This document shows positions 1 to 64,000 of a stretch of DNA of 64,000 nucleotides, piece after piece. The stretch spans positions 124,001 to 188,000 of the forward strand of contig NZ_JADNOP010000003.1 of NCBI RefSeq assembly GCF_015557635.1, given 5' to 3'. The stretch comes from Fusicatenibacter saccharivorans (lineage in GTDB: Bacteria > Bacillota > Clostridia > Lachnospirales > Lachnospiraceae). Under the pieces are notes generated by a model. It ran no database searches, had not been told where the DNA came from, and saw nothing but the letters and a program-made list of their open reading frames with translations. Position 1 is the first letter of the stretch. Every line of letters begins with the position of its first letter. A program made the translations under genes and the position numbers.

Positions 1-2
1 TG

Positions 3-329
3 CCGATGCCGATCACCTACATCACCAAAAATCTGATCCGCCAGTTAAGCCTCTTGGAGCCGTTTGGAAAAGGCAACACGAAACCGCTGTTCGCACAGAA
101 AGGACTGACTGTATTAAATTACCGCATTTTTGGAAAGAATAGAAACGTGGTGAAAGTACAGCTTGCCGATGCGGGCGGATACCAGATGGATGGTGTCTAT
201 TTCGGCGAGGGAGAAGCGTTCGCCGCATACGTGGATGCACATCCAACCCTCTCGGTAGCGTACTATCCGTCGATCGATACGTGGAACGGACGCGACAAAT
301 TACAGATCAATATCCAGAGTTATTTTTAA
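3..329 (+). CDS. recJ: RecJ single-strand DNA exonuclease, C-terminal end (partial)
   Basis: This is the 3' end of a gene that begins before the window; the reading frame is open to the left edge. The roughly 108 residues carry the C-terminal OB-type domain of RecJ, with the typical stretch LLEPFGKGNTKPLF followed by beta-rich sequence ending in LQINIQSYF. RecJ degrades single-stranded DNA 5' to 3' in recombination and mismatch repair. The catalytic DHH and DHHA1 motifs lie outside the window and cannot be checked. A weak hairpin follows the stop and the next gene has its own promoter, so this gene probably ends a transcript. Confidence 0.85.
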   Translation, partial: PMPITYITKNLIRQLSLLEPFGKGNTKPLFAQKGLTVLNYRIFGKNRNVVKVQLADAGGYQMDGVYFGEGEAFAAYVDAHPTLSVAYYPSIDTWNGRDKLQINIQSYF

Positions 330-333
330 AGAT

Positions 334-370
334 GCAGAAAAGCCGCAAATACCTGATTTTTCTGCCCTGT
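334..370 (+). terminator. Weak terminator-like hairpin after recJ
   Basis: GCAGAAAA at 334-341 pairs with TTTTCTGC at 358-365, followed by CCTGTTTT. The stem is only 8 bp and the T run is imperfect, so termination may be partial. Confidence 0.4.
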
Positions 371-388
371 TTTCTATCGGAAACAAAA

Positions 389-417
389 TTGACGCAGAAG
401 AATATTGATGCTATACT
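389..417 (+). promoter_or_regulatory. Promoter of apt-rel operon
   Basis: A -35 TTGACG (389-394) and -10 TATACT (412-417) are separated by 17 bp. They lie about 44 bp upstream of the apt ATG and after the recJ hairpin, so they probably drive apt and the genes after it. Confidence 0.7.
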
Positions 418-460
418 GTAAGGTGAATTGTCAAACCTTGACGAAACGGAGGAATATTTT

Positions 461-985
461 ATGAAAAAAGTAGAGGATTACGTAAGAAGTATTCCGGATT
501 TCCCGGAACCGGGTATTATTTTCAGAGATGTAACGAGTATCCTGCAGGACGCAGACGGACTGCAGCTTGCCATAGATGAGATGCAGCATTTTGTAGAAGA
601 AGTAGACTGTGACGTAATCTGCGGAACCGAGTCCCGCGGCTTCATTTTCGGTATGCCGATTGCTTACAATCTGCACAAACCGTTCGTGCCGATCCGTAAA
701 AAAGGAAAACTTCCTCTGGAGACCGTCGAGGAGAGCTATGACCTAGAGTACGGCAGCGCAACGATCGAGATGCACAAAGACTCCATCAAACCGGGCCAGA
801 AGGTAGTCATCATCGACGACCTGATTGCAACCGGCGGTACCGTGGAGGCTTGTGCAAAAATGATCGAGCGCCTCGGCGGCGAAGTAACCAGAATCGTGTT
901 CCTGATGGAGCTTGCCGGCTTAAAAGGACGCGAAAAACTGGCAAAATATGATGTAAAATCTGTCATCCGTTACGATGGCAAATAA
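461..985 (+). CDS. apt: Adenine phosphoribosyltransferase
   Basis: This enzyme salvages adenine by joining it to PRPP to make AMP in the cytosol. The 174-residue length is normal for APRT. The PRPP-binding loop VVIIDDLIATGGT is at residues 115-127, and the N-terminal IPDFPEPGIIFRDVT stretch is typical of the family. ATG 461 is chosen because ACGGAGG ends about 8 bp upstream; an in-frame TTG at 428 would add 11 residues without a ribosome binding site. The gene sits 47 bp ahead of the RelA/SpoT gene, an apt-rel order common in Firmicutes that places purine salvage next to (p)ppGpp control. Confidence 0.95.
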   Translation: MKKVEDYVRSIPDFPEPGIIFRDVTSILQDADGLQLAIDEMQHFVEEVDCDVICGTESRGFIFGMPIAYNLHKPFVPIRKKGKLPLETVEESYDLEYGSATIEMHKDSIKPGQKVVIIDDLIATGGTVEACAKMIERLGGEVTRIVFLMELAGLKGREKLAKYDVKSVIRYDGK

Positions 986-1032
986 CGTATCCAACGAAAC
1001 GCAGGGGTTAATCATGAGAGCGGAGGATACAT

Positions 1033-3330
1033 ATGGAAGAAGAGAAAAGAATCAGTGAAGAAGAATTAAAGAAGGATGTGGCGGCGGCAGAAGCCAGAAT
1101 CCGCAAGACGGACGATTTTACAAGTCCGGAGGAATTATACGGGGAATTGATCGCTTCTGTGAAAAAATATCATCCATCGGACGATATTTCCCTGATCGAA
1201 AAAGCATACCGCGTGGCAGCGGATGCACATAAGGACCAGAAAAGAAAGAGCGGGGAACCGTACATCATCCATCCGCTCTGTGTGGCAATTATCCTGGCAG
1301 ATCTGGAGCTCGACAAGGAGTCGATCGCGGCAGGCCTTCTGCACGACGTTGTCGAAGATACCGTCATGACCGAAGAGGAGCTGACCGAGGAGTTCGGCCC
1401 GGAGGTGTCCCTGATTGTAAGCGGTGTCACGAAGCTGGCACAGCTGAAATATTCTGCGGATAAGGTCGAGGAGCAGGCAGAAAACCTGAGAAAGATGTTC
1501 CTTGCGATGGCAAAGGATATCCGTGTTATTCTGGTAAAACTGGCGGACCGTCTGCACAACATGCGGACTGCACAGTACTGGTCGCCGGAGACGCAGAAGA
1601 AAAAAGCGCGTGAGACGATGGATATTTATGCCCCGATCGCACAGCGCCTCGGTATTTCCAAGATCAAGGTCGAACTCGATGACCTTTCTCTGAAATATCT
1701 GGAGCCGGATGCGTACTATGAACTGGTGCAGAAGGTCAGCATGAAGCGGGAGCAGCGGCAGGAGTTTGTCGATGCGATCGTAAAAGAGGTGACCCGTCAT
1801 ATCCACCAGGCCGGCATTGAGGCAGATGTCAACGGACGAATCAAGCACTTTTTCAGCATCTACAAAAAGATGGTCAACCAGCATAAGACGCTGGATCAGA
1901 TCTATGACCTCTTTGCGGTCCGCATCATCGTGGAATCCGTCAAAGACTGCTATGCAGCGCTCGGTGTCATCCATGAAATGTACACGCCGATCCCGGGCCG
2001 TTTCAAAGATTACATTGCGATGCCGAAGCCAAACCGTTACCAGTCCCTGCATACAACCCTGATCGGACCGAACGGACAGCCGTTTGAGATTCAGATCCGT
2101 ACTTATGAGATGCACCGGATTGCAGAATACGGTATCGCTGCACACTGGAAATACAAAGAGGCCTCCGACGGCAAGAAACCGGGACCGGAGCAGGAAGAGG
2201 AAAAACTGACCTGGCTGCGCCAGATTCTGGAGTGGCAGCAGGACATGGCGGACAACCATGAGTTCATGAACCTCTTAAAGAGCGATCTCGACCTGTTTGC
2301 CGACAATGTTTACTGTTTCAGCCCGGCGGGCGATGTCAAAACGCTTCCGGTCGGCTCCTGTGCCATCGACTTTGCTTATTCCGTCCACAGTGCGGTCGGC
2401 AACAAGATGGTCGGAGCGAGGGTCAACGGAAAACTCGTGCCGATCGAGACGGAACTTCACAACGGAGACCGCGTCGAGATCATCACCTCGCAGAACTCCA
2501 AGGGACCGAGCCGCGACTGGCTGAAAATTGCGAAGAGTTCCCAGGCAAAGAGCCGCATCAACCAGTGGTTCCGCCAGCAGAACAAGACGGACAACATCGT
2601 CAAAGGCAAGGAAATGCTCACCAGCTATGCAAAGCTGAAGGGCAAAAACCTTGGAATCTATACGAAACCGATGTACGAAGAGGCTGTCATGAGAAAGTAC
2701 GGCTTCCGCGACTGGGATTCCGTTCTTGCGGCCATCGGCCACGGCGGCTTAAAAGAGGGCCAGGTCCTCAACAAGCTGATTGAGACGTACGAAAAGCAAC
2801 ATAAAAAAGAGATCACCGACGAGCAGGTGCTCGAGGCGGCATCCGGAGAGAAAGTTCTGCCGGTTGGAAAGAGCAAGGGCGGCATCGTCGTGCGCGGTAT
2901 CCACGATGTGGCAGTTCGCTTCTCAAAATGCTGCAATCCGATCCCGGGCGATGAGATCGTGGGCTTTGTCACAAGAGGACGCGGCGTGACCATTCACCGC
3001 ACCGACTGTGTCAATGTCCTGAATCTGCCGGAATCTGAGCGGGCGCGCCTCATTGATGCTGAATGGCAGGCAGAGGACAACGGCGGCTCTCTCTATACCG
3101 TGGAGATCAGCGTTTACGCAAACAACCGTACCGGTCTTCTGGTGGATATCTCCAAGATCTTTACCGAGCGGAAGATCGACCTTGCGGCGATGAACGTGAG
3201 AACGAGCAAGCAGGGAACGGCTTCCATCGATGTGACGTTCGACGTGCACAACAACGAAGAGCTGAACAGCATCATCGAGAAGGTACGCCAGGTGGAGAGC
3301 GTGATCGATATTCAGAGATCGAGAGGATAA
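1033..3330 (+). CDS. relA: Bifunctional (p)ppGpp synthetase/hydrolase (Rel/SpoT)
   Basis: This long RSH enzyme makes and degrades the stringent-response alarmone (p)ppGpp. Over 765 residues it shows the hydrolase HD domain, with the metal-binding pair HD at 104-105 inside LLHDVVEDT. The synthetase domain follows, with RFKDYIAMPKPNRYQSLH at about 323-340. Then come a TGS domain (about 420-480), a helical/zinc-finger region with the SKCCNPIPGDEIVG motif near 635, and an ACT domain at the C-terminus. Both catalytic cores look intact, so this is probably the sole bifunctional Rel of the cell. ATG 1033 has GAGCGGAGGA upstream. The metallo-hydrolase gene follows after 15 bp. Confidence 0.96.
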   Translation: MEEEKRISEEELKKDVAAAEARIRKTDDFTSPEELYGELIASVKKYHPSDDISLIEKAYRVAADAHKDQKRKSGEPYIIHPLCVAIILADLELDKESIAAGLLHDVVEDTVMTEEELTEEFGPEVSLIVSGVTKLAQLKYSADKVEEQAENLRKMFLAMAKDIRVILVKLADRLHNMRTAQYWSPETQKKKARETMDIYAPIAQRLGISKIKVELDDLSLKYLEPDAYYELVQKVSMKREQRQEFVDAIVKEVTRHIHQAGIEADVNGRIKHFFSIYKKMVNQHKTLDQIYDLFAVRIIVESVKDCYAALGVIHEMYTPIPGRFKDYIAMPKPNRYQSLHTTLIGPNGQPFEIQIRTYEMHRIAEYGIAAHWKYKEASDGKKPGPEQEEEKLTWLRQILEWQQDMADNHEFMNLLKSDLDLFADNVYCFSPAGDVKTLPVGSCAIDFAYSVHSAVGNKMVGARVNGKLVPIETELHNGDRVEIITSQNSKGPSRDWLKIAKSSQAKSRINQWFRQQNKTDNIVKGKEMLTSYAKLKGKNLGIYTKPMYEEAVMRKYGFRDWDSVLAAIGHGGLKEGQVLNKLIETYEKQHKKEITDEQVLEAASGEKVLPVGKSKGGIVVRGIHDVAVRFSKCCNPIPGDEIVGFVTRGRGVTIHRTDCVNVLNLPESERARLIDAEWQAEDNGGSLYTVEISVYANNRTGLLVDISKIFTERKIDLAAMNVRTSKQGTASIDVTFDVHNNEELNSIIEKVRQVESVIDIQRSRG

Positions 3331-3345
3331 AAAGGAGAAAAGCGT

Positions 3346-3969
3346 ATGATAAAGGTAAATTACCGGGCACTTGGAATGCTCTCGACAAACTGCTACGTTG
3401 TGGAAAATCCGGACAGCCAGAAGGTGCTGATCGTGGACCCGGGCGATTCGCCGCTGGAGATTGAACGCCAGATCGACGAGATCGACGGCGACCCGGAGGC
3501 CATTCTGCTGACCCATGGCCATTTCGACCATATGCTGGCAGCGGATGCACTGCGGAAAAAGTACCATATCCCGGTCTATGTCCATGAAAAAGAGCAGCAC
3601 CTGCTGGGGGATCCAAAGAAAAATCTTTCCGGGCTCTGGAGCAAACCGTACACGATGCAGGCGGACAAAACCGTAAAAGAGGGCGATGTGCTGCATCTCG
3701 CAGACTTTGAAATCCACGTTCTTGCGACACCGGGGCACACGGCAGGCGGTGTCTGCTACTATATTCCGGCAGAGAAAGCACTTTTTTCCGGTGATACGCT
3801 GTTCTGCGAGTCCTACGGAAGATACGACTTCCCGACATCCTCCGGCAGAGAGCTGATCGCGTCGGCCAAGCGCCTGTTAAAAGAGCTTCCCGGGGATGTG
3901 ACCGTGTATCCGGGCCACAACGATGAAACTACGATTGAACATGAAAAGAGGTACAATCCCCTTGCTTAA
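3346..3969 (+). CDS. MBL-fold metallo-hydrolase (glyoxalase II-like)
   Basis: This 207-residue protein has the metallo-beta-lactamase fold without accessory domains. The zinc motif HGHFDH is at residues 57-62, further metal ligands are in the TPGHTAGG and FSGDTLF stretches, and a final GHN lies near residue 189. Small proteins of this type (YcbL/glyoxalase II-like) hydrolyse thioesters such as lactoylglutathione or analogues; the substrate cannot be read from sequence. The gene is 15 bp downstream of rel and overlaps the start of hemZ, so the three are probably co-transcribed. Confidence 0.85.
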   Translation: MIKVNYRALGMLSTNCYVVENPDSQKVLIVDPGDSPLEIERQIDEIDGDPEAILLTHGHFDHMLAADALRKKYHIPVYVHEKEQHLLGDPKKNLSGLWSKPYTMQADKTVKEGDVLHLADFEIHVLATPGHTAGGVCYYIPAEKALFSGDTLFCESYGRYDFPTSSGRELIASAKRLLKELPGDVTVYPGHNDETTIEHEKRYNPLA

Positions 3970-5440
3970 TATCAGCCTTTGTTTTAACAGAAAAGATTTT
4001 GAATACGATGTGTATTCCCTGATCAAGGCATTCTATCCGGGCTGTGAGATTACCTCATGGTACGAAGAGGATGGGGCGCCGGACGGGGAATTTGCATATT
4101 ATGATAAGATCCTGTACGCGGCAGACCAGATCTGCTTTTCCATAGAAAATGAGAAGCACGAAGAGCTTTCTGCCGCGTGTGAGGCGGTGGAATATGAAAA
4201 AGACCGCCACGAAACGAAAAATGTCCTGAAACGGATGGTCTATCGCACGCTCTCGAAAGTGAGCGGAAAAGAACTTCCGTGGGGCGACCTTACCGGCATC
4301 CGTCCGACGAAAATTCCGATGAAGATGCTGGAAGAGGGCAAAACAAATGTAGAGATTGCGAAATACATGCGCGAGACCTACTACACCAGCCCGGAAAAGA
4401 CGGCACTTGCAATCACGATTGCCAACCGGGAAAAGGACATTTTAAAGACGATCGACTACGAACACGGTTACAGCCTGTACATCGGCATCCCGTTCTGTCC
4501 GAGCATCTGCCTGTACTGTTCCTTCGGCTCCCATGTGTTAAGCCGCTGGGAGCATATGGTAGATCCGTATCTCGATGCACTGATCAAAGAACTGATCTTT
4601 ATCAGTGAGAACATGAAGGATTACACCCTTGATACGATCTACATCGGAGGCGGTACGCCGACCACGCTGAATGCGGCACAGATGGAGCGCCTGCTCACGA
4701 AAGTGACAGAGCTCTTCCCGATGGAGCAGGTGCAGGAGTTCACCGTGGAGGCAGGACGGCCGGATACGATCAATGAGGAGGTCTTAAAAGCCATCCGCAA
4801 ATTCCCGGTCACCCGTATTTCGATCAATCCACAGACCATGAACCAGGAAACGCTGGATCTGATCGGACGCCACCATACCGTGGAGGAGATCGAGGAGAAG
4901 TTCCGTATGGCGCGTTCCCTTGGATTTGACAACATCAACATGGATCTGATCGTCGGTCTGCCGGGCGAGGACAAGGAAAAAGTGGCGCATACGTTGGAAA
5001 AAGTGGAAGCGCTGAATCCGGATTCCCTGACCGTCCATTCCCTTGCGTTAAAGCGTGCAACGAGACTCAACCTGTTCAAAGACAAATATCAGGAAATCTC
5101 GTTTGAAAACTCTGCCGAGATCATGAAAATGACGATGGACAGCGCACACCGCATGGAGATGGGACCGTATTACATGTACCGCCAGAAAAATATGGCGGGT
5201 AACTTTGAGAATGTCGGCTACTCCCGCGAAGGAAAAGCAGGTATCTACAACATCCTCATTATGGAGGAAAAACAGTCCATTCTGGCCGCGGGAGCCGGAG
5301 CGTCCACGAAATTCGTGTTTGAACACGGAGAGCGCATTGAGCGGGTGGAGAACGTGAAGGATCTGAAAAACTACGTGGAGCGTATCGATGAAATGATCGA
5401 GAGAAAACGTATCGGAATGGAGAAGTATCTGCCAAAATGA
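3962..5440 (+). CDS. hemZ: HemZ-like radical SAM coproporphyrinogen dehydrogenase
   Basis: This is a radical SAM enzyme of the HemN/HemZ group. The cluster-binding CxxxCxxC is C179, C183, C186 (CPSICLYC), followed by the HemN-like GGGTPTTL and the VGLPGED region. Length (492 residues) and the N-terminal FEYDVYSLIKAFYPG stretch match HemZ of Clostridia, usually annotated as oxygen-independent coproporphyrinogen III oxidase. I chose TTG 3962 because AAAAGAGG lies 10 bp upstream and homologous N-termini start near this point. ATG codons at 3923 and 3941 are in frame but deep inside the previous gene. The stop overlaps the next start as ATGA. Confidence 0.85.
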   Translation: MLNISLCFNRKDFEYDVYSLIKAFYPGCEITSWYEEDGAPDGEFAYYDKILYAADQICFSIENEKHEELSAACEAVEYEKDRHETKNVLKRMVYRTLSKVSGKELPWGDLTGIRPTKIPMKMLEEGKTNVEIAKYMRETYYTSPEKTALAITIANREKDILKTIDYEHGYSLYIGIPFCPSICLYCSFGSHVLSRWEHMVDPYLDALIKELIFISENMKDYTLDTIYIGGGTPTTLNAAQMERLLTKVTELFPMEQVQEFTVEAGRPDTINEEVLKAIRKFPVTRISINPQTMNQETLDLIGRHHTVEEIEEKFRMARSLGFDNINMDLIVGLPGEDKEKVAHTLEKVEALNPDSLTVHSLALKRATRLNLFKDKYQEISFENSAEIMKMTMDSAHRMEMGPYYMYRQKNMAGNFENVGYSREGKAGIYNILIMEEKQSILAAGAGASTKFVFEHGERIERVENVKDLKNYVERIDEMIERKRIGMEKYLPK

Positions 5441-6117
5441 AAGAAAATTCCAGTCAGCAGCTTCACATGCTGCGCTATACCCTGACCGAGCAGCTCATCC
5501 ATGGCATGGAAGTGAGCAATTTAGCTTACGATCTTGCGCGGGAACTTGGGTATGAGAAAGAAATCTGCTATGAGCTTGCAAAAGCGGGCGTTCTCCACGA
5601 TATCGGAAAGATTGTACTGGAGAATTACGTAGAAGAACAGGATACACTCGTCGTCGAGGAGATGCGCTTTGTGCGGACCCATTCCACACTGGGCTATGAA
5701 CTCCTGCAGGGACGCGGCTACTCCGATTTTGTGCTGGAGAGTATTCTGTATCACCATGAAAATTATGACGGAACCGGGTATCCGGCCAATCTGGCGGGAG
5801 AAAAGATTCCGTTTGGGGCGCGTATCTTACGCATCTGTGATGTGTACTGCGCGCTGACCTCCGACCGCCCGTACCGGAGTGCGTTTACGCGGAAACAGGC
5901 GATGGAGCTTATGACAGAAGAAGTCAAAAATTTCGATCTGAAAATGTTCCTGGCATTTCAGAGAGTGATCCACAGCGGCAGCCGGAAAGCGATCGAGCTT
6001 TCTGATGTCGATGAATTGATCCGGGAAATCATAAAGGAGAAAACAGAAAATGGCATTAAAAAAGAAACCGGTTACCGGAATGAAAGATATTTTACCGAAA
6101 GAAATGGCAATCCGTGA
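5437..6117 (+). CDS. HD-GYP domain phosphohydrolase
   Basis: This 226-residue protein consists almost entirely of an HD-GYP domain. HD is at residues 54-55 (HDIGK) and the signature HHENYDGTGYP is at 106-116. HD-GYP proteins usually hydrolyse cyclic di-GMP, though some act on other nucleotides. There is no receiver or membrane domain, so any signal input must come from a partner. Its start overlaps the hemZ stop (ATGA), and its 3' end runs 68 bp into hisS, an unusually deep overlap. The C-terminal 22 residues, encoded over hisS, are charged and may not be functional. Confidence 0.85.
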   Translation: MKENSSQQLHMLRYTLTEQLIHGMEVSNLAYDLARELGYEKEICYELAKAGVLHDIGKIVLENYVEEQDTLVVEEMRFVRTHSTLGYELLQGRGYSDFVLESILYHHENYDGTGYPANLAGEKIPFGARILRICDVYCALTSDRPYRSAFTRKQAMELMTEEVKNFDLKMFLAFQRVIHSGSRKAIELSDVDELIREIIKEKTENGIKKETGYRNERYFTERNGNP

Positions 6118-7306
6118 CTATGTGATCCGTCTGATCAAGGAAACTTACGGAACCTTCGGCTTTACCTCCATGGAGACCCCATGCGTGGAGCACATCGAAA
6201 ACCTGAACAGCAAACAGGGCGGCGAGAATGAGAAACTGATTTTCAAGATCTTAAAAAGAGGAGAGAAGCTGAAACTCGAGACCGCTGAGAAAGAAAACGA
6301 TCTCGTAGACAGCGGCCTGCGTTATGACCTGACCGTTCCGCTCTGCCGTTACTATTCCAACAACGCAAACGAGCTTCCGTCCCCGTTCAAAGCACTTCAG
6401 ATGGGAAATGTATGGCGTGCAGACCGTCCGCAGAGAGGAAGATACCGCCAGTTCATGCAGTGCGATATCGATATCCTCGGCGAGCCGACCAACCTTGCAG
6501 AGATTGAGCTGATCCTTGCTACCACCACACTGCTTGGAAAACTGGACTTCAAGAACTTTACGATCCGTATCAATGACCGCCGCATCTTAAAAGCAATGGC
6601 AGCCTACAGCGGATTCCCGGAGGAGTCCTATGACACCGTATTTATTATCCTCGATAAGATGGATAAAATCGGTTTTGAGGGCGTTGCCAAAGAGCTCGAG
6701 GAAGCCGGCTTTGCAAAAGAGTCCGTAGAGAAATACCTGAAAATGTTCGAGGAGATCACCCCGGATACCGCAGGCGTAGAGTATTGCCGTGAGAAACTCG
6801 AGGGATTCCTTGACAAAGAGTACGCAGACGGCCTGAAGACCATCATCGACAGTGTCAATGCCGTGAAGACCGCAGAATTCAAGATCGCTTTCGATCCGAC
6901 TCTGGTGCGCGGAATGTCCTACTACACAGGACCGATCTTCGAGATCGCTATGGATGAGTACGGCGGATCTGTCGGAGGCGGCGGACGCTACGATGAAATG
7001 ATCGGAAAATTCACCGGAAACCAGACCTGCGCATGCGGATTCTCCATCGGATTTGAGCGTATCGTTATGCTGCTGCTCGAGAGAGATTACCAGATTCCGG
7101 GTGCTCAGAAGAAAAAAGCATATCTGATTGAGAAAAACATGCCGGCAGAAGGAATGCAGAAGATCATTCAGCAGGCGACAAAAGAGAGAAGTGAAGGCAC
7201 GGCCATCAACATCGCCGTGATGAAGAAGAACAAGAAATTCCAGAAAGAGCAGCTTGCCAGCGAGGGCTACACTGAGATCGAAGAATTTTTTGTTGACAAA
7301 ATGTAA
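6050..7306 (+). CDS. hisS: Histidyl-tRNA synthetase
   Basis: This class II aminoacyl-tRNA synthetase charges tRNA-His. The 418 residues show motif 2 (VWRADRPQRGRYRQFMQCD), the histidine-A loop LVRGMSYYTGPIFE, motif 3 (CGFSIGFERI) and a C-terminal anticodon-binding domain. ATG 6050 has AAAGGAG at a good distance, even though it lies inside the upstream HD-GYP gene. The last codons overlap a strong promoter for aspS. The hisS-aspS order is common in Firmicutes. Confidence 0.96.
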   Translation: MALKKKPVTGMKDILPKEMAIRDYVIRLIKETYGTFGFTSMETPCVEHIENLNSKQGGENEKLIFKILKRGEKLKLETAEKENDLVDSGLRYDLTVPLCRYYSNNANELPSPFKALQMGNVWRADRPQRGRYRQFMQCDIDILGEPTNLAEIELILATTTLLGKLDFKNFTIRINDRRILKAMAAYSGFPEESYDTVFIILDKMDKIGFEGVAKELEEAGFAKESVEKYLKMFEEITPDTAGVEYCREKLEGFLDKEYADGLKTIIDSVNAVKTAEFKIAFDPTLVRGMSYYTGPIFEIAMDEYGGSVGGGGRYDEMIGKFTGNQTCACGFSIGFERIVMLLLERDYQIPGAQKKKAYLIEKNMPAEGMQKIIQQATKERSEGTAINIAVMKKNKKFQKEQLASEGYTEIEEFFVDKM

Positions 7307-7321
7307 GGAATATCCAATAAT
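7293..7321 (+). promoter_or_regulatory. Promoter of aspS inside the hisS 3' end
   Basis: A perfect -35 TTGACA (7293-7298) and a -10 AATAAT (7316-7321) are 17 bp apart. The -35 lies within the last hisS codons. This gives aspS its own transcript start near 7328 with a leader of about 70 nt. Confidence 0.6.
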
Positions 7322-7346
7322 AGTAATCGCATGAAAAAACGATGTG

Positions 7347-7375
7347 CTGCGGATGCAGATTCTTTGTGTCCGCAG
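7347..7375 (+). promoter_or_regulatory. Leader hairpin upstream of aspS
   Basis: CTGCGGA (7347-7353) pairs with TCCGCAG (7369-7375), ending about 10 nt before the aspS ribosome binding site AGGAGG. No T run follows, so it is not a terminator. No T-box signature is visible. Confidence 0.35.
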
Positions 7376-7398
7376 TTCCAAATAGGAGGAACAAGAAA

Positions 7399-9207
7399 AT
7401 GGCTGAATCCATGAAAGGCCTGAAGAGAACCTGCCGCTGTGCGGAAGTCACAAAAGCAGATATCGGAAAAAAAGTAACCCTGATGGGCTGGGTACAGAAG
7501 AGCCGTAATAAAGGCGGAATTATTTTCGTCGATCTGCGCGACAGAAGCGGTATTATGCAGATCATCTTTGAGAACGGCCCGATCAGTGAGGAAGGTTTTG
7601 AGAAAGCAGCAAAACTGCGCAGCGAGTTCGTCATTGCCGTAGAAGGTGAAGTTATGGCCCGCTCCGGTGCTGTCAATGAAAATCTGGCAACAGGAGAGCT
7701 CGAAGTAAAGGCTGAGTCCTTACGCATTCTTTCCGAGGCAGAAACCCCGCCGTTCCCGATCGAGGAGGATTCCAAGACGAGAGAAGAGCTCCGTCTGAAA
7801 TACCGTTACCTGGATCTGCGCCGCCCGGACATCCAGAGAAACCTGATCATGAGAAGCAAAGTGGCAATGCTCACCCGTGAGTTCATGTCCAAAGAAGGCT
7901 TCCTTGAGATCGAAACCCCGATGCTGACGAAATCCACACCGGAAGGCGCCAGAGATTACTTGGTACCGAGCCGTGTTCATCCAGGCAGCTTCTACGCACT
8001 GCCGCAGTCTCCGCAGCTGTTCAAACAGCTTCTGATGTGCTCCGGCTATGACCGTTATATCCAGATCGTAAAATGTTTCCGTGACGAGGACCTGCGTGCC
8101 GACCGTCAGCCGGAGTTCACCCAGATCGATATGGAGCTTGCTTTCGTTGATGTAGACGATGTTATCGATGTCAATGAGAGACTGCTGGCACACCTGTTCA
8201 AAGAGGTGCTCGGCGTTGAGGTACAGCTCCCGATCCAGAGAATGACCTGGAAAGAGGCTATGAACCGTTTCGGTTCCGACAAACCGGACCTGCGTTTCGG
8301 TATGGAGCTGGTTGATGTTTCCGAGACCGTAAAAGATACCGAGTTTGTTGTATTTAAGGGCGCGCTTGAAAACGGCGGTTCTGTCCGCGGTATTAACGCA
8401 AAGGGACAGGGCGCAATGCCGAGAAAGAAAATCGACAAGCTCGTTGAGTTTGCGAAAGGTTACGGTGCAAAAGGTCTTGCATACATTGCAATCCATGAGG
8501 ATGGAAGCTGGAAATCTTCCTTCTCCAAATTTATGACAGAGGAGCAGATGGAAGCCCTCATCAAAGCCATGGACGGACAGGCTGGAGACCTTCTTCTCTT
8601 CGCAGCAGACCGCAACAAGATTGTTTGGAACGTTCTTGGCGCACTTCGTCTGGAACTGGCAGAGCAGATGGGACTGCTCGACAAGAACGAGTACCGTTTC
8701 GTATGGATTACCGAGTTCCCGCTTCTGGAGTGGTCCGATGAGGAGAACCGTTTCACCGCAATGCATCACCCGTTCACCATGCCGATGGACGAGGATCTGC
8801 CGCTTCTGGACACCGATCCGGGCGCAGTTCGTGCAAAAGCTTACGATATCGTCCTGAACGGCACTGAGATCGGAGGAGGAAGCGTTCGTATTCACCAGAA
8901 CGATGTGCAGGAGAAGATGTTTGAGATGCTTGGTTTCACAAAGGAACAGGCACATGAGCGATTTGGTTTCCTTCTGGATGCTTTCAAATACGGAGTTCCG
9001 CCTCACGCCGGACTGGCTTACGGACTGGACCGTCTCGTTATGCTGATGGCAAAAGAGGACAGCATCCGCGACGTCATCGCATTCCCGAAGGTAAAAGATG
9101 CTTCCTGTCTGATGACCGAGGCTCCGTCACCGGTTGACGCAGTACAGCTGGAAGAGCTTGGTCTTGAGGTTGAGCCGCAGGCTGAGGAAGAGACAATAGA
9201 AGAGTAA
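7399..9207 (+). CDS. aspS: Aspartyl-tRNA synthetase
   Basis: This class IIb synthetase charges tRNA-Asp. The 602-residue size is that of the bacterial-type enzyme with the extra GAD domain. It shows an N-terminal OB fold (VTLMGWVQKSRNKGGIIFVDLRDRSG), motif 2 (FRDEDLRADRQPEFTQIDME) and motif 3 (GLAYGLDRLVMLM). ATG 7399 is chosen from the AGGAGG 10 bp upstream; the frame is open to 7342 but lacks a binding site there. A strong terminator follows. Whether it also charges tRNA-Asn cannot be judged here. Confidence 0.96.
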   Translation: MAESMKGLKRTCRCAEVTKADIGKKVTLMGWVQKSRNKGGIIFVDLRDRSGIMQIIFENGPISEEGFEKAAKLRSEFVIAVEGEVMARSGAVNENLATGELEVKAESLRILSEAETPPFPIEEDSKTREELRLKYRYLDLRRPDIQRNLIMRSKVAMLTREFMSKEGFLEIETPMLTKSTPEGARDYLVPSRVHPGSFYALPQSPQLFKQLLMCSGYDRYIQIVKCFRDEDLRADRQPEFTQIDMELAFVDVDDVIDVNERLLAHLFKEVLGVEVQLPIQRMTWKEAMNRFGSDKPDLRFGMELVDVSETVKDTEFVVFKGALENGGSVRGINAKGQGAMPRKKIDKLVEFAKGYGAKGLAYIAIHEDGSWKSSFSKFMTEEQMEALIKAMDGQAGDLLLFAADRNKIVWNVLGALRLELAEQMGLLDKNEYRFVWITEFPLLEWSDEENRFTAMHHPFTMPMDEDLPLLDTDPGAVRAKAYDIVLNGTEIGGGSVRIHQNDVQEKMFEMLGFTKEQAHERFGFLLDAFKYGVPPHAGLAYGLDRLVMLMAKEDSIRDVIAFPKVKDASCLMTEAPSPVDAVQLEELGLEVEPQAEEETIEE

Positions 9208-9226
9208 AGAAAATTTTGTAATTTAC

Positions 9227-9271
9227 AGGACAGACAATTTTGCAGAAGTGCAGCGTTGTCTGTCCTTTTTT
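9227..9271 (+). terminator. Rho-independent terminator after aspS
   Basis: The 11-bp stem AGGACAGACAA (9227-9237) with TTGTCTGTCCT (9256-9266) is followed by a run of six T. Confidence 0.9.
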
Positions 9272-9328
9272 AGGTTTCACTCGATCGGTGTAAAGAAAAA
9301 CTTAAGAAATTCTTCCACGTCTTCCCCG

Positions 9329-9356
9329 TTGTTTTGCTGGAAAAAAGTGCTACAAT
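9329..9356 (+). promoter_or_regulatory. Promoter of small membrane protein gene
   Basis: The -10 TACAAT (9351-9356) has a TTGTTT (9329-9334) 16 bp upstream. It lies in the gap after the aspS terminator. Confidence 0.45.
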
Positions 9357-9430
9357 ATGGTTTGTAAGAAAGATACGGAAACATCCACAGCAAGTGGAAC
9401 ACATAGAGAAAAAGACAAGGAGGGATCACG

Positions 9431-9694
9431 ATGTTAGTTACATTAGTCATGCTGGCAACCTGTTTTGGTCTGCTCTGCGGAATTGGAATTTTATTTGGGA
9501 TCGTCGGACTGCTGCTGAAATTTGGAGGAAAAGTCCTCGGCGCATGCGCCACTATTCTTCTCCCGATCGGCGTGATCTGGCTTGGATTTAAAATCGTGTT
9601 CGCCGTCGTTCCGCTTCTGTTCAAACTGGTCTGTGCAGCGCTGATCTGTTATCTCGTATACCGCATTCTGCGGGAGATGAAACTTGTAGCATAA
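9431..9694 (+). CDS. Small membrane protein of unknown function
   Basis: I do not recognise this 87-residue protein. It is nearly all hydrophobic, with about three membrane segments (roughly residues 3-28, 34-52 and 54-78) and a short basic tail RILREMK. It has an excellent ribosome binding site (AAGGAGGG) and sits alone between two strong terminators with its own promoter, so it is a real monocistronic gene. Glycines in the first two segments could allow tight helix packing. Function cannot be inferred from the neighbours. Confidence 0.75.
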   Translation: MLVTLVMLATCFGLLCGIGILFGIVGLLLKFGGKVLGACATILLPIGVIWLGFKIVFAVVPLLFKLVCAALICYLVYRILREMKLVA

Positions 9695-9720
9695 AAAATA
9701 AAATCTAACAGATTCGAAAG

Positions 9721-9759
9721 AAAACCTGCTTTCCGTCATAAACACGGAGGCAGGTTTTT
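9721..9759 (+). terminator. Rho-independent terminator
   Basis: AAACCTGC near 9722 pairs with GCAGGTTT, and the stem extends through TCCGT/ACGGA, ending in a T run at 9755-9759. Confidence 0.85.
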
Positions 9760-9848
9760 AATGACAAAAACAAAAATCTATTTTCAGAAAAAGCCAGTAT
9801 TTGCTAAAAAAAGAGTAAGGAAAAAGTAAGAAAACAAAAAACAAAATG

Positions 9849-9857
9849 TGATACGAT
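9849..9857 (+). promoter_or_regulatory. Extended -10 promoter of the MacAB-like operon
   Basis: TG at 9849-9850 plus TACGAT at 9852-9857 forms an extended -10. No good -35 is seen. It lies 60 bp before the adaptor gene. Confidence 0.4.
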
Positions 9858-9916
9858 AGAACTAACTTGGGAAAGCAGAAAATTAATTTGTAAAATAGAA
9901 AAGTGGGAGGAAGCAT

Positions 9917-11371
9917 ATGAAGAAAAAAGTAATCGCGATTGTGTGTGCAGTCGCAGTGCTTGCGGCAGCCGGAGGGGGAGTGACATGGCATTTCCTTGGA
10001 AACGGTACAAAAGAGGACGATAACGTCGTCTATGTCAATACTGTAAAAGCCCTGACCAATCTGGGAACCGGAAATGGAATGGAAAACCGCTATGCCGGTG
10101 TTGTGGAGTCGGAAAATACCTGGAAGGTAGAGAAAAACAGCGAGAAAAAGGTAAAGGAAGTTTATGTGGAAGTCGGTCAGGAGGTTCAGGTCGGAACACC
10201 GCTGTTCTCCTACGATACCGAGAAATTCCAGAGTGACCTCGAGCAGGCGCAGCTGGATCTGGAACGCATAAACAATGAACTTTCAAGTATGAATACCAAT
10301 ATCAACCAGCTTTACAAAGACAAAAAGCAGGCATCAAAAGACCAGCAGGCAAGCATCACACTGGAAATTCAGGAAGCGGAGCTGGATTTAAAGAAAAAAG
10401 AATATGAAGGAAAATCAAAACAGGCGGAGATTGATAAATTAAACGATAACATCACCAATGCGACCGTGATCAGCGAAATCGCCGGTGTTGTAAAATCAAT
10501 CAACAACGATGACAGCAGCGCCGGCGCTTACTCCGGTGACAGCTCCGACAATTCCTTCCTGACCGTTCTTGCAACGGGAGATTTCCGTGTAAAAGGCCAG
10601 ATCAATGAACAGAATATGAGCGACGGTTCGATTACCGAAGGAAGCCAGGTGATCGTACATTCTCGTGTAGATGAGAATCAGACCTGGACCGGAACCGTGA
10701 CAAAGATTGATCGGGAAAATGCCCGGACAGGAAGCAATAACGTTTACAGCAGTTCAGGAGACAGTATGACGCAGTCAAGCAACTATCCGTTTTATGTACA
10801 GCTCGATGGAACAAATGGCCTGATGCTCGGTCAGCATGTTTACGTAGAGCCGGATATCGGTCAGCAGGAAGTCAAAACTGGAATCTGGCTGTCCGATTAC
10901 TTTATCAACGATATCGACAGCAATCCTTATGTCTGGGCTGATGATGGAAATGGAAAACTGGAAAAACGAAGTGTAACCCTTGGAACACACGATGAAAATA
11001 TGATGGAATATCAGATCACTGATGGTCTCAAAGAGGAGGATGCCATCACCTTCCCGGAGGATGGTCTGGAAGAGGGCATGAAGACCGTCGTCAGCACCGA
11101 TGGTTCGCTGGGACAGAGCAATCCGGCCGGCGGCGAAGATGACGGAATGATGGATGACGGTATGCTTGACAACGACGATGGAATGGTCGACGACGGTATG
11201 ACGCAGGATGAAAACGGCATGGTCGACAATACCATGGATGGCGCAGAGTACAGCGGTGAGGAAGATACGACGAACGTGATCGGCGGCGCCGACGGTGGTG
11301 AAGCTGGCGAGAACGACGCGGCAGACACACAGGAAGCCGGATCGGCGGAGGACGGGGAGGTGCAGCCGTGA
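9917..11371 (+). CDS. MacA/HlyD-type efflux adaptor with acidic tail
   Basis: This is a membrane-fusion adaptor for an ABC exporter. It has an N-terminal signal anchor (residues 4-27), a lipoyl half-motif, a coiled-coil hairpin (about 95-180) rich in Gln, Lys and Glu, the second lipoyl half (ATVISEIAGVVKSI), beta-barrel domains, and an unusual C-terminal tail from about residue 390. The tail is very acidic and repeats the unit DDGM several times (MMDDGMLDNDDGMVDDGM). The tail is outside the usual family length and might bind calcium or wall polymers. RBS GTGGGAGG precedes ATG 9917. The stop overlaps the GTG start of the ATPase gene. Confidence 0.85.
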   Translation: MKKKVIAIVCAVAVLAAAGGGVTWHFLGNGTKEDDNVVYVNTVKALTNLGTGNGMENRYAGVVESENTWKVEKNSEKKVKEVYVEVGQEVQVGTPLFSYDTEKFQSDLEQAQLDLERINNELSSMNTNINQLYKDKKQASKDQQASITLEIQEAELDLKKKEYEGKSKQAEIDKLNDNITNATVISEIAGVVKSINNDDSSAGAYSGDSSDNSFLTVLATGDFRVKGQINEQNMSDGSITEGSQVIVHSRVDENQTWTGTVTKIDRENARTGSNNVYSSSGDSMTQSSNYPFYVQLDGTNGLMLGQHVYVEPDIGQQEVKTGIWLSDYFINDIDSNPYVWADDGNGKLEKRSVTLGTHDENMMEYQITDGLKEEDAITFPEDGLEEGMKTVVSTDGSLGQSNPAGGEDDGMMDDGMLDNDDGMVDDGMTQDENGMVDNTMDGAEYSGEEDTTNVIGGADGGEAGENDAADTQEAGSAEDGEVQP

Positions 11372-12051
11372 TTCTGGAATTAGAGAATATCTGTAAAGAA
11401 TATATGCAGGGCAAAATCCCGGTTCCGGTTCTGAAAAACATCAACTTCTCCATGGAAGAAGGCGAGTACGTTGCGATCATGGGTCCTTCCGGTTCTGGAA
11501 AAACAACACTGATGAATATTGTCGGCTGCCTCGACCAGGCGACGAGCGGACGGCTGATCCTCGACGGACAGGACATCAGCAAATGCAGTGACAATCAGAT
11601 GTCGGACATCCGCCTGCAGAAAATCGGCTTTGTCTTCCAGAACTTCCAACTCCTTGCAAGACAGAGCGCAATGGAAAATGTATGCCTGCCGTTGACGTAC
11701 GCGGGCGTGCCGAAAAAAGAGAGAAGAGAGCGGGCAGCGATTGCCCTCGAGCGGGTGGGGCTCGGCGACCGTATGAGTTTCAAACCGACCCAGCTCTCCG
11801 GCGGACAGAAACAGCGTGTGGCGATTGCAAGAGCGATCGTCAACCATCCGAAAATTCTGCTGGCTGATGAGCCGACCGGAGCGCTCGACTCCCATTCCGG
11901 CGAACAGGTCATGGAGCTGTTCCAGAGCCTGAACGACGAGGGCGTCAGCATCTTGATGATTACGCATGACGCGGAGATCGCATCGATGGCACAGCGCACC
12001 GTGGAGATCCGCGACGGAATGATGAAATCGAAGGAGGTGGCCGAAACATGA
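11368..12051 (+). CDS. MacB/LolD-type ABC transporter ATPase
   Basis: This 227-residue nucleotide-binding protein has Walker A GPSGSGKTT, Q-loop, signature LSGGQKQR, Walker B ILLADEPTGAL and a switch His in ITHD. It belongs to the MacB/LolD/FtsE subfamily, which powers mechanical-type exporters rather than classical substrate translocation. GTG 11368 has GGGGAGG upstream and overlaps the preceding stop (GTGA); its own stop overlaps the next ATG (ATGA). This tight coupling supports one complex made from the four operon proteins. Confidence 0.93.
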   Translation: MILELENICKEYMQGKIPVPVLKNINFSMEEGEYVAIMGPSGSGKTTLMNIVGCLDQATSGRLILDGQDISKCSDNQMSDIRLQKIGFVFQNFQLLARQSAMENVCLPLTYAGVPKKERRERAAIALERVGLGDRMSFKPTQLSGGQKQRVAIARAIVNHPKILLADEPTGALDSHSGEQVMELFQSLNDEGVSILMITHDAEIASMAQRTVEIRDGMMKSKEVAET

Positions 12052-14462
12052 AAAAAGGAAAAGCCGCAAAGAAAGCCGCGATTGCAGTTGTGACCGCAGT
12101 TGCCGTGGGCGGTGTCAGTGTCGGCGGTTATTACGGCATCCGCCAGGCGCAGAAGACGACCGTAAAAGTGTATCCGGTCAGTGACTTTACGAGTGGTTAC
12201 TGGGGAGACAACATGAACATGGAAGGCCAGATCACCTCAACGGCTTCCCAGAACATCTATCTTTCCGACAGCCAGACCATTTCCCAGGTTCTCGTCAAAG
12301 AGGGCGATGTGGTAAATGCCGGAGACACGCTGATGACATACGATACCAGCATGATCGAGCTGGATCTGGAAACGCAGCAGTTACAGCTTGCACAGACAAA
12401 GCTGAAAATCCAGCAGAGTGAAAAAGAACTGGAAAAGCTGAAAAAGACAAAACCGGTATCGGATACCCCGCTGGATCCGGTGGAGCCGGATTTCCCGGAA
12501 GATCCCGATTTTCCGGATTTCCCGGATTTTCCAGATGAACCCATCGATCCGGATTTCCCGGACGAACCGATTCCGACCCCGGAACCGGAGCCGACGTACG
12601 AGGATGCTGTTCTGTACAGCAGTACGAATAAGCTTATATTTGGTTCCAAACCATACAAAGGAGAAGGAACGCAGGAAGACCCATACACCTATCTCTGCGC
12701 ACCGGGAACAGTCCTGACAGGCGGATTCCTGAATCAGATGGCAGGATACGCGGATGAAAAGGGAACGAAAAAAGAAGAGGACAGCGAAGGATACTGGTTC
12801 CGCCTGGAGATTCATGAGGAAAACAAAGCCGCAGAGGCGCTGGAAACCGTGTGGGAGCAGGATGGAACGAAGATTGCGAAAGTATACGAGACTTCGTATG
12901 AAGCAGTCCTGAGTCTGAAAGAATCCGAGTCGGCGGATGCACCGGAAGTAAAAATTACCACGCCGCTTGCCAACACAGAGGTGGCAGAGGGCGGCGGGCT
13001 GAAGCTGAAAATCGGAATCAATGAGAAGAAAGATACCGAAGAGAAGCCGGATGAGAAAGCTGACGATAAAACGGATGATAAAACCGAGAGTCCGTCCGAG
13101 GACGATGTGACACAGCCGGGTGAAGCCGGAAATGGAAGCGGAGAGACAGACGATTCCACGGAAAACACCGAAACAGATGTCACTTACACATACGTCTGGA
13201 AACACAACGGAAAGACAATCGACGGAGATTTTAAGGATACTTACACAAAAGAAAACATCACAAAAGAGGATGCCGGAATCTATACAGTAGAAGTGACAGC
13301 GAAAAATGACAAGGGTACTTCCATGGCAGTCAGCACTGCAAATGTGGCGGTAAAAGAAGGAACGATTACCCCGACACCAAGTGTAACTCCGACCCCGGGC
13401 GTTACGCCGGGACCGAGTGTAACTCCAGAGCCGACCGTCAGCCCGGAACCAAGTACAACACCGATTCCGACCACAGAGCCGGTTCCAACAGAAACTCCGG
13501 TGCCGAGCGAGACCCCAGTTCCGACGGAAACGCCGACGCCGACCAAAGTCCCGGCAGAACCGGAAGCGGAACCGCAGAGTGAAAGTGCACCGGAAGCAGT
13601 GCAGACAACAGCAAAAACCGTATTCTACGGTGAAAAAGCATCGGTACAGTCCCTCTTTACATCATCCACAGGAAGCAGCGCCAACAACAATACTTCTTCC
13701 GGTGATGATACCCAGATGACCTACACAAAAGATGAGCTGAAAAAAGCCATCAGCGAAAAAGAGAGCCAGATCCGTGGTCTGAAGCTGGATCAGAAGGAAG
13801 AGGAACTCAAAGTCAAAAATACGCAGAAATCCCTGGATTCCCAGACCGTAAAAGCGACGATCAGCGGTGTGGTAAAGAAGGTTGGAAATGCAGAAAACCC
13901 GTCCAACGACGGAAGCGCCTTTATCCAGGTCAGCGGAAACGAAGGTCTGTACGTGCGCGGCTACTTAAGCGAGACGTATCTCGATCAGGTAAAAGTCGGC
14001 GACGAACTCAACGTGACTTCCTGGTCTTCGGGTGCTTTTGCAGCGGCAACCGTAACCGAGATTTCCCCGTACCCGACAACAAGCTACATGTCCTACAGCG
14101 AGACACCAGCCTCCTTCTACCCGTTCACAGCCGTTATCCCGGAGGGCGGAGAAGGTTTTGAAAACGGCGACTGGATCGAGATTGCAATCACTGTCGGAAA
14201 CGATGTAGAAAACGGCAACGGCCTGTACGTCAGCAAAGAATTCATCCGCGAGGAGAACGGACAGAAATTCGTTTATATCCGGGATGAAAATGATAAATTA
14301 AAGAAACAGAATGTGGTAACCGGAAAACTTCTGTGGGGCAGCTATTACGAAGTGAAGAGCGGTCTTTCCGAAGAGGATTACATTGCATTCCCGTACGGCA
14401 AAACCGTGGTGGAAGGCGCAGACACGAAGGAATCCAGTTCATCGGATTATTACAACAGTTAA
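12048..14462 (+). CDS. HlyD/MacA-type adaptor with large Ig-like and Pro-rich insertion
   Basis: This second adaptor in the operon is 804 residues, about twice the normal size. After a signal anchor (about 8-28) and the first lipoyl half, the first hairpin helix ends near residue 135 (LKIQQSEKELEKLKKTKP). There follows an insertion of about 420 residues: a DPDFPDFPDFPD repeat segment, a region with Gly/Tyr, an Ig-like domain (about 298-438, ending EDAGIYTVEVTAKND), and a Thr/Pro tract of TPTP/ETPVPSE units (about 440-505). The return helix (about 560-598) and second lipoyl half (TISGVVKKVG) then resume. The insertion therefore sits at the hairpin tip, where it could cross or bind the thick wall. 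Confidence 0.85.
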   Translation: MKKGKAAKKAAIAVVTAVAVGGVSVGGYYGIRQAQKTTVKVYPVSDFTSGYWGDNMNMEGQITSTASQNIYLSDSQTISQVLVKEGDVVNAGDTLMTYDTSMIELDLETQQLQLAQTKLKIQQSEKELEKLKKTKPVSDTPLDPVEPDFPEDPDFPDFPDFPDEPIDPDFPDEPIPTPEPEPTYEDAVLYSSTNKLIFGSKPYKGEGTQEDPYTYLCAPGTVLTGGFLNQMAGYADEKGTKKEEDSEGYWFRLEIHEENKAAEALETVWEQDGTKIAKVYETSYEAVLSLKESESADAPEVKITTPLANTEVAEGGGLKLKIGINEKKDTEEKPDEKADDKTDDKTESPSEDDVTQPGEAGNGSGETDDSTENTETDVTYTYVWKHNGKTIDGDFKDTYTKENITKEDAGIYTVEVTAKNDKGTSMAVSTANVAVKEGTITPTPSVTPTPGVTPGPSVTPEPTVSPEPSTTPIPTTEPVPTETPVPSETPVPTETPTPTKVPAEPEAEPQSESAPEAVQTTAKTVFYGEKASVQSLFTSSTGSSANNNTSSGDDTQMTYTKDELKKAISEKESQIRGLKLDQKEEELKVKNTQKSLDSQTVKATISGVVKKVGNAENPSNDGSAFIQVSGNEGLYVRGYLSETYLDQVKVGDELNVTSWSSGAFAAATVTEISPYPTTSYMSYSETPASFYPFTAVIPEGGEGFENGDWIEIAITVGNDVENGNGLYVSKEFIREENGQKFVYIRDENDKLKKQNVVTGKLLWGSYYEVKSGLSEEDYIAFPYGKTVVEGADTKESSSSDYYNS

Positions 14463-14473
14463 GGAGGCGCACC

Positions 14474-15724
14474 ATGTTAGAAAATGTAAGACTTTCCTTT
14501 CAGGGAATCTGGTCACACAAAATGCGTTCCTTCCTGACGATGCTGGGTATTATCATCGGAATTGCGTCGATCATTTCGATTGTCTCCACGATCAAGGGAA
14601 CGAATGAGCAGATCAAACAGAACCTGATCGGAGCCGGAAACAACAACGTGACCGTCAGCTTAAAGCAGGGCGACGGCAATTACTGGATGGACAACGGACT
14701 GCCAAGCGGCGTGTCGAAACTGTCCGATGACCAGAAAAAGCGGATCCGCGAGCAGGATCAGGCGGAAAATGCATCGTTTTACACCGAAAGAACGTATGTG
14801 AGCGGCATCGCAAAAGGAAACACAACACTGGACAGCGCGAAGGCGCTTGGCGTGGATGAAAATTATCTGTCGACGTGCGGCTATCAGATTTATCAGGGAC
14901 GCGGCTTTGTGGAGAGCGATTTCTCGAAGATCCACAAAGTTGTCCTCCTCGACGATACCGCAGTGCTGACACTCTTCCCGGATGAGTCGCCGGTCGGCAA
15001 AACGATCGAGATCATGGGAGAGCCGTTCACGGTGATCGGCGTGATCAAAAAAGCCGATTCGTTCCAGCCGGTCATCAATTCCAGGGAGGACTACTATACG
15101 TACAATCAGGAATCCTATCCGCTGGTGCTGATGCCGGATGTCTGCTGGCCGATCGTATTCCAGTATGATGAGCCGGAAAATGCCGTTGTGATGGCAAAAA
15201 CAACCGAGGATATGAGCACGGTGGGAAAGACAACAGCGGATATCATGAACGAATCCGTGACCAATACAACGGATTCTCTTTCCTATCAGGCAGAGGATCT
15301 GCTGGAGAAAGCAAAGAGTCTGCAGGAGTTAGGTCAGAGCACGAACCAGCAGCTGATCTGGATCGCGAGCATTTCGCTTCTGGTCGGCGGTATCGGTGTT
15401 ATGAATATTATGCTGGTATCTGTAACGGAACGTACAAGCGAGATCGGCCTGAAAAAGGCGATCGGAGCAAGAAAACGCAGAATTCTGTTCCAGTTCCTGA
15501 CCGAGGCGGCGGTGCTCACCAGCATCGGCGGACTGCTCGGCGTGCTGGGCGGCATTATCATGGCACAGGTGATTTCGAGGGTATCGCAGACGCCTGTGGC
15601 GATCAGTATTCCGGCAATCATTTTCTCCGTGGTCTTCTCCATGGTGATCGGTATCGTATTCGGACTGCTGCCGTCGGTAAAAGCAGCGAACCTGAATCCG
15701 ATCGATGCGCTGCGAAGAGAATAG
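14474..15724 (+). CDS. MacB-type ABC transporter permease
   Basis: This 416-residue permease has one N-terminal membrane segment (MLGIIIGIASIISIVS), a large extracellular MacB-like domain (about 50-270), and three C-terminal membrane segments beginning IWIASISLLVGGIGVMNIMLV. The cytoplasmic coupling stretch TSEIGLKKAIGA is typical of MacB/FtsX proteins. ATG 14474 follows AAGGAGG by 7 bp; the open frame back to 14333 lies inside the previous gene. It completes a tripartite-like exporter with the ATPase and two adaptors. Substrate is unknown; relatives export peptides or antibiotics. Confidence 0.9.
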   Translation: MLENVRLSFQGIWSHKMRSFLTMLGIIIGIASIISIVSTIKGTNEQIKQNLIGAGNNNVTVSLKQGDGNYWMDNGLPSGVSKLSDDQKKRIREQDQAENASFYTERTYVSGIAKGNTTLDSAKALGVDENYLSTCGYQIYQGRGFVESDFSKIHKVVLLDDTAVLTLFPDESPVGKTIEIMGEPFTVIGVIKKADSFQPVINSREDYYTYNQESYPLVLMPDVCWPIVFQYDEPENAVVMAKTTEDMSTVGKTTADIMNESVTNTTDSLSYQAEDLLEKAKSLQELGQSTNQQLIWIASISLLVGGIGVMNIMLVSVTERTSEIGLKKAIGARKRRILFQFLTEAAVLTSIGGLLGVLGGIIMAQVISRVSQTPVAISIPAIIFSVVFSMVIGIVFGLLPSVKAANLNPIDALRRE

Positions 15725-15740
15725 AACAAAAAAGAGTTGA

Positions 15741-15788
15741 AAAATCCGTGCGGGTACAGCGTAGGTGCTGGATCCGTGCGGATTTTTT
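15741..15788 (+). terminator. Rho-independent terminator of the MacAB-like operon
   Basis: AAAATCCG (15741-15748) pairs with CGGATTTT (15779-15786), with an inner stem TACAGC/GCTG, followed by six T. Confidence 0.85.
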
Positions 15789-15931
15789 GTGCGGCGTGTG
15801 CGGATGAAACTTAAGATCTTTACTTTTTGCGGAAAGTCGGTTATACTGGAAAATAAGCGCAATTTGCGGCGCAGCAAAGAGGCATTCGAGTTTCAGATTC
15901 GGTATGTTTATGAAAATATAAGAAAGATTCA

Positions 15932-15961
15932 AAGACATTTCACATTCGTTTATGGTATAAT
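15932..15961 (+). promoter_or_regulatory. Promoter of the CBS-domain gene
   Basis: A perfect -10 TATAAT (15956-15961) with a weak -35 AAGACA (15932-15937) 18 bp upstream. Confidence 0.55.
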
Positions 15962-15999
15962 CAAACAAGAGTATGACCAACGAAAAGGAGTATACGCGA

Positions 16000-16467
16000 A
16001 TGAATATTTTGTTTTTTATCACACCGAAAAGTGAAACGGCTTATCTGTATGACGACTGCTCACTTCGGCAGGCCATCGAGAAGATCGAATATCATAAATA
16101 CACGGCGGTTCCGGTACTGAACAAAAAGGGCTGCTACGTGGGAACACTGACGGAAGGAGATCTGCTCCGCATCATAAAAGAACGGTATCTGCTGAATTAC
16201 CATGAAGCAGAGGATATCCCGCTCTGGCAGGTTCCGAAACGGTGGAATTATGAGTCCGTCAACATCAACAGCAACATCGAGGACCTGATCGAGATGTCCA
16301 TGCGGCAGAATTTCGTTCCAGTTGTGGATGACGAGGGAATCTTCATCGGCATCATCCGAAGAAGAGACATCATCCAGTACTGTTATCAGAAAAGCGGCAT
16401 CAAAGAAGAGGAAGAAGCCCGGCGCAGCGCGCGGAAACAAAACGCAGAACAGATGATTCTGCAGTAA
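16000..16467 (+). CDS. CBS-domain pair protein
   Basis: This 155-residue protein is a tandem pair of CBS domains (about 5-60 and 75-130) with the usual YTAVPVLNKKGCYVGTLTEGDLL and FVPVVDDEGIFIGIIRRRDI cores, plus a basic C-terminal tail. CBS pairs bind adenosyl ligands such as AMP, ATP or SAM and normally regulate an attached enzyme or channel; here they stand alone. ATG 16000 is preferred over ATG 15973 because AAAGGAG lies 9 bp before it. It is 22 bp upstream of argS and probably shares its transcript. Confidence 0.85.
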   Translation: MNILFFITPKSETAYLYDDCSLRQAIEKIEYHKYTAVPVLNKKGCYVGTLTEGDLLRIIKERYLLNYHEAEDIPLWQVPKRWNYESVNINSNIEDLIEMSMRQNFVPVVDDEGIFIGIIRRRDIIQYCYQKSGIKEEEEARRSARKQNAEQMILQ

Positions 16468-16489
16468 AGAAGAAAATGAGGGAAACATT

Positions 16490-18256
16490 ATGAAAAAACT
16501 GATCGATCTTATCCAGGAAGAGCTGGTAAAAGCCTTTACCGCTGCGGAGATGGACCCGTCCTATGCAAGGGTTTCCGTTTCCAACCGCCCGGATCTGTGC
16601 GAATACCAGTGCAACGGCGCAATGGCAGCTGCAAAAGCATACCACAAAGCACCGATCCAGCTGGCTGAAGCAGTTGTAGAAAAAGTGACCGATCACAGCG
16701 TGATCGGTGAAATTGAAGCCGTAAAACCGGGATTTATCAACCTGAAAATCAACCCGGAATTTCTGGCAGATTATCTTTCCAAAATGCAGAACGATGAAGA
16801 TCTTTCTGTAGAGAAAACAAAAAATCCGAAAACCATCATCGTAGATTACGGCGGAGCAAACGTGGCAAAACCGCTTCACGTCGGCCATCTCCGTTCCGCG
16901 ATCATCGGCGAGAGCATCAAGCGTATGGGACGCTTCATGGGCCACAACATGATCGGTGACGTTCATCTTGGAGACTGGGGTCTGCAGATGGGACTGATCA
17001 TCACCGAGCTGCAGGAGCGCCATCCGGAGCTTGTTTATTTTGATGAGTCCTTTACGGGAGAGTACCCGGAGGAAGCACCGTTTACGATCAGCGAACTCGA
17101 GGAGATTTATCCTTGCGCAAGCGGCAAATCGAAAGAGGACGAGGACTATAAGAAACGTGCACTCGAGGCAACGAGAGAGCTGCAGCAGGGCAGAAGAGGA
17201 TATCGTGCGATCTGGAAACACATTATGAATGTTTCTGTTGCCGATCTGAAAAAGAACTATGGAAACCTCGACGTTCATTTCGATCTGTGGATGGGTGAGT
17301 CCGATGCACAGGAGTACATTCCGGACATGGTAGATTACCTGAAAGACAATGGTTATGCACATTATGACCAGGGCGCACTCGTTGTTGATGTCAAAGAAGA
17401 GACAGACACAAAAGAGATCCCGCCGTGCATGATCTTAAAATCCGATGGAGCAGCTCTGTATGATACGACAGACCTGGCAACCATCATCCAGCGTATGAAA
17501 CTGTACAAGCCGGACGAGATCTGCTATCTGGCAGACAAACGTCAGGAGCTTCACTTCGTACAGTGTTTCCGCTGTGCAAGAAAAGCCAAACTGGTGAATG
17601 ATGATACCGTTCTTTCCTTTATCGGATTTGGTACTATGAACGGAAAAGACGGAAAACCGTTCAAGACCCGTGAGGGCGGCGTTATGCGTCTGGAGCGTCT
17701 GATCGGCGAGATCAACGATGAGATGTATCAGAAGATCGTGGAGAACCGCAGCGTAAAAGATACGGATGCAAGAGGAACGGCACAGATTGTCGGACTGTCT
17801 GCTATTAAATACGGTGACCTGTCCAACCAGGCATCGAAAGATTATGTATTCGATGTTGAGAGATTCACTTCCTTCGAGGGAAACACCGGTCCGTACATCC
17901 TGTATACGATCGTTCGTACAAAATCCATCCTCGGAAAATATAAAGAAGAGGGAAATGAACTGAAGAAAGGCGCACTCCTGGCACCGAAGAGCGACAGCGA
18001 GAAAGCTCTGATGCTTTCCGTATCCCGTTTCAACGGCGTTGTGGAGAACGCATTCGAGGAGAAAGCACCGCATAAGATCTGTGCTTATATCTACGAGCTT
18101 GCAAACGAGTTCAACCACTTCTACCACGAGACCAAGATCTTAAGTGAGCAGGATGAGGCAAGAAAAGCATCTTACCTGGCACTGCTGGATCTCGTCCGCG
18201 AGGTACTCGAGACCTGCATCGACCTGCTGGGATTCTCGGCACCGGAACGGATGTAA
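16490..18256 (+). CDS. argS: Arginyl-tRNA synthetase
   Basis: This class I synthetase charges tRNA-Arg. The HIGH-like motif is HVGH at residues 130-133 within VAKPLHVGHLRS, and the KMSK region has the relaxed form GKPFKTREGG. The C-terminal DALR anticodon-binding domain ends the 588 residues. Length and motifs are normal. ATG 16490 has GAGGGAAAC 8 bp upstream. Confidence 0.95.
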   Translation: MKKLIDLIQEELVKAFTAAEMDPSYARVSVSNRPDLCEYQCNGAMAAAKAYHKAPIQLAEAVVEKVTDHSVIGEIEAVKPGFINLKINPEFLADYLSKMQNDEDLSVEKTKNPKTIIVDYGGANVAKPLHVGHLRSAIIGESIKRMGRFMGHNMIGDVHLGDWGLQMGLIITELQERHPELVYFDESFTGEYPEEAPFTISELEEIYPCASGKSKEDEDYKKRALEATRELQQGRRGYRAIWKHIMNVSVADLKKNYGNLDVHFDLWMGESDAQEYIPDMVDYLKDNGYAHYDQGALVVDVKEETDTKEIPPCMILKSDGAALYDTTDLATIIQRMKLYKPDEICYLADKRQELHFVQCFRCARKAKLVNDDTVLSFIGFGTMNGKDGKPFKTREGGVMRLERLIGEINDEMYQKIVENRSVKDTDARGTAQIVGLSAIKYGDLSNQASKDYVFDVERFTSFEGNTGPYILYTIVRTKSILGKYKEEGNELKKGALLAPKSDSEKALMLSVSRFNGVVENAFEEKAPHKICAYIYELANEFNHFYHETKILSEQDEARKASYLALLDLVREVLETCIDLLGFSAPERM

Positions 18257-18372
18257 AACGCCAGGGGATCAAACTTAAAAGTCCGACGCAATCTGGCGTT
18301 GCGCGGAGTCAAGAGGGAAAAAATAGATAAAAAACAGGCGATTTTTTTGGCAGCCGTCGGCTTCTGTAGTTC

Positions 18373-18402
18373 TTGCAGAAACGGCGGCTGTTGTGTTATA
18401 CT
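18373..18402 (+). promoter_or_regulatory. Putative promoter of the kinase operon
   Basis: -35 TTGCAG (18373-18378) and -10 TATACT (18397-18402), spacing 18 bp. This would give a leader of about 145 nt containing the hairpin at 18410-18448. Confidence 0.45.
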
Positions 18403-18409
18403 TACATCA

Positions 18410-18448
18410 CGATTTTTCATCCGCTTGGACATTCGTCCTGAAAAATCG
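18410..18448 (+). promoter_or_regulatory. Leader hairpin before the kinase gene
   Basis: CGATTTTTCA (18410-18419) pairs fully with TGAAAAATCG (18439-18448), with an inner GGAC/GTCC stem closing an ATTC loop. No T run follows. It could be a regulatory or stabilising 5' structure. Confidence 0.4.
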
Positions 18449-18555
18449 ATTCTATATTACTCTATCGAAGAGCCATTCGGCTCAATTTATATCCATGTAC
18501 AAAAACAGAATATCGGACTGACAAACGCTTTGACGTAAAAAGAGGAGGCGGGATC

Positions 18556-20052
18556 ATTGGAAAAGTAGAACTTCCGGGAGGGAAGTATCGCCTGCTGTCA
18601 GTGCTCGGAAGAGGGGCAACGTCTGTCGTTTATCTTGCAGAAAAAACTGGATCCGGAAAGCGGTATGCAGTCAAGGTAAGTATATGTGACAGGGAAAAAC
18701 TGCGCCGGGAGGCGTTTCTTTTACAGAAGTTTTCATATCCCGGGATTCCCTGTGCGGTGGAACTTCTGGAAAGTGGGACAAAAAGCTTTCTGGTGATGGA
18801 AGCTGTAAACGGAAAATCTATCGGACAGCGTATGCGTAAGGGAGAACGGTTTTCCAGCCGGGGAATTCTGAAAACGGGAATTGCCCTGAGCGGGATTCTC
18901 TGTTATCTCCATGCACAGAACCCGCCGGTTTTCTACCGGGATCTGAAGCCGGACAACGTGATGATAACAGAGCGTGGTGAAATATACCTTGTGGATTTCG
19001 GTGCAGCCGGAACAGAAGAAACGGGTGTGGAAGTCCGTTATGGAACCCGCGGTTATGCAGCGCCGGAGCAGTATGACGGGAAGTGTGACGCCCGTTCTGA
19101 TCTTTATGCACTCGGCGCACTGCTTGCGGCAATGGCGAAGCATGCGAAAAAGCGGCAGAAAAGAGGACTCTGGCGGGTGCTGGAAAAGTGTATGCAGAAA
19201 AAGCCGGAGGAGCGGTATGCGTCTGCCGGAGAGGTCAAAAAGGCACTGCGGCGGCTGGAAAGAAAGCAAAAAGGCAGGAAGACTCTGCGGATCTTTGCAG
19301 TTTTTGCTTTTCTGACAGGAGGAGCGGCTGCAGCTGCCAGCAGGATGCCATGGGGGCAGTTTCCGGCGGCAGACGAATGGGAGGAGCAGGGCGATCTCTG
19401 GTTCTGCGGAAATCCGGTGGAAGAAGGCAGTCTGCCGAACTACCGGAAAGCGCGGGAAGCGTTCTTAAAGGCAGACCATCTCAGTCAGGCGGGACGTGTG
19501 GAGCAGGAACTTGTGGAATACTGTCTGGCGGATGATGCGGCAAGGGAAAAAATGCAGATGGAGCCACTGCTGGCTGAATTTTATGATGACACGCAGCAGG
19601 AGCCGGAAAAAGAAAAACGCTGCCGCAGATATCTTGCTGTTGCAGGAATGTATTTCAGTTTTTCTGAAGAACTGGCGCGTGAAAATGACACAGACGCCAT
19701 GCGGAAAGGAATCGAAGTGCTGGAAAAGGCCGCAGGCGAGAATATGGAGGGGCAGTGGGAGAACGTCATCTGGCAGAGACTGGCGGATGCGTGCTATCTT
19801 GGCGGAAAATCCGGGGATGGGGAAAGAGAACAGGACTGGTGCCAGGAGAGCTTTCTCTATTACGAACGGCTTCTGTGCAGCAGACAGGATGGAAACCGGC
19901 GGAAAAATCTGCTCAGGGCCGCAGAGCTGGCACTGCAGTTCGACATGCAGGAAAAAGCAGAACAGTACCTCAACGAGGCAGCAGAAATTCCGGGAATGGA
20001 GGAGGACATTTTTTATCAGCAGATCAGAAAAAGATGGGAGGAAGCAGGATGA
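18556..20052 (+). CDS. Membrane Ser/Thr protein kinase, apparent ATT start
   Basis: A Hanks-type kinase of 498 residues. It has the glycine loop LGRGATSVVYLA, Lys40 in YAVKVS, the catalytic RD pair with Asp129 in YRDLKPDNV, and Asp147 in VDFGAAG. A membrane segment lies at about 243-262. The extracellular part is helical, TPR-like and highly charged; there are no PASTA repeats. The frame has no ATG, GTG or TTG between the TGA at 18439 and GTG 18601, which would cut off the first strand of the kinase fold. AGGAGG at 18543-18548 sits 7 bp before ATT 18556, so ATT is the likely start. The stop overlaps the next ATG (ATGA). Confidence 0.8.
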   Translation: MGKVELPGGKYRLLSVLGRGATSVVYLAEKTGSGKRYAVKVSICDREKLRREAFLLQKFSYPGIPCAVELLESGTKSFLVMEAVNGKSIGQRMRKGERFSSRGILKTGIALSGILCYLHAQNPPVFYRDLKPDNVMITERGEIYLVDFGAAGTEETGVEVRYGTRGYAAPEQYDGKCDARSDLYALGALLAAMAKHAKKRQKRGLWRVLEKCMQKKPEERYASAGEVKKALRRLERKQKGRKTLRIFAVFAFLTGGAAAAASRMPWGQFPAADEWEEQGDLWFCGNPVEEGSLPNYRKAREAFLKADHLSQAGRVEQELVEYCLADDAAREKMQMEPLLAEFYDDTQQEPEKEKRCRRYLAVAGMYFSFSEELARENDTDAMRKGIEVLEKAAGENMEGQWENVIWQRLADACYLGGKSGDGEREQDWCQESFLYYERLLCSRQDGNRRKNLLRAAELALQFDMQEKAEQYLNEAAEIPGMEEDIFYQQIRKRWEEAG

Positions 20053-21494
20053 GAAAAAAGACCATATGCGCAATGATGACAGGATTCCTGGCCATCCAGG
20101 GAATCGAAGTCCACGCGGAGACACAGCAGGCGACAGGCGAGGCCGCAAGTGCGGTGGAAAGCGTGGAATTAGAAGCTGAAATCACCGAGAACAGTGATGT
20201 GACAGATGCAGACGGGAAAGCCGGACCGGAGAAACAGCTGCCGGACGAAAAGTCAGAAGAAGAACCGCCTATAGAAGAGAAACCAGAGCAGGAACCAGAG
20301 CCGCCGGAAGAGAAAACAGATCCGGCAGAGACCGGAAAGAAAGAGACAGAAGGAGAAGAAAAAATGCTTCCCCCGACGGTAATTCCGGATCCGGAGAAAG
20401 AACCAGCGGAAAGGTGGGAAGAAGAGGAGGAAGAAATTTCGGAAGATTCAGAATCGGGGAAGCCAGAAGAATTACCGGAGGCAGGAGATATGGGTTCCGG
20501 GGAATCGGAATCAGAGGAAGGATGTGAAGAAACAGATACAAAAGAATCAGAGACAGAAGAGTCAGATTCGGAGAGAACGGATTTTGGAGAAATGGACACA
20601 GAAAAACCAGATTATGAAGATACAGGTTCAGAAAAATCCGGAACGGAAAATTTGATGCCAGAAGATCCGGAACCGGAAAAGCCTGATATGGAAGAAACGA
20701 AGCAGGAATCTCCGTCAACCGAAAAAGAGTCAGAAAATCAAACCTCGGAAACAAAAGCACCAGAAAAAGAGGAGCCTACCGTAATGCCAGATGCCGGAAA
20801 GTCAAACACAGAAAAGCAGGAACAAACGGAGCCCGGGCAATCGTCTCCGGAGAAAGAAGAACTCAAAACAGACGAACAGCTGCCCGTTGCTGCAGCCACG
20901 CCCGAGGAGGTGACCCAAGATCCAGATGATATTCCGCTACAAACAGAAGAAAGCAGTCCTCCGCCTGCCGAAACTCCATCTGAGAGTGCCGGGGAGGAGC
21001 CATCTCAAATACCGCCGCAGATCATCGCCGATTTCATATTATCACAGATAGCAGACGAAGATTTCGAAGCGCCGATCCCCCTGATTATCCGCCCGGCCGA
21101 CACCAGCGTCGAAATAGATCCCGGTTATACCCCGGAAATTCTGCTCGAGGGAGCCGCCGACACGGCTGAAATTCTTTCCTGCATGGTAAATGGCTCCGAA
21201 GCCGAATACGAATGGAAAGAAAACAAAATCTGTCTGAAAGCCGAGAGCCTTTCCGAAGGCTACAACCGCATCACTGTAAAAGTGCGTGGCGCAGACGGCA
21301 TTGTACGAACCATGAAACCGTGGGAAGTCAACGTGAAACCAAAAACTTCCACACTTGTCAGCCAAAGAACCAGCCAGAAACCAAAAGGAACCCGCCTCTT
21401 GCAGTCCTTAAGGCGCCTCTGGAACCTGATTCGTGCCATTGCCGAAATTCAGAATCAGACCACCCGCTATCTGCGTGCACTCTGCAGAAAATAG
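20049..21494 (+). CDS. Secreted acidic Pro/Glu-rich protein
   Basis: I do not recognise this 481-residue protein. It has a clear signal peptide (TICAMMTGFLAIQGIEVHA), then about 300 residues of low-complexity acidic sequence made of short units such as EEPPIEEKPEQEPEPPEEK, then a compact beta-rich module near residues 345-435 (PIPLIIRPADTSVEIDPGY to ITVKVRGADG). The C-terminus turns basic and Arg-rich after NVKPK, and no sorting signal is visible. It starts inside the stop of the kinase gene, so the two are translationally coupled. It may be a stalk-like surface protein that the extracellular part of the kinase senses or controls; that is inference. Confidence 0.7.
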   Translation: MRKKTICAMMTGFLAIQGIEVHAETQQATGEAASAVESVELEAEITENSDVTDADGKAGPEKQLPDEKSEEEPPIEEKPEQEPEPPEEKTDPAETGKKETEGEEKMLPPTVIPDPEKEPAERWEEEEEEISEDSESGKPEELPEAGDMGSGESESEEGCEETDTKESETEESDSERTDFGEMDTEKPDYEDTGSEKSGTENLMPEDPEPEKPDMEETKQESPSTEKESENQTSETKAPEKEEPTVMPDAGKSNTEKQEQTEPGQSSPEKEELKTDEQLPVAAATPEEVTQDPDDIPLQTEESSPPPAETPSESAGEEPSQIPPQIIADFILSQIADEDFEAPIPLIIRPADTSVEIDPGYTPEILLEGAADTAEILSCMVNGSEAEYEWKENKICLKAESLSEGYNRITVKVRGADGIVRTMKPWEVNVKPKTSTLVSQRTSQKPKGTRLLQSLRRLWNLIRAIAEIQNQTTRYLRALCRK

Positions 21495-21508
21495 CCTGAT
21501 CCGGTTTT

Positions 21509-21540
21509 GTTTGTATTTCTAATTTCGATATGCTAGAATA
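21509..21540 (+). promoter_or_regulatory. Promoter of the HAD-CPBP gene
   Basis: Extended -10 TGCTAGAAT, ending near 21540, with a weak TTGTAT about 17 bp upstream. It lies 45 bp before the gene. Confidence 0.45.
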
Positions 21541-21584
21541 AAAGACATGTCATACGATAAAAAAGTAAAAGAGGAAATAAGAGT

Positions 21585-23219
21585 ATGTCAGATATGATAT
21601 TATTTGATCTGGACGGAACCCTGACCGATTCCGGTCCTGGAATTACAAGATGCGTACAGTATGCGCTGGCATCCTTTGGCATCGAAGAGCCGGATCTGGA
21701 AAAACTGAACTGTTACGTGGGGCCGCCGCTTCTGGAATCTTTCATGAATTTTGCAGGCCTTGGCTGCGAAGAAGCACAGCAGGCCATCACAAAATACCGG
21801 GAGCGGTACGAGGCAGAGGGCATTTTTGAAAATGAAGTATACGGGGGAATCCCGGAGGTTCTGGCGTATCTGAAAGAGAAGGGAAAAATTCTGGCGGTAG
21901 CATCGTCCAAACCGGAAAAATACGTGGAGCAGATCCTGGAGCATTTCGAAATCAGAAAGTATTTTACCGTAGTAACCGGTTCAGAAATGAACGAAACCAG
22001 AACCGACAAAGGAGAAGTCATCGCAGAGACGCTGCGCCGACTCGGAGCAGAAGACAGCCGTTCCGACGTGGTGATGGTTGGTGACAGAAGCTATGACGTA
22101 ATCGGGGCAAGAGAAAACGGACTGCTCTGTGTCGGCGTATCGTATGGTTACGGCGGAAGAGAAGAACTCGAGGCAGCAGGTGCCGCAAAGGTATGTGATA
22201 CACCGGAAGAACTGAAACTGCTGGCGGAGGATCCGAAAGAAGAGAAGAAAAGACGCGACCGCATCAAAAAAATGAAGCCGGAGCGTATCCCGTGGCTGAC
22301 AAGAGGAGAAAGTGGAACAGGAATCTTTGCGCCGAAAGAGAAAAAAGCAGAGAATATAAAAGAAAAAAGGACAGCGAAAACAGAGCCAAAAACGGAGGAA
22401 ATCGTAATTCCTATCCAGCGGAAGCTATGGCGTCTTTTAAAACCGCTTCTGACGTACGAACTGTTTCTGATCGGAGCAACCGTACTTCTGGCGCTGATCC
22501 TGATGACGTTTACGACCGGCGGTTATCTGGAAGAGCGTATGCACGCGACATCCGTTCTTGCATCAGCAATCGGCAGTCTGGCGGCGATCCCGGTTCTCTG
22601 GAAACAGTACAAAAAAGATGAAGGCATGTTCCCGAAACCGGAAAAACGGTGGAGTGCTACAGAGGCAGCCGCCTGTATTCTGTTGGTTATGACCTTCGGC
22701 CATCTCCTGAACACTGTCATGAACGTGACCGGCTTTACCAGAATCTTTTCCGGCTATCAGGACATGGCATCAAAGATTTATGAAGGACAGAACCCGCTGC
22801 TTCTGATCCTGTCCGTCGGTGTGCTGAGCGCGGCCGCAGAGGAAATTGTTTTCCGCGGCATGATTTACCGCAGGGCAAAAGATTTCTGGGGAACCGGCTG
22901 GGGCATCGCAGCATCATGTCTGCTGTTCGGTGCATATCACGGCAATGTGACGCAGTTTGTCTATGCAGCCGTGGTAAGTGTGCTTCTGATCCTTATTTAT
23001 GAGCGGTGTGGAACACTCCTTGCCCCGGTTCTTGCGCACATGGCAGAAAATATCTGGGGACTTTACCGGAGCCAGTTTATATCCTGGATGACAGAAAAAG
23101 CGCCGGCAGGAGCATGGATGTTCATCTTTTTCGAAGCCGTAATCTGCGCCGGAACGTTCTGGTATCTGTTTTTAACACCAGTAGACAAGAAGTCCCCCGC
23201 TTCTAAAGTGGAGGGATGA
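21585..23219 (+). CDS. HAD phosphatase fused to CPBP intramembrane protease
   Basis: Two unrelated enzymes are joined in 544 residues. Residues 1-215 are a HAD phosphatase of the phosphoglycolate phosphatase type: Asp8 and Asp10 in FDLDGTLTD, motif II VASSKP, and motif IV GDRSYDVIGA. A Lys/Glu-rich linker (about 216-275) leads to a membrane domain of about seven or eight segments with all CPBP (CAAX protease-like) motifs: EEIVFR at 419-424, FGAYH at 448-452 and HMAEN at 485-489. All catalytic residues look intact in both parts. The last 10 residues (KKSPASKVEG) lie in sequence resembling an IS200/IS605 right end, so the original C-terminus may have been replaced. Confidence 0.85.
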   Translation: MSDMILFDLDGTLTDSGPGITRCVQYALASFGIEEPDLEKLNCYVGPPLLESFMNFAGLGCEEAQQAITKYRERYEAEGIFENEVYGGIPEVLAYLKEKGKILAVASSKPEKYVEQILEHFEIRKYFTVVTGSEMNETRTDKGEVIAETLRRLGAEDSRSDVVMVGDRSYDVIGARENGLLCVGVSYGYGGREELEAAGAAKVCDTPEELKLLAEDPKEEKKRRDRIKKMKPERIPWLTRGESGTGIFAPKEKKAENIKEKRTAKTEPKTEEIVIPIQRKLWRLLKPLLTYELFLIGATVLLALILMTFTTGGYLEERMHATSVLASAIGSLAAIPVLWKQYKKDEGMFPKPEKRWSATEAAACILLVMTFGHLLNTVMNVTGFTRIFSGYQDMASKIYEGQNPLLLILSVGVLSAAAEEIVFRGMIYRRAKDFWGTGWGIAASCLLFGAYHGNVTQFVYAAVVSVLLILIYERCGTLLAPVLAHMAENIWGLYRSQFISWMTEKAPAGAWMFIFFEAVICAGTFWYLFLTPVDKKSPASKVEG

Positions 23220-23226
23220 ATTGTTA
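23186..23226 (+). mobile_element. Possible IS200/IS605-type right-end scar
   Basis: The stretch from AAGAAGTCCCCCGCTTC through GTGGAGGGATGAATTG looks like the right terminus (3' end of the guide-RNA region) of IS200/IS605 elements as I recall it. It includes a short TCCC/GGGA hairpin. No tnpA or tnpB and no left end are present. It supplies the stop codon of the preceding gene. The match is from memory and untested. Confidence 0.4.
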
Positions 23227-23415
23227 AAAGAAACATAACGGCAGTGGCGGGCGGAGAGAAATCGGTATCCTCCACTGACATGAGGCAGGTCATAGTCGAA
23301 CTATTTTCGACATGTCAGACTCCGTGAAAATACCGACTGTGAGTTGAAACAAAGGATAAACAGGGAAAAACGCCAAAATAACGGAAAAAAACCACAGAAT
23401 TCGCGAAAAAAATGC
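23227..23415 (+). other. Non-coding region with an RNA-like fold
   Basis: No gene is seen between the HAD-CPBP stop and the rpsB promoter. The only structure is the nested hairpin element at 23262-23336. The rest is A-rich toward 23400. Confidence 0.6.
23262..23336 (+). ncRNA. Putative structured RNA element
   Basis: Three nested perfect stems are visible: TCGGTAT (23262-23268) with ATACCGA (23330-23336); CTGACATG (23275-23282) with CATGTCAG (23311-23318); and GTCGAA (23295-23300) with TTCGAC (23306-23311), the last two sharing a base. This is more pairing than expected by chance in 75 nt. It lies upstream of the rpsB promoter, so it is not part of the rpsB leader. It may be a small RNA or part of a mobile-element remnant. 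Confidence 0.4.
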
Positions 23416-23444
23416 TTGTCATGAAAAAAACTCTGTGATACAAT
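23416..23444 (+). promoter_or_regulatory. rpsB: Strong promoter of rpsB-tsf
   Basis: -35 TTGTCA (23416-23421) and -10 TACAAT (23439-23444), spacing 17 bp. Transcription would start near 23451. Confidence 0.8.
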
Positions 23445-23450
23445 CTTACT

Positions 23451-23559
23451 GTTGCACAATAAGCACCCATGCGGTACCAAGGATGGTGCCTGTTTTTTGA
23501 AAAACAGGTTCCAAGGTGAAAAAACATGGGGAAGAATAAAACCATAAGGAGATAAAACA
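23451..23559 (+). promoter_or_regulatory. Structured rpsB leader, possible S2 autoregulatory site
   Basis: The roughly 109-nt leader folds into GCACC/GGTGC (23463-23467 with 23485-23489) and an adjacent hairpin CCTGTTTT/AAAACAGG (23489-23496 with 23501-23508). The hexamer CCAAGG occurs twice (23477 and 23511). Ribosomal protein operons are often controlled by the protein binding its leader; that S2 binds here is inference. Confidence 0.45.
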
Positions 23560-24291
23560 ATGAGCGTAATTTCAATGAAACAGTTACTGGAAGCCGGTGT
23601 TCATTTCGGACATCAGACAAGAAGATGGAATCCTAAAATGGCTCCGTACATCTACACAGAGCGTAATGGTATCTACATCATCGACCTGCAGAAATCTGTA
23701 GGAATGGTAGATGACGCATACAAAGCTGTTGCAGACATCGCAGCAGACGGCGGCACAATCCTTTTCGTAGGAACCAAAAAACAGGCTCAGGACGCTATCG
23801 CTGTTGAGGCAGAGCGCTGCGGAATGTACTATGTAAACGAGAGATGGCTCGGCGGTATGCTGACCAACTTCAAAACCATCCAGAGCCGTATTGCAAGACT
23901 GAAAGCAATCGAGACCATGGAGCAGGATGGCACCTTCGAAGTTCTTCCGAAAAAAGAAGTCATTGAGTTAAAGAAAGAGCTTGCAAAACTGCAGAAAAAC
24001 CTTGGCGGTATCAAAGAAATGAAGAGACTGCCGGACGCTATCTTCGTAGTAGATCCGAAAAAAGAGAGAATCTGCGTACAGGAAGCTCATACACTGGGAA
24101 TTCCGCTGATCGGTATCTGCGATACCAACTGCGATCCGGAAGAGCTTGACTATGTAATTCCGGGTAATGACGACGCTATCCGTGCCGTAAAACTGATCGT
24201 TTCCAAAATGGCAGACGCAGTTATCGAGGCAAAACAGGGCGAGGCTGAGGAAGCTGCATACGAAGAAGCAGCAGAGACAGACGCTGAATAA
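23560..24291 (+). CDS. rpsB: 30S ribosomal protein S2
   Basis: This is a small-subunit protein of 243 residues that joins late in 30S assembly and is needed for mRNA binding. It opens with the family start [26 protein letters not shown] and contains [10 protein letters not shown] and [12 protein letters not shown]. The C-terminus ends in an acidic Ala/Glu tail. It has AAGGAGA upstream of ATG 23560 and its own strong promoter and leader. It is followed by tsf, the universal order in bacteria. Confidence 0.98.
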
Positions 24292-24314
24292 TTTACGCGA
24301 AGTAATGAACTGGG

Positions 24315-24383
24315 GGGAACTTGAAATTCAGGTTCCCTTCGGCGAATCTCACAATAGCAGATCGGCATGAAGATGCAGTCTGC
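24315..24383 (+). promoter_or_regulatory. Hairpins in the rpsB-tsf spacer
   Basis: GGGAACTTGA (24315-24324) pairs with TCAGGTTCCC (24328-24337), a 10-bp stem with one G-T pair. A second stem joins GCAGAT (24357-24362) with GTCTGC (24378-24383). No T run follows the first, so it may be an mRNA processing or partial attenuation site that sets the S2:EF-Ts ratio. Confidence 0.45.
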
Positions 24384-24411
24384 TGAATCACGTATACGGA
24401 GGAATAAAACA

Positions 24412-25350
24412 ATGGCTATTACAGCAGCAATGGTAAAAGAGTTAAGAGAAGTAAGCGGTGCTGGTATGATGGACTGCAAGAAAGCTCTTACAGCTACCGA
24501 AGGTGATATGGACAAAGCAATGGAGTTCCTGAGAGAAAAAGGACTTGCTACTGCTCAGAAAAAAGCTGGCAGAATCGCAGCTGAGGGTATCGTTATGCTG
24601 AACGTATCCGAGGATGGAAAGAAAGCTGTCGCTGTAGAAGTAAACGCTGAGACAGACTTCGTTGCAAAGAACGAGAAATTCCGTGGCTATGTAGCACAGG
24701 TTGCAGAGCAGGCTATGGATACAACTGCAGCAGACGTAGAAGGATTCCTGGCAGAGCCTTGGAAATTCGATACCAACGAGACCGTTGGCGAAGAGCTGGC
24801 TCATCAGATCGCTACCATCGGCGAGAACATGAACATCCGTCGTTTCCAGCAGGTAAAAGAGGAGAACGGTTTCGTTGCTTCTTATACTCATATGGGCGGT
24901 AAAATCGGTGTTCTGGTTGACGTTGAGACAGACGTTGTAAACGACGACCTCAAAGAGATGGCTAAAAACGTTGCAATGCAGATTGCAGCTCTTCGTCCGC
25001 AGTACACAAGCCGCGACGAAGTAAGCGCAGACTACATCGCACATGAGAAAGAAATCCTCATGGCTCAGATCCAGAACGACCCGAAAGAGTCCCAGAAACC
25101 GGAAAAAGTTATCCAGGGAATGATCCAGGGCCGTATCAACAAAGAGCTCAAAGAGATCTGCCTGCTTGACCAGGTATACGTAAAAGCAGAAGACGGAAAA
25201 CAGTCCGTAGCTCAGTACGTAGCACAGGTTGCTAAAGCAAACAACGCAACTGTAGCAGTAAAAGGCTTCGTTCGTTTCGAGACCGGTGAAGGAATCGAGA
25301 AGAAAGAAGAGAACTTCGCTGAGGAAGTTGCTAAACAGATGAATGCATAA
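24412..25350 (+). CDS. tsf: Elongation factor Ts
   Basis: This is the nucleotide exchange factor that regenerates EF-Tu-GTP. The 312 residues begin with the N-terminal UBA-like module and contain the Tu-contact motif TDFVAKNEKF. ATG 24412 has GGAGGA 9 bp upstream; the frame extends back to 24367 without a binding site. The codon bias is that of a highly expressed gene, like rpsB. A strong terminator follows. Confidence 0.98.
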   Translation: MAITAAMVKELREVSGAGMMDCKKALTATEGDMDKAMEFLREKGLATAQKKAGRIAAEGIVMLNVSEDGKKAVAVEVNAETDFVAKNEKFRGYVAQVAEQAMDTTAADVEGFLAEPWKFDTNETVGEELAHQIATIGENMNIRRFQQVKEENGFVASYTHMGGKIGVLVDVETDVVNDDLKEMAKNVAMQIAALRPQYTSRDEVSADYIAHEKEILMAQIQNDPKESQKPEKVIQGMIQGRINKELKEICLLDQVYVKAEDGKQSVAQYVAQVAKANNATVAVKGFVRFETGEGIEKKEENFAEEVAKQMNA

Positions 25351-25390
25351 TTCAACTGTAAGTTTACAAAAATAATATAAGAATATAGAG

Positions 25391-25444
25391 CCCTCATAAA
25401 TAGTGCAGATAATACACGATTTATGAGGGTTTTTAGATTGTCTG
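25391..25444 (+). terminator. Rho-independent terminator of rpsB-tsf
   Basis: CCCTCATAAAT (25391-25401) pairs with ATTTATGAGGG (25429-25439), an 11-bp stem followed by five T. Confidence 0.9.
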
Positions 25445-25491
25445 AAATTATAATACTGCAATTTTTGCAATACACACAACAATCCTGCCAA

Positions 25492-25520
25492 TTGGGTTTT
25501 GAAGGAAGTTACCTTATAAT
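25492..25520 (+). promoter_or_regulatory. Promoter upstream of the sugar-kinase pseudogene
   Basis: -35 TTGGGT (25492-25497) and -10 TATAAT (25515-25520), spacing 17 bp. It is apparently a surviving promoter of the decayed gene. Confidence 0.5.
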
Positions 25521-25587
25521 CATGACGAAAGAAACAGCTATATCGTTTGAAACCAGAGGATTCTGGAAAATTTTATGGAATGAGGTA

Positions 25588-26112
25588 ATGGACATGGAAT
25601 GCAGAAAATATGATCTGCTTACGCTGGGTGAGGTGCTTTTGCGGCTTTCGCCTCCGGCAAATGAAAGAATGATATTGGGCGTCTGGCAAGAAATGAAATT
25701 CACGGACAGTTTCCGGAAGAAATGTTTACTTCTGCCAGATGCTTTCACACCTGCGGAATTACATTGGCACTGGATGAAAAAGTGAGAGAAACAGCAGTTA
25801 CTCTCATGAGAAAATTTAAAGAGCATGGAACGCTGATTTCTTTTGACGTAAAATTCAGAGGAAATTTATGGTCGGTATGAAAACATTGAAGTGGTGGACA
25901 GGATTGAAAGCGGAGATGCCTATATTGCAGATGCTTTGTATGGAATTTTGAAATATCCAGAAGATCTGTCACAGGCAGTATCTATCGGAAACGCAGTAAG
26001 CGCCCTGAAGAATACCGTCCCCGGAGATTTTCCGGCAATGGATCTCTCCGAGATTCGTGAACTGATTCAGGAACATAAAGCGAATGGTCCGGTAATGGAG
26101 ATGAAACGTTAA
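25588..26112 (+). pseudogene. PfkB-family sugar kinase remnant (KDG kinase-like)
   Basis: Pieces of a ribokinase/PfkB enzyme lie in three frames. The first, from ATG 25588, gives KYDLLTLGEVLLRLSPP, a typical KdgK-like start, and stops at 25785. A second frame around 25755-25880 reads ALDEKVRETAVTLMRKFKEHG and then FDVKFRGNLW. After a deletion the C-terminus (to 26112) reads VDRIESGDAYIADALYGIL. The active-site motif should be GSGDA or GAGDA, and here Gly is replaced by Glu. The normal protein is about 340 residues; only about half is left. The remnant has at least two frame breaks and is surely inactive. Confidence 0.8.
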
Positions 26113-26144
26113 AAATTTAGATAAATAAGAATTGTAAAAGGATA

Positions 26145-26190
26145 ACAGCCATTGCAGAGAATAGAGATATTGTCTGCAATGGCTGTTTTT
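26145..26190 (+). terminator. Rho-independent terminator after the kinase remnant
   Basis: The 14-bp perfect stem ACAGCCATTGCAGA (26145-26158) with TCTGCAATGGCTGT (26173-26186) is followed by five T. Confidence 0.9.
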
Positions 26191-26303
26191 ATAGAAACCG
26201 AATGAAAAATAAGTTGATTTGGAAAGTGGATTTTTATATAATGAGGAAATGGTGTCGGACCAATATTTTATGGAACGTTAAAAATAAGAAAAGAGGAACA
26301 AAT

Positions 26304-28043
26304 TTGAAAAAACAAGACAAAAGAAACTGGCCGAAAGCAGCGATTCAGATTCTTTCTTTCCTGCTGCTCACGGGCCTGTTTGAGGCGCAGTTTTCTGCGG
26401 TTGGGACGATTGTTTCCGCAGTTTATCAGGGGACAGTTTCGTGGGAACGGATCAGGTATTCGGTATGGATGCTGCTGGCGACGGTTCCGGCGGTGATTAT
26501 TGTGGGAAGGTTTTTCTGCGGATATTTCTGCAGCTTCGGGGCTGTGCAGGATTTTCTGTGGTTTGCAGGGAATAAGCTGAAATCGCAGTTTCGAAAAGCA
26601 GGTGCGAAAAACCTGCATTCAAATTCAAAGAAGAGTGGAAGAAATGTTCCAACAGGCTGGATCAAATATGGTGTACTACTGTTCTGGGCAGTCTTTGTAT
26701 GGAGCGGTATGGTAAAATGGAACATCGCAGGGCCGTGGCAGGTGTTTGGGCAGTACAGTTCCATCGGACACTGGCCGGGCGTGAAGCCTCTGTTTTCAAT
26801 TGGCGGGGCGCTGCTTCTGGTGATTTTCGTTGGATCTGTTTTGATCCAGCGCTTTTTCTGCCGGTATCTCTGTCCCATGGGAGCCATCTACAGCCTGATT
26901 TCCAGATGTGCTCTGTTAAAAATTGTAAAACCGTGGAGCAAATGCGGAAACTGCCGTCTCTGTACTGCAAAATGTACCATGGGAATTGATCTGGCAGAGA
27001 AAAAGCAGACGGCAGGCGGCGCGTGTATTGGATGCGGAGTATGTGTAAACGGATGTCCGAAGAATAATGCACACTGGAAGTACCGATACAGCGTGTGGAT
27101 CGGTGTCGGGGTGACCTGCCTTACGATTGCAGCATCGCAGTTTCTGATTCGGAGCGAGAGCAGTTCCATTGGTAAGACAGCAGGTGATGCGGCTGTTGAT
27201 ACGGCAGAACAGAACCCGAGCAGCAGATTCCGGGACGGCACCTATTCTGGAAGCGGAGAAGGCTATCGCGGAACTGTGACCGTTTCCGTGAAAGTAGAAC
27301 AGGGAGCCATAACCGGACTGACGATAGAAAACGCCGAGGATGATCAGACATATCTGGACAGAGCCAAGTCAGGAATCTTTTCAGAAATTCTGGAAAAACA
27401 GAGTGCAGAGGAGATCGATACCGTTTCCGGTGCCACCTACAGCAGCAAAGGGTTGATTGAGGCCGCTCAAAATGCGTTAAAAGAAGCCGACCAGGAAAAA
27501 ACGGATGAACCAGACGAAAATACGGCGTCCATATCAGCTGCGGGAGACGAGAATTCCAAGAATGAAACACAGGAAAATACAGCATCTGAATCGACGGATA
27601 CAACGGAAGAAAAACAGGCATTCCTGGACGCCGGCCGTTTCCATGACCTGAAAGACGGCATCTACACGGGTACCGCCGATGCCTTCCGCGGGGATGTCGA
27701 AGTGCAGGTAACGGTAGAAAACCAGAAAGTGACCGACATCTCCATCCTTTCCTACTGCGACACCGAGGAATACTTTTTCCGTGCAGCGCCGTACGTGATT
27801 GAACAGATGAAAGAAGAACAAAGTCTCAACATCGACGCCTTGAGCGGCGCCACCTACAGCAGCAACGGCATCATCCACGCCACTGCCAATGCCCTCGAAA
27901 TTCCGGAGGACGAATATGCACCGCGCCCCGGCCGTGATCTGAAAAATAAACAGAAAGACCATGGTCACATTGTACAGCATACCATCGAGAACCGGGAGCA
28001 GTATGAAGAAAAAGTAAAAGAATACGAAGACGTACAGAATTAA
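26304..28043 (+). CDS. Membrane polyferredoxin with two FMN-binding domains
   Basis: This 579-residue protein looks like a transmembrane electron conduit. The N-terminal half has about five membrane segments, NapH/NosR-like CGYFCSFGAVQD and CRYLCPMGAIYS motifs, and two 4Fe-4S motifs, CGNCRLCTAKC and CIGCGVCVNGCP. After a final membrane segment come two FMN-binding domains outside the membrane, each ending in SGATYSS (near residues 376 and 514), the site where ApbE-type enzymes attach FMN to Thr. An acidic linker separates them. TTG 26304 has AAGAGGA 7 bp upstream; ATG 26202 has none. No apbE is nearby. Candidate roles are extracellular electron transfer or a respiratory reductase. Confidence 0.8.
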   Translation: MKKQDKRNWPKAAIQILSFLLLTGLFEAQFSAVGTIVSAVYQGTVSWERIRYSVWMLLATVPAVIIVGRFFCGYFCSFGAVQDFLWFAGNKLKSQFRKAGAKNLHSNSKKSGRNVPTGWIKYGVLLFWAVFVWSGMVKWNIAGPWQVFGQYSSIGHWPGVKPLFSIGGALLLVIFVGSVLIQRFFCRYLCPMGAIYSLISRCALLKIVKPWSKCGNCRLCTAKCTMGIDLAEKKQTAGGACIGCGVCVNGCPKNNAHWKYRYSVWIGVGVTCLTIAASQFLIRSESSSIGKTAGDAAVDTAEQNPSSRFRDGTYSGSGEGYRGTVTVSVKVEQGAITGLTIENAEDDQTYLDRAKSGIFSEILEKQSAEEIDTVSGATYSSKGLIEAAQNALKEADQEKTDEPDENTASISAAGDENSKNETQENTASESTDTTEEKQAFLDAGRFHDLKDGIYTGTADAFRGDVEVQVTVENQKVTDISILSYCDTEEYFFRAAPYVIEQMKEEQSLNIDALSGATYSSNGIIHATANALEIPEDEYAPRPGRDLKNKQKDHGHIVQHTIENREQYEEKVKEYEDVQN

Positions 28044-28058
28044 AAAAATCTCAGAATA

Positions 28059-28097
28059 AGCACTGCAAATACATCCATCTGTATTTGCAGTGCTTTT
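28059..28097 (+). terminator. Rho-independent terminator
   Basis: AGCACTGCAAATAC (28059-28072) pairs perfectly with GTATTTGCAGTGCT (28081-28094), then four T. Confidence 0.9.
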
Positions 28098-28254
28098 CTG
28101 CTGTAACAGAACCCCGTCTGACTGCATCAGAAATATAAAAAATTTTACAATCATTTGATATAGACCTTATCGGAACAGGATAGCAGTTAAAATACAAATG
28201 TGCTACGATCGTGATTGTAGTAAAAAAGACAGAAAAAAAGGAGTGCTCGAGTGT

Positions 28255-29631
28255 ATGATAAAAACCTATGTAATAGATACAAATGTATTGATTCAGGCAC
28301 CGTATGCCTTGGAATGCTTCGATGATAACCGTCTGGTACTGCCGCTGGTAGTGCTGGAAGAACTGGATGGACTGAAAAAGGCAGAAGGAGAGCGGGGTGC
28401 GAATGCAAGAAAAGCAATTCGGAACCTGGAAAGATACAGACAGTGCGGCGATTTATTACAGGGGGTAGAACTGCCAGGGGGAGGCAGTCTGCGGATTGAA
28501 AAAAATTTTGTGCAGGTAGAACTGCCGCAGGATCTTCCGGAAGATAAGGCAGATAACAGAATTCTGAAAGTATGCAAAGGACTTGCCGATGCAGATAAAA
28601 ATGATCAGATTATACTGGTCAGCAAAGATATTGTATTAAGACTGAAGGCGCAGATTCTGGGAATTCCGGCGGAAGATTTTGAAAAAGAGCGGATCTCTGA
28701 TAACGATGCACAATATACCGGGCGGATAGAAGTTTACATTCCGGAAGATAAGGTGAAGGAATTTAAGAAAAAAGGAATTTGTTTGGCGGATGCTTACCAG
28801 AGCGACCCGGAAGGAAAACAGATCAGCCCGGAATTTCATGAAAATGAATTTGTTATCCTGAAACCGGATCAGTCTGTAAAGAAAACTCTGCTGGGGCGGG
28901 TGTCTGGCGGAAAAATTGTTCCGCTGGTTTATAAAAAGAGCAAACCATACGGCGTATCGCCGAGAAATGTCGGGCAGTATTTTATGCAGGAAGCACTTAT
29001 GACAAGTGCAGAAGAAGCACCGCTTGTTATTCTGAAAGGAATGGCAGGAACCGCAAAAACATTTTATTCGCTCGCGGTCGGAATGGAAAAAGTCTATAAT
29101 AATCCAACAGGAGAGTACCGCCGTGTGATTGTCTGCAGACCGAATGCGCAGTTTGATGATGATATTGGTTTTCTGCCGGGCGATGAAAAAGAAAAAATTG
29201 CACCGCTGATGCGGCCGGTGATTGATAATCTGGAGCAGATTCTGGATTCGGATGAGAAGAGAAGATATGAGGATGAAGAGGAACTGGGGGATAAAATCAC
29301 GGAGATTTTCGAACGGGGAATCATTCAGACAGAAGCGATGAATTTTATCCGCGGACGATCGATAGCAAGGACATATCTGATAATCGATGAAGCACAGAAC
29401 ATGACACCCAATCAGGTGAAGGGAATCATCACAAGAGCGGGACAGGGAACGAAAATTATTCTGCTTGGCGATCCGCAGCAGATTGATAAACCGTTTCTCG
29501 ATGAGCGAACGAATGGCCTGAGCTATGCGGCAAAACATATGATAGACAGCTCTCTCTGCTGGCAGATTACCTTGTCTGCAGAAGAGTGTGAACGGTCTGC
29601 GCTTGCAATGGATGCAGTCAAAAGACTGTAG
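28255..29631 (+). CDS. PIN domain-PhoH-like ATPase (YlaK-type)
   Basis: This 458-residue protein joins a PIN-fold ribonuclease domain (residues 1 to about 140, TYVIDTNVLIQAP with the first acidic residues) to a PhoH ATPase/helicase domain. Walker A is GMAGTAKT at 262-269 and Walker B is IIDEAQ around 378-381. Such PhoH2/YlaK proteins are thought to unwind and cut RNA. ATG 28255 is chosen from AAAAGGAG upstream and because the PIN fold starts there; the frame back to 28198 adds no domain. An extended -10 TGCTACGAT ends near 28209. The HD hydrolase follows after 24 bp. Confidence 0.88.
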   Translation: MIKTYVIDTNVLIQAPYALECFDDNRLVLPLVVLEELDGLKKAEGERGANARKAIRNLERYRQCGDLLQGVELPGGGSLRIEKNFVQVELPQDLPEDKADNRILKVCKGLADADKNDQIILVSKDIVLRLKAQILGIPAEDFEKERISDNDAQYTGRIEVYIPEDKVKEFKKKGICLADAYQSDPEGKQISPEFHENEFVILKPDQSVKKTLLGRVSGGKIVPLVYKKSKPYGVSPRNVGQYFMQEALMTSAEEAPLVILKGMAGTAKTFYSLAVGMEKVYNNPTGEYRRVIVCRPNAQFDDDIGFLPGDEKEKIAPLMRPVIDNLEQILDSDEKRRYEDEEELGDKITEIFERGIIQTEAMNFIRGRSIARTYLIIDEAQNMTPNQVKGIITRAGQGTKIILLGDPQQIDKPFLDERTNGLSYAAKHMIDSSLCWQITLSAEECERSALAMDAVKRL

Positions 29632-29655
29632 CCTGAAAAAGAGGAGAACGAACGA

Positions 29656-30312
29656 TTGACATACAAGGAAATTATAAAAAACAAAGAAATTAACGCATAT
29701 CTGAAAAAAGGAAACGAAAACCTGGGACAGCTGGGATATACGGATCATTCGCAGAAACACTGTATGCAGGTTGCCCATCAGGGAGGAAAAATTCTGAAAA
29801 AGCTGGGTTATTCGGAACATGAGATTGAACTCGCTCAAATTGCAGGTTATATGCATGATATTGGAAATGTGATTAACAGATCACATCATGCAGAGTACGG
29901 TGCACTTCTTGCAAATGAACTTTTAAAAGAAACGGATATGACGTTGGAAGACAGAGTAACCATCGTTTCTGCAATTGGAAACCACGATGAATCAACGGGA
30001 AGTCCGGAGGATGTGATCTCAGCCGCCTTGATCATCGCAGATAAAACAGATGTCAGAAGAAGCCGTGTAAGACAAAAGGAACAATCTGCTTTCGATATTC
30101 ATGACAGAGTAAATTATGCGGTTACAGATTCCAAGCTGAAAGTGGATGAGAAAAAATCAGAGATCGCATTGAATCTCCAGATTGATGAAAAAATCTGTTC
30201 GATGTATGACTATTTTGAGATCTTTCTCGGAAGAATGATGCTGTGCAGAAAATCGGCAGAAATACTGGGAACTACGTTTAAACTGACGGTCAATGGACGA
30301 AAAGTTTTGTAA
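29656..30312 (+). CDS. HD-domain phosphohydrolase
   Basis: This 218-residue protein has an HD domain with HCMQVAHQGG, the HD pair at residues 67-68 (YMHDIGN), SHHAEYGA and IGNHDE metal-ligand stretches, and ADKTDVRRSRV. It belongs to a family of single-domain HD hydrolases of unknown substrate, probably acting on nucleotides or phosphoesters. It starts with TTG at 29656, 8 bp or so after GAGGAG. It is likely co-transcribed with the PIN-PhoH gene. Confidence 0.8.
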   Translation: MTYKEIIKNKEINAYLKKGNENLGQLGYTDHSQKHCMQVAHQGGKILKKLGYSEHEIELAQIAGYMHDIGNVINRSHHAEYGALLANELLKETDMTLEDRVTIVSAIGNHDESTGSPEDVISAALIIADKTDVRRSRVRQKEQSAFDIHDRVNYAVTDSKLKVDEKKSEIALNLQIDEKICSMYDYFEIFLGRMMLCRKSAEILGTTFKLTVNGRKVL

Positions 30313-30474
30313 AAAGAACAAAAATGGCTTTACATGGATTTTACAGAAACAAAACAATAGCAGGATAGATGAAAAAATTTTCTTATTATATGATAACCAT
30401 CAGGGCTTTTACAGCAAGTGAAAAGAAAAGCGGAATCTTTGAAAGAACGCGCAGAAGAAGGAGAATTAAAATAC

Positions 30475-32580
30475 ATGAAAAAGCAGCAGTTAAAATCAGA
30501 ACCCTATATGATGAACCGTGAATTATCCTGGCTGAAATTCAATGAGAGAGTCTTAAACGAAGCCGGAAACCCGGCCGTCCCGCTTGCCGAGCGTCTGACG
30601 TTTGCTTCGATCTACCAGTCAAACCTGGATGAGTTCTACCGTGTCCGGGTCGGCACATTGATGGATCAGATGGAATCAAAAGAAGTGGTCCGGGAAAATA
30701 AAACGAATATGACGAGTGAACAGCAGGTAAAAGCGATTCTGCAGGAGACAAGAGACCTGGATCAGAAAAAAGCGGCGATCTATGAGCAGCTGATGGGAGA
30801 ATTGGAGCCGAAGGGAATCCGCCTCATCAACTTCAATAAGCTGTCCGCTGAAGAGGGAAAACTGCTGGAAACGTATTTTGATAATGAGATCGCGCCGTAT
30901 CTGTCTGCCAACATTGTGAGCAAACAGCAGCCGTTCCCGTTCCTGAAAAACAAAGATATCTATGCGGTCGCACTCCTTGAGACGAAGGGCGGAAAGACCC
31001 GTGCTGCGATCATCCCATGCAGCAACAACGTATTCCGCCGTCTGATCGACATCCCGACCAGAAAGGGAACCTTTATGCTCTCCGAGGAGCTGATTCTGCA
31101 CTTCCTTCCGAAGATGTTCAAAAATTATGTTGTAAAAGAAAAATCCCTGATCCGTGTAACGCGGAATGCCGATATCGATACCGAGACGATTTACGATGAG
31201 GATCTGGATTATCGTGATGCAATGGAAAACCTGATCAAACAGAGAAAACGTATGAGCCCGGTCCGCATGGAGATGTCCCGTGAGCTGAACAAGAAGCTGA
31301 CTTCATCGCTCTGTAAGGAAATCAAGGTGGACAAAGACCATGTATTCCTGTCCAGAGTGCCGCTGGATCTGTCATTTGTCTTTGCACTGCAGGGATATCT
31401 GCGCAGTCTGGAGCAGAACGGAACGGCCGACACTAAGCAACTGTTCTATCAGCGCCGCGCCCCGCGTATGACACCGCAGTTGGATTCGAAAGCGCCGCTG
31501 ATTCCGCAGGTTATGAAAAAAGATGTTCTGCTTTCCTATCCATTTGAGAGCATCAAACCGTTTATCAGCCTGCTCGACGAGGCGGCAAAAGATGAGAGCG
31601 TTGTTTCGATTAAGATGACACTGTACCGCCTGGCTGACAAGAGCCAGATTGTTGATGCACTGGTCGAAGCAGCAGAGAATGGAAAAGAGGTTGTTGTCCT
31701 TGTTGAGCTGCGCGCCCGCTTCGATGAGGAGAGCAATATCGAGTATTCCCGTATCCTGGAGGAGGCCGGCTGCCGCGTGATTTACGGCCTGAACGGCTTT
31801 AAAGTCCACTCCAAGCTGTGCCTGATTTCCAGAAAAACAGAGGACGGCGTATCGTATGTGACCCAGATCGGAACCGGAAACTATAACGAAAAAACATCCG
31901 CACTCTACACCGACCTGTCTCTGATCACCGGAAACCAGGCGATCGGAAAAGAGGCGGCAGAGGTGTTTGCAGCGCTCTTAAAGGGCGAGACCGTGGAAAA
32001 GACAGACCTTCTTCTGGTTGCACCGAAATGTCTGCAGAACCGGGTGCTTGAGATGATAGATGAAGAAATTGCGCATGCAAAACAGGGTGAGGAGAGTTAT
32101 ATCGGCATTAAGATCAACTCCCTGACAGACAAAGCCATCATCACCAAGCTGGTGGAGGCTTCCCAGGCGGGCGTGAAGATCGAAATGATTGTCCGCGGTA
32201 TCTGCTGTCTGATTCCGGGAATCGAGGGATACACGGAAAATATCAAGGTTGTCAGCATTGTCGGCCGCTTCCTTGAGCATTCCAGAATTTACCGTTTTGG
32301 AACGAAAGAGCGCGAGAAGGTCTATCTTGCATCCGCCGATTTCATGACAAGAAATACCATCCGCCGTGTTGAGGTTGCCGCTCCGGTTCTGGATGATACC
32401 TTAAAAGAGCGCCTGGACTGGATGTTCGAGACGATGATGAAGGACAACGAAAAGGGAAAATGTCTGAATGCCAGCGGAAAATATGTGGACCGGGAATCGA
32501 ACGGTACGAAACTCAATTCGCAGGAGCTGTTTTACGCGATGGCGTACAGCAATGCAGAGAAAGCGCAGACAAAAGCATAA
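30475..32580 (+). CDS. ppk: Polyphosphate kinase 1
   Basis: This enzyme polymerises the gamma-phosphate of ATP into polyphosphate at the membrane. The 701 residues include the N-terminal NRELSWLKFNERVLNEA signature, the autophosphorylated His445 in KVHSKLCLI (E. coli His435) and the second active-site His602 in LEHSRIYRFG. ATG 30475 follows AGAAGGAG; the GTG at 30418 would add 19 residues without a site. The region upstream (30313-30474) has no clear terminator. Confidence 0.95.
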   Translation: MKKQQLKSEPYMMNRELSWLKFNERVLNEAGNPAVPLAERLTFASIYQSNLDEFYRVRVGTLMDQMESKEVVRENKTNMTSEQQVKAILQETRDLDQKKAAIYEQLMGELEPKGIRLINFNKLSAEEGKLLETYFDNEIAPYLSANIVSKQQPFPFLKNKDIYAVALLETKGGKTRAAIIPCSNNVFRRLIDIPTRKGTFMLSEELILHFLPKMFKNYVVKEKSLIRVTRNADIDTETIYDEDLDYRDAMENLIKQRKRMSPVRMEMSRELNKKLTSSLCKEIKVDKDHVFLSRVPLDLSFVFALQGYLRSLEQNGTADTKQLFYQRRAPRMTPQLDSKAPLIPQVMKKDVLLSYPFESIKPFISLLDEAAKDESVVSIKMTLYRLADKSQIVDALVEAAENGKEVVVLVELRARFDEESNIEYSRILEEAGCRVIYGLNGFKVHSKLCLISRKTEDGVSYVTQIGTGNYNEKTSALYTDLSLITGNQAIGKEAAEVFAALLKGETVEKTDLLLVAPKCLQNRVLEMIDEEIAHAKQGEESYIGIKINSLTDKAIITKLVEASQAGVKIEMIVRGICCLIPGIEGYTENIKVVSIVGRFLEHSRIYRFGTKEREKVYLASADFMTRNTIRRVEVAAPVLDDTLKERLDWMFETMMKDNEKGKCLNASGKYVDRESNGTKLNSQELFYAMAYSNAEKAQTKA

Positions 32581-32613
32581 AAACAGACAGGGATTTTATT
32601 TTGCAAAATGGTA

Positions 32614-32660
32614 AAACCGGAGAACAGCCAGGCAGAAAAGCGGGCGCTCTCCGGTTTTTC
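32614..32660 (+). terminator. Rho-independent terminator after ppk
   Basis: AAAACCGGAGA (32614-32624) pairs with TCTCCGGTTTT (32649-32659), followed by further T. Confidence 0.88.
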
Positions 32661-32705
32661 ATCGGCGCTTGGATGGGAAAAAATCCCGCAGTTGTAAAAA
32701 ATACT

Positions 32706-32733
32706 TTGAATATCAAGAAATCTATGCTACACT
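32706..32733 (+). promoter_or_regulatory. Promoter of the UMF1-type transporter gene
   Basis: -35 TTGAAT (32706-32711), spacing 16 bp, and an extended -10 TGCTACACT ending at 32733. Confidence 0.5.
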
Positions 32734-32850
32734 GATACTATACGGCACTGGATGGAATTTTGCTTCTTTTTTACAAAAAGAGGCTATCGGATTTGATCTG
32801 TGTCTGCTAGAATTGCCATATTGTCAAAAAAGAGAAAGCGGGGATGTAGT

Positions 32851-34152
32851 ATGGGTGGATTGTTTCGTGCACTCAACAGGACGAAAGTGTTCCGGAATCT
32901 GACGGAACAGGAGTTTGCATGGGTATTGTATGATGTGGGAAATTCGGCGTTTATTATGATCGCCTGTTCCCTGATTCCGATCTGGTTCAAGAGTCTGGCG
33001 ATCGGTACGGAGCCGGGGAAGATCAGTTCGGATCAGGCGACGGCGTATTATTCGATTGCGATCGCGATCGTGACAGTCGTCGTAGCGCTGATCGGTCCGG
33101 TCTGCGGCGTGCTGGCGGATCATAAGGACAAGAAAAAGATCTTCTTCACCACGACGGCCGGCCTTGGCATCGCGGGCTGTGTGCTGAATGGTTTTGCGAC
33201 GAGCTGGGTGCTGTTTCTTGTCATCTATATTCTGACGAGAATCTGCTACAACGCATCGCTGACCATTTATGATTCGATGCTGAACGACGTAACGACCGAG
33301 GAGCGCATGGACGAGGTTTCCTCCTATGGCTATGCGTGGGGTTACTTAGGATCCTGCATTCCGTTTCTGGTTGCACTGATCGCCTACGTGCTGGGACCGG
33401 ACATGGTTGGTGTGCTGCCGGATTCTGTTTCAAAAATCATCGGTTTTGGCGTGACGGCACTCTGGTGGCTGATTGTAACGCTGCCGCTGCTGAAAGGATA
33501 CAAGCAGAAAAATTACGTCGAGACGAAAGCGGTAACTGTCGGCCAGACGTTTGGAAAAATTTTCGGAACGCTGAAGAAAATGGCCGTTTCCGACCGGAAA
33601 GTTTTTTTCTTCCTGATCGGATTTTTCCTCTATATTGACGGCGTCGGAACCATCATCGACAACTGCATCAACATCGGAACCGACCTCAACCTGAACACCG
33701 TCGGCCAGGTCATTTTCCTTCTGGCTACACAGGTTGTGGCTTTCGGCGGATCGCTGTTTTTCGCGAAGCTGTCTCGGAAGAAAGATACCGTATCACTGAT
33801 CCTGATCTGCATCGCCGGTTATTTCTGCATCTGTCTCTATGCACTGACGCTGCGGACGCTCGTGCATTTTGCGATTCTGGCGTTCGGCGTTGGATGCTTC
33901 CAGGGATCGATTCAGTCGCTGTCACGGTCGTATTATTCGAAGATCATTCCGGCTGAGAACTCCGGGGAATATTTCGGCATCTACGATATTTTTGCCAAAG
34001 GTGCATCGTTCCTCGGTTCTGCGGTTATTGCAGCTGTAAAACTGGCAGGCGGAACGATCAACGTGGCGGTTGCATGTCTGGCGATTTTCTTTGCACTGGG
34101 ATTTGTTTTCCTGAAAATTGCAGACCGGCAGCCGATGGCTGGGGAGAGATAA
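32851..34152 (+). CDS. MFS transporter, UMF1/Atg22-like
   Basis: This 433-residue transporter has about 12 membrane segments. The N-terminal WVLYDVGNSAF motif and the DMLNDVTTEERMDEVSSYGYAWGYLGS-type loop (split here by STIYDS) mark the UMF1 subfamily, related to yeast vacuolar Atg22 and Bacillus YxiO. The substrate is unknown; amino acid efflux is the usual guess. ATG 32851 has a modest GGGGAT site. The gene stands alone between two terminators. Confidence 0.8.
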   Translation: MGGLFRALNRTKVFRNLTEQEFAWVLYDVGNSAFIMIACSLIPIWFKSLAIGTEPGKISSDQATAYYSIAIAIVTVVVALIGPVCGVLADHKDKKKIFFTTTAGLGIAGCVLNGFATSWVLFLVIYILTRICYNASLTIYDSMLNDVTTEERMDEVSSYGYAWGYLGSCIPFLVALIAYVLGPDMVGVLPDSVSKIIGFGVTALWWLIVTLPLLKGYKQKNYVETKAVTVGQTFGKIFGTLKKMAVSDRKVFFFLIGFFLYIDGVGTIIDNCINIGTDLNLNTVGQVIFLLATQVVAFGGSLFFAKLSRKKDTVSLILICIAGYFCICLYALTLRTLVHFAILAFGVGCFQGSIQSLSRSYYSKIIPAENSGEYFGIYDIFAKGASFLGSAVIAAVKLAGGTINVAVACLAIFFALGFVFLKIADRQPMAGER

Positions 34153-34168
34153 AACAGAACATAGCATA

Positions 34169-34209
34169 AAAATCTCAAAGCAGGAGAGAAACCCGCTTTG
34201 AGATTTTTT
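34169..34209 (+). terminator. Rho-independent terminator
   Basis: AAATCTCAAAGC pairs with GCTTTGAGATTT around a CAGGAGAGAAACCC loop, with six T ending at 34209. Confidence 0.88.
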
Positions 34210-34225
34210 GCGTTTCACTCCGGGG

Positions 34226-34254
34226 TTCCGCAATGAGAGGTTTTGTGGTACAAT
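34226..34254 (+). promoter_or_regulatory. Promoter of the Tet-like GTPase-NYN gene
   Basis: -10 TACAAT (34249-34254) with a weak -35 TTCCGC (34226-34231), spacing 17 bp. A leader of about 65 nt follows. Confidence 0.45.
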
Positions 34255-34326
34255 AAGCAGTGAGTTGGGCCGCAGGGGATGAGGGGGCCTGAAAAAATAT
34301 AAATCATACAGACAGGATGAAACAAA

Positions 34327-37065
34327 ATGAAAAAAACCAAAAAACTGGCGGTCGGTATTCTGGCGCATGTCGATGCGGGAAAGACGACGCTGGCAGAGGG
34401 AATTTTATATAAAACAGGCCAGATCCGGAAAGTCGGAAGAGTGGATCACAAGGACGCCTTTCTGGACACGGAGGAATTGGAAAAAGCAAGGGGTATCACG
34501 ATCTTTTCCAAACAGGCCGTGCTGAAGCTGAACGAGACGGAGGTCACACTCCTTGACACGCCGGGCCATGTGGATTTCTCGGCGGAGATGGAGCGCACTT
34601 TACAGGTCATGGACTATGCGGTTCTTCTGATCAGCGGTGCGGACGGCGTGCAGGGTCATGTGGAAACCCTGTGGCGGCTGCTCGCACGGTATGAGATCCC
34701 GGTCTTTCTCTTTATCAACAAGATGGATCAGCCGGGCACGGATGCGGAAAAACTGCTGGAAGAACTGCAGAGCCGTCTCTCAGAGCACTGCCTGAATTTC
34801 TCGCAGGATCTCCAGAACGCAGAATTGCTGGAAGAACTCGCCATGTGTGATGAGAACGTGCTGGAGCAGTATCTGGAAACGGGAAGCGTGGAAGAAGACC
34901 AGATCCGCACGATGATCGCAGAGCGGAAGGTTTTTCCGTGCTGCTTTGGCTCTGCACTCAAGATGGAGGGCGTGACGGAATTTCTGAAAATTCTGGACCG
35001 GTTTACAAAAACGCCGGAGTACGGCGGGGATTTTGGCGCGCGCGTTTTTAAGATTTCAAGGGACACGGCAGGAAACCGTCTGACGCATCTGAAAATCACG
35101 GGCGGCGTGCTGAAGGTAAAGCAGATGCTCGGCGAAGAAAAGGCAGACCAGATCCGCATTTATTCCGGTGCGGGCTATACGATGGTACAGGAAGCACCGG
35201 CGGGGACGATCTGTGCCGTAACGGGGCTGAACAGCACCTTCTCCGGTCAGGGCATCGGCAACGAAACCGAGGCGGAAAAACCGGTGCTGGAGCCGGTGCT
35301 GACGTACCGCATCGAGCTTCCGCCGGACTGCGATGTCCATCAGATGCTTGGAAAACTGCGCCAGTTAGAAGAAGAAATCCCGGAGCTCCACATTGTCTGG
35401 AATGAGCGCCTCGCGGAAATCCATGCGCAGGTCATGGGTGAGGTGCAGATCGAGATCTTAAAGAGTCTGATCCACGAGCGTTTCGGCGAATGGGTGGAAT
35501 TCGGAGCCGGAAATATTGTATACAAAGAGACGATCCGCAGTACCGTGGAGGGTGTCGGCCATTTCGAGCCGCTGCGCCATTATGCAGAAGTTCATTTGCT
35601 GCTGGAGCCGGCAGAACCGGGCAGCGGACTGCAGATTGGAACCGTCTGCAGCGAGGACACCCTGGACCGCAACTGGCAGCGTCTGATCCTCACACATCTG
35701 CTGGAGCGGAAGCATCCCGGCGTGCTGACCGGGTCGGAGATTACCGATATGAAAATCACGCTGGTCAAGGGCCGTGCGCACATTAAGCACACCGAGGGCG
35801 GCGACTTCCGCCAGGCGACGTACCGTGCGGTGCGGCAGGGACTGAAAAAAGCAGAATCCGTTCTGCTGGAGCCGGTCTATGCGTTCCGTCTGGAAATTCC
35901 ATCGGAATCGACGGGACGGGCGCTGAACGATATCCAGCGGATGTACGGCAGCTTTAAACCGCCGGAAATGGAAGGCGATATGACAGTGATCACCGGAACC
36001 GCACCGGTTGTGACGATGCGGGATTATCAGAAAGAAGTGACTGCTTACAGCCGGGGACGCGGAAGAGTGTTCTGTACCTTAAAAGGATATGAGCCGTGTC
36101 ACAACGCGGAGGAAGTGATTGCCTCCATCGGCTACGATTCCGAGGCGGATGTGGAAAATCCGACGGGTTCTGTGTTCTGTGCCCACGGGGCAGGCTTTGT
36201 CGTTCCATGGAATGAAGTGGAAGACCATATGCATCTGGAATACACGCTGGAAAATCCGGAAGAAGAAAGCGATTCAGCCGAATCTGCGGCAGACCGGAGC
36301 GGCGGAGCATCCTCTGTGCAGAAAGCAAAAAAAGCATCTGACCGCGTGCCGATGGCAGCTTCCCTGCAGGAGGCAAAGGAGCTGGAAGAAATCTTTACGA
36401 GGACATACGGCAAAGTGGAGCGGAAGCGCGCCGGTTTTGAGCGGCGGACACGTCCGGTCACCTCGTCATCCGGCATCGGGGATCCCAAATATGCAAAATC
36501 AAACCGCCCGAAGGAGCCGCAGGAGGAATATCTGCTGGTGGACGGCTACAACATTATTTTTGCATGGGATGATTTAAATGAGCTGGCGAAGTATAATATT
36601 GAGAGCGCCAGAGGAAAGCTGATGGACATCCTGTCAAATTATCAGGGATATAAAAAAATGACGCTGATTCTTGTCTTTGATGCCTACAAAGTAAAAGGCA
36701 ACCAGGGTGAGGTCGGCATGTACCATAATATTCATGTCGTTTATACGAAAGAGGCGGAGACGGCTGACCAGTACATCGAGAAAACGGTTCACAGGATCGG
36801 CCACAACGGCAACGTAACGGTGGCTTCCTCGGACGGTCTCGAGCAGATCATCATTATGGGAGCGGGCGCGCATCGTCTCTCCGCACGGGATCTGCGCACC
36901 GAGATTGAACATACAAACGGCCAGATCCGGGAAAACTATCTGGAGAAAGAACAGAAAACGAAGTCGTACCTGCTGGAGAACGCCTCCGGAGAACTGGGAG
37001 ACTTTTTAAAAGAGCTGGAAGAAGAGCGAAAAAAAGAGAGTAAAAAGAGCAAAGGAAAGGCTTAA
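34327..37065 (+). CDS. Tet(M)-like ribosomal GTPase fused to a NYN/YacP-type nuclease
   Basis: This 912-residue protein has an EF-G/Tet(M)-like translational GTPase in residues 1 to about 640. G1 is AHVDAGKTT (13-21), G2 GITIFSK, G3 DTPGH (77-81), G4 NKMD (131-134), and domains II-V follow. A variable linker (about 640-735) leads to a NYN/PIN-type nuclease resembling YacP/Rae1. Its acidic residues Asp739 (VDGYN), Asp785 (FDAYK), Asp814 (ETADQYIE) and Asp836 (SSDGLEQ) are all present. A Lys/Glu-rich tail ends it. Tet(M) proteins free the ribosomal A site from tetracycline and Rae1 cuts mRNA in the A site. A joint rescue or mRNA-cleavage role is therefore likelier than simple drug resistance. 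Confidence 0.85.
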   Translation: MKKTKKLAVGILAHVDAGKTTLAEGILYKTGQIRKVGRVDHKDAFLDTEELEKARGITIFSKQAVLKLNETEVTLLDTPGHVDFSAEMERTLQVMDYAVLLISGADGVQGHVETLWRLLARYEIPVFLFINKMDQPGTDAEKLLEELQSRLSEHCLNFSQDLQNAELLEELAMCDENVLEQYLETGSVEEDQIRTMIAERKVFPCCFGSALKMEGVTEFLKILDRFTKTPEYGGDFGARVFKISRDTAGNRLTHLKITGGVLKVKQMLGEEKADQIRIYSGAGYTMVQEAPAGTICAVTGLNSTFSGQGIGNETEAEKPVLEPVLTYRIELPPDCDVHQMLGKLRQLEEEIPELHIVWNERLAEIHAQVMGEVQIEILKSLIHERFGEWVEFGAGNIVYKETIRSTVEGVGHFEPLRHYAEVHLLLEPAEPGSGLQIGTVCSEDTLDRNWQRLILTHLLERKHPGVLTGSEITDMKITLVKGRAHIKHTEGGDFRQATYRAVRQGLKKAESVLLEPVYAFRLEIPSESTGRALNDIQRMYGSFKPPEMEGDMTVITGTAPVVTMRDYQKEVTAYSRGRGRVFCTLKGYEPCHNAEEVIASIGYDSEADVENPTGSVFCAHGAGFVVPWNEVEDHMHLEYTLENPEEESDSAESAADRSGGASSVQKAKKASDRVPMAASLQEAKELEEIFTRTYGKVERKRAGFERRTRPVTSSSGIGDPKYAKSNRPKEPQEEYLLVDGYNIIFAWDDLNELAKYNIESARGKLMDILSNYQGYKKMTLILVFDAYKVKGNQGEVGMYHNIHVVYTKEAETADQYIEKTVHRIGHNGNVTVASSDGLEQIIIMGAGAHRLSARDLRTEIEHTNGQIRENYLEKEQKTKSYLLENASGELGDFLKELEEERKKESKKSKGKA

Positions 37066-37066
37066 G

Positions 37067-37771
37067 ATGAATTACGCAATCATACTATCGGGGGGAATCG
37101 GAACGAGAATGCAGATGGGGGGTTTTCCGAAGCAGTATTTGGAAGTGGAAAAGAAACCGATTCTGCTGTATACGCTGGAGCAGTTTCAGAAAAGCAGTGC
37201 CGTTGAGAAAATCGTCATCGTGGCGGCAGATGCCTGGAGAGAGAATATCCGCGGATGGATGGAAGAAGACGGGATTACGAAATTTCTCGCCTTTGCGGAT
37301 GCCGGGGATACGCGGCAGGAATCCATTCATAATGGCCTTACCGTCTGCATGGAGGATTCCGTATCGGAGAACGACGGTGTGATCATCCACGACAGCGTGC
37401 GGCCTCTGGTGAGCGAACAGCTGATTGGCGACTGCCTTGCGGCGCTTGCCGATCATGAGGGCTGTATGCCGGTGCTGCCGATGAAGGACACGATCTATCA
37501 GAGCAGCGACGGAACAAAAATTGACCATCTGCTGGAGCGCAGCACGCTGTTTGCCGGTCAGGCGCCGGAAGCCTTCCGGCTGCATCCGTACGCGAAGATC
37601 AACCGGGAAGCATCGAAAGAGGAGCTGTCCCTCACAAGGGGAACGAGTGAAATTGCCTACCGCCATGGAATGGATGTGGCGATGATCCCAGGGGATGAGC
37701 GGAACTTTAAGATTACAACAAGGAGCGACCTGGAGCGTTTCTGTACGATTGTGGAAGGAGAAACGAAATGA
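37067..37771 (+). CDS. TarI/IspD-type cytidylyltransferase (probable CDP-ribitol synthesis)
   Basis: This 234-residue nucleotidyltransferase has the N-terminal IILSGGIGTRM loop and PKQYLEVEKKPILLYTLEQF. The HDSVRP and GQAPEAFRLHPY stretches resemble D-ribitol-5-phosphate cytidylyltransferase (TarI) more than IspD (which usually has QTPQ at that place). It probably makes CDP-ribitol from CTP and ribitol 5-phosphate. It starts one base after the GTPase stop and overlaps the TarJ-like gene by 4 bp (ATGA), so the three-gene set is co-translated. IspD activity is the alternative. Confidence 0.75.
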   Translation: MNYAIILSGGIGTRMQMGGFPKQYLEVEKKPILLYTLEQFQKSSAVEKIVIVAADAWRENIRGWMEEDGITKFLAFADAGDTRQESIHNGLTVCMEDSVSENDGVIIHDSVRPLVSEQLIGDCLAALADHEGCMPVLPMKDTIYQSSDGTKIDHLLERSTLFAGQAPEAFRLHPYAKINREASKEELSLTRGTSEIAYRHGMDVAMIPGDERNFKITTRSDLERFCTIVEGETK

Positions 37772-38781
37772 GAGCATACGAGCTGCATGGAGTCAATGAT
37801 TTAAGAAGGGAAGACATCGAAAAACCGGAAATCCCATCCGGCTGGGTTCTGGTGCAGGTAAAGGCATCAGGAATCTGCAGCTCCGATATTCCGCGGATTT
37901 TCACAAACGGAACATACCATTTTCCAACGATTCCGGGTCACGAGTTTTCAGGCGTGGTTGCCGCATACGGCGAGGGTGTGCCGGAAGAGCGAGTTGGAAA
38001 ACGGGTCGGCATTTTCCCGCTGATCCCATGCCGCACCTGCCCGCAGTGCCGGCAGAAAAAATATGAGATGTGCGAACACTACGATTACCTCGGCTCGCGC
38101 CGGGACGGCGGCTTTGCGGAATACGTGGCCGTGCCGGACTGGAACCTGCTGGAGCTGCCGGAAAACGTCAGCTTCCGCGAGGCAGCAATGCTGGAGCCGC
38201 TCTCTGTGGCGCTTCATGCGGTGAAACGAAGCGGTGTGAAGCCGGGCGATACCGCAGCAGTGATCGGAACGGGCATGATCGGTTTTGCAGCGGCAGCGTG
38301 GGCGAAAGCGCTCGGCGCCGAAACCGTTTTTGTGATTGGACGGGGCGAAGCAAAACGTGCGATCGCAGAACAGATCCCGGGCATCTCATATGTGACGGAA
38401 GAGGAGAGTAAAGCGATTCAGGCGGATGTTGTAGTAGAAGCGGTCGGAACGCCGCAGGCCGTTTCCAGTGCAGTTCTTCTTGCGAGACCGGGCGGAAGCA
38501 TCGTGCTGATGGGAAATCCATCGGGCGATCTTGCGATGGAAAAGAACGTGTACTGGCGCATACTGCGCAAACAGCTGAACCTGATGGGAACGTGGAATTC
38601 TTCTTATGAAAAAGATGAAGCCTGCGACTGGACGGAGGTACTCGATGCGCTTTCGAAGAAGAAAATCCCGGCACAGGCGCTGATCACGCACTGTTTCCCG
38701 TCCGAAAAGCTGATGGACGGACTGGAACTGATGAAAAATCATAAAGAGCCATACTGCAAAGTAATGGTTTCATGGGAGTAG
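37768..38781 (+). CDS. Zinc-dependent dehydrogenase, TarJ-like (ribulose-5-phosphate reductase)
   Basis: This 337-residue medium-chain dehydrogenase has the catalytic zinc site in SGICSSDIPRI and PGHEFSG and a structural zinc lobe with C-R-T-C-P-Q-C spacing (CRTCPQCRQKKYEMC). The NADPH-binding turn is AVIGTGMIG. Placed directly after a TarI-like enzyme, it most likely reduces D-ribulose 5-phosphate to D-ribitol 5-phosphate. Family members also include sorbitol and galactitol-phosphate dehydrogenases, so substrate is inferred from context. Confidence 0.78.
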   Translation: MRAYELHGVNDLRREDIEKPEIPSGWVLVQVKASGICSSDIPRIFTNGTYHFPTIPGHEFSGVVAAYGEGVPEERVGKRVGIFPLIPCRTCPQCRQKKYEMCEHYDYLGSRRDGGFAEYVAVPDWNLLELPENVSFREAAMLEPLSVALHAVKRSGVKPGDTAAVIGTGMIGFAAAAWAKALGAETVFVIGRGEAKRAIAEQIPGISYVTEEESKAIQADVVVEAVGTPQAVSSAVLLARPGGSIVLMGNPSGDLAMEKNVYWRILRKQLNLMGTWNSSYEKDEACDWTEVLDALSKKKIPAQALITHCFPSEKLMDGLELMKNHKEPYCKVMVSWE

Positions 38782-38787
38782 AAAAAT

Positions 38788-39459
38788 ATGAGAAAAAGTC
38801 AGATATCGGCATCCATGATGTGCTCAAACCTTGTGGATCTGCAGGCGACGATCGATGTATTTGAAAAAGAAAAAGTCGAATATCTCCATATCGATGTGAT
38901 GGACGGCGAGTTCGTTCCGAACTTCGGCCTTGGCGTCGACTACATCCGCGGACTGCGGGAACTGACGAGTATTCCGCTTGATCTTCATCTGATGATTAAA
39001 GACCCGGAGTACAAGCTGCCGTGGATCGGCATTCACAAAGAGGACATCGTGACGATTCATTATGAGAGCACTTTCCAGGTGCAGCGCGCGCTCGATTACC
39101 TCGTGCCGTACGGCTGCAAGCGGTTCCTCGCGATCAACCCGGCGACACCGATCGGGCAGATCGAGGAAGTGCTTGATTATATCGACGGCGTCAATCTTCT
39201 GATGGTGAATCCGGGCTTTGCCGGGCAGAAAATTGTGCCGAGTACGCTGCGCAAGGCGGAAAAGCTGCAGAAATTTCTGCAGGAGATGCACCGGGAGGAC
39301 ATCATTTTAGAAGTGGACGGAAACATTACGAAGGAGCACGGCGCGACGCTGCGTTCCTGTGGAGCCAGCATTTTTGTGGCGGGAACTTCGAGCATTTTCT
39401 GCACCGATGTATCGCACTTCGGAGAAAAAATCCGGGAATTCCGGAAAGCAGTGGAATAA
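38788..39459 (+). CDS. Ribulose-phosphate 3-epimerase family protein
   Basis: This 223-residue TIM-barrel enzyme has HIDVMDGEFVPNFGLG, the LHLMIKDPEY metal/phosphate region, MVNPGFAGQKIVP, and the catalytic Asp in LEVDGNI. It interconverts ribulose and xylulose 5-phosphate, or acts on allulose 6-phosphate like AlsE. It lies 6 bp after the TarJ-like gene, so it may feed ribulose 5-phosphate to the ribitol pathway instead of serving central metabolism. That link is inference. Confidence 0.85.
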   Translation: MRKSQISASMMCSNLVDLQATIDVFEKEKVEYLHIDVMDGEFVPNFGLGVDYIRGLRELTSIPLDLHLMIKDPEYKLPWIGIHKEDIVTIHYESTFQVQRALDYLVPYGCKRFLAINPATPIGQIEEVLDYIDGVNLLMVNPGFAGQKIVPSTLRKAEKLQKFLQEMHREDIILEVDGNITKEHGATLRSCGASIFVAGTSSIFCTDVSHFGEKIREFRKAVE

Positions 39460-39539
39460 GAAAAAGAACTGCCTTCCCGGGATGCACGGTTTGAAAAACA
39501 GACGAATACTGTAAAGTGAGAAATGACGGAGCGTGTCAT

Positions 39540-40100
39540 ATGGTAGAATTGCTTCTGCTTGCTGCGGCGCTCTCAGCCGATAACTTTGCAGTAAGCATCG
39601 GATATGGAAGCAACAATACGAGAATTTCACCAGGCATGACGGCGCTGCTGAATCTGTTTTGCAGTGCTGCCCTGGTTGCTTCCGCGCAGTTTGGAAAAAG
39701 ATTTCTGCAGTCCGCAGGACCGGAATGGGGAACCAGAGTGGGTGCGGGCTGCTTTTTTCTTATGGGAACGCTGAAAATTTTTGAGGAACTGAGAAAACGC
39801 AGAAGAAAAAAGCAGGGAAAACCAGAAGCAAGACTGGAACATCTGGAAAAACAGCTCCACCCACTGGAATTTGGCCTGCTGGCGGTTTCGATGTCGGTGG
39901 ATGGAATTGTCTCCGGCGTCTTTGCCGCGGATCTTCCGGTGACAGGAGGACAGATCTTTTTTGCCTCCTTCGCGGTCGGAATGGCGGCGATGTATGCCGG
40001 AACTGCCATCGGAAAAAAGACGGGGCAGAAAAACGGCGGAAACGGAGCACTGTTCGGAGGAATTCTGTTCTATTTACTGGCGTTTTTAAAGCTCACATAG
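39540..40100 (+). CDS. YtaF/MntP-like sporulation membrane protein
   Basis: This 186-residue protein has about six membrane segments in two repeats, each with an Asp near the start (SADNFAVSIGYG and SMSVDGIVSGVFA), the layout of YtaF and MntP. A basic loop (RKRRRKKQGK) divides the halves. MntP exports manganese; YtaF is known from spore formers but its job is unclear. ATG 39540 is preferred for the family N-terminus; GGAG is 10 bp upstream. It appears to end the unit before the surface-polymer operon promoter. Confidence 0.75.
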   Translation: MVELLLLAAALSADNFAVSIGYGSNNTRISPGMTALLNLFCSAALVASAQFGKRFLQSAGPEWGTRVGAGCFFLMGTLKIFEELRKRRRKKQGKPEARLEHLEKQLHPLEFGLLAVSMSVDGIVSGVFAADLPVTGGQIFFASFAVGMAAMYAGTAIGKKTGQKNGGNGALFGGILFYLLAFLKLT

Positions 40101-40143
40101 AATTACATGTAAGAAAGAAAAACCAGCAGATCCCGGCGTAAAA

Positions 40144-40172
40144 TTGACAAGCCCGTGCAGATATGCTATAAA
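40144..40172 (+). promoter_or_regulatory. Strong promoter of surface-polymer operon A
   Basis: Consensus -35 TTGACA (40144-40149), 17 bp spacer, -10 TATAAA (40167-40172) preceded by TGC. It precedes the first GT2 gene by 67 bp. Confidence 0.8.
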
Positions 40173-40239
40173 AGTAGGAGGTTTGCTGCTGGAAAATTAA
40201 AAAAACAGATGCAGCAGACAAAGTAAGAGAGGAAAATAC

Positions 40240-41004
40240 ATGATTTCAGTAGTAATCCCTTCGTACAACGGTGCAGAAACACTGTTTCAGGCAATCGACT
40301 CAGTCCTTTGCCAGACAACAAAAACCCCGCTGGAAATCCTGGTGATCGACGACAATTCCACGGACGATACGCTGGAAAAAATGGGGCGTTACGGAGAAAA
40401 TGACCGGGTACGGTATATCCGGAATGAGACAAACAAAGGAGCGTCCGCATCCAGAAACCGCGGTGTACAGCTCGCAAAGGGCGATTACATTGCCTTTCTG
40501 GACGCGGATGATTACTGGGATCCCGAAAAACTGGAAAAGCAGGAAAAAGCCCTTGCAAAGACCGGTGATGTGCTCTGCTGTACGGGTCGGGAGCTGATTT
40601 ACGATCAGGAACCGGAAAAGCAGAAGATCTTTTCTGTCCCGGAGCGGATCACCTACAAAATGCTGCTGCGCGGCAACGTGATCGGCTGCTCGTCGGTACT
40701 GGCCAAAAGAAGCGTTCTGCTGGAATTCCCGATGGAAAAGGACGAGTGCCACGAGGATTATCTGGACTGGCTGCGGATCCTGAAAAAATACGGGACAGCC
40801 TGCGGTGTGGATGAGCCTTTGCTGAAATACCGGCTGTCCAGCACAGGAAAATCGGGGAATAAACTGCATTCTGCAGGAATGACTTACCGTGTTTACCGCG
40901 AGCTGGGAATGGGAACGTTCCGCTCCCTGTACTGTTTTGCGTGCTATGCCGTAAACGGTGTGCGGAAGTATTACGGTAAGGGCAAAAAGAGAGGAAGAGA
41001 TTGA
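40240..41004 (+). CDS. Glycosyltransferase family 2
   Basis: This 254-residue GT-A enzyme has the start VVIPSYNGAETLFQAIDSVL, a nucleotide site in VIDDNSTDDTLEKM, and the metal motif DADDYWDPEKL. Acceptor and donor are unknown. There is no membrane segment apart from a mildly hydrophobic patch near the C-terminus. It is the first gene of operon A, with a strong promoter upstream. Its stop overlaps the next ATG (TGATG). Confidence 0.88.
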   Translation: MISVVIPSYNGAETLFQAIDSVLCQTTKTPLEILVIDDNSTDDTLEKMGRYGENDRVRYIRNETNKGASASRNRGVQLAKGDYIAFLDADDYWDPEKLEKQEKALAKTGDVLCCTGRELIYDQEPEKQKIFSVPERITYKMLLRGNVIGCSSVLAKRSVLLEFPMEKDECHEDYLDWLRILKKYGTACGVDEPLLKYRLSSTGKSGNKLHSAGMTYRVYRELGMGTFRSLYCFACYAVNGVRKYYGKGKKRGRD

Positions 41005-42401
41005 TGAACTATAAAAACAGGGAACAGTACAAACATCTGATGCGTGTCCTGGCGGTCGCGGCGATTGTGCTTCTGGAATGCGCTGTTTTTTCTGTGTTCT
41101 GGGACAGATACTATGCGAGCCACCTGTGGCTGGAGCCGTTCTGGGATAAGGGAAATCAGATTATCGTCGTGATCTACGGCATTTTTCTTCTGGTTTTCAT
41201 GTACATTTACGGCGGCATGAAGATCGGCTACATGAAGGGAAGCAGCATCATCTATTCCCAGATGATGACGGCATTCTGTGCCAATGCGCTGATGTATCTG
41301 CAGATTATCCTGCTGTGGCGTCACCTGCCGTACATTCTGCCGATGGTCGGCATGACACTCGTGGACTTTGCGCTGGCAGGCATTGTATCCTGGCTTTTTG
41401 AGAAGACGTTTGCGCGTCTCTTTCCGCCAAGAGAGGTGCTTCTGATTTACGGTGAATACCCGATGGAAAGCCTGGAGCTGAAGATGAACCAGCGGCCGGA
41501 CAAGTATATTGTAGCACATAAGGTGAGCGTGGAAGTGGGAGAGAAAGAGCTCTGCCGCCAGATTGACGCATACGGTCAGGAGGGCGTGATCCTGGGCGAT
41601 CTTCATTCGGAGCTGCGCAACCGTCTGCTGAAATATTGCTATGCGAAAGAAATCCGTGTCTATCTGACGCCGAAGCTGTCGGATATTATGGTACGGAAAG
41701 CGGAAGCGCTCCATATTTTCGATACACCGCTTCTGCTCGCGCGAAACAGTGGTCTTTCGTTTGATCAGAGATTCTGCAAGCGCCTGCTGGATCTGCTCGT
41801 ATCGACGATTCTTCTTGTGATCACGTCGCCGATTATGCTGATCGCAGCGCTCTGCATCAAGCTGTATGACCATGGCCCGGTGTTCTTTAAACAGAAACGT
41901 CTCACGATCGGCGGAAAAGAATTCTATGTCTACAAATTCCGAAGCATGATCGTGGATGCCGAAAAAGACGGCGTAGCCCGTCTGGCAACGAAGAACGACA
42001 GCCGCATTACGCCGGTCGGAAAGGTGATCCGCGCGACGAGAATTGATGAGTTGCCGCAGCTTCTGAACATTTTCAAGGGCGATATGAGCGTCGTCGGACC
42101 GCGCCCGGAGCGGCCGGAGATTGCAAAGGAATATGAGGAATCGATTCCGGAGTTTGCTTACCGTCTGAAAGTAAAGGCAGGCCTTACCGGCTACGCCCAG
42201 ATTTACGGAAAGTACAACACGACCGCATACGACAAGTTGAAGCTGGATCTGATGTACATAGAGAGCTATTCGATTTTAGAGGATCTGAAGCTGATTCTTG
42301 CAACCTTTAAGATTGTCTTCACAAAGGAGAGCACAGAAGGGCTCGAGGAAGGACAGACGATCAGCCTGAACGCAAAGGAAGAGGAGAAAAAAGATGTTTA
42401 A
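41004..42401 (+). CDS. Undecaprenyl-phosphate sugar phosphotransferase
   Basis: This 465-residue enzyme starts a lipid-linked polymer by moving a sugar phosphate to undecaprenyl phosphate. It has about four or five N-terminal membrane segments, a Rossmann-like CoA-binding-fold domain, one more membrane segment ([19 protein letters not shown]), and the catalytic domain with [19 protein letters not shown] and [25 protein letters not shown]. It belongs to the WbaP/WcaJ type (polyisoprenyl-phosphate hexose-1-phosphate transferases). ATG 41004 is used; a TTG one codon earlier is also possible. Confidence 0.9.
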
Positions 42402-43269
42402 TACCGAGGACGAAATTCTGCGCCGGCTGCAGGAAAAAAATCTGGAAATGGCCGTTATGTTTTACCACTGGTGCCAGAGAAACCATCTGACCTGTTATCT
42501 CTGCGGCGGCGGCTGTATCGGTGCAATCCGCCACGGCGGCTTTATTCCGTGGGACGATGATCTCGACTTTTTCATGCCGCGGAAAGATTACGAGAAGTTC
42601 CTGAAAATCTGGGATACGCAGGAGGAGAGTAAAATCTACAAGCTCGAGTACCCGAAAGAGGGCTTCTGCAATGCGCACACGTTTGCGAACATCCGCGACA
42701 GCCGCACCACGCAGGTGAAAAAGGAGCAGGTCGATATGGATCTCTGCCACGGCGTTGCGCTTGATATTCTCCCGATCGAGGGCTATGCACCGGGAAAACT
42801 TGCGCGGAAATGGCAGGTGATCGAGGGAAAGATTTTCCAGCTCTTCTGCACGCAGGTTATTCCGACCAAAGAACGCCACGGCGCGTTTATGCATTACCTG
42901 GGAACGATTCTGCTGGCGCTGGCTCCGACGCAGAAGATGCGGTACCGGATCTGGAAGCAGGCAGAGAACTATATTACAAAATTTGATATCGACAGCCCAC
43001 GGGTGGACGGCATCACCGAGATGTGCGCACCGCAGGCGATTCTCCGGAAATATCCGAAAAAGATTTTTGCATCGGCGATTGAGGTTCCGTTCGAGAACGA
43101 GCGCCTGCCGATTCCGGTCGGATATGACACATATCTGCGCATGGCGTTCGGCGATTATATGAAACTGCCGCCGAAAGAACAGCAGAAAGGCCACCACGAT
43201 GCGGCGTTTCTGGATCTCGATCATCCGTATGAGCAGTATAAGGGGATACACTACTGCTGTAAGAAATAA
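42394..43269 (+). CDS. LicD-family phosphotransferase
   Basis: This 291-residue protein has the LicD core CGGGCIGAIRHGGFIPWDDD, followed by LDFFMPRKDYEKF and a downstream DLCHGVALDILPIEGY. LicD enzymes transfer phosphocholine or related groups (ribitol phosphate in the fukutin relatives) to glycans. In this region two proteins carry repeats that in pneumococcus bind phosphocholine, which fits a choline role; ribitol phosphate is an alternative given the TarIJ genes nearby. It overlaps the upstream gene by 8 bp. Confidence 0.88.
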   Translation: MFNTEDEILRRLQEKNLEMAVMFYHWCQRNHLTCYLCGGGCIGAIRHGGFIPWDDDLDFFMPRKDYEKFLKIWDTQEESKIYKLEYPKEGFCNAHTFANIRDSRTTQVKKEQVDMDLCHGVALDILPIEGYAPGKLARKWQVIEGKIFQLFCTQVIPTKERHGAFMHYLGTILLALAPTQKMRYRIWKQAENYITKFDIDSPRVDGITEMCAPQAILRKYPKKIFASAIEVPFENERLPIPVGYDTYLRMAFGDYMKLPPKEQQKGHHDAAFLDLDHPYEQYKGIHYCCKK

Positions 43270-43286
43270 AGAAAGAGGATAAAACA

Positions 43287-44267
43287 ATGCCGGAAATTTC
43301 AATCATTACCCCGGTGTATCAGGCAGAAAAATTTTTAAAAAAATGTGTGGATTCCATTCTCTCCCAGTCTTTTACGGACTGGGAGCTGCTTCTTGTAGAT
43401 GATGGAAGCACCGACAAGAGCAGTGAAATCTGCCGGACATACGCAGAACAGGATGCGCGGATCCGTTATCACCAAAAAGAGAACGGCGGCGTCAGTTCGG
43501 CGCGGAATGCGGGCGTTGCGCTTGCAGAGGGGCGTTATATCACGTTTGTGGACAGCGACGATTTCGCAGCGGAGGATCTTCTGGAAACACTGTATCGTCT
43601 GGCGGAAAAATATGATGCCGAAATGAGTATCTGCCGCGGATACGATCTCTATGAAGGAAGGCCGGTGCCGGATCTGAAACAGGAGGGAATCGAATCTGTG
43701 ACCGACAGCGAGGATGGACTGCGCCAGGTGATGAAGGCGCGCGTGTTCGGCGTGATGCCGTGGGGCAAGCTGTATCGGAGAGAGATTTTCGAGGGCGTTG
43801 TCTATCCGGAGAAAACAATCGCCGAGGATGCATACGTCATCGTTCCGTTAATGGAGCACTGCCGGAAGGTGGCCTTTTCCACAGCACAGAAATACTATTA
43901 TGTGCACCGGCGCGAAAGCCTCACGACAAGCGGTTTTCGCTGGTCAGATCTGGGTTCGGTGGAAGTATGGGATCATAATCAGAATGTCGTGGAAGAACGC
44001 CACCCGGCGCTGAAAAAAGAAGCAGGTGTGCGCTGCTGCTGGGCGCGGTTTTTCGTGCTGGACAAGCTGATGCTGTTGGAAACCATGGACGCGGAGAAAA
44101 AGGCGCTTGCGAAGAGGCTGGCAAAAGAGCTTAAAAAGCATCCGCTTCTGGTACTGGAAGGCGATCACTTCACGAATGGGCGGAAAATCGCCTATCTGAC
44201 CCTGTTTCTGGGAACCGGAATTTACCGGCAGTGCGTTCGTGCACTGTTCCGGAAAAGAAATTTATAA
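43287..44267 (+). CDS. Glycosyltransferase family 2
   Basis: This 326-residue GT-A enzyme has IITPVYQAEKFLKKCVDSIL, LVDDGSTDKSSEIC and the metal motif FVDSDDFAAEDLL. The rest resembles capsule and teichoic-acid transferases of the EpsJ/WcaA kind. It is the last gene of operon A and ends at a bidirectional terminator. Specificity is unknown. Confidence 0.88.
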   Translation: MPEISIITPVYQAEKFLKKCVDSILSQSFTDWELLLVDDGSTDKSSEICRTYAEQDARIRYHQKENGGVSSARNAGVALAEGRYITFVDSDDFAAEDLLETLYRLAEKYDAEMSICRGYDLYEGRPVPDLKQEGIESVTDSEDGLRQVMKARVFGVMPWGKLYRREIFEGVVYPEKTIAEDAYVIVPLMEHCRKVAFSTAQKYYYVHRRESLTTSGFRWSDLGSVEVWDHNQNVVEERHPALKKEAGVRCCWARFFVLDKLMLLETMDAEKKALAKRLAKELKKHPLLVLEGDHFTNGRKIAYLTLFLGTGIYRQCVRALFRKRNL

Positions 44268-44315
44268 AAAATGCGGCAGAAACGAATGAGATTTTCGTTT
44301 CTGCCGCATTTTTAT
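44268..44315. terminator. Bidirectional terminator between converging genes
   Basis: AAAATGCGGCAGAAACGA pairs with TCGTTTCTGCCGCATTTT around an 8-10 nt loop, with A and T runs on both sides. It serves operon A on plus and the wall-binding protein gene on minus. Confidence 0.92.
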
Positions 44316-44325
44316 ATGGATTTTT

Positions 44326-46572
44326 CTAGCTTTCTTTTTCGGAAAGCAGAACACCGTTTTTATCAAACACATACGTTGTTCCGTCAATTTTTTTCGTCCC
44401 GGTGACGCATCCGCCCCAGCTCTGGAAATAATATGTTTTTCCATCAATTTCTGCCCAGCCGGTCTGCATGGAAGCATCATCGTTGAAGTAATACCAGTTG
44501 TTTTTATAATAGAACCACTGCGATTTTCTCGCACCGCCCCAGCTGTAGGTAAAGTACCAGACACCGTCCCGGATCACCCATTGGTTTGCCGGCATGACGC
44601 CGTTTTCATCAACAAAATAAAGATTGTTATCATACGTAAAGGCTTCATCCGTTTTCCGTGTACAGTCCTCATTAATATAATAGTATTTATTCTGAAGCAG
44701 CAGCCAGCCTTCGTGTGCGGCACCGCCCCAGCTTCTGAGATAATAATAGTTTCCATCCCATTTCAGCCACTGGTTCTGATACATTTTTCCGCTCTTATTT
44801 ACAAAGTAGAGATTGTTGTCATACAGGAAACTTTCGTTCTGCTTCAGGGAACCGTCCGCATTCATAAAATACCAGGCGCCATCGATCTGATACCAGCCAT
44901 TGGTTACGCAGGAATATTTCTGTACATAATACCAGGCACCGTCATGGTACAGCCAGGTGCTGCCGGAAATACCGCCCCAGGAAAGAAATTTGACGCGGTA
45001 ACCGTTTAAGGTAAGTGTCGTATTGCGTGCGGCACCTCCCCATGTGTAAAAATAGTACATCGTTTTGGTCTCCGGATCAGCGTGCCATCCGGACGAATAC
45101 ATAATACCGGTATCCTTGGCGAGATAGTACCAGTTGTTGCTGATAAACTGCCATCCGGTCTGCATCTCACCGCTGCCGGAAAAATAATAGTAATCTCCAT
45201 CAAGCAGAAGCCAGCCTGTTGCCATAACGCCGTCCGCGCCGAGGTAATACGTTTTGTGGTCGAGGGTGAGCCAGCCGGTATACGGTGTTTCATCATCGTT
45301 GTAGTAATACCATTTTCCATCCCGTTTTACCCAGCCGATGACGTGGCGTTCGTTTGTGATCACGCCGTTTTCATCGGAGGTATATTCGATGCCCGTTTCT
45401 GTGTCGCGCCAGGAAGTGGAGCATACGAGAAGATGGCTGCTGTCTGCATAATATTTCTGTCCGCCGCGGGTGAAAAATCCGCTGTACGGGATGCCGTCAT
45501 GATAAGCAACGAGCTTGGAAGAACGGCCGCGGTAAATTTCATAGGTATCATCCACGTTGGAAGTGACCGCGGAACCGGAAAAGTCAGCAATGACTGCCGG
45601 AAGATCGCCGGAATATTCTGTCGTGGAAAATACGCGCAGCCCCAGAGAGGTCAGGGTCTCGACGGTATCGTTATCCATAATACGGAAGTCACCGGTCTGG
45701 ATAAAATATTCCGGGTTGACGGCAGCAAGATAGTCTGCATCGACAGCATTCGGATATCCGTGATGATTGGAAGTCATCAGATCAATGCTGTACAGCCCGT
45801 AGTTCGAAACAATCCGGCTGGCATCGCCCTCGACGTCGTCGATATCGCTCGTCAGAAAAGCGCGGTGGTCGTTTGCGGAGGCAATTACACCAAGACAGAA
45901 CTGGTTGGCGTCCTCTTTTGGACTTGTGAGATAATCTTCCTCGTAGTTGACAATCTGGATCTGGAAATTTCCAAAAGCAAAATCAGGAGATCCTTCTTCT
46001 GCGGAGGCGGCACCGGGATTCAGATGCTGGATCAGGGTCACACCTTCAGTCTCTTCTACAGCAGTAAGAAGCTGGTCGTAGACATAAAGATTGTCCCAGA
46101 GACGCGCAGTATTATAGATATAACTGTCATCATACGGGAGCAGATAAACCCGGTCGGGGGAATACAGCCGCACGATGGTATCGCCGGTTCCAATATGGTC
46201 GCTGTGCGGATGTGTTGCAACATAAAACTGCAGATTATCGGAGGTGACACCGAGGGAGTCCAGGTAGGAGAGTACCTCATCGTCGTAGCCGGTCGACGTT
46301 GTGATGCCGCTGCGCAGCGGATAACGCGGATCAGATCCGTCAGGGTAATCCCAGTCCTCGCCGGAGTCTACCATGCCGAAAATTTTCTGGCCATTATCGT
46401 CTACACTTTCCAGAACGATGGCATTGGAGCCGCTGCCGAGTGTCAGAATGTGAATTTTTGCTGTAGTATCAGCCGCATGTGTGTTTTCCGGGGTGAGAAA
46501 AAGAAAAGCAGCGGCAAGGGATGCCGCGCCGATGGAAAACACGGATCTGCGGGTATGCCGGGAAAAAGGCAT
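44326..46572 (-). CDS. Secreted MBL-fold protein with cell-wall-binding repeats
   Basis: This 748-residue exported protein begins with a signal peptide (RRSVFSIGAASLAAAFLFL...HA). Residues about 40-330 form a metallo-beta-lactamase domain of the ComEC-like type, with HPHSDHIG (metal site), a SDIDD stretch and SNHHG. The remaining roughly 400 residues are about 15 aromatic cell-wall-binding repeats of the GWxxxDGxWYYF type, including near-duplicate blocks with YDNNLYFV and SWGGA. ATG 46572 has AAAGGAG on the minus strand; the upstream ATG at 46602 has none. A strong promoter precedes it. The substrate is unknown; phosphodiesters such as nucleic acid or phosphocholine esters are plausible. Confidence 0.85.
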   Translation of the reverse strand: MPFSRHTRRSVFSIGAASLAAAFLFLTPENTHAADTTAKIHILTLGSGSNAIVLESVDDNGQKIFGMVDSGEDWDYPDGSDPRYPLRSGITTSTGYDDEVLSYLDSLGVTSDNLQFYVATHPHSDHIGTGDTIVRLYSPDRVYLLPYDDSYIYNTARLWDNLYVYDQLLTAVEETEGVTLIQHLNPGAASAEEGSPDFAFGNFQIQIVNYEEDYLTSPKEDANQFCLGVIASANDHRAFLTSDIDDVEGDASRIVSNYGLYSIDLMTSNHHGYPNAVDADYLAAVNPEYFIQTGDFRIMDNDTVETLTSLGLRVFSTTEYSGDLPAVIADFSGSAVTSNVDDTYEIYRGRSSKLVAYHDGIPYSGFFTRGGQKYYADSSHLLVCSTSWRDTETGIEYTSDENGVITNERHVIGWVKRDGKWYYYNDDETPYTGWLTLDHKTYYLGADGVMATGWLLLDGDYYYFSGSGEMQTGWQFISNNWYYLAKDTGIMYSSGWHADPETKTMYYFYTWGGAARNTTLTLNGYRVKFLSWGGISGSTWLYHDGAWYYVQKYSCVTNGWYQIDGAWYFMNADGSLKQNESFLYDNNLYFVNKSGKMYQNQWLKWDGNYYYLRSWGGAAHEGWLLLQNKYYYINEDCTRKTDEAFTYDNNLYFVDENGVMPANQWVIRDGVWYFTYSWGGARKSQWFYYKNNWYYFNDDASMQTGWAEIDGKTYYFQSWGGCVTGTKKIDGTTYVFDKNGVLLSEKES

Positions 46573-46652
46573 ATCAATGGCTCCTTTCGTAACATATATC
46601 ATTAAAACAAAAAGTAAAACAGCCGGGTGGAAAATAAGCGCTCAACATCACA

Positions 46653-46680
46653 ATTATACAAAATTTCAGGGAAAAGTCAA
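46653..46680 (-). promoter_or_regulatory. Promoter of the MBL/wall-binding gene
   Basis: On the minus strand, -35 TTGACT (46680-46675) and -10 TATAAT (46658-46653), spacing 16 bp. Confidence 0.75.
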
Positions 46681-46702
46681 TGTTTATTAGAATTTCGATT
46701 AC

Positions 46703-46731
46703 TTGACGCAGACAGGGCATCATGTTAGAAT
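46703..46731 (+). promoter_or_regulatory. Promoter of the broken membrane-protein operon
   Basis: -35 TTGACG (46703-46708) and -10 TAGAAT (46726-46731), spacing 17 bp. It diverges from the minus-strand promoter 23 bp away. Confidence 0.75.
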
Positions 46732-46771
46732 GAGTGGGATTGGGAATGTAAGGAAAAGAAAGGAACCAAAC

Positions 46772-48688
46772 ATGATTACCTTATTAAAAATGCCGGCACT
46801 GTTTCTGGGAATGCTCGCAGTGTTCTGCTGCCTGGGTTCTTTTTTTATCAGAGAAAACAGGTATGAGAGCGGACATCTGGGTGAAACTGTGCTGTTTGGC
46901 TTTATTGCATATTACTTCTTATTTGAACTGATTTCTGTGCCGATGATGGTGCTCGGTGCAAAGCTGCATCTGCTCGCATGGGTATGGGCTGCTGTTGTGG
47001 CTGTCCTTGTAATTGCTTCCATCTGTCTTCATCTGGGAATGTGGAGAGAGTGGGGAAAAAGAAGCGGCGGTTTCTGGAGAGGAAAGACGGCGGCTTTTTA
47101 TGTGATGCTGGTGCTGATTGGAATCCAGCTGTATTTTGTTGCTGCACTGCAGGAAAACGGCAGTGCGGATGCAGCGTATTATGTGGGAAGTGTGACAACG
47201 AACCTTGCGACAGATTCCATCAGCAGCTTTGACCCATATACAGGAAAAGCACTGGATTTTTTTAACATCCGTTATGTGTTCAGCATGTATCCGGCAGCAA
47301 ATGCAGTACTGTGCCGTTTAACGGGCCTTCATCCGCTCGTAGTGACGAAGGTGATTCTCTGTATGATGACGGTAGTTTTAAGTTATCTCGTCTATGCACA
47401 GATCGGAAAGGCGCTGTTAAAAGAAAAACAGATGGTATGGGTGCTCCTGTGCTTTATTAGTGTTGTGAATCTGAATTTTCATACGATCTTTTCGAATGCG
47501 TCGTTCCTGCTGACGAGGGGATACGAGGGAAAGGCCGTATTGTGCAATATCATCCTCCCGTTTCTGTTTTATCTTGGCCTGCGCATGTATCAGGAGAAAA
47601 ACGGAAAGAGAGTCTGGCTGCTGTTTTTCATGACAGGCGTCGCTGCGATTGATCTTACGATGTCATCCATGATGACCGTACCGGTGGCCATGAGTGCTGT
47701 GATTCTGCCGAATCTTGTGCGGAAAAAACGCTGGGGACAGAGCGGGCTCTATCTGCTTGCTGTGCTGCCGTGTGTGCTGGTGCTTGGGGTCTATCTCCTT
47801 GGTGTGCGCGGTATCCTGCAGATTCCGGTTGTGCGGTAGAAAGGAGAAAATGTGGGCGGAATAAATCTGAATGAGAGCGGCCTCGATTTTGTGAGACAGG
47901 TCTTTGTGACGTTTGGAGGAAACACAACCGTACTGACGCTGTTTCTGCTGTCGGTGCTGTATCTCGCTTTAAAAGGAAAAAAGGAAGAGCGGTATGTGTT
48001 CGTAACAACCGCTGTTTTTCTGGCCTTTACGGTATACAATCCATTTGCGGTGAAATATATCCTGGGAAAACTTGGAATGGTCAATGTCTATTACCGGTTT
48101 TTCTGGATTCTGCCGATGGTACTGACCATCGGATATGCCTGCACGAAAGTTGTGGGCGGGCAGAAAAAAGGCTGGAGACGGTATCTGACCGCGGCTGCGC
48201 TGGCAGCGGTCATCTGTTTTGGCGGAAATTCCGTACTGGCTGGCGGACTGCCGAAGCTGCCGGATAACCAGTACAAGATGCCAGATGATCTTCTGGCCGT
48301 CTGTACGGTGCTGCACGAAGAAGCGGGAGAGGGAACCGTAAGAGTTGTCTTTGAACCGGATTTCAACCTGATCGTGCGGCAGTATGATGCTTCGTTTGAA
48401 CTGGTTCTGGACCGCGATATGGTTCTGACCTATCAGGGCTCCAATACGGTATCAACTGATGCACTGACCGAGCAGGAAATTGAAGACGAAACAAAGATCC
48501 TTCAGATTATCACACAGATGGATCTGTCGCTGGATCAGAAAGAATTTTACAGAAGTCTTAGGGAAATGAATGCAGAGTATATTGTACTTTCGAGCAGTTC
48601 AGCGGCAGTATCCTATGTGGAAACAGCGGGGTGCATCCCGGTAAGAGAAGTAGAAGGGCATATCATTTTCCGCGTGGAAGAAAAGTAA
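46772..48688 (+). pseudogene. Large DUF6077-like membrane protein split by an in-frame TAG
   Basis: One reading frame runs from ATG 46772 to 48688 and is broken only by TAG at 47837-47839. The first part (355 residues) has about nine membrane segments with NIRYVFSMYPAANAV and RGYEGKAVLCN motifs. The second (from GTG 47852) has about three more, then an extracellular domain with GSNTVSTDALTEQE. Together they match the layout of large GT-C-like membrane proteins annotated DUF6077. The CAG-to-TAG change in CGG TAG AAA would explain it. AAAGGAG just after the stop could allow restart at GTG 47852, giving a two-piece protein, so function may survive. Confidence 0.65.
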
Positions 48689-48704
48689 AAAGGAGGACTT
48701 GTTT

Positions 48705-49055
48705 TTGAATAAGGCAAAAGATTATATTCAGCTGCACCTGAATATCCTGCTGTTTTCTCTGACGAGTGTGTTCTCGAAAGCAGCATCGGTTCAGCTGAAC
48801 CGGGGAGGAATCAAAAATCCTCTATTATATGTATTTTTATTTCTGATGGTTGCAAACTGTGGCATTTACGCTATTGCATGGCAGAAGGTAATCAAAAAAT
48901 TCTCTTTGTCAACCGCATATGCAAACCGCAGCGTCTATCTGATCTGGTCCCAGATCTGGGCCGTGATCATTTTCCATGAAAATCTGACGGTAAAAAATAT
49001 CATCGGCCTTCTGATTGTGCTGGTGGGAGTTATGGTGGTGCAGCGATATGAATAA
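48705..49055 (+). CDS. SMR/EamA-like small membrane protein, flippase half 1
   Basis: This 116-residue protein has four predicted membrane segments and the EamA/SMR pattern (YAIAWQKVIKKFSLSTAYANRSVYLIWSQIWAVIIFHE, written here only as key motifs STAYANRS and IWSQIWAVI). It overlaps the next gene, also SMR-like, by 8 bp. Such pairs (for example ArnE/ArnF) move undecaprenyl-phosphate-linked sugars across the membrane, which fits the polymer region. TTG 48705 lies 8 bp after AGGAGG; an earlier TTG at 48699 is too close. Confidence 0.7.
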   Translation: MNKAKDYIQLHLNILLFSLTSVFSKAASVQLNRGGIKNPLLYVFLFLMVANCGIYAIAWQKVIKKFSLSTAYANRSVYLIWSQIWAVIIFHENLTVKNIIGLLIVLVGVMVVQRYE

Positions 49056-49386
49056 ATATATGATTTTAATGCTGATCTGTACAATGTTTTCAGCAGTATC
49101 ACAGATTCTGCTGAAACAAAGCGCCAACGAGGAGCATGCATCTGCACTTCGCGAGTACTTGAACTGGCGCGTCATTACAGCGTATGTGATTTTCGGCAGT
49201 GTACTTCTTTTAAATACCTATGCCTACACACAGGTAGATTTGAAATACGGTCCGGTGCTGGATACCTTTACGTACGTCTTTGTCCTGCTGCTTTCCTTTG
49301 GCGTTTTGAAAGAAAAGGTATCAAAAGGAAAGCTGATTGGGAATCTGATTATTATCCTGGGAGTACTGGTGTATACATTGCCGTAA
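49048..49386 (+). CDS. SMR/EamA-like small membrane protein, flippase half 2
   Basis: This 112-residue four-segment protein contains FSAVSQILLKQSA near the N-terminus and LNTYAYTQVDLKYGPVLDT. It starts within the last codons of its partner and differs strongly from it in sequence, as expected of an obligate heterodimer. The probable role is a lipid-linked sugar flippase or a sugar-lipid carrier for the neighbouring glycosyltransferase-like membrane protein. Confidence 0.7.
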   Translation: MNKYMILMLICTMFSAVSQILLKQSANEEHASALREYLNWRVITAYVIFGSVLLLNTYAYTQVDLKYGPVLDTFTYVFVLLLSFGVLKEKVSKGKLIGNLIIILGVLVYTLP

Positions 49387-49481
49387 AACGTTCCGATGAT
49401 GGAAAGAAAGCGATATCAGCTAAGCAGTCCTTGTCCTTTGAAATAGGGGGTCTGCGTACAACAAACGAACGGCTTTTGATT

Positions 49482-50612
49482 ATGAATAAGAAAAAAATAG
49501 ATTATCGTTTTAAGATATTATATGCTGTGGCGATTCTGATGGTTGTTGCGGGACATTGTGATGGTGGTGGAATTTCTTTGGACTTTGCGCAATGGTTTCC
49601 GTATGAGGGAATCCATCTGGCGCTGTTTACTTTTTGTTCAGGATATTTTTTTAAAGATGCAGCACTGAAACGACCGGGGAGATATGTCTGTAAAAAGCTT
49701 CGTACCCTGATACTTCCAATGTATGGGTATACGATTGCGTATGGGCTGCTTGTCAGGTTATTACATCGGTGGGGCTTTCAAATTGGTGGAAAATTTAATT
49801 TGCACAATATTCTGATTTCACCTTTAAACGATGGGCATCAGTTTGTCCTTAATATGGCCGGCTGGTATATTGTGCCCTTGTTTATGGTAGAAATATTAAA
49901 TTGTATGATTCGGGCATTTTTTAAGCGAAAAGGATGGCAGATACCGGAATGGATATTTTTTGCAGGGGCAGTACTTATTGGAATGGGCGGCAATTTTTTG
50001 GCGATTATGGAATATCGCACCAGCTGGTGGCTGACAGTGGTCAGAATTCTGTATTTTGCTCCGTTTTATGCAATGGGTATTTTTTATAAAAAGATACTGG
50101 AGAAATATGTGGACAGGATTCCATCTGTAGTGTATTTTGCGATTGTGTTTGCTGCAAAACTTATGATTTTTCTTCATTATAAAACTAGGTTGGCTTATAC
50201 GCCAGCGTGGTGCAATGACTTTAATCAAGGACCGGTCATGCCAATTATTATTGGTTTTTTGGGAATTGCACTTTGGATGCGGATTGCAACGATAATGGAA
50301 CCAGTATTTGGAAGAAAAAAGTGGATTAATCTTCTTGCAGACAACACATTTTCGATTATGGAAAATCAGTTTTTGGGTTTTTTACTTGTAAAAGTTGCTT
50401 TCGGAACAATTGCGAATGGCACAAAGCTGTTTTTGAAGTTTGACTGGTCAAGATGTAAAAGTGATATTTGGTGGTATTATATGCCGAAGGACGTAGAACA
50501 GACAAAAATTCTGTATTTATTAGCAGCGATTTTTGTTGCCTTACTGATCCAGTGGATCCTTACACAGGTGAAAAAAATGGGAAAAAACATATTTTTGTAC
50601 GTAAGACAATAG
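49482..50612 (+). CDS. Acyltransferase family 3 membrane protein (OafA-like)
   Basis: This 376-residue protein has about ten membrane segments and the acyltransferase-3 start FKILYAVAILMVVAGHCDGGG with the family His. Such enzymes O-acetylate or succinylate surface glycans. It is clearly richer in A+T than its neighbours, with many poly-T runs, and lacks a good ribosome binding site before ATG 49482, both signs of separate acquisition. A bidirectional terminator follows. Confidence 0.8.
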   Translation: MNKKKIDYRFKILYAVAILMVVAGHCDGGGISLDFAQWFPYEGIHLALFTFCSGYFFKDAALKRPGRYVCKKLRTLILPMYGYTIAYGLLVRLLHRWGFQIGGKFNLHNILISPLNDGHQFVLNMAGWYIVPLFMVEILNCMIRAFFKRKGWQIPEWIFFAGAVLIGMGGNFLAIMEYRTSWWLTVVRILYFAPFYAMGIFYKKILEKYVDRIPSVVYFAIVFAAKLMIFLHYKTRLAYTPAWCNDFNQGPVMPIIIGFLGIALWMRIATIMEPVFGRKKWINLLADNTFSIMENQFLGFLLVKVAFGTIANGTKLFLKFDWSRCKSDIWWYYMPKDVEQTKILYLLAAIFVALLIQWILTQVKKMGKNIFLYVRQ

Positions 50613-50644
50613 TTAAGCGTATACTGCTTTAAATATTTTGCAAA

Positions 50645-50694
50645 ATAAAAATCCCGCAGAAAAAGAAATGAAAACTTTTTCTGCGGGATTTTAT
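50645..50694. terminator. Bidirectional terminator
   Basis: AAAATCCCGCAGAAAAAG pairs perfectly with CTTTTTCTGCGGGATTTT around a 9-nt loop, flanked by A and T runs. Confidence 0.92.
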
Positions 50695-50855
50695 TTTATA
50701 TTGCATAGATCTGAATCGTTATCAAATTTTTATTGATAATCGATAGGAGACAGGTCGTGAGGATCATCTTCCGCAGAAGAGCCTAGATGTCTGATGGTTT
50801 TGGAATTATCCTCATTTTCAGAGAAATCGTCCTCATCTATTCCAGAAGAAGAACT

Positions 50856-52679
50856 TTAGACTGTGGAATCCAAATCGTTTTCTGTAAAAGAAGAAGCGGA
50901 GGAAATGTCACTTACCGAAGTGGAGTCGGGTGTTTCCTCTTCCAATTCAGGATTTGTATCGCAAGGACCCTCGATGAGATGGTAATCCGACTCGGAAAAA
51001 TGATACCATTTCCCATCCTCAAGCTTTTGCCAGCCGGAAACCGCGTGGCCGTCCTTATCAATAAAATAAGACTGCTTACCGTCAGCCCAGAGCTGATGTG
51101 GATTGTAAGTTACCCATTCGTTATTGGCAAATCGATCTTCTTCCTTAATATAAAATTTCTGATATTCGCCATCGCCGACCCAGACGGGGGTAAGATCAGC
51201 ATCAAGTTCATCGAAGAATCGGGAGCCCATAGAGAGCTGGCGATTCAGTTCATCGAAGCCAAGTTCTTCGGCAAGTGTAGGCTTGTCTGAAAAAAGATTC
51301 GTACCAAGTCCAAGACGGTCACCGTCAATGACAGCTCCAAGGCTTGCGAGAGTAGTTGGGAACATATCCATCGTGGTGAAAATCCGATTTTTTTCATGAA
51401 CCGGAAGAATGGGTGAATTTAAAATAGCGTTATAAGTAGAACGTTGATAATCTTCATCGATGTTTTCACAAAAATCAGAGTCCATGGTCAGATGATCACC
51501 GGAAAGAATTATAGTCGTGTTTTCATAAAAAGGCTGTTCCTTGATCCAGTCTATAAACTCACTGACACGGGAACTGGAGCAGTCAATCACCATACCGTAG
51601 TGGTCATCTCCGTACTGCTTTTCATCACACTCGTCACATTTGTAGCCGTCCTCGAAGTGGGTGGCAACAGTCAGCATACTGAAGTTGAACGGTTCGTCAT
51701 TCTTGGAAATCTCCGTCAGTTTATCTTTTGCATACTCAAACAGTTTGGCATCTTCATAGCCCCACCACTGGTAGTAGCCTTCCGGGATCAGTCCCTCGCT
51801 GATCGCCCAGTAGTAATCGTCAATTTCATAATCACCGTGCGAAGTGAAGTAATTCTTCCGTCCGCCGAATGCGGCATCGGAACCCATCATAAAGTACTGT
51901 TTGTAGCCGGCTTCATTGAGAACGTCGCCAAGTGTTGAAAGCTGCGGAAAAAAGCTGTCCTGATAAGCCATCTCATTGCCTTGAATCGAAAGCTTCAGCG
52001 GAAGACCGGAAGTCTGTGCAAAGAGACCGCCCATGGTCCAGGTGGTTCCGGTTGTCGGATAAGCGCCGCCCAGCTTGTCGGAGTTGGAAAAATTGATATT
52101 GTCCAGGGCAAGATTAGTCAGGGCGGGAATAAAATTGTGGTCGTAAGCACCGCCGTCTTTTTTATCAGAATAGGTGCTTTCCATTGATTCCAGATAAATA
52201 TAGATCAGATTCCGTTTCTTTTCCGGGAATGTAATCGTTGTCTGGGACGGATTGACGTAATTATCTTCGATCAAAGTGCTGTAGCTGTTCTGAATGTGCA
52301 GGTAAGTATCGATATCCAGCGTCGTCCAGACATTATAAAGAGAATAGGAAGAAAGAGCGATTCCCAGGGCAATGCAGATGCAACCGAGAATGATTTCCAC
52401 TTTCTTCCGATGGCGCAGGATAATAAAAAGCGCGATCAGAATAGCAAGAACGGCAAAAGAGATCATGCCGCAGGACCAGACGTAACTCCAGAGCACATCC
52501 TTGCTGGTACCCTCAAGGGGTGCCTTTAAGTGATAAACAAGTTCTTCCATATCAAGATGCGCCCAGGTCGCGAGCATCCAGCGGGAAGACGTAAAAAGAA
52601 GGATCCCAAGGAATCCTAACAGAACGGAAAGAATGGAAAAAAGTATCTTTCCAACATGCTGTACTTTTTTGCGAGACAC
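50856..52679 (-). CDS. LTA synthase-like phosphotransferase with cell-wall-binding repeat
   Basis: This 607-residue protein has about four N-terminal membrane segments and a large extracellular sulfatase/alkaline-phosphatase-fold domain of the LTA synthase family. Key stretches are YLESMESTYSDKKDGGAYDHNFIP (here only YLESMESTYS), the nucleophile Thr in the YPTTGTTWTMGG region, and ILSGDHLTMD. After this domain come two aromatic cell-wall-binding repeats (QSYFIDKDGHAVSGW, GKWYHFSESD) and an acidic Ser-rich tail. It probably moves phosphoglycerol or another head group from a lipid to a wall polymer. GTG 52679 has GGAGG 9 bp upstream. Confidence 0.83.
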   Translation of the reverse strand: MSRKKVQHVGKILFSILSVLLGFLGILLFTSSRWMLATWAHLDMEELVYHLKAPLEGTSKDVLWSYVWSCGMISFAVLAILIALFIILRHRKKVEIILGCICIALGIALSSYSLYNVWTTLDIDTYLHIQNSYSTLIEDNYVNPSQTTITFPEKKRNLIYIYLESMESTYSDKKDGGAYDHNFIPALTNLALDNINFSNSDKLGGAYPTTGTTWTMGGLFAQTSGLPLKLSIQGNEMAYQDSFFPQLSTLGDVLNEAGYKQYFMMGSDAAFGGRKNYFTSHGDYEIDDYYWAISEGLIPEGYYQWWGYEDAKLFEYAKDKLTEISKNDEPFNFSMLTVATHFEDGYKCDECDEKQYGDDHYGMVIDCSSSRVSEFIDWIKEQPFYENTTIILSGDHLTMDSDFCENIDEDYQRSTYNAILNSPILPVHEKNRIFTTMDMFPTTLASLGAVIDGDRLGLGTNLFSDKPTLAEELGFDELNRQLSMGSRFFDELDADLTPVWVGDGEYQKFYIKEEDRFANNEWVTYNPHQLWADGKQSYFIDKDGHAVSGWQKLEDGKWYHFSESDYHLIEGPCDTNPELEEETPDSTSVSDISSASSFTENDLDSTV

Positions 52680-52984
52680 AGTAAATAACCTCCAGTTTTC
52701 TTTAGTGTTTTATAATAGGTAACAAACAGGTAGCGTTAGGTATAAAATATAACTGGGAACTTACGATATTATAACAGAAACTTTACGAAAAAAATAGTAT
52801 TTTCTTAAAAAATACGAGTGGAAAATGAAAATCCGGGAATTTACATAAAAAGCGGCGGGGCGGGCGTGAAAATGGGTTCTTGAGTTTCTCAGAAAAGAAT
52901 GGTATAATAGCAAAGATTGTAGACACAAAAGAGGTCAAAAAAAGATCTGTTCACATTTTTGTGGAGAAGAGAAAGGAAAGAAAA
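52680..52984. other. Divergent promoter region
   Basis: No gene is present. On the minus strand a TATAAT (52773-52768) lacks a good -35 and may drive the LTA-synthase-like gene. On the plus strand a strong promoter (52880-52908) drives operon B. The centre (52740-52830) is very A+T-rich. Confidence 0.65.
52880..52908 (+). promoter_or_regulatory. Strong promoter of surface-polymer operon B
   Basis: -35 TTGAGT (52880-52885), 17 bp spacer, perfect -10 TATAAT (52903-52908). The leader to rfbC is about 70 nt and has no terminator. Confidence 0.8.
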
Positions 52985-53545
52985 ATGGGAAAAATTAAAG
53001 TAGAATCTTGTGAAATTGAAGGATTAAAAGTAATTACCCCGACCGTATTCGGCGATGAGCGCGGATATTTTATGGAGACATACAATTACAATGATTTTAA
53101 AGAAGCCGGCATTGATGTCCAGTTCGTACAGGATAACCAGTCTGCATCCAAAAAAGGTGTCCTGCGTGGACTTCACTTCCAGATCAATTACCCGCAGGAC
53201 AAACTGGTACGCGTGGTAAACGGAGAAGTATTCGATGTTGCGGTTGACCTTCGCGAGGGATCCAAAACCTACGGAAAATGGTTCGGCGTCCTGCTTTCCG
53301 CAGAAAATAAGAAACAGTTCTTTATTCCGAAGAACTTTGCACATGGATTTATCGTACTCTCTGATTATGCAGAGTTTGCTTATAAATGTACCGATTTCTA
53401 TCATCCAAACGATGAGGGCGGTCTGTACTTTGACGATCCGGAGATCGGCGTGGAGTGGCCGATGCCGGAAGGAATGACAAAAGAAGATCTGATTATTTCG
53501 GAAAAAGATCATAAATGGGGCGGAATTAAGGATTTAAAGAAATAA
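52985..53545 (+). CDS. rfbC: dTDP-4-dehydrorhamnose 3,5-epimerase
   Basis: This cupin-fold enzyme of 186 residues performs the third step of dTDP-L-rhamnose synthesis. Motifs are DERGYFMETYN, VQDNQSASKKGVLRGLHFQ (active-site His region), and FFIPKNFAHGF. ATG 52985 follows AAAGGAAAG; the longer frame from 52880 overlaps the promoter. The partner genes rfbA, rfbB and rfbD are not in the window. It heads operon B, so rhamnose is a probable component of the polymer. Confidence 0.95.
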   Translation: MGKIKVESCEIEGLKVITPTVFGDERGYFMETYNYNDFKEAGIDVQFVQDNQSASKKGVLRGLHFQINYPQDKLVRVVNGEVFDVAVDLREGSKTYGKWFGVLLSAENKKQFFIPKNFAHGFIVLSDYAEFAYKCTDFYHPNDEGGLYFDDPEIGVEWPMPEGMTKEDLIISEKDHKWGGIKDLKK

Positions 53546-53561
53546 GGAGTAAAAAACATTT

Positions 53562-54362
53562 ATGAACGTATTCAAAGAACTTTATCAGAACCGGAAACTG
53601 ATCTGGAAACTGTCGAAAAATGATTTCCGCAACAAATTTGCCGGAGCGTATTTTGGCATCGTATGGGCATTCATTCAGCCGATGGTGACGGTTGCTGTTT
53701 ATTTTGTCGTGTTTCAGCTCGGACTGCGTGTACAGCCAGCTGCCACTGGATATCCGTATATCTGCTGGCTGGTTTCCGGTATTATTCCGTGGTTCTTCTT
53801 TTCTGATGCACTGCCAAGTGCGTCAAATTGTCTGCTGGAATACAGTTACCTGGTAAAGAAGGTTGTATTTAAGATCAGTGTGCTTCCAATTGTGAAGGTG
53901 ATTTCTTCCCTGTTTGTACATCTGTTCTTTATTGTGTTTGCTATTTTGATTTTTGCACTGATGGGAAAACTTCCGCCGGTTCAGATTATCCAGATCGGGT
54001 ACTATACCTTTGCGGTGATCTGTCTCGTCGTTGTACTTTCCTATCTGACCTGTTCCATCACACCGTTTTTCCGCGATTTCGGCCAGATTATCAATGTAAT
54101 TCTGAATGTCGGCATGTGGGCAACCCCGATTCTGTGGGATACCACAACAATTCCGAATATTCCGAACTGGCTGAACAGCCTTCTGAAGCTGAATCCTCTG
54201 TACTATATTGTCCAGGGATATCGTGACAGCTTTATGAATGGACTCTGGTTCTTCGAGCATCCATGGCACACCCTTTACTTCTGGGCTTTTGTGCTTATGG
54301 CAGGACTAATCAGTTCCAAAGTGTTCAAGCGCCTCCGGGTTCATTTCTCAGATGTATTATAG
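53562..54362 (+). CDS. Polysaccharide ABC-2 exporter permease (Wzm/TagG-type)
   Basis: This 266-residue permease has six predicted membrane segments and the family stretches NDFRNKFAGAYFGIVWAF and GYRDSFM. It forms the channel for a lipid-linked polysaccharide or teichoic acid. It sits 16 bp after rfbC and 9 bp before the matching ATPase. An exporter of this kind implies that the full chain is built inside the cell before transport. Confidence 0.92.
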   Translation: MNVFKELYQNRKLIWKLSKNDFRNKFAGAYFGIVWAFIQPMVTVAVYFVVFQLGLRVQPAATGYPYICWLVSGIIPWFFFSDALPSASNCLLEYSYLVKKVVFKISVLPIVKVISSLFVHLFFIVFAILIFALMGKLPPVQIIQIGYYTFAVICLVVVLSYLTCSITPFFRDFGQIINVILNVGMWATPILWDTTTIPNIPNWLNSLLKLNPLYYIVQGYRDSFMNGLWFFEHPWHTLYFWAFVLMAGLISSKVFKRLRVHFSDVL

Positions 54363-54371
54363 GAGGATGGA

Positions 54372-55703
54372 ATGAGCACAGAAAATACAGAAACAGTAAT
54401 TTCAATTAACCATGTCAGCAAGGTCTACAAGCTGTTTGAAAAGCCGATGGACCGTCTGAAAGAATCGCTTTCGCTGACACATAAAAACTATCATACCGAT
54501 CATTTTGCGCTGGAGGATATCTCACTTGAGGTGCATAAGGGCGAGTGTGTCGGCATTATCGGAACGAACGGTTCCGGAAAATCCACACTGCTGAAGATCG
54601 TCACAGGTGTTTTAAACCCAACGAGCGGAAATGTGGAATTAAAAGGAAGAGTCAGTGCTATTCTGGAGCTGGGTGCCGGCTTTAACATGGAGTATACCGG
54701 TATTGAGAACATCTTCCTGAACGGAACGATGCTTGGCTATACCGAGGAGGAGATGAAGGCAAAACTTGACGACATCATTTCGTTTGCTGAGATCGGAGAT
54801 TTCATTAATCAGCCGGTGAAGACATATTCGAGCGGTATGTTTGCCCGCCTTGCCTTCGCGGTTGCGATCAACGTGGATCCGGATATTCTGATTGTCGATG
54901 AGGCCTTAAGTGTCGGAGATATTTTCTTCCAGTCGAAGTGCTACCGAAAATTCAATGATTTAAAAGAAGCAGGAAAAACGATTCTCTTTGTTTCCCACGA
55001 TATGGGAAGTGTTATCAAATACTGTGAACGATGCCTTCTGATCAACAAAGGAAAACAGGTGATGGTCGGAAAGTCGTCCGAGGCAGTCGATGTCTACAAG
55101 AAGATTCTTGCCAACCAGTACGATGACGAGACAAAAGAAGAGGAAGAGACCGAAGAGAGTGCAGAAGAGACCGAAGAGAGAACCGAAGCAGATGCATCCG
55201 GTGCCGTATCGGCAGAAAAGCCGAAAAAAGGCCTCTGGAGAGAACGCCTGATTGCGAATGCGCAGCTGGTAGAGTATGGAGACAAGGCTGCGGAGATCGT
55301 GGACTTTGCGATTATCGACCACAAAGGTATGATTACATCTTCTGTGGATAAAAACCAGAGATTCCGCATCAAGATGAAAATCAAGTTCCATGAAACGATG
55401 GAGCATCCGATTTTTGCCTTTTCGATCAAAGACCGGAAGGGAACGGAGATTACCGGAACGAATACGGCGCTGGAGGATTACACAAAAGACGTGGTGGAAG
55501 CAGGAAAGACCGTCACGGTATGCTTTGACCAGATCATGCCGCTGCAGAGCGGACAGTATCTGATGTCGTTTGGATGTACCAGCTACCATCTGGAAGAGCT
55601 GGTGATCCACCACAGACTGTACGATGCTTGCTTTCTGGAAGTCTTCTCCATGAAAGACACCGTAGGATTTTTTGATATGAACTCTACCGTGACCTACGAG
55701 TAG
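54372..55703 (+). CDS. Polysaccharide ABC exporter ATPase with cargo-binding domain (Wzt-type)
   Basis: This 443-residue protein has an ATPase domain (1 to about 245) with Walker A GTNGSGKST at 64-72, the Wzt/TagH-type signature YSSGMFARLAFA, Walker B ILIVDEAL, and a switch His in VSHD. An acidic linker (EEEETEESAEETEERTE) leads to a C-terminal Ig-like Wzt_C domain (about 290-443). In E. coli O9a and related systems this extra domain recognises the chemically capped end of the chain. Its presence implies a capping enzyme, and the next two genes fit that need. Confidence 0.92.
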   Translation: MSTENTETVISINHVSKVYKLFEKPMDRLKESLSLTHKNYHTDHFALEDISLEVHKGECVGIIGTNGSGKSTLLKIVTGVLNPTSGNVELKGRVSAILELGAGFNMEYTGIENIFLNGTMLGYTEEEMKAKLDDIISFAEIGDFINQPVKTYSSGMFARLAFAVAINVDPDILIVDEALSVGDIFFQSKCYRKFNDLKEAGKTILFVSHDMGSVIKYCERCLLINKGKQVMVGKSSEAVDVYKKILANQYDDETKEEEETEESAEETEERTEADASGAVSAEKPKKGLWRERLIANAQLVEYGDKAAEIVDFAIIDHKGMITSSVDKNQRFRIKMKIKFHETMEHPIFAFSIKDRKGTEITGTNTALEDYTKDVVEAGKTVTVCFDQIMPLQSGQYLMSFGCTSYHLEELVIHHRLYDACFLEVFSMKDTVGFFDMNSTVTYE

Positions 55704-55731
55704 GATGCGGAGGATAAACGACGGGGGTTAT

Positions 55732-56655
55732 ATGAAAGAAACAATAGGAAATGTTCTTTTGAACCTGGATTATTATGACGGCGAAGATGCTTACAGCGAC
55801 GGCAGCATTGAGGACCGGCTGCTGGAGATCGTCAAGACGACGCCGAAAGAGGATTACCAGAAGGTAATCCTCACAGAAAAAAGCTGGCCGATTTTTTATC
55901 ATCTCTCTCCGGAACGGGAAAATATTCTGGACTGGTATGAGTGGAAAGACGATGCTTCCGTATTTGAAGTCGGAGCCGGTTGCGGAGCCATTTCCGGCGT
56001 GCTCTGCAGAAATGCAAAGCGGGTAGTGGCAAACGATCTGTCGAAGCGGCGCAGTACGATCAATGCCTACAAAAATCAGGATGCGTCCAACCTGGAGATT
56101 ATGGTTGGAAACTTTAATGTTGTTGCAGAAAAAATGGAAGAACGCTTCGATTACGTGACACTGATCGGTGTTCTGGAGTATGCAAAAAGCTATATTGGAA
56201 AGGATAATCCGTATCCGGAATATCTGGAAAAGATCAATCGTCTCTTAAAACCGGGCGGAAAAATCCTGATTGCGATTGAGAACCGTCTGGGACTGAAGTA
56301 TTTTGCCGGCTGCAGGGAAGACCATGTGGGCCGGGAATTTGTCGGAATTGAAGGATATCCGGGGATCGATTTTGTCGAGACATTCAGCAAACCGGAGCTG
56401 GAGCAGATGCTGCAGGAAAACGGTTTTTCGAAGTTTAAGTTTTATTATCCTTATCCGGATTACAAATTTCCGGCGGTCATTTATTCGGATGAATATCTGC
56501 CGAAGCCGGGTGAATTGAGAAAAAATCAGCGGAATTTTGATGCTGACAGGATCACACTTTTTGACGAAGGCAAAGCATTTGACGGAATCCTGAAGTCCGG
56601 TTTGTTTCCGGTTTTTTCCAATTCCTTTCTGATTGAAGTGGAGAAAAAGGAGTAA
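55732..56655 (+). CDS. Class I SAM-dependent methyltransferase
   Basis: This 307-residue protein has the SAM-binding motif I VFEVGAGCGAISGVL (glycines from residue 81), motif II acidic position in VVANDLSKRR, and FDYVTLIGVLEYAKSYIG. A helical N-terminus (1-60) precedes the core. It overlaps the next start region closely and lies right after Wzt, so it is a candidate chain-terminating methyltransferase of the exported polymer. ATG 55732 has GGGGG upstream; the longer frame from 55705 overlaps the Wzt stop. Confidence 0.85.
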   Translation: MKETIGNVLLNLDYYDGEDAYSDGSIEDRLLEIVKTTPKEDYQKVILTEKSWPIFYHLSPERENILDWYEWKDDASVFEVGAGCGAISGVLCRNAKRVVANDLSKRRSTINAYKNQDASNLEIMVGNFNVVAEKMEERFDYVTLIGVLEYAKSYIGKDNPYPEYLEKINRLLKPGGKILIAIENRLGLKYFAGCREDHVGREFVGIEGYPGIDFVETFSKPELEQMLQENGFSKFKFYYPYPDYKFPAVIYSDEYLPKPGELRKNQRNFDADRITLFDEGKAFDGILKSGLFPVFSNSFLIEVEKKE

Positions 56656-56659
56656 ACGT

Positions 56660-58036
56660 ATGAGGAAAGTTCTGTATACGAAATTTTCGAGAGAACGTCG
56701 GAACGAATTTCAGATTATGACCCGGATTACAGAAGAGGATGGGATCCGGCGTGTGTGGAAGCTTCCGCTGCAGAAAGAGGGAGAACTCCACATCCGGCAT
56801 ATGTATGAAAACTATAGAAAGCTGGAGCATCTGTACGCCTATGCGGACGTACAGATCTGCCCATGCGAACTGGATGAAGAAAAATGCGCGCTTGCATTTC
56901 CTTTTGTAGAAGGGGAAAGTCTGGAAACGCGCATTTCCCGTCATGGAAAAGAAAAAGATTTTGCATCGCTGAAAAAGGATTATGAACTGCTGTATCAGAT
57001 CATTGCATCGGCAAAAGGGCAGAAATCCTTTGTGGAAACCGATGCGTTCTGTGAGGTGTTCGGCCATCCGGCATTGAAAGAAGGACTTGCCGCGGCGGAG
57101 ATTTCCAATATTGACATGATTCCGGGCAACCTTCTTCTGGATGGAGAAAAGGTCTGGGTGGCAGACTACGAGTGGGTATTCCCGTTTGCCGTACCGATTG
57201 CATTTATCTATGCGCGGAGCGTCTTTTTACAGGAGGCGGCGAGTGCACTGACGAAGGAAGAGCAGGAAGAACTGTACGCCATTGGTGGTATTTCCATGGA
57301 AGAGATTCCGGTATACTACCATATGGAAGAGTGCTTCCAGGAATTCGCGGCCGGAAAGGGTGAGCCAAATGCGCTCGCCACGTTCTATGGAAAACTGCAC
57401 CGGCACAATTATCCGCTTTCTATCTGGGAAAAAGAAAAAATGATGTACCCGGTTGTGCTCACCGAAACAGCACCGGAGGAGAGAGAACTCTATTATGAGG
57501 ACTGCTTCGGCTTGGATGAGCAGAAGGTGATGATGCTTGAAAAGGCAGACGCGGACGGAGAGCTTTCCCTTCAGCTGATGCAAGAGGGGGCTGTCATTAA
57601 AATCCGTTCTCTCGCGGGCGTATGTAGCGATGGAAAGACGGAACGTATCGCTTTTTCGCACAACGCCGAGCTTGAGATTATCGACGACTATTATTTCCTT
57701 GGAACGCCGGTTCTGAAATTCCGGAATGCCGGTTATGAACAGATCCGGATTGATTACCGGATTTACTACAAAGGCGATGGCGTTACGTCCCAGTTTATTC
57801 AATATATCCGTCAGAATAAAGATCTGAGGGATGAACTGAACGGGGAGATTTATCGGAAAGGCCAGCTGCAGGCAGAAATCGAAGCAGAAAAAGCGGCACT
57901 TGCACACAGGGAAGAAGAACTCCAGGAAACGAGAAAACAGAAGCAGTTTCTGGAGGAAGAGCTGGAGCGGATGCGCCAGCGTAAGGTTGTGCGTATGGCA
58001 GATAAAGTGCAGCATGTGATAAAAAGGAGTAAATAA
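56660..58036 (+). CDS. APH-like kinase domain with C-terminal coiled coil
   Basis: No standard name fits this 458-residue protein. Residues about 1-215 look like an aminoglycoside/choline-kinase fold: the catalytic loop is NIDMIPGNLLL (Asp152, Asn157) and the metal site is ADYEW (Asp169). A middle domain (about 240-385) is beta-rich. Residues from about 389 to 450 form a Glu/Lys/Gln coiled coil (IEAEKAALAHREEELQETRK), ending in the basic tail KVQHVIKRSK that could bind the membrane. With the preceding methyltransferase this repeats the methyltransferase-kinase-coiled-coil order of WbdD. RBS AAAAAGGAG precedes ATG 56660. Confidence 0.7.
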   Translation: MRKVLYTKFSRERRNEFQIMTRITEEDGIRRVWKLPLQKEGELHIRHMYENYRKLEHLYAYADVQICPCELDEEKCALAFPFVEGESLETRISRHGKEKDFASLKKDYELLYQIIASAKGQKSFVETDAFCEVFGHPALKEGLAAAEISNIDMIPGNLLLDGEKVWVADYEWVFPFAVPIAFIYARSVFLQEAASALTKEEQEELYAIGGISMEEIPVYYHMEECFQEFAAGKGEPNALATFYGKLHRHNYPLSIWEKEKMMYPVVLTETAPEERELYYEDCFGLDEQKVMMLEKADADGELSLQLMQEGAVIKIRSLAGVCSDGKTERIAFSHNAELEIIDDYYFLGTPVLKFRNAGYEQIRIDYRIYYKGDGVTSQFIQYIRQNKDLRDELNGEIYRKGQLQAEIEAEKAALAHREEELQETRKQKQFLEEELERMRQRKVVRMADKVQHVIKRSK

Positions 58037-58038
58037 CT

Positions 58039-59010
58039 ATGGATGTATCCATTGTCATTCCTACCAAAAATGGTGGGCATCTGTTTGAAAAAGTGCTGGA
58101 TGCTGTTTTCAAACAGAAGACAGAGTATGAATATGAAGTAATTTGCGTGGATTCCGGGTCAAAGGACGGAACGCTCGATGTGATCCGCAAATATCCATGC
58201 CGTTTGTTTCAGATTGAGCCGTCCGAATTTGGACATGGAAAAACGAGAAACTATGGGGCTTCCAAAGGAAACGGAACGTATATCATCTTTATTACGCAGG
58301 ATGCGCTTCCAGCGACCGATACCTGGCTGCAGAATTTCATTGATGCCATGAAGATGGACCCGGAAATCGTGGGAGGATTCGGGATTCATTATCCGTATCC
58401 GGACTGCAATCTGCTTGACAAGCGTGATCTGGATGGCCATTTTAAAGGATTTGGAGAAACTAATACGATTTTCCACCTTGATGATCCGGAACGCTACGAA
58501 AGAGAAGAAGGATATCGTCATTATCTGGCGTTTTTCTCCGACAATAACTCCTGTATCCGAAGAGATATTTTTGAAAAATATCCGTATGAGGATGTCAACT
58601 TTGCCGAGGATCAGATCTGGGCGAGAAAGATGATTGAACTCGGATTCAAAAAAGTATACTGCCCGTATGCGCCAGTATATCATTCCCACAATTTCAAACT
58701 CAGAACGTATTTCAAACGGTATTATGATGAGCAGAAGGGATTATATGAAGTTCATCAGTATATGATTGCACAGAAATGGACGCAGCTTCCGGGCATGCTG
58801 TACCGGCAGGTGAGAGGGGACTGTGTGTATATCCGTCAGCAGCCGCTCAGTAAAAAAGAGAAAATCCACTGGGCATTTTACTCCCTGTTTCGCAATTTTG
58901 ACCGCTTTGTGGGCGGCTATCTCGGCGGAAAATACCATCTGTATTCCAAACGGAAACAACAGTTCCTGGATCGTCACATTTCGCAGCAGTACGATCAGAG
59001 ACATGCATAG
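58039..59010 (+). CDS. Glycosyltransferase family 2, rhamnosyltransferase-like
   Basis: This 323-residue GT-A enzyme has DVSIVIPTKNGGHLFEKVL, VDSGSKDGTLDVI, FGHGKTRNYGA and FITQDALPATDTWLQNF, which are typical of rhamnosyltransferases of the RfbF/RgpB class. NFAEDQIWARKMI is the acceptor-side motif. It starts 2 bp after the preceding stop. It probably adds rhamnose to the growing chain. Confidence 0.85.
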   Translation: MDVSIVIPTKNGGHLFEKVLDAVFKQKTEYEYEVICVDSGSKDGTLDVIRKYPCRLFQIEPSEFGHGKTRNYGASKGNGTYIIFITQDALPATDTWLQNFIDAMKMDPEIVGGFGIHYPYPDCNLLDKRDLDGHFKGFGETNTIFHLDDPERYEREEGYRHYLAFFSDNNSCIRRDIFEKYPYEDVNFAEDQIWARKMIELGFKKVYCPYAPVYHSHNFKLRTYFKRYYDEQKGLYEVHQYMIAQKWTQLPGMLYRQVRGDCVYIRQQPLSKKEKIHWAFYSLFRNFDRFVGGYLGGKYHLYSKRKQQFLDRHISQQYDQRHA

Positions 59011-59028
59011 AAGAAAGGAAAAAGAAAC

Positions 59029-60270
59029 GTGAAAAAACCAAATGTAGCATACCGTGCGTTACGGTATCTGAAGAATCATGGATTAAAAGAAACGATTGAG
59101 CGCGCAAAACAGGGCAATGAGCCGGCTGTACCGCCGAAGAACAACGTCATCGGATTTTACAGATTTGTCGTAGACAACGATCCGATCCCGTTCAATCAAA
59201 AAGAGTATGAGAAACATAAAAACGACAAGAAAAAGATCCTGAATTGGGTTGTACCGGAAATGGGACCTGGTTCCGGCGGTCATACCACCATTTTCCGTTT
59301 TATTTCCAACCTGGAGCGCCTCGGTTTCCACAGTAGAGTTTATCTCTACATGTCCCCGAATTTTCAGGATAATGCGTCCATCCGAAAATTCCTAAAAGAG
59401 TACTTCCCGCTTCTTGTGCCGGAAGTAGAAGTTTACTGCGATGTATCCCAGATGAAATTTGCACATGCAACCGTAGCAACCTCCTGGACCACCGCTTACT
59501 ACGTAAGAAAATTCCAGAATACGATTTCGAAGTTTTACTTCGTACAGGATTTCGAGCCGCATTTCTATGCACACGGTTCCGAGTATGAATTTGCTGAGAA
59601 CACCTATAAGATGGGATTCCGCGGAATCACTGCAGGTGATTGGTTAAGAGACATCATGAGAAATGAGTACGGCATGCAGGCAGACAGCTTCCATTTCTCC
59701 TACGATGACAAAGTATATCAGCCGAAAGAAAAACCGGACAACGAAAAGAGAGTCTTTTTCTATGCGCGCCCGGTTACCCCGAGACGTGATTTCGAGCTCG
59801 GTATGCTGGCACTCAATGAGCTGTGCCGCAGAATGCCAGAGATCGAGGTTGTTTTCGCGGGATGGGATGTCAGCGGCTATGAGATTCCGTTCAAACACAG
59901 AAATTTAGGTATCGTAACACCGCAGGTGCTGGCAGATTCCTATGCGATCTGTGATATGTGCCTTGTTATTTCGAATACCAACCTTTCCCTCGTACCGTTC
60001 GAGGTTATGGCCTGCAACTCGGTCGCTGTCTGCTCCAAGGGTGCAAACAGCAGCTGGATGGTAAATGAGGAAAACTCCATTCTGGTTGACTATGATCCGA
60101 TCCAGATCGCAGACAGAATGGAATATTACTTCAACCACCCGGATGAGCTGGCTACAATCCGCAAAAAGGGAATGGATTTCGTAAAGGGAACCTCCTGGTA
60201 CAAAGAAGCAGAAAAAGTTTATGCAAGCATGTTAAAGGGAATTGAGGAAGATGAGAAAAAACTGCAGTAA
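59029..60270 (+). CDS. WsaF-like glycosyltransferase (GT4 type)
   Basis: This 413-residue GT-B enzyme resembles the rhamnosyltransferase WsaF of S-layer glycan synthesis. Key stretches are LNWVVPEMGPGSGGHTTIFR, FYFVQDFEPHFYAHGSEY, DDKVYQPKE with ARPVTPRRDFELG, and the C-terminal sugar-nucleotide site NLSLVPFEVMACNSV. It starts at GTG 59029 with AAAGGAAA upstream. The double-size protein at 61706 carries the same VQ-FE-FY-GS-Y pattern in its second half. Confidence 0.82.
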   Translation: MKKPNVAYRALRYLKNHGLKETIERAKQGNEPAVPPKNNVIGFYRFVVDNDPIPFNQKEYEKHKNDKKKILNWVVPEMGPGSGGHTTIFRFISNLERLGFHSRVYLYMSPNFQDNASIRKFLKEYFPLLVPEVEVYCDVSQMKFAHATVATSWTTAYYVRKFQNTISKFYFVQDFEPHFYAHGSEYEFAENTYKMGFRGITAGDWLRDIMRNEYGMQADSFHFSYDDKVYQPKEKPDNEKRVFFYARPVTPRRDFELGMLALNELCRRMPEIEVVFAGWDVSGYEIPFKHRNLGIVTPQVLADSYAICDMCLVISNTNLSLVPFEVMACNSVAVCSKGANSSWMVNEENSILVDYDPIQIADRMEYYFNHPDELATIRKKGMDFVKGTSWYKEAEKVYASMLKGIEEDEKKLQ

Positions 60271-61684
60271 GGATGTGAGCAGAGAACACAGAATAGAAAT
60301 TCTGTTTGTGTTCGGTGTATTCCTGTTTTACTTTTTATGGTCCTGTACGCAGCGATACAATTTTTCGGCGGATGAATCAATGCGCTATCAGATTGCACAG
60401 TTTATCTATGAACACGGAAGTCTTCCGCGCGGAGATGATCCACTGATCCGGAATGAGGACTGGGGAACCTCCTATGCGTTTAATCCCATCCTTTCTTACA
60501 TGGCATCAGCCGTTCTGATGAAAGGCATGAGTCTTTTTACAACAAATGAATGGATGCTGCTGCTTTCCGCCCGGTTTGTTAATGTACTGCTTGGAGCGTT
60601 GATGGCATGGGTTGTGTTGAAGGCAGCAAAATTGTTGTTTCCGAGGCGGTATGCATGGATGTTTACCGCACTGGTTGTCTTTCTGCCGGGAAATGTGATT
60701 CTGTATTCTTACGTCAACTGCGATGCGCTCGCCATGTGTTCAACGGCTATTATTTTTTATTCCTGGGTCAAGGCGTATAAGGAAGGATGGAACTGGACAA
60801 CTTGTGCAGTGTCTGCCATTGGAATGGGTCTTTGTTTCCTGTCGTATTACAATGCGTATGGATTTATCCTGACGACATTTTTCTTCTTTGTGGGAACGAT
60901 GCTGACCGATCAGGAAAAGGCACCAAAAGAGCGTTGGAAAGAGATGATCCAGAAAGGTCTTTTTATTCTTGTGATCGTCTGTGTCATTGCTTTGTGGTGG
61001 TTTATTCGAAATGCAATTCTCTATCACGGGGATTTTCTGGGAAGAGAGACATCGAGTGCGTGTGCGGAACTGTATGCGAGAGCTAAGTACAAGCCATCGA
61101 ACAGCAAAACATTCCAGAAAAAAGGCGACTCCATGCTATGTATGATCTTCTACAGACCAGTTTATCTGGAGCATGACTGGCTTGTGACAGTGCTGTACAG
61201 CTTTGTCGGTGCTTTTGGCTATAATAGGATTTATCTTTCCAAAATGATTATTGTTCCATACCTCTGCTGTCTTGGCATCGGCCTCATTCTGATGCGGAAC
61301 TGTTGCCAGAGAGACTTTTTCTTCTGGAATGCCGATGGCACACAGACGGCGATTGCTGGTAAAACAAAGAGAAAATGGAGTAAAACAGGATGGTTTACCT
61401 GGGCAAATGTGTTTGCACTGCTGATTCCAAACTATCTGAATGCATATTATTCCTACAGCTCTGATTTTCAGCCGCAGGGACGATACAGCATGCCGATGCT
61501 GATTCCGCTGATGTATTTCGTGACGAAGGGTGTGCAGGCGTTCCTGAAACGGGAGAAAAAACTACAGAAGTATGAAAAATTGTTCTGTATTCTGGTCTGT
61601 GTGGCGGCAGCGGCATTAGCGGCATTCACTTGGGCGAGAATCATCTATCCGATGTACTTGCAGAACTACTACGGATTGCGGTAA
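60251..61684 (+). CDS. GT-C-like membrane protein (GT39-related)
   Basis: This 477-residue protein has about ten membrane segments. An early extracellular loop holds the DE pair in FSADESMRYQIAQF, the position of the catalytic acid in GT-C enzymes, and SFVGAFGYN and YSSDFQPQGRYSMPML follow late. It probably transfers a sugar from a lipid carrier outside the membrane, decorating the exported chain. ATG 60251 overlaps the previous gene by 20 bp; TTG 60242 is also possible. Confidence 0.75.
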   Translation: MRKNCSKDVSREHRIEILFVFGVFLFYFLWSCTQRYNFSADESMRYQIAQFIYEHGSLPRGDDPLIRNEDWGTSYAFNPILSYMASAVLMKGMSLFTTNEWMLLLSARFVNVLLGALMAWVVLKAAKLLFPRRYAWMFTALVVFLPGNVILYSYVNCDALAMCSTAIIFYSWVKAYKEGWNWTTCAVSAIGMGLCFLSYYNAYGFILTTFFFFVGTMLTDQEKAPKERWKEMIQKGLFILVIVCVIALWWFIRNAILYHGDFLGRETSSACAELYARAKYKPSNSKTFQKKGDSMLCMIFYRPVYLEHDWLVTVLYSFVGAFGYNRIYLSKMIIVPYLCCLGIGLILMRNCCQRDFFFWNADGTQTAIAGKTKRKWSKTGWFTWANVFALLIPNYLNAYYSYSSDFQPQGRYSMPMLIPLMYFVTKGVQAFLKREKKLQKYEKLFCILVCVAAAALAAFTWARIIYPMYLQNYYGLR

Positions 61685-61705
61685 GCGGAACAGAGAAAGA
61701 AAGCG

Positions 61706-63919
61706 GTGAAACGTTTGGAAAAAATTTCAGTGCTGACAGCAAAATTAAAAAAAGCTGTTGCAGAAGAAGGAATCGGCGGTCTGGCTGGGCGTACGAAAGG
61801 GTACCTTGCGCGGGCAAAAAAAGAAAAAGAGTTTCAGAGAGAAAAATCCCGGGTCTACCGGGATATTCTCTTTATCAGTGGCTGCAATGAACAGCTGCCG
61901 CATCCACACCGGTACCGCGTGGTGCATCAGATGGAGCAGCTGGAGGCAGGCGGATATACGTGTGATACGGTTTATTTTCAGGAGCTGAAGCCCTGGATGG
62001 TACGCTGCTACGGCGCGTTCGTGATTTTCCGCTGCCCGATGACGGACACCCTGCGGGAATTTGCCACAATGGCAAAGCAGATGAACAAGCCTCTGTGGTA
62101 CGATGTGGATGATCTTGTGATCGATACGAAATACACCGATCAGATTCCGTTTCTCGACCGGATGCAGCCGGAAGAACGGCAGGCATACGATCAGAATGTC
62201 CGAAACATGGGCGAGCTGCTTTCCCTCTGTGATGCGGCGGTTACGACGACAGCGGCGCTGGCAGAAGAACTGAAGCAGTACGTACCGGAGGTGCTGATCA
62301 ACCGCAACTGTGCGTCAGATGAGATGCTGCTACTGTCCGAGGCGGTGTTAAAAGAAAAACAGAAAAAGAACGAAGCAGATGGAACGGCGAAAAAAGTACG
62401 CCTTGGCTATTTCAGCGGCAGTGCGACGCATCTGGACGACATCGAGATGATCGTTCCGGTGCTGAAACAGCTGCTTGGCAAAAATCCGAACCTGGAACTC
62501 CTCATCGTGGGAATTCTGGAACTCCCGGTGGAGCTGAAACTGTTTGCTTCCCAGATCCAGATGGAGGGATTTGTCGATTACCAAAAACTGCCGGAGCGGA
62601 TTGCGTCGGTGGATATCAACTTGGCTCCGCTTACCGATACGATTTTTAACCGTGCGAAATCGGAAAATAAATGGGTGGAAGCGGCTCTGGTGCAGACCGT
62701 GACAGCAGCCAGCAATCTCGGCGCTTTTGCTGAGATGGTACAGGATGGAGAAGACGGCGTACTCTGCCGAGACGAAGCGGAGTGGTTGGAAAAACTGCAG
62801 TGGCTGATCGACGACGAACCGGCACGAAAAGCCATTGCCGGACGGGCATATGGCCGGTGCAGCCGCGAGTGTGTCACAATCTTTCATGCCACCGGGATTT
62901 GCGAGTGGGTGGAGCGCCACTGGAATCTACGCTGTGCCTTTGTGCTTCCAGCGATGGAGATCAGCGGAGGCATCCGCGTTGCACTTCTTCATGCGGAAAT
63001 GCTGGTAAAAGCAGGAGCGCAGGTCAGCCTCTTTACTCTGGAAGGGGAGGCGGAGTGGTATCATGAGGGTGATTTCCATTTTCCGGTGCTGTCGGCCGAG
63101 CGAGAGAAACTGCAGGGAACGCTGGATCTTGCGGTAGCGACGATGTGGAATACCGCAGAGTTCGTCGAACAGTCCAGTAAGATCCGAAAGAAAAAATATC
63201 TGGTGCAGAATTTTGAAGTTGGATTTTATCCGCCGGGAAGCCCGTACCGGATCGCAACTTCGGCGACTTACCGGATGAGGAGCCCGATGGAGTACGTAAC
63301 CATTTCCAAATGGTGTCAGAACTGGCTGCGGGAGGAATACCATACCGAAGCAGTCTATCTTCCGAACGGCATCGATCCGTCCTTCTATCCGAAACGGGGG
63401 CGGGATCTGCAGGGAAAAATTCGGATTCTGATCGAGGGAGACTGCAGCGCGGAGCATAAAAACGTGGACGAGAGCTTCCGTATCGTGGAACAGCTGGATC
63501 TGGAAAAATTCGAGATCTGGTACATGTCCTACAATGGAAATCCGAAATCCTGGTACCGCGTGGACCGCTTTTTACACCGGGTTCCGTATGAAAAAACACC
63601 GGAAGTCTATGCGGCGTGTGATATCCTGCTGAAAACAAGCCTGCTGGAGAGCTTTTCCTATCCGCCGCTTGAGATGATGGCGTCCGGCGGCTACGTCGTT
63701 GCTGTGCCGAACGGTGGCAATCTGGAATACCTGAAAGATGGGGAAAACTGTATTCTCTATCCGCAGGGAAATCTCGCGGAGGCAAAAGCGGCGATTGAGC
63801 GTATTCTGACAGATGCGGAACTGAGGAAAAAACTGGATACGGGAGCAGAAGAGACGGTAAAGGAAAGAAACTGGAAAAGAATCGAACCACAGATTTTAGA
63901 ACAGTATCTTGGAAAATAA
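61706..63919 (+). CDS. Double glycosyltransferase, second half WsaF-like
   Basis: This 737-residue protein joins two GT-B units. After a basic coiled N-terminus (1-60) the first unit (about 50-390) has PLWYDVDDLVIDT, RLGYFSGSATHLDD and APLTDTIFNRAKSENKWVEAA. The second (about 400-737) has FVLPAMEISGGIRVA, YLVQNFEVGFYPPGSPY, VYLPNGIDPSFYP and LLKTSLLESFSYPPLEMMASGG. The GTG at 61706 has only a weak site; TTG 61715 is possible. It is the last gene of operon B seen here and may build a repeating disaccharide alone. Confidence 0.85.
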   Translation: MKRLEKISVLTAKLKKAVAEEGIGGLAGRTKGYLARAKKEKEFQREKSRVYRDILFISGCNEQLPHPHRYRVVHQMEQLEAGGYTCDTVYFQELKPWMVRCYGAFVIFRCPMTDTLREFATMAKQMNKPLWYDVDDLVIDTKYTDQIPFLDRMQPEERQAYDQNVRNMGELLSLCDAAVTTTAALAEELKQYVPEVLINRNCASDEMLLLSEAVLKEKQKKNEADGTAKKVRLGYFSGSATHLDDIEMIVPVLKQLLGKNPNLELLIVGILELPVELKLFASQIQMEGFVDYQKLPERIASVDINLAPLTDTIFNRAKSENKWVEAALVQTVTAASNLGAFAEMVQDGEDGVLCRDEAEWLEKLQWLIDDEPARKAIAGRAYGRCSRECVTIFHATGICEWVERHWNLRCAFVLPAMEISGGIRVALLHAEMLVKAGAQVSLFTLEGEAEWYHEGDFHFPVLSAEREKLQGTLDLAVATMWNTAEFVEQSSKIRKKKYLVQNFEVGFYPPGSPYRIATSATYRMRSPMEYVTISKWCQNWLREEYHTEAVYLPNGIDPSFYPKRGRDLQGKIRILIEGDCSAEHKNVDESFRIVEQLDLEKFEIWYMSYNGNPKSWYRVDRFLHRVPYEKTPEVYAACDILLKTSLLESFSYPPLEMMASGGYVVAVPNGGNLEYLKDGENCILYPQGNLAEAKAAIERILTDAELRKKLDTGAEETVKERNWKRIEPQILEQYLGK

Positions 63920-63934
63920 ATAAGCAACAAAAAG

Positions 63935-64000
63935 GGCTGTCGCACTAGCAAATATTTCTGGCGGTAGCTCTGCTTTATACCCAAATGGCATCGAAATCGG
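63935..64000. other. Non-coding edge, possible insertion-sequence end
   Basis: After the last gene the sequence GGGCTGTCGCACTAGC begins a stretch with no coding sense to the window edge. It resembles the terminus of insertion sequences that start with GGGCTGTCGC, but only one end is visible, so this is a guess. Confidence 0.2.

What the first reader, a model, noticed from the sequence alone, without database searches (positions are those of the whole stretch)
46772..48688. Large membrane protein interrupted by a single in-frame TAG with a fresh ribosome binding site
The frame is open on both sides of TAG 47837-47839, and CAG to TAG would explain it. AAAGGAG follows at once, with GTG 47852 in the same frame. 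This could be recent inactivation, a true split into two subunits, or amber readthrough. The rest of the frame shows no decay.
Basis: seen in the sequence. Interest (0 to 1): 0.55.

Follow-up and report, generated by a model that had tools for sequence, protein, structure and literature searches.

The report
Conserved two-gene membrane protein pair
What looked like one large membrane protein broken by a stop codon is an ordinary pair of neighbouring genes: most relatives examined encode the same two halves as separate genes, so nothing here needs to be broken or read through.

Summary
The sequence observation is right: TAG 47837-47839, AAAGGAG 47840-47846, GTG 47852 in the same frame, open on both sides. 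The reading as one interrupted protein is wrong. The upstream part is a nearly complete DUF6077 protein (PF19554, profile 2-352 of 354). In 5 of 6 other genomes of the genus the homologue exists, and all 5 are split at the same place, with other stop codons, other spacing and, in 3 of 5, another frame. Among 146 distinct loci, 134 have two ORFs, 6 one full-length ORF, 1 a shorter single ORF, and 5 no adjacent second half. The halves occur together in 139 of 397 genomes; one has only the first, none only the second. In three genomes the genes are apart, in two on different contigs, so neither readthrough nor fusion is needed. Probably a two-subunit membrane protein for surface-glycan assembly; that function is inferred. 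A modest excess of in-frame junctions and TAG stops is unexplained.

The parts
46772..47839 (+). Gene 1 (here H1): 355-aa DUF6077 membrane protein, about 9 hydrophobic segments; ends at TAG 47837-47839
   Evidence: Pfam PF19554, 334.5 bits, profile 2-352 of 354, residues 4-343; hydropathy count
47837..47839 (+). TAG, the normal stop of gene 1
   Evidence: five genus homologues stop in the same region with TGA or TAA
47840..47846 (+). AAAGGAG, Shine-Dalgarno-like sequence, 5 bases before GTG 47852
   Evidence: Read; an SD-like motif precedes the chosen start of gene 2 in 116 of 134 split loci, by a script that prefers starts with such a motif
47852..48688 (+). Gene 2 (here H2): 278-aa protein, about 4 hydrophobic segments plus a C-terminal part without any; no Pfam family over its cut-off and no NCBIfam hit
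   Evidence: homologues next to gene 1 in 134 of 146 distinct loci
44326..46602 (-). Context: metallo-beta-lactamase-like protein with choline-binding repeats, divergent neighbour of gene 1; relatives of this domain are fused to H2 in 11 of 134 split loci
   Evidence: Pfam (choline-binding over cut-off, Lactamase_B 21.1 bits, just under its cut-off of 22.7); profile search
48699..49386 (+). Context: two small EamA-family proteins (48699-49055, 49015-49386) following gene 2
   Evidence: Pfam EamA over cut-off in both

Best explanation
This is a normal two-gene unit. Gene 1 (DUF6077) ends at TAG 47837-47839; ribosomes start gene 2 at GTG 47852 from the Shine-Dalgarno-like sequence that follows the stop, probably helped by ribosomes arriving from gene 1. 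SHOWN by sequence: two ORFs at a conserved split point; stops, spacing and frames that vary between homologues; near-perfect co-occurrence; genomes in which the two genes lie apart. INFERRED: the two products assemble in the membrane into one unit equivalent to the one-chain form of a separate clade, and that unit handles a sugar during surface-glycan assembly (possibly a GT-C-like lipid-linked-sugar glycosyltransferase; I put this last step at about 0.35). The confidence below is for the gene pair, not for that function.
For: H1 matches a Pfam family nearly end to end. 5 of 6 other genomes of the genus have the homologue, all 5 split; gene 2 is in the same frame in 2 of the 5 and in another in 3. 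In 4 of the 5 (L002-L005) gene 2 begins, by my reading, with TTG, TTG, ATG or ATG followed by Gly, like GTG-Gly in the window; in L006 I did not settle a start. 134 of 146 distinct loci are split: frames 62/38/34, stops TAA 47, TAG 46, TGA 41. In/out-of-frame needs 44 changes on the tree against a shuffled mean of 44.7, so frame is not inherited. H1 and H2 co-occur: 139 of 397 genomes both, 1 H1 only, 0 H2 only, 257 neither. In G133 and G058 H1 and H2 lie on different contigs, kilobases from the contig ends; in G070 three genes lie between. The H2 profile matches the C-terminal part of all 6 full-length one-ORF homologues at E 4.5e-47 or better. Glycan context: two GT2, sugar transferase, LicD, dTDP-sugar epimerase, ABC-2 transporter in the window, and GT2 genes near H1 in 3 of 3 loci where H2 is not adjacent and the contig goes on.
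Against: In-frame junctions are commoner than in controls (62 of 134 vs 57 of 173, p 0.019; vs 37 of 146, p 0.0003) and so are TAG stops (46 of 134 vs 34 of 173, p 0.004; vs 32 of 146, p 0.024); a plain gene pair does not predict this. No contact of the products was shown. G133 also has a second, weak H1-like match (C65, E 2.0e-23) followed by a weak H2-like one (E 2.0e-4), perhaps a divergent joined form, so it is not a clean one-pair genome. The three genomes with separated genes are 61-84% complete. Function: PDB profile searches found nothing credible and structure models were poor (mean pLDDT 38 and 45).
Confidence: 0.95

Rival explanations
1. Recent inactivation: a sense codon (CAG in the reader's suggestion) turned into TAG in a formerly single gene.
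For: One stop, in frame, no other decay; full-length one-ORF homologues exist.
Against: The one-ORF homologues form one separate group (support 99, one fused/split change on the tree); all 5 homologues found in the genus are split, 3 of them out of frame. The starred sets listed around the window row hold split rows and one H1-only row, no one-ORF row.
Confidence: 0.01
2. Amber readthrough makes a fused protein as well as the two separate ones, and this matters to the cell.
For: Excess of in-frame junctions and of TAG among split loci. In-frame junctions are TAG in 25 of 62, others in 21 of 72.
Against: 72 of 134 split loci are out of frame and 88 of 134 use TAA or TGA; in three genomes the genes are apart; the stop is followed by a Shine-Dalgarno-like sequence and a start codon. 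The H2-to-next-gene control is itself in frame in 30 of 74. 27 of the 46 TAG junctions read TAGG, compatible with the stop doubling as part of the ribosome binding site.
Confidence: 0.03
3. Programmed frameshifting joins the two frames in the homologues that are out of frame.
For: The two halves correspond to one chain in another clade.
Against: All three frame relations occur, with chosen start positions from -13 to +242 bases relative to the end of the stop, no shared sequence at the junction by eye, and the genes can be far apart.
Confidence: 0.01

Closest known systems
Pfam PF19554, DUF6077 (family of unknown function)
   Same: Gene 1 matches it nearly end to end (2-352 of 354, 334.5 bits against a cut-off of 27). 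The match ends 12 residues before the stop of the gene.
   Different: Gene 2 of the window has no Pfam family over its cut-off and no NCBIfam hit, although H2 accompanies H1 in 139 of 140 genomes.
Full-length one-ORF DUF6077 homologues (L038, L039, L040, L041, L042, L149)
   Same: One 611-650-aa ORF matching H1 and then H2.
   Different: No stop at this point; among the loci examined they form one group apart from the split loci. Five are of the window's family, one (L149) of another.
Closely spaced co-directional gene pairs encoding subunits of one complex (PMC10666635 and PMC6728339; titles and starts of abstracts seen in the listing, not read further)
   Same: Short distance, start of gene 2 just after the stop of gene 1, partners that occur together.
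   Different: Here the two proteins correspond to parts of one chain in other bacteria; coupling was not measured.
GT-C glycosyltransferases such as ArnT (recalled, from no call)
   Same: Many hydrophobic segments, C-terminal part without any, acidic residues D154, D156, D157 invariant in the 6 one-ORF homologues, glycan gene neighbourhood.
   Different: No sequence match to solved structures and no usable structure model; of the corresponding D-x-D-D the window protein keeps only D133.

Membership tests
DUF6077 (PF19554) | Score over the curated cut-off along the profile | tested here: met
   334.5 bits, cut-off 27, positions 2-352 of 354
Conserved two-gene pair | Homologues split at the same point, with separate signals | tested here: met
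   134 of 146 distinct loci; start and SD-like motif by simple script
Conserved two-gene pair | Partners occur together even when not adjacent | tested here: met
   139 both, 1 H1 only, 0 H2 only of 397; G133, G058, G070
Conserved two-gene pair | Products form one complex | not testable with these tools
   Inferred from the one-ORF homologues
Pseudogene by nonsense mutation | Close relatives keep one continuous frame | tested here: not met
   5 of 5 genus homologues split; strains of the same species not compared
Stop-codon readthrough gene | In-frame continuation conserved in homologues | tested here: not met
   62 of 134 in frame; halves on different contigs in two genomes
GT-C glycosyltransferase | Sequence or fold match to a known GT-C enzyme | tested here: inconclusive
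   No credible PDB hit; models with pLDDT 38 and 45, no fold search run on them
GT-C glycosyltransferase | Transfer of a sugar from a lipid carrier | not testable with these tools
   Only gene neighbourhood

The most novel reading that the evidence does not exclude
An obligate two-subunit membrane enzyme, perhaps a split GT-C-like glycosyltransferase, whose gene was split (or joined) once in the history of these loci; because both products end in the same complex, the stop between them is under relaxed selection, so in-frame junctions and the weak stop TAG are tolerated and some fused protein is made alongside. A metallo-beta-lactamase-like hydrolase may be a third part.
Probability: 0.1. Interest if true: 0.45.

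Novelty: new member of a known kind. Interest (0 to 1): 0.17.

Why it matters
It removes a false lead (no pseudogene, no recoding needed). It also shows that DUF6077 has a constant partner that neither Pfam nor NCBIfam models in the window's protein, which gives annotators a second family and experimenters a defined pair to test. A protein that is one chain in one clade and two in the rest is a convenient case for studying how membrane proteins tolerate splitting.

Tried and rejected
Recent inactivation, readthrough and frameshifting were tested against homologues and rejected. The in-frame excess was tested for inheritance on the tree (not clumped) and for the TAGG overlap (in frame 16 of 27 TAGG and 46 of 107 other junctions; does not account for all of it). 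Weak Pfam hits of H2 (Cyt_bd_oxida_II 20.7 bits, DUF4131 12.9 bits) are under their cut-offs and were not believed, nor was an NCBIfam hit of H1 (13.2 bits, cut-off 207). The ClpS and fucosidase PDB hits (E 0.13-0.32) were taken as chance. Structure models of H1 and H2 were too poor for a fold search, so none was run. Literature: 'DUF6077' in no held paper; a search for split GT-C or gene fission listed two papers, not on the topic by title and abstract start; 15 papers hold 'Fusicatenibacter saccharivorans' and 'exopolysaccharide', 10 were listed. No paper was opened.

Weaknesses: the script mislabelled the one-ORF homologues as H1-only; one search corrected this. The 146 loci are not a random sample: most are the best-scoring matches (its listing was cut), and the 20 were picked for long open frames, which favours one-ORF forms. 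A match with a 616-aa open frame (G578) was not fetched. The tree is a quick one with 55 of 143 inner branches open. Start codons of gene 2 were chosen by a simple score. The controls use simple ORF calls and do not correct for relatedness; that includes the window, hence this pair itself. The H2 search scored at most 6 candidates a genome. PHROGs and PADLOC were not searched.

Full report
What is there. The frame from ATG 46772 to TAA 48688 holds one internal stop, TAG 47837-47839, followed by AAAGGAG 47840-47846 and GTG 47852 in the same frame.

What it is. The first ORF (355 aa) is a DUF6077 protein: PF19554, 334.5 bits, profile positions 2-352 of 354, residues 4-343. The family model thus ends close to the split. 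The second ORF (278 aa) has no Pfam family over its cut-off and no NCBIfam hit. I call the two halves H1 and H2.

Genus. The window's genome has one H1. Of 6 other genomes of the genus, 5 have a homologue and all 5 are split at the same place, with stops TGA, TGA, TGA, TGA, TAA against TAG in the window; H2 is in the same frame in 2 (L002, L006) and in another in 3 (L003, L004, L005). In L002-L005 gene 2 begins, by my reading, TTG, TTG, ATG, ATG, each followed by glycine as in the window and with a purine-rich sequence upstream. The sixth genome (G002) has neither half. L037 duplicates L003 and its record is titled Fusicatenibacter sp., so the window is probably from that genus. Strains of the window's own species were not compared.

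Family. PF19554 is found in 155 of 397 genomes of the family, 140 over the cut-off, and in 24 of 391 of the class, 15 over the cut-off, of which 13 are again of the window's family. I examined 154 loci over the cut-off, 146 distinct: 134 split, 6 full-length single ORFs of 611-650 aa (L038, L039, L040, L041, L042, L149), one shorter single ORF of 488 aa that matches both profiles (L045), and 5 without an adjacent H2 (L050 and L052 run into a contig end; L078, L095, L107 do not). Among the 134 split junctions the frame relation is 62 same, 38 and 34 other; stops are TAA 47, TAG 46, TGA 41. On a quick tree of 146 rows the 6 full-length forms are one side of a branch (support 99) and fused/split needs one change. 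The direction, one fission or one fusion, is not rooted. One locus outside the family (L150) is split by an in-frame TAA.

Partners. H1 (140 genomes after leaving out 15 weak matches, the same number as over the cut-off) and H2 (E 1e-10 or less) occur together in 139 of 397 genomes; G224 has only H1, none has only H2, 257 have neither. For the three loci without an adjacent H2 and not at a contig end, the genome has H2 elsewhere: in G070 with three genes between, in G133 and G058 on another contig, with both genes kilobases from the contig ends. These genomes are 61-84% complete, so a further copy could be missing, and G133 has a second weak H1-like match with a weak H2-like one after it; but the H1 examined in each has other genes after it. 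This is close to a natural test that the halves work from separate genes.

Mechanism. Two proteins from neighbouring genes; gene 2 starts just after the stop of gene 1 (shown by anatomy). That translation is coupled is inferred; published work on closely spaced gene pairs for subunits of complexes was seen only as titles and abstract starts. That the products form one complex is inferred from the one-ORF clade and the co-occurrence. A role in surface glycans is inferred from context: GT2 enzymes, Bac_transf, LicD, EamA pair, a sulfatase-family protein, dTDP-sugar epimerase and an ABC-2 transporter in the window. A GT-C-like function is a guess: PDB profile searches found nothing credible, and models had mean pLDDT 38 and 45.

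Against my reading. In-frame junctions (62 of 134) exceed the flanking gene pairs of the same loci (57 of 173, p 0.019; made up of 27 of 99 before H1 and 30 of 74 after H2) and gene pairs from longer stretches (37 of 146, p 0.0003); TAG stops (46 of 134) exceed 34 of 173 (p 0.004) and 32 of 146 (p 0.024). The state is not clumped on the tree (44 changes, shuffled mean 44.7), so simple inheritance does not explain it. TAG that doubles as part of the ribosome binding site (TAGG in 27 of 134) explains some of the TAG excess at most. Tolerated low-level readthrough is not excluded but is not needed.

Verdict. Residual interest lies in the constant partner of DUF6077 that Pfam and NCBIfam do not cover, and in its fusion to a metallo-beta-lactamase-like domain in 11 of 134 split loci, a state that needs 8 changes on the tree (300 shuffles: mean 10.7, least 8).

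Noticed in passing
window 44326-46602 (-), next to gene 1; L016, L026, L057, L069, L080, L083, L102, L124, L130, L132, L148: A metallo-beta-lactamase-like domain related to the window's divergent neighbour is fused to the C-terminus of H2 in 11 of 134 split loci (8 changes on the tree) and lies beside the pair in two (window, L062); it was not found in the 1.5-kb flanks of L002-L005. Suggests a functional link.
   Followed up: partly
134 split junctions, e.g. window 47837-47852: In-frame junctions and TAG stops are commoner than in two controls, and the in-frame state is not inherited on the tree; unexplained.
   Followed up: partly
L129:2191-3618: An H2 carries a histidine phosphatase domain (PF00300) at its C-terminus instead.
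   Followed up: no
L150, G687 (another family of the class): The two halves are separated by a single in-frame TAA with a GTG directly after it and, by eye, no clear Shine-Dalgarno motif; the search tool gave 615 aa as open frame, my six-frame reading gives 375 and 239 aa around the TAA.
   Followed up: partly
window 50856-52679 (-): Sulfatase-family protein (LTA-synthase-like, a recalled label) with a weak choline-binding repeat match under its cut-off, in the same glycan region as a LicD gene (42394-43269).
   Followed up: no
L045:996-2459: A 488-aa single ORF matches both H1 and H2 profiles, apparently a shortened joined form.
   Followed up: no
G133:C65:7452-8864 (not fetched): A weak H1-like match (E 2.0e-23) followed by a weak H2-like match (E 2.0e-4), both listed with a 553-aa open frame: perhaps a divergent joined form.
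   Followed up: no
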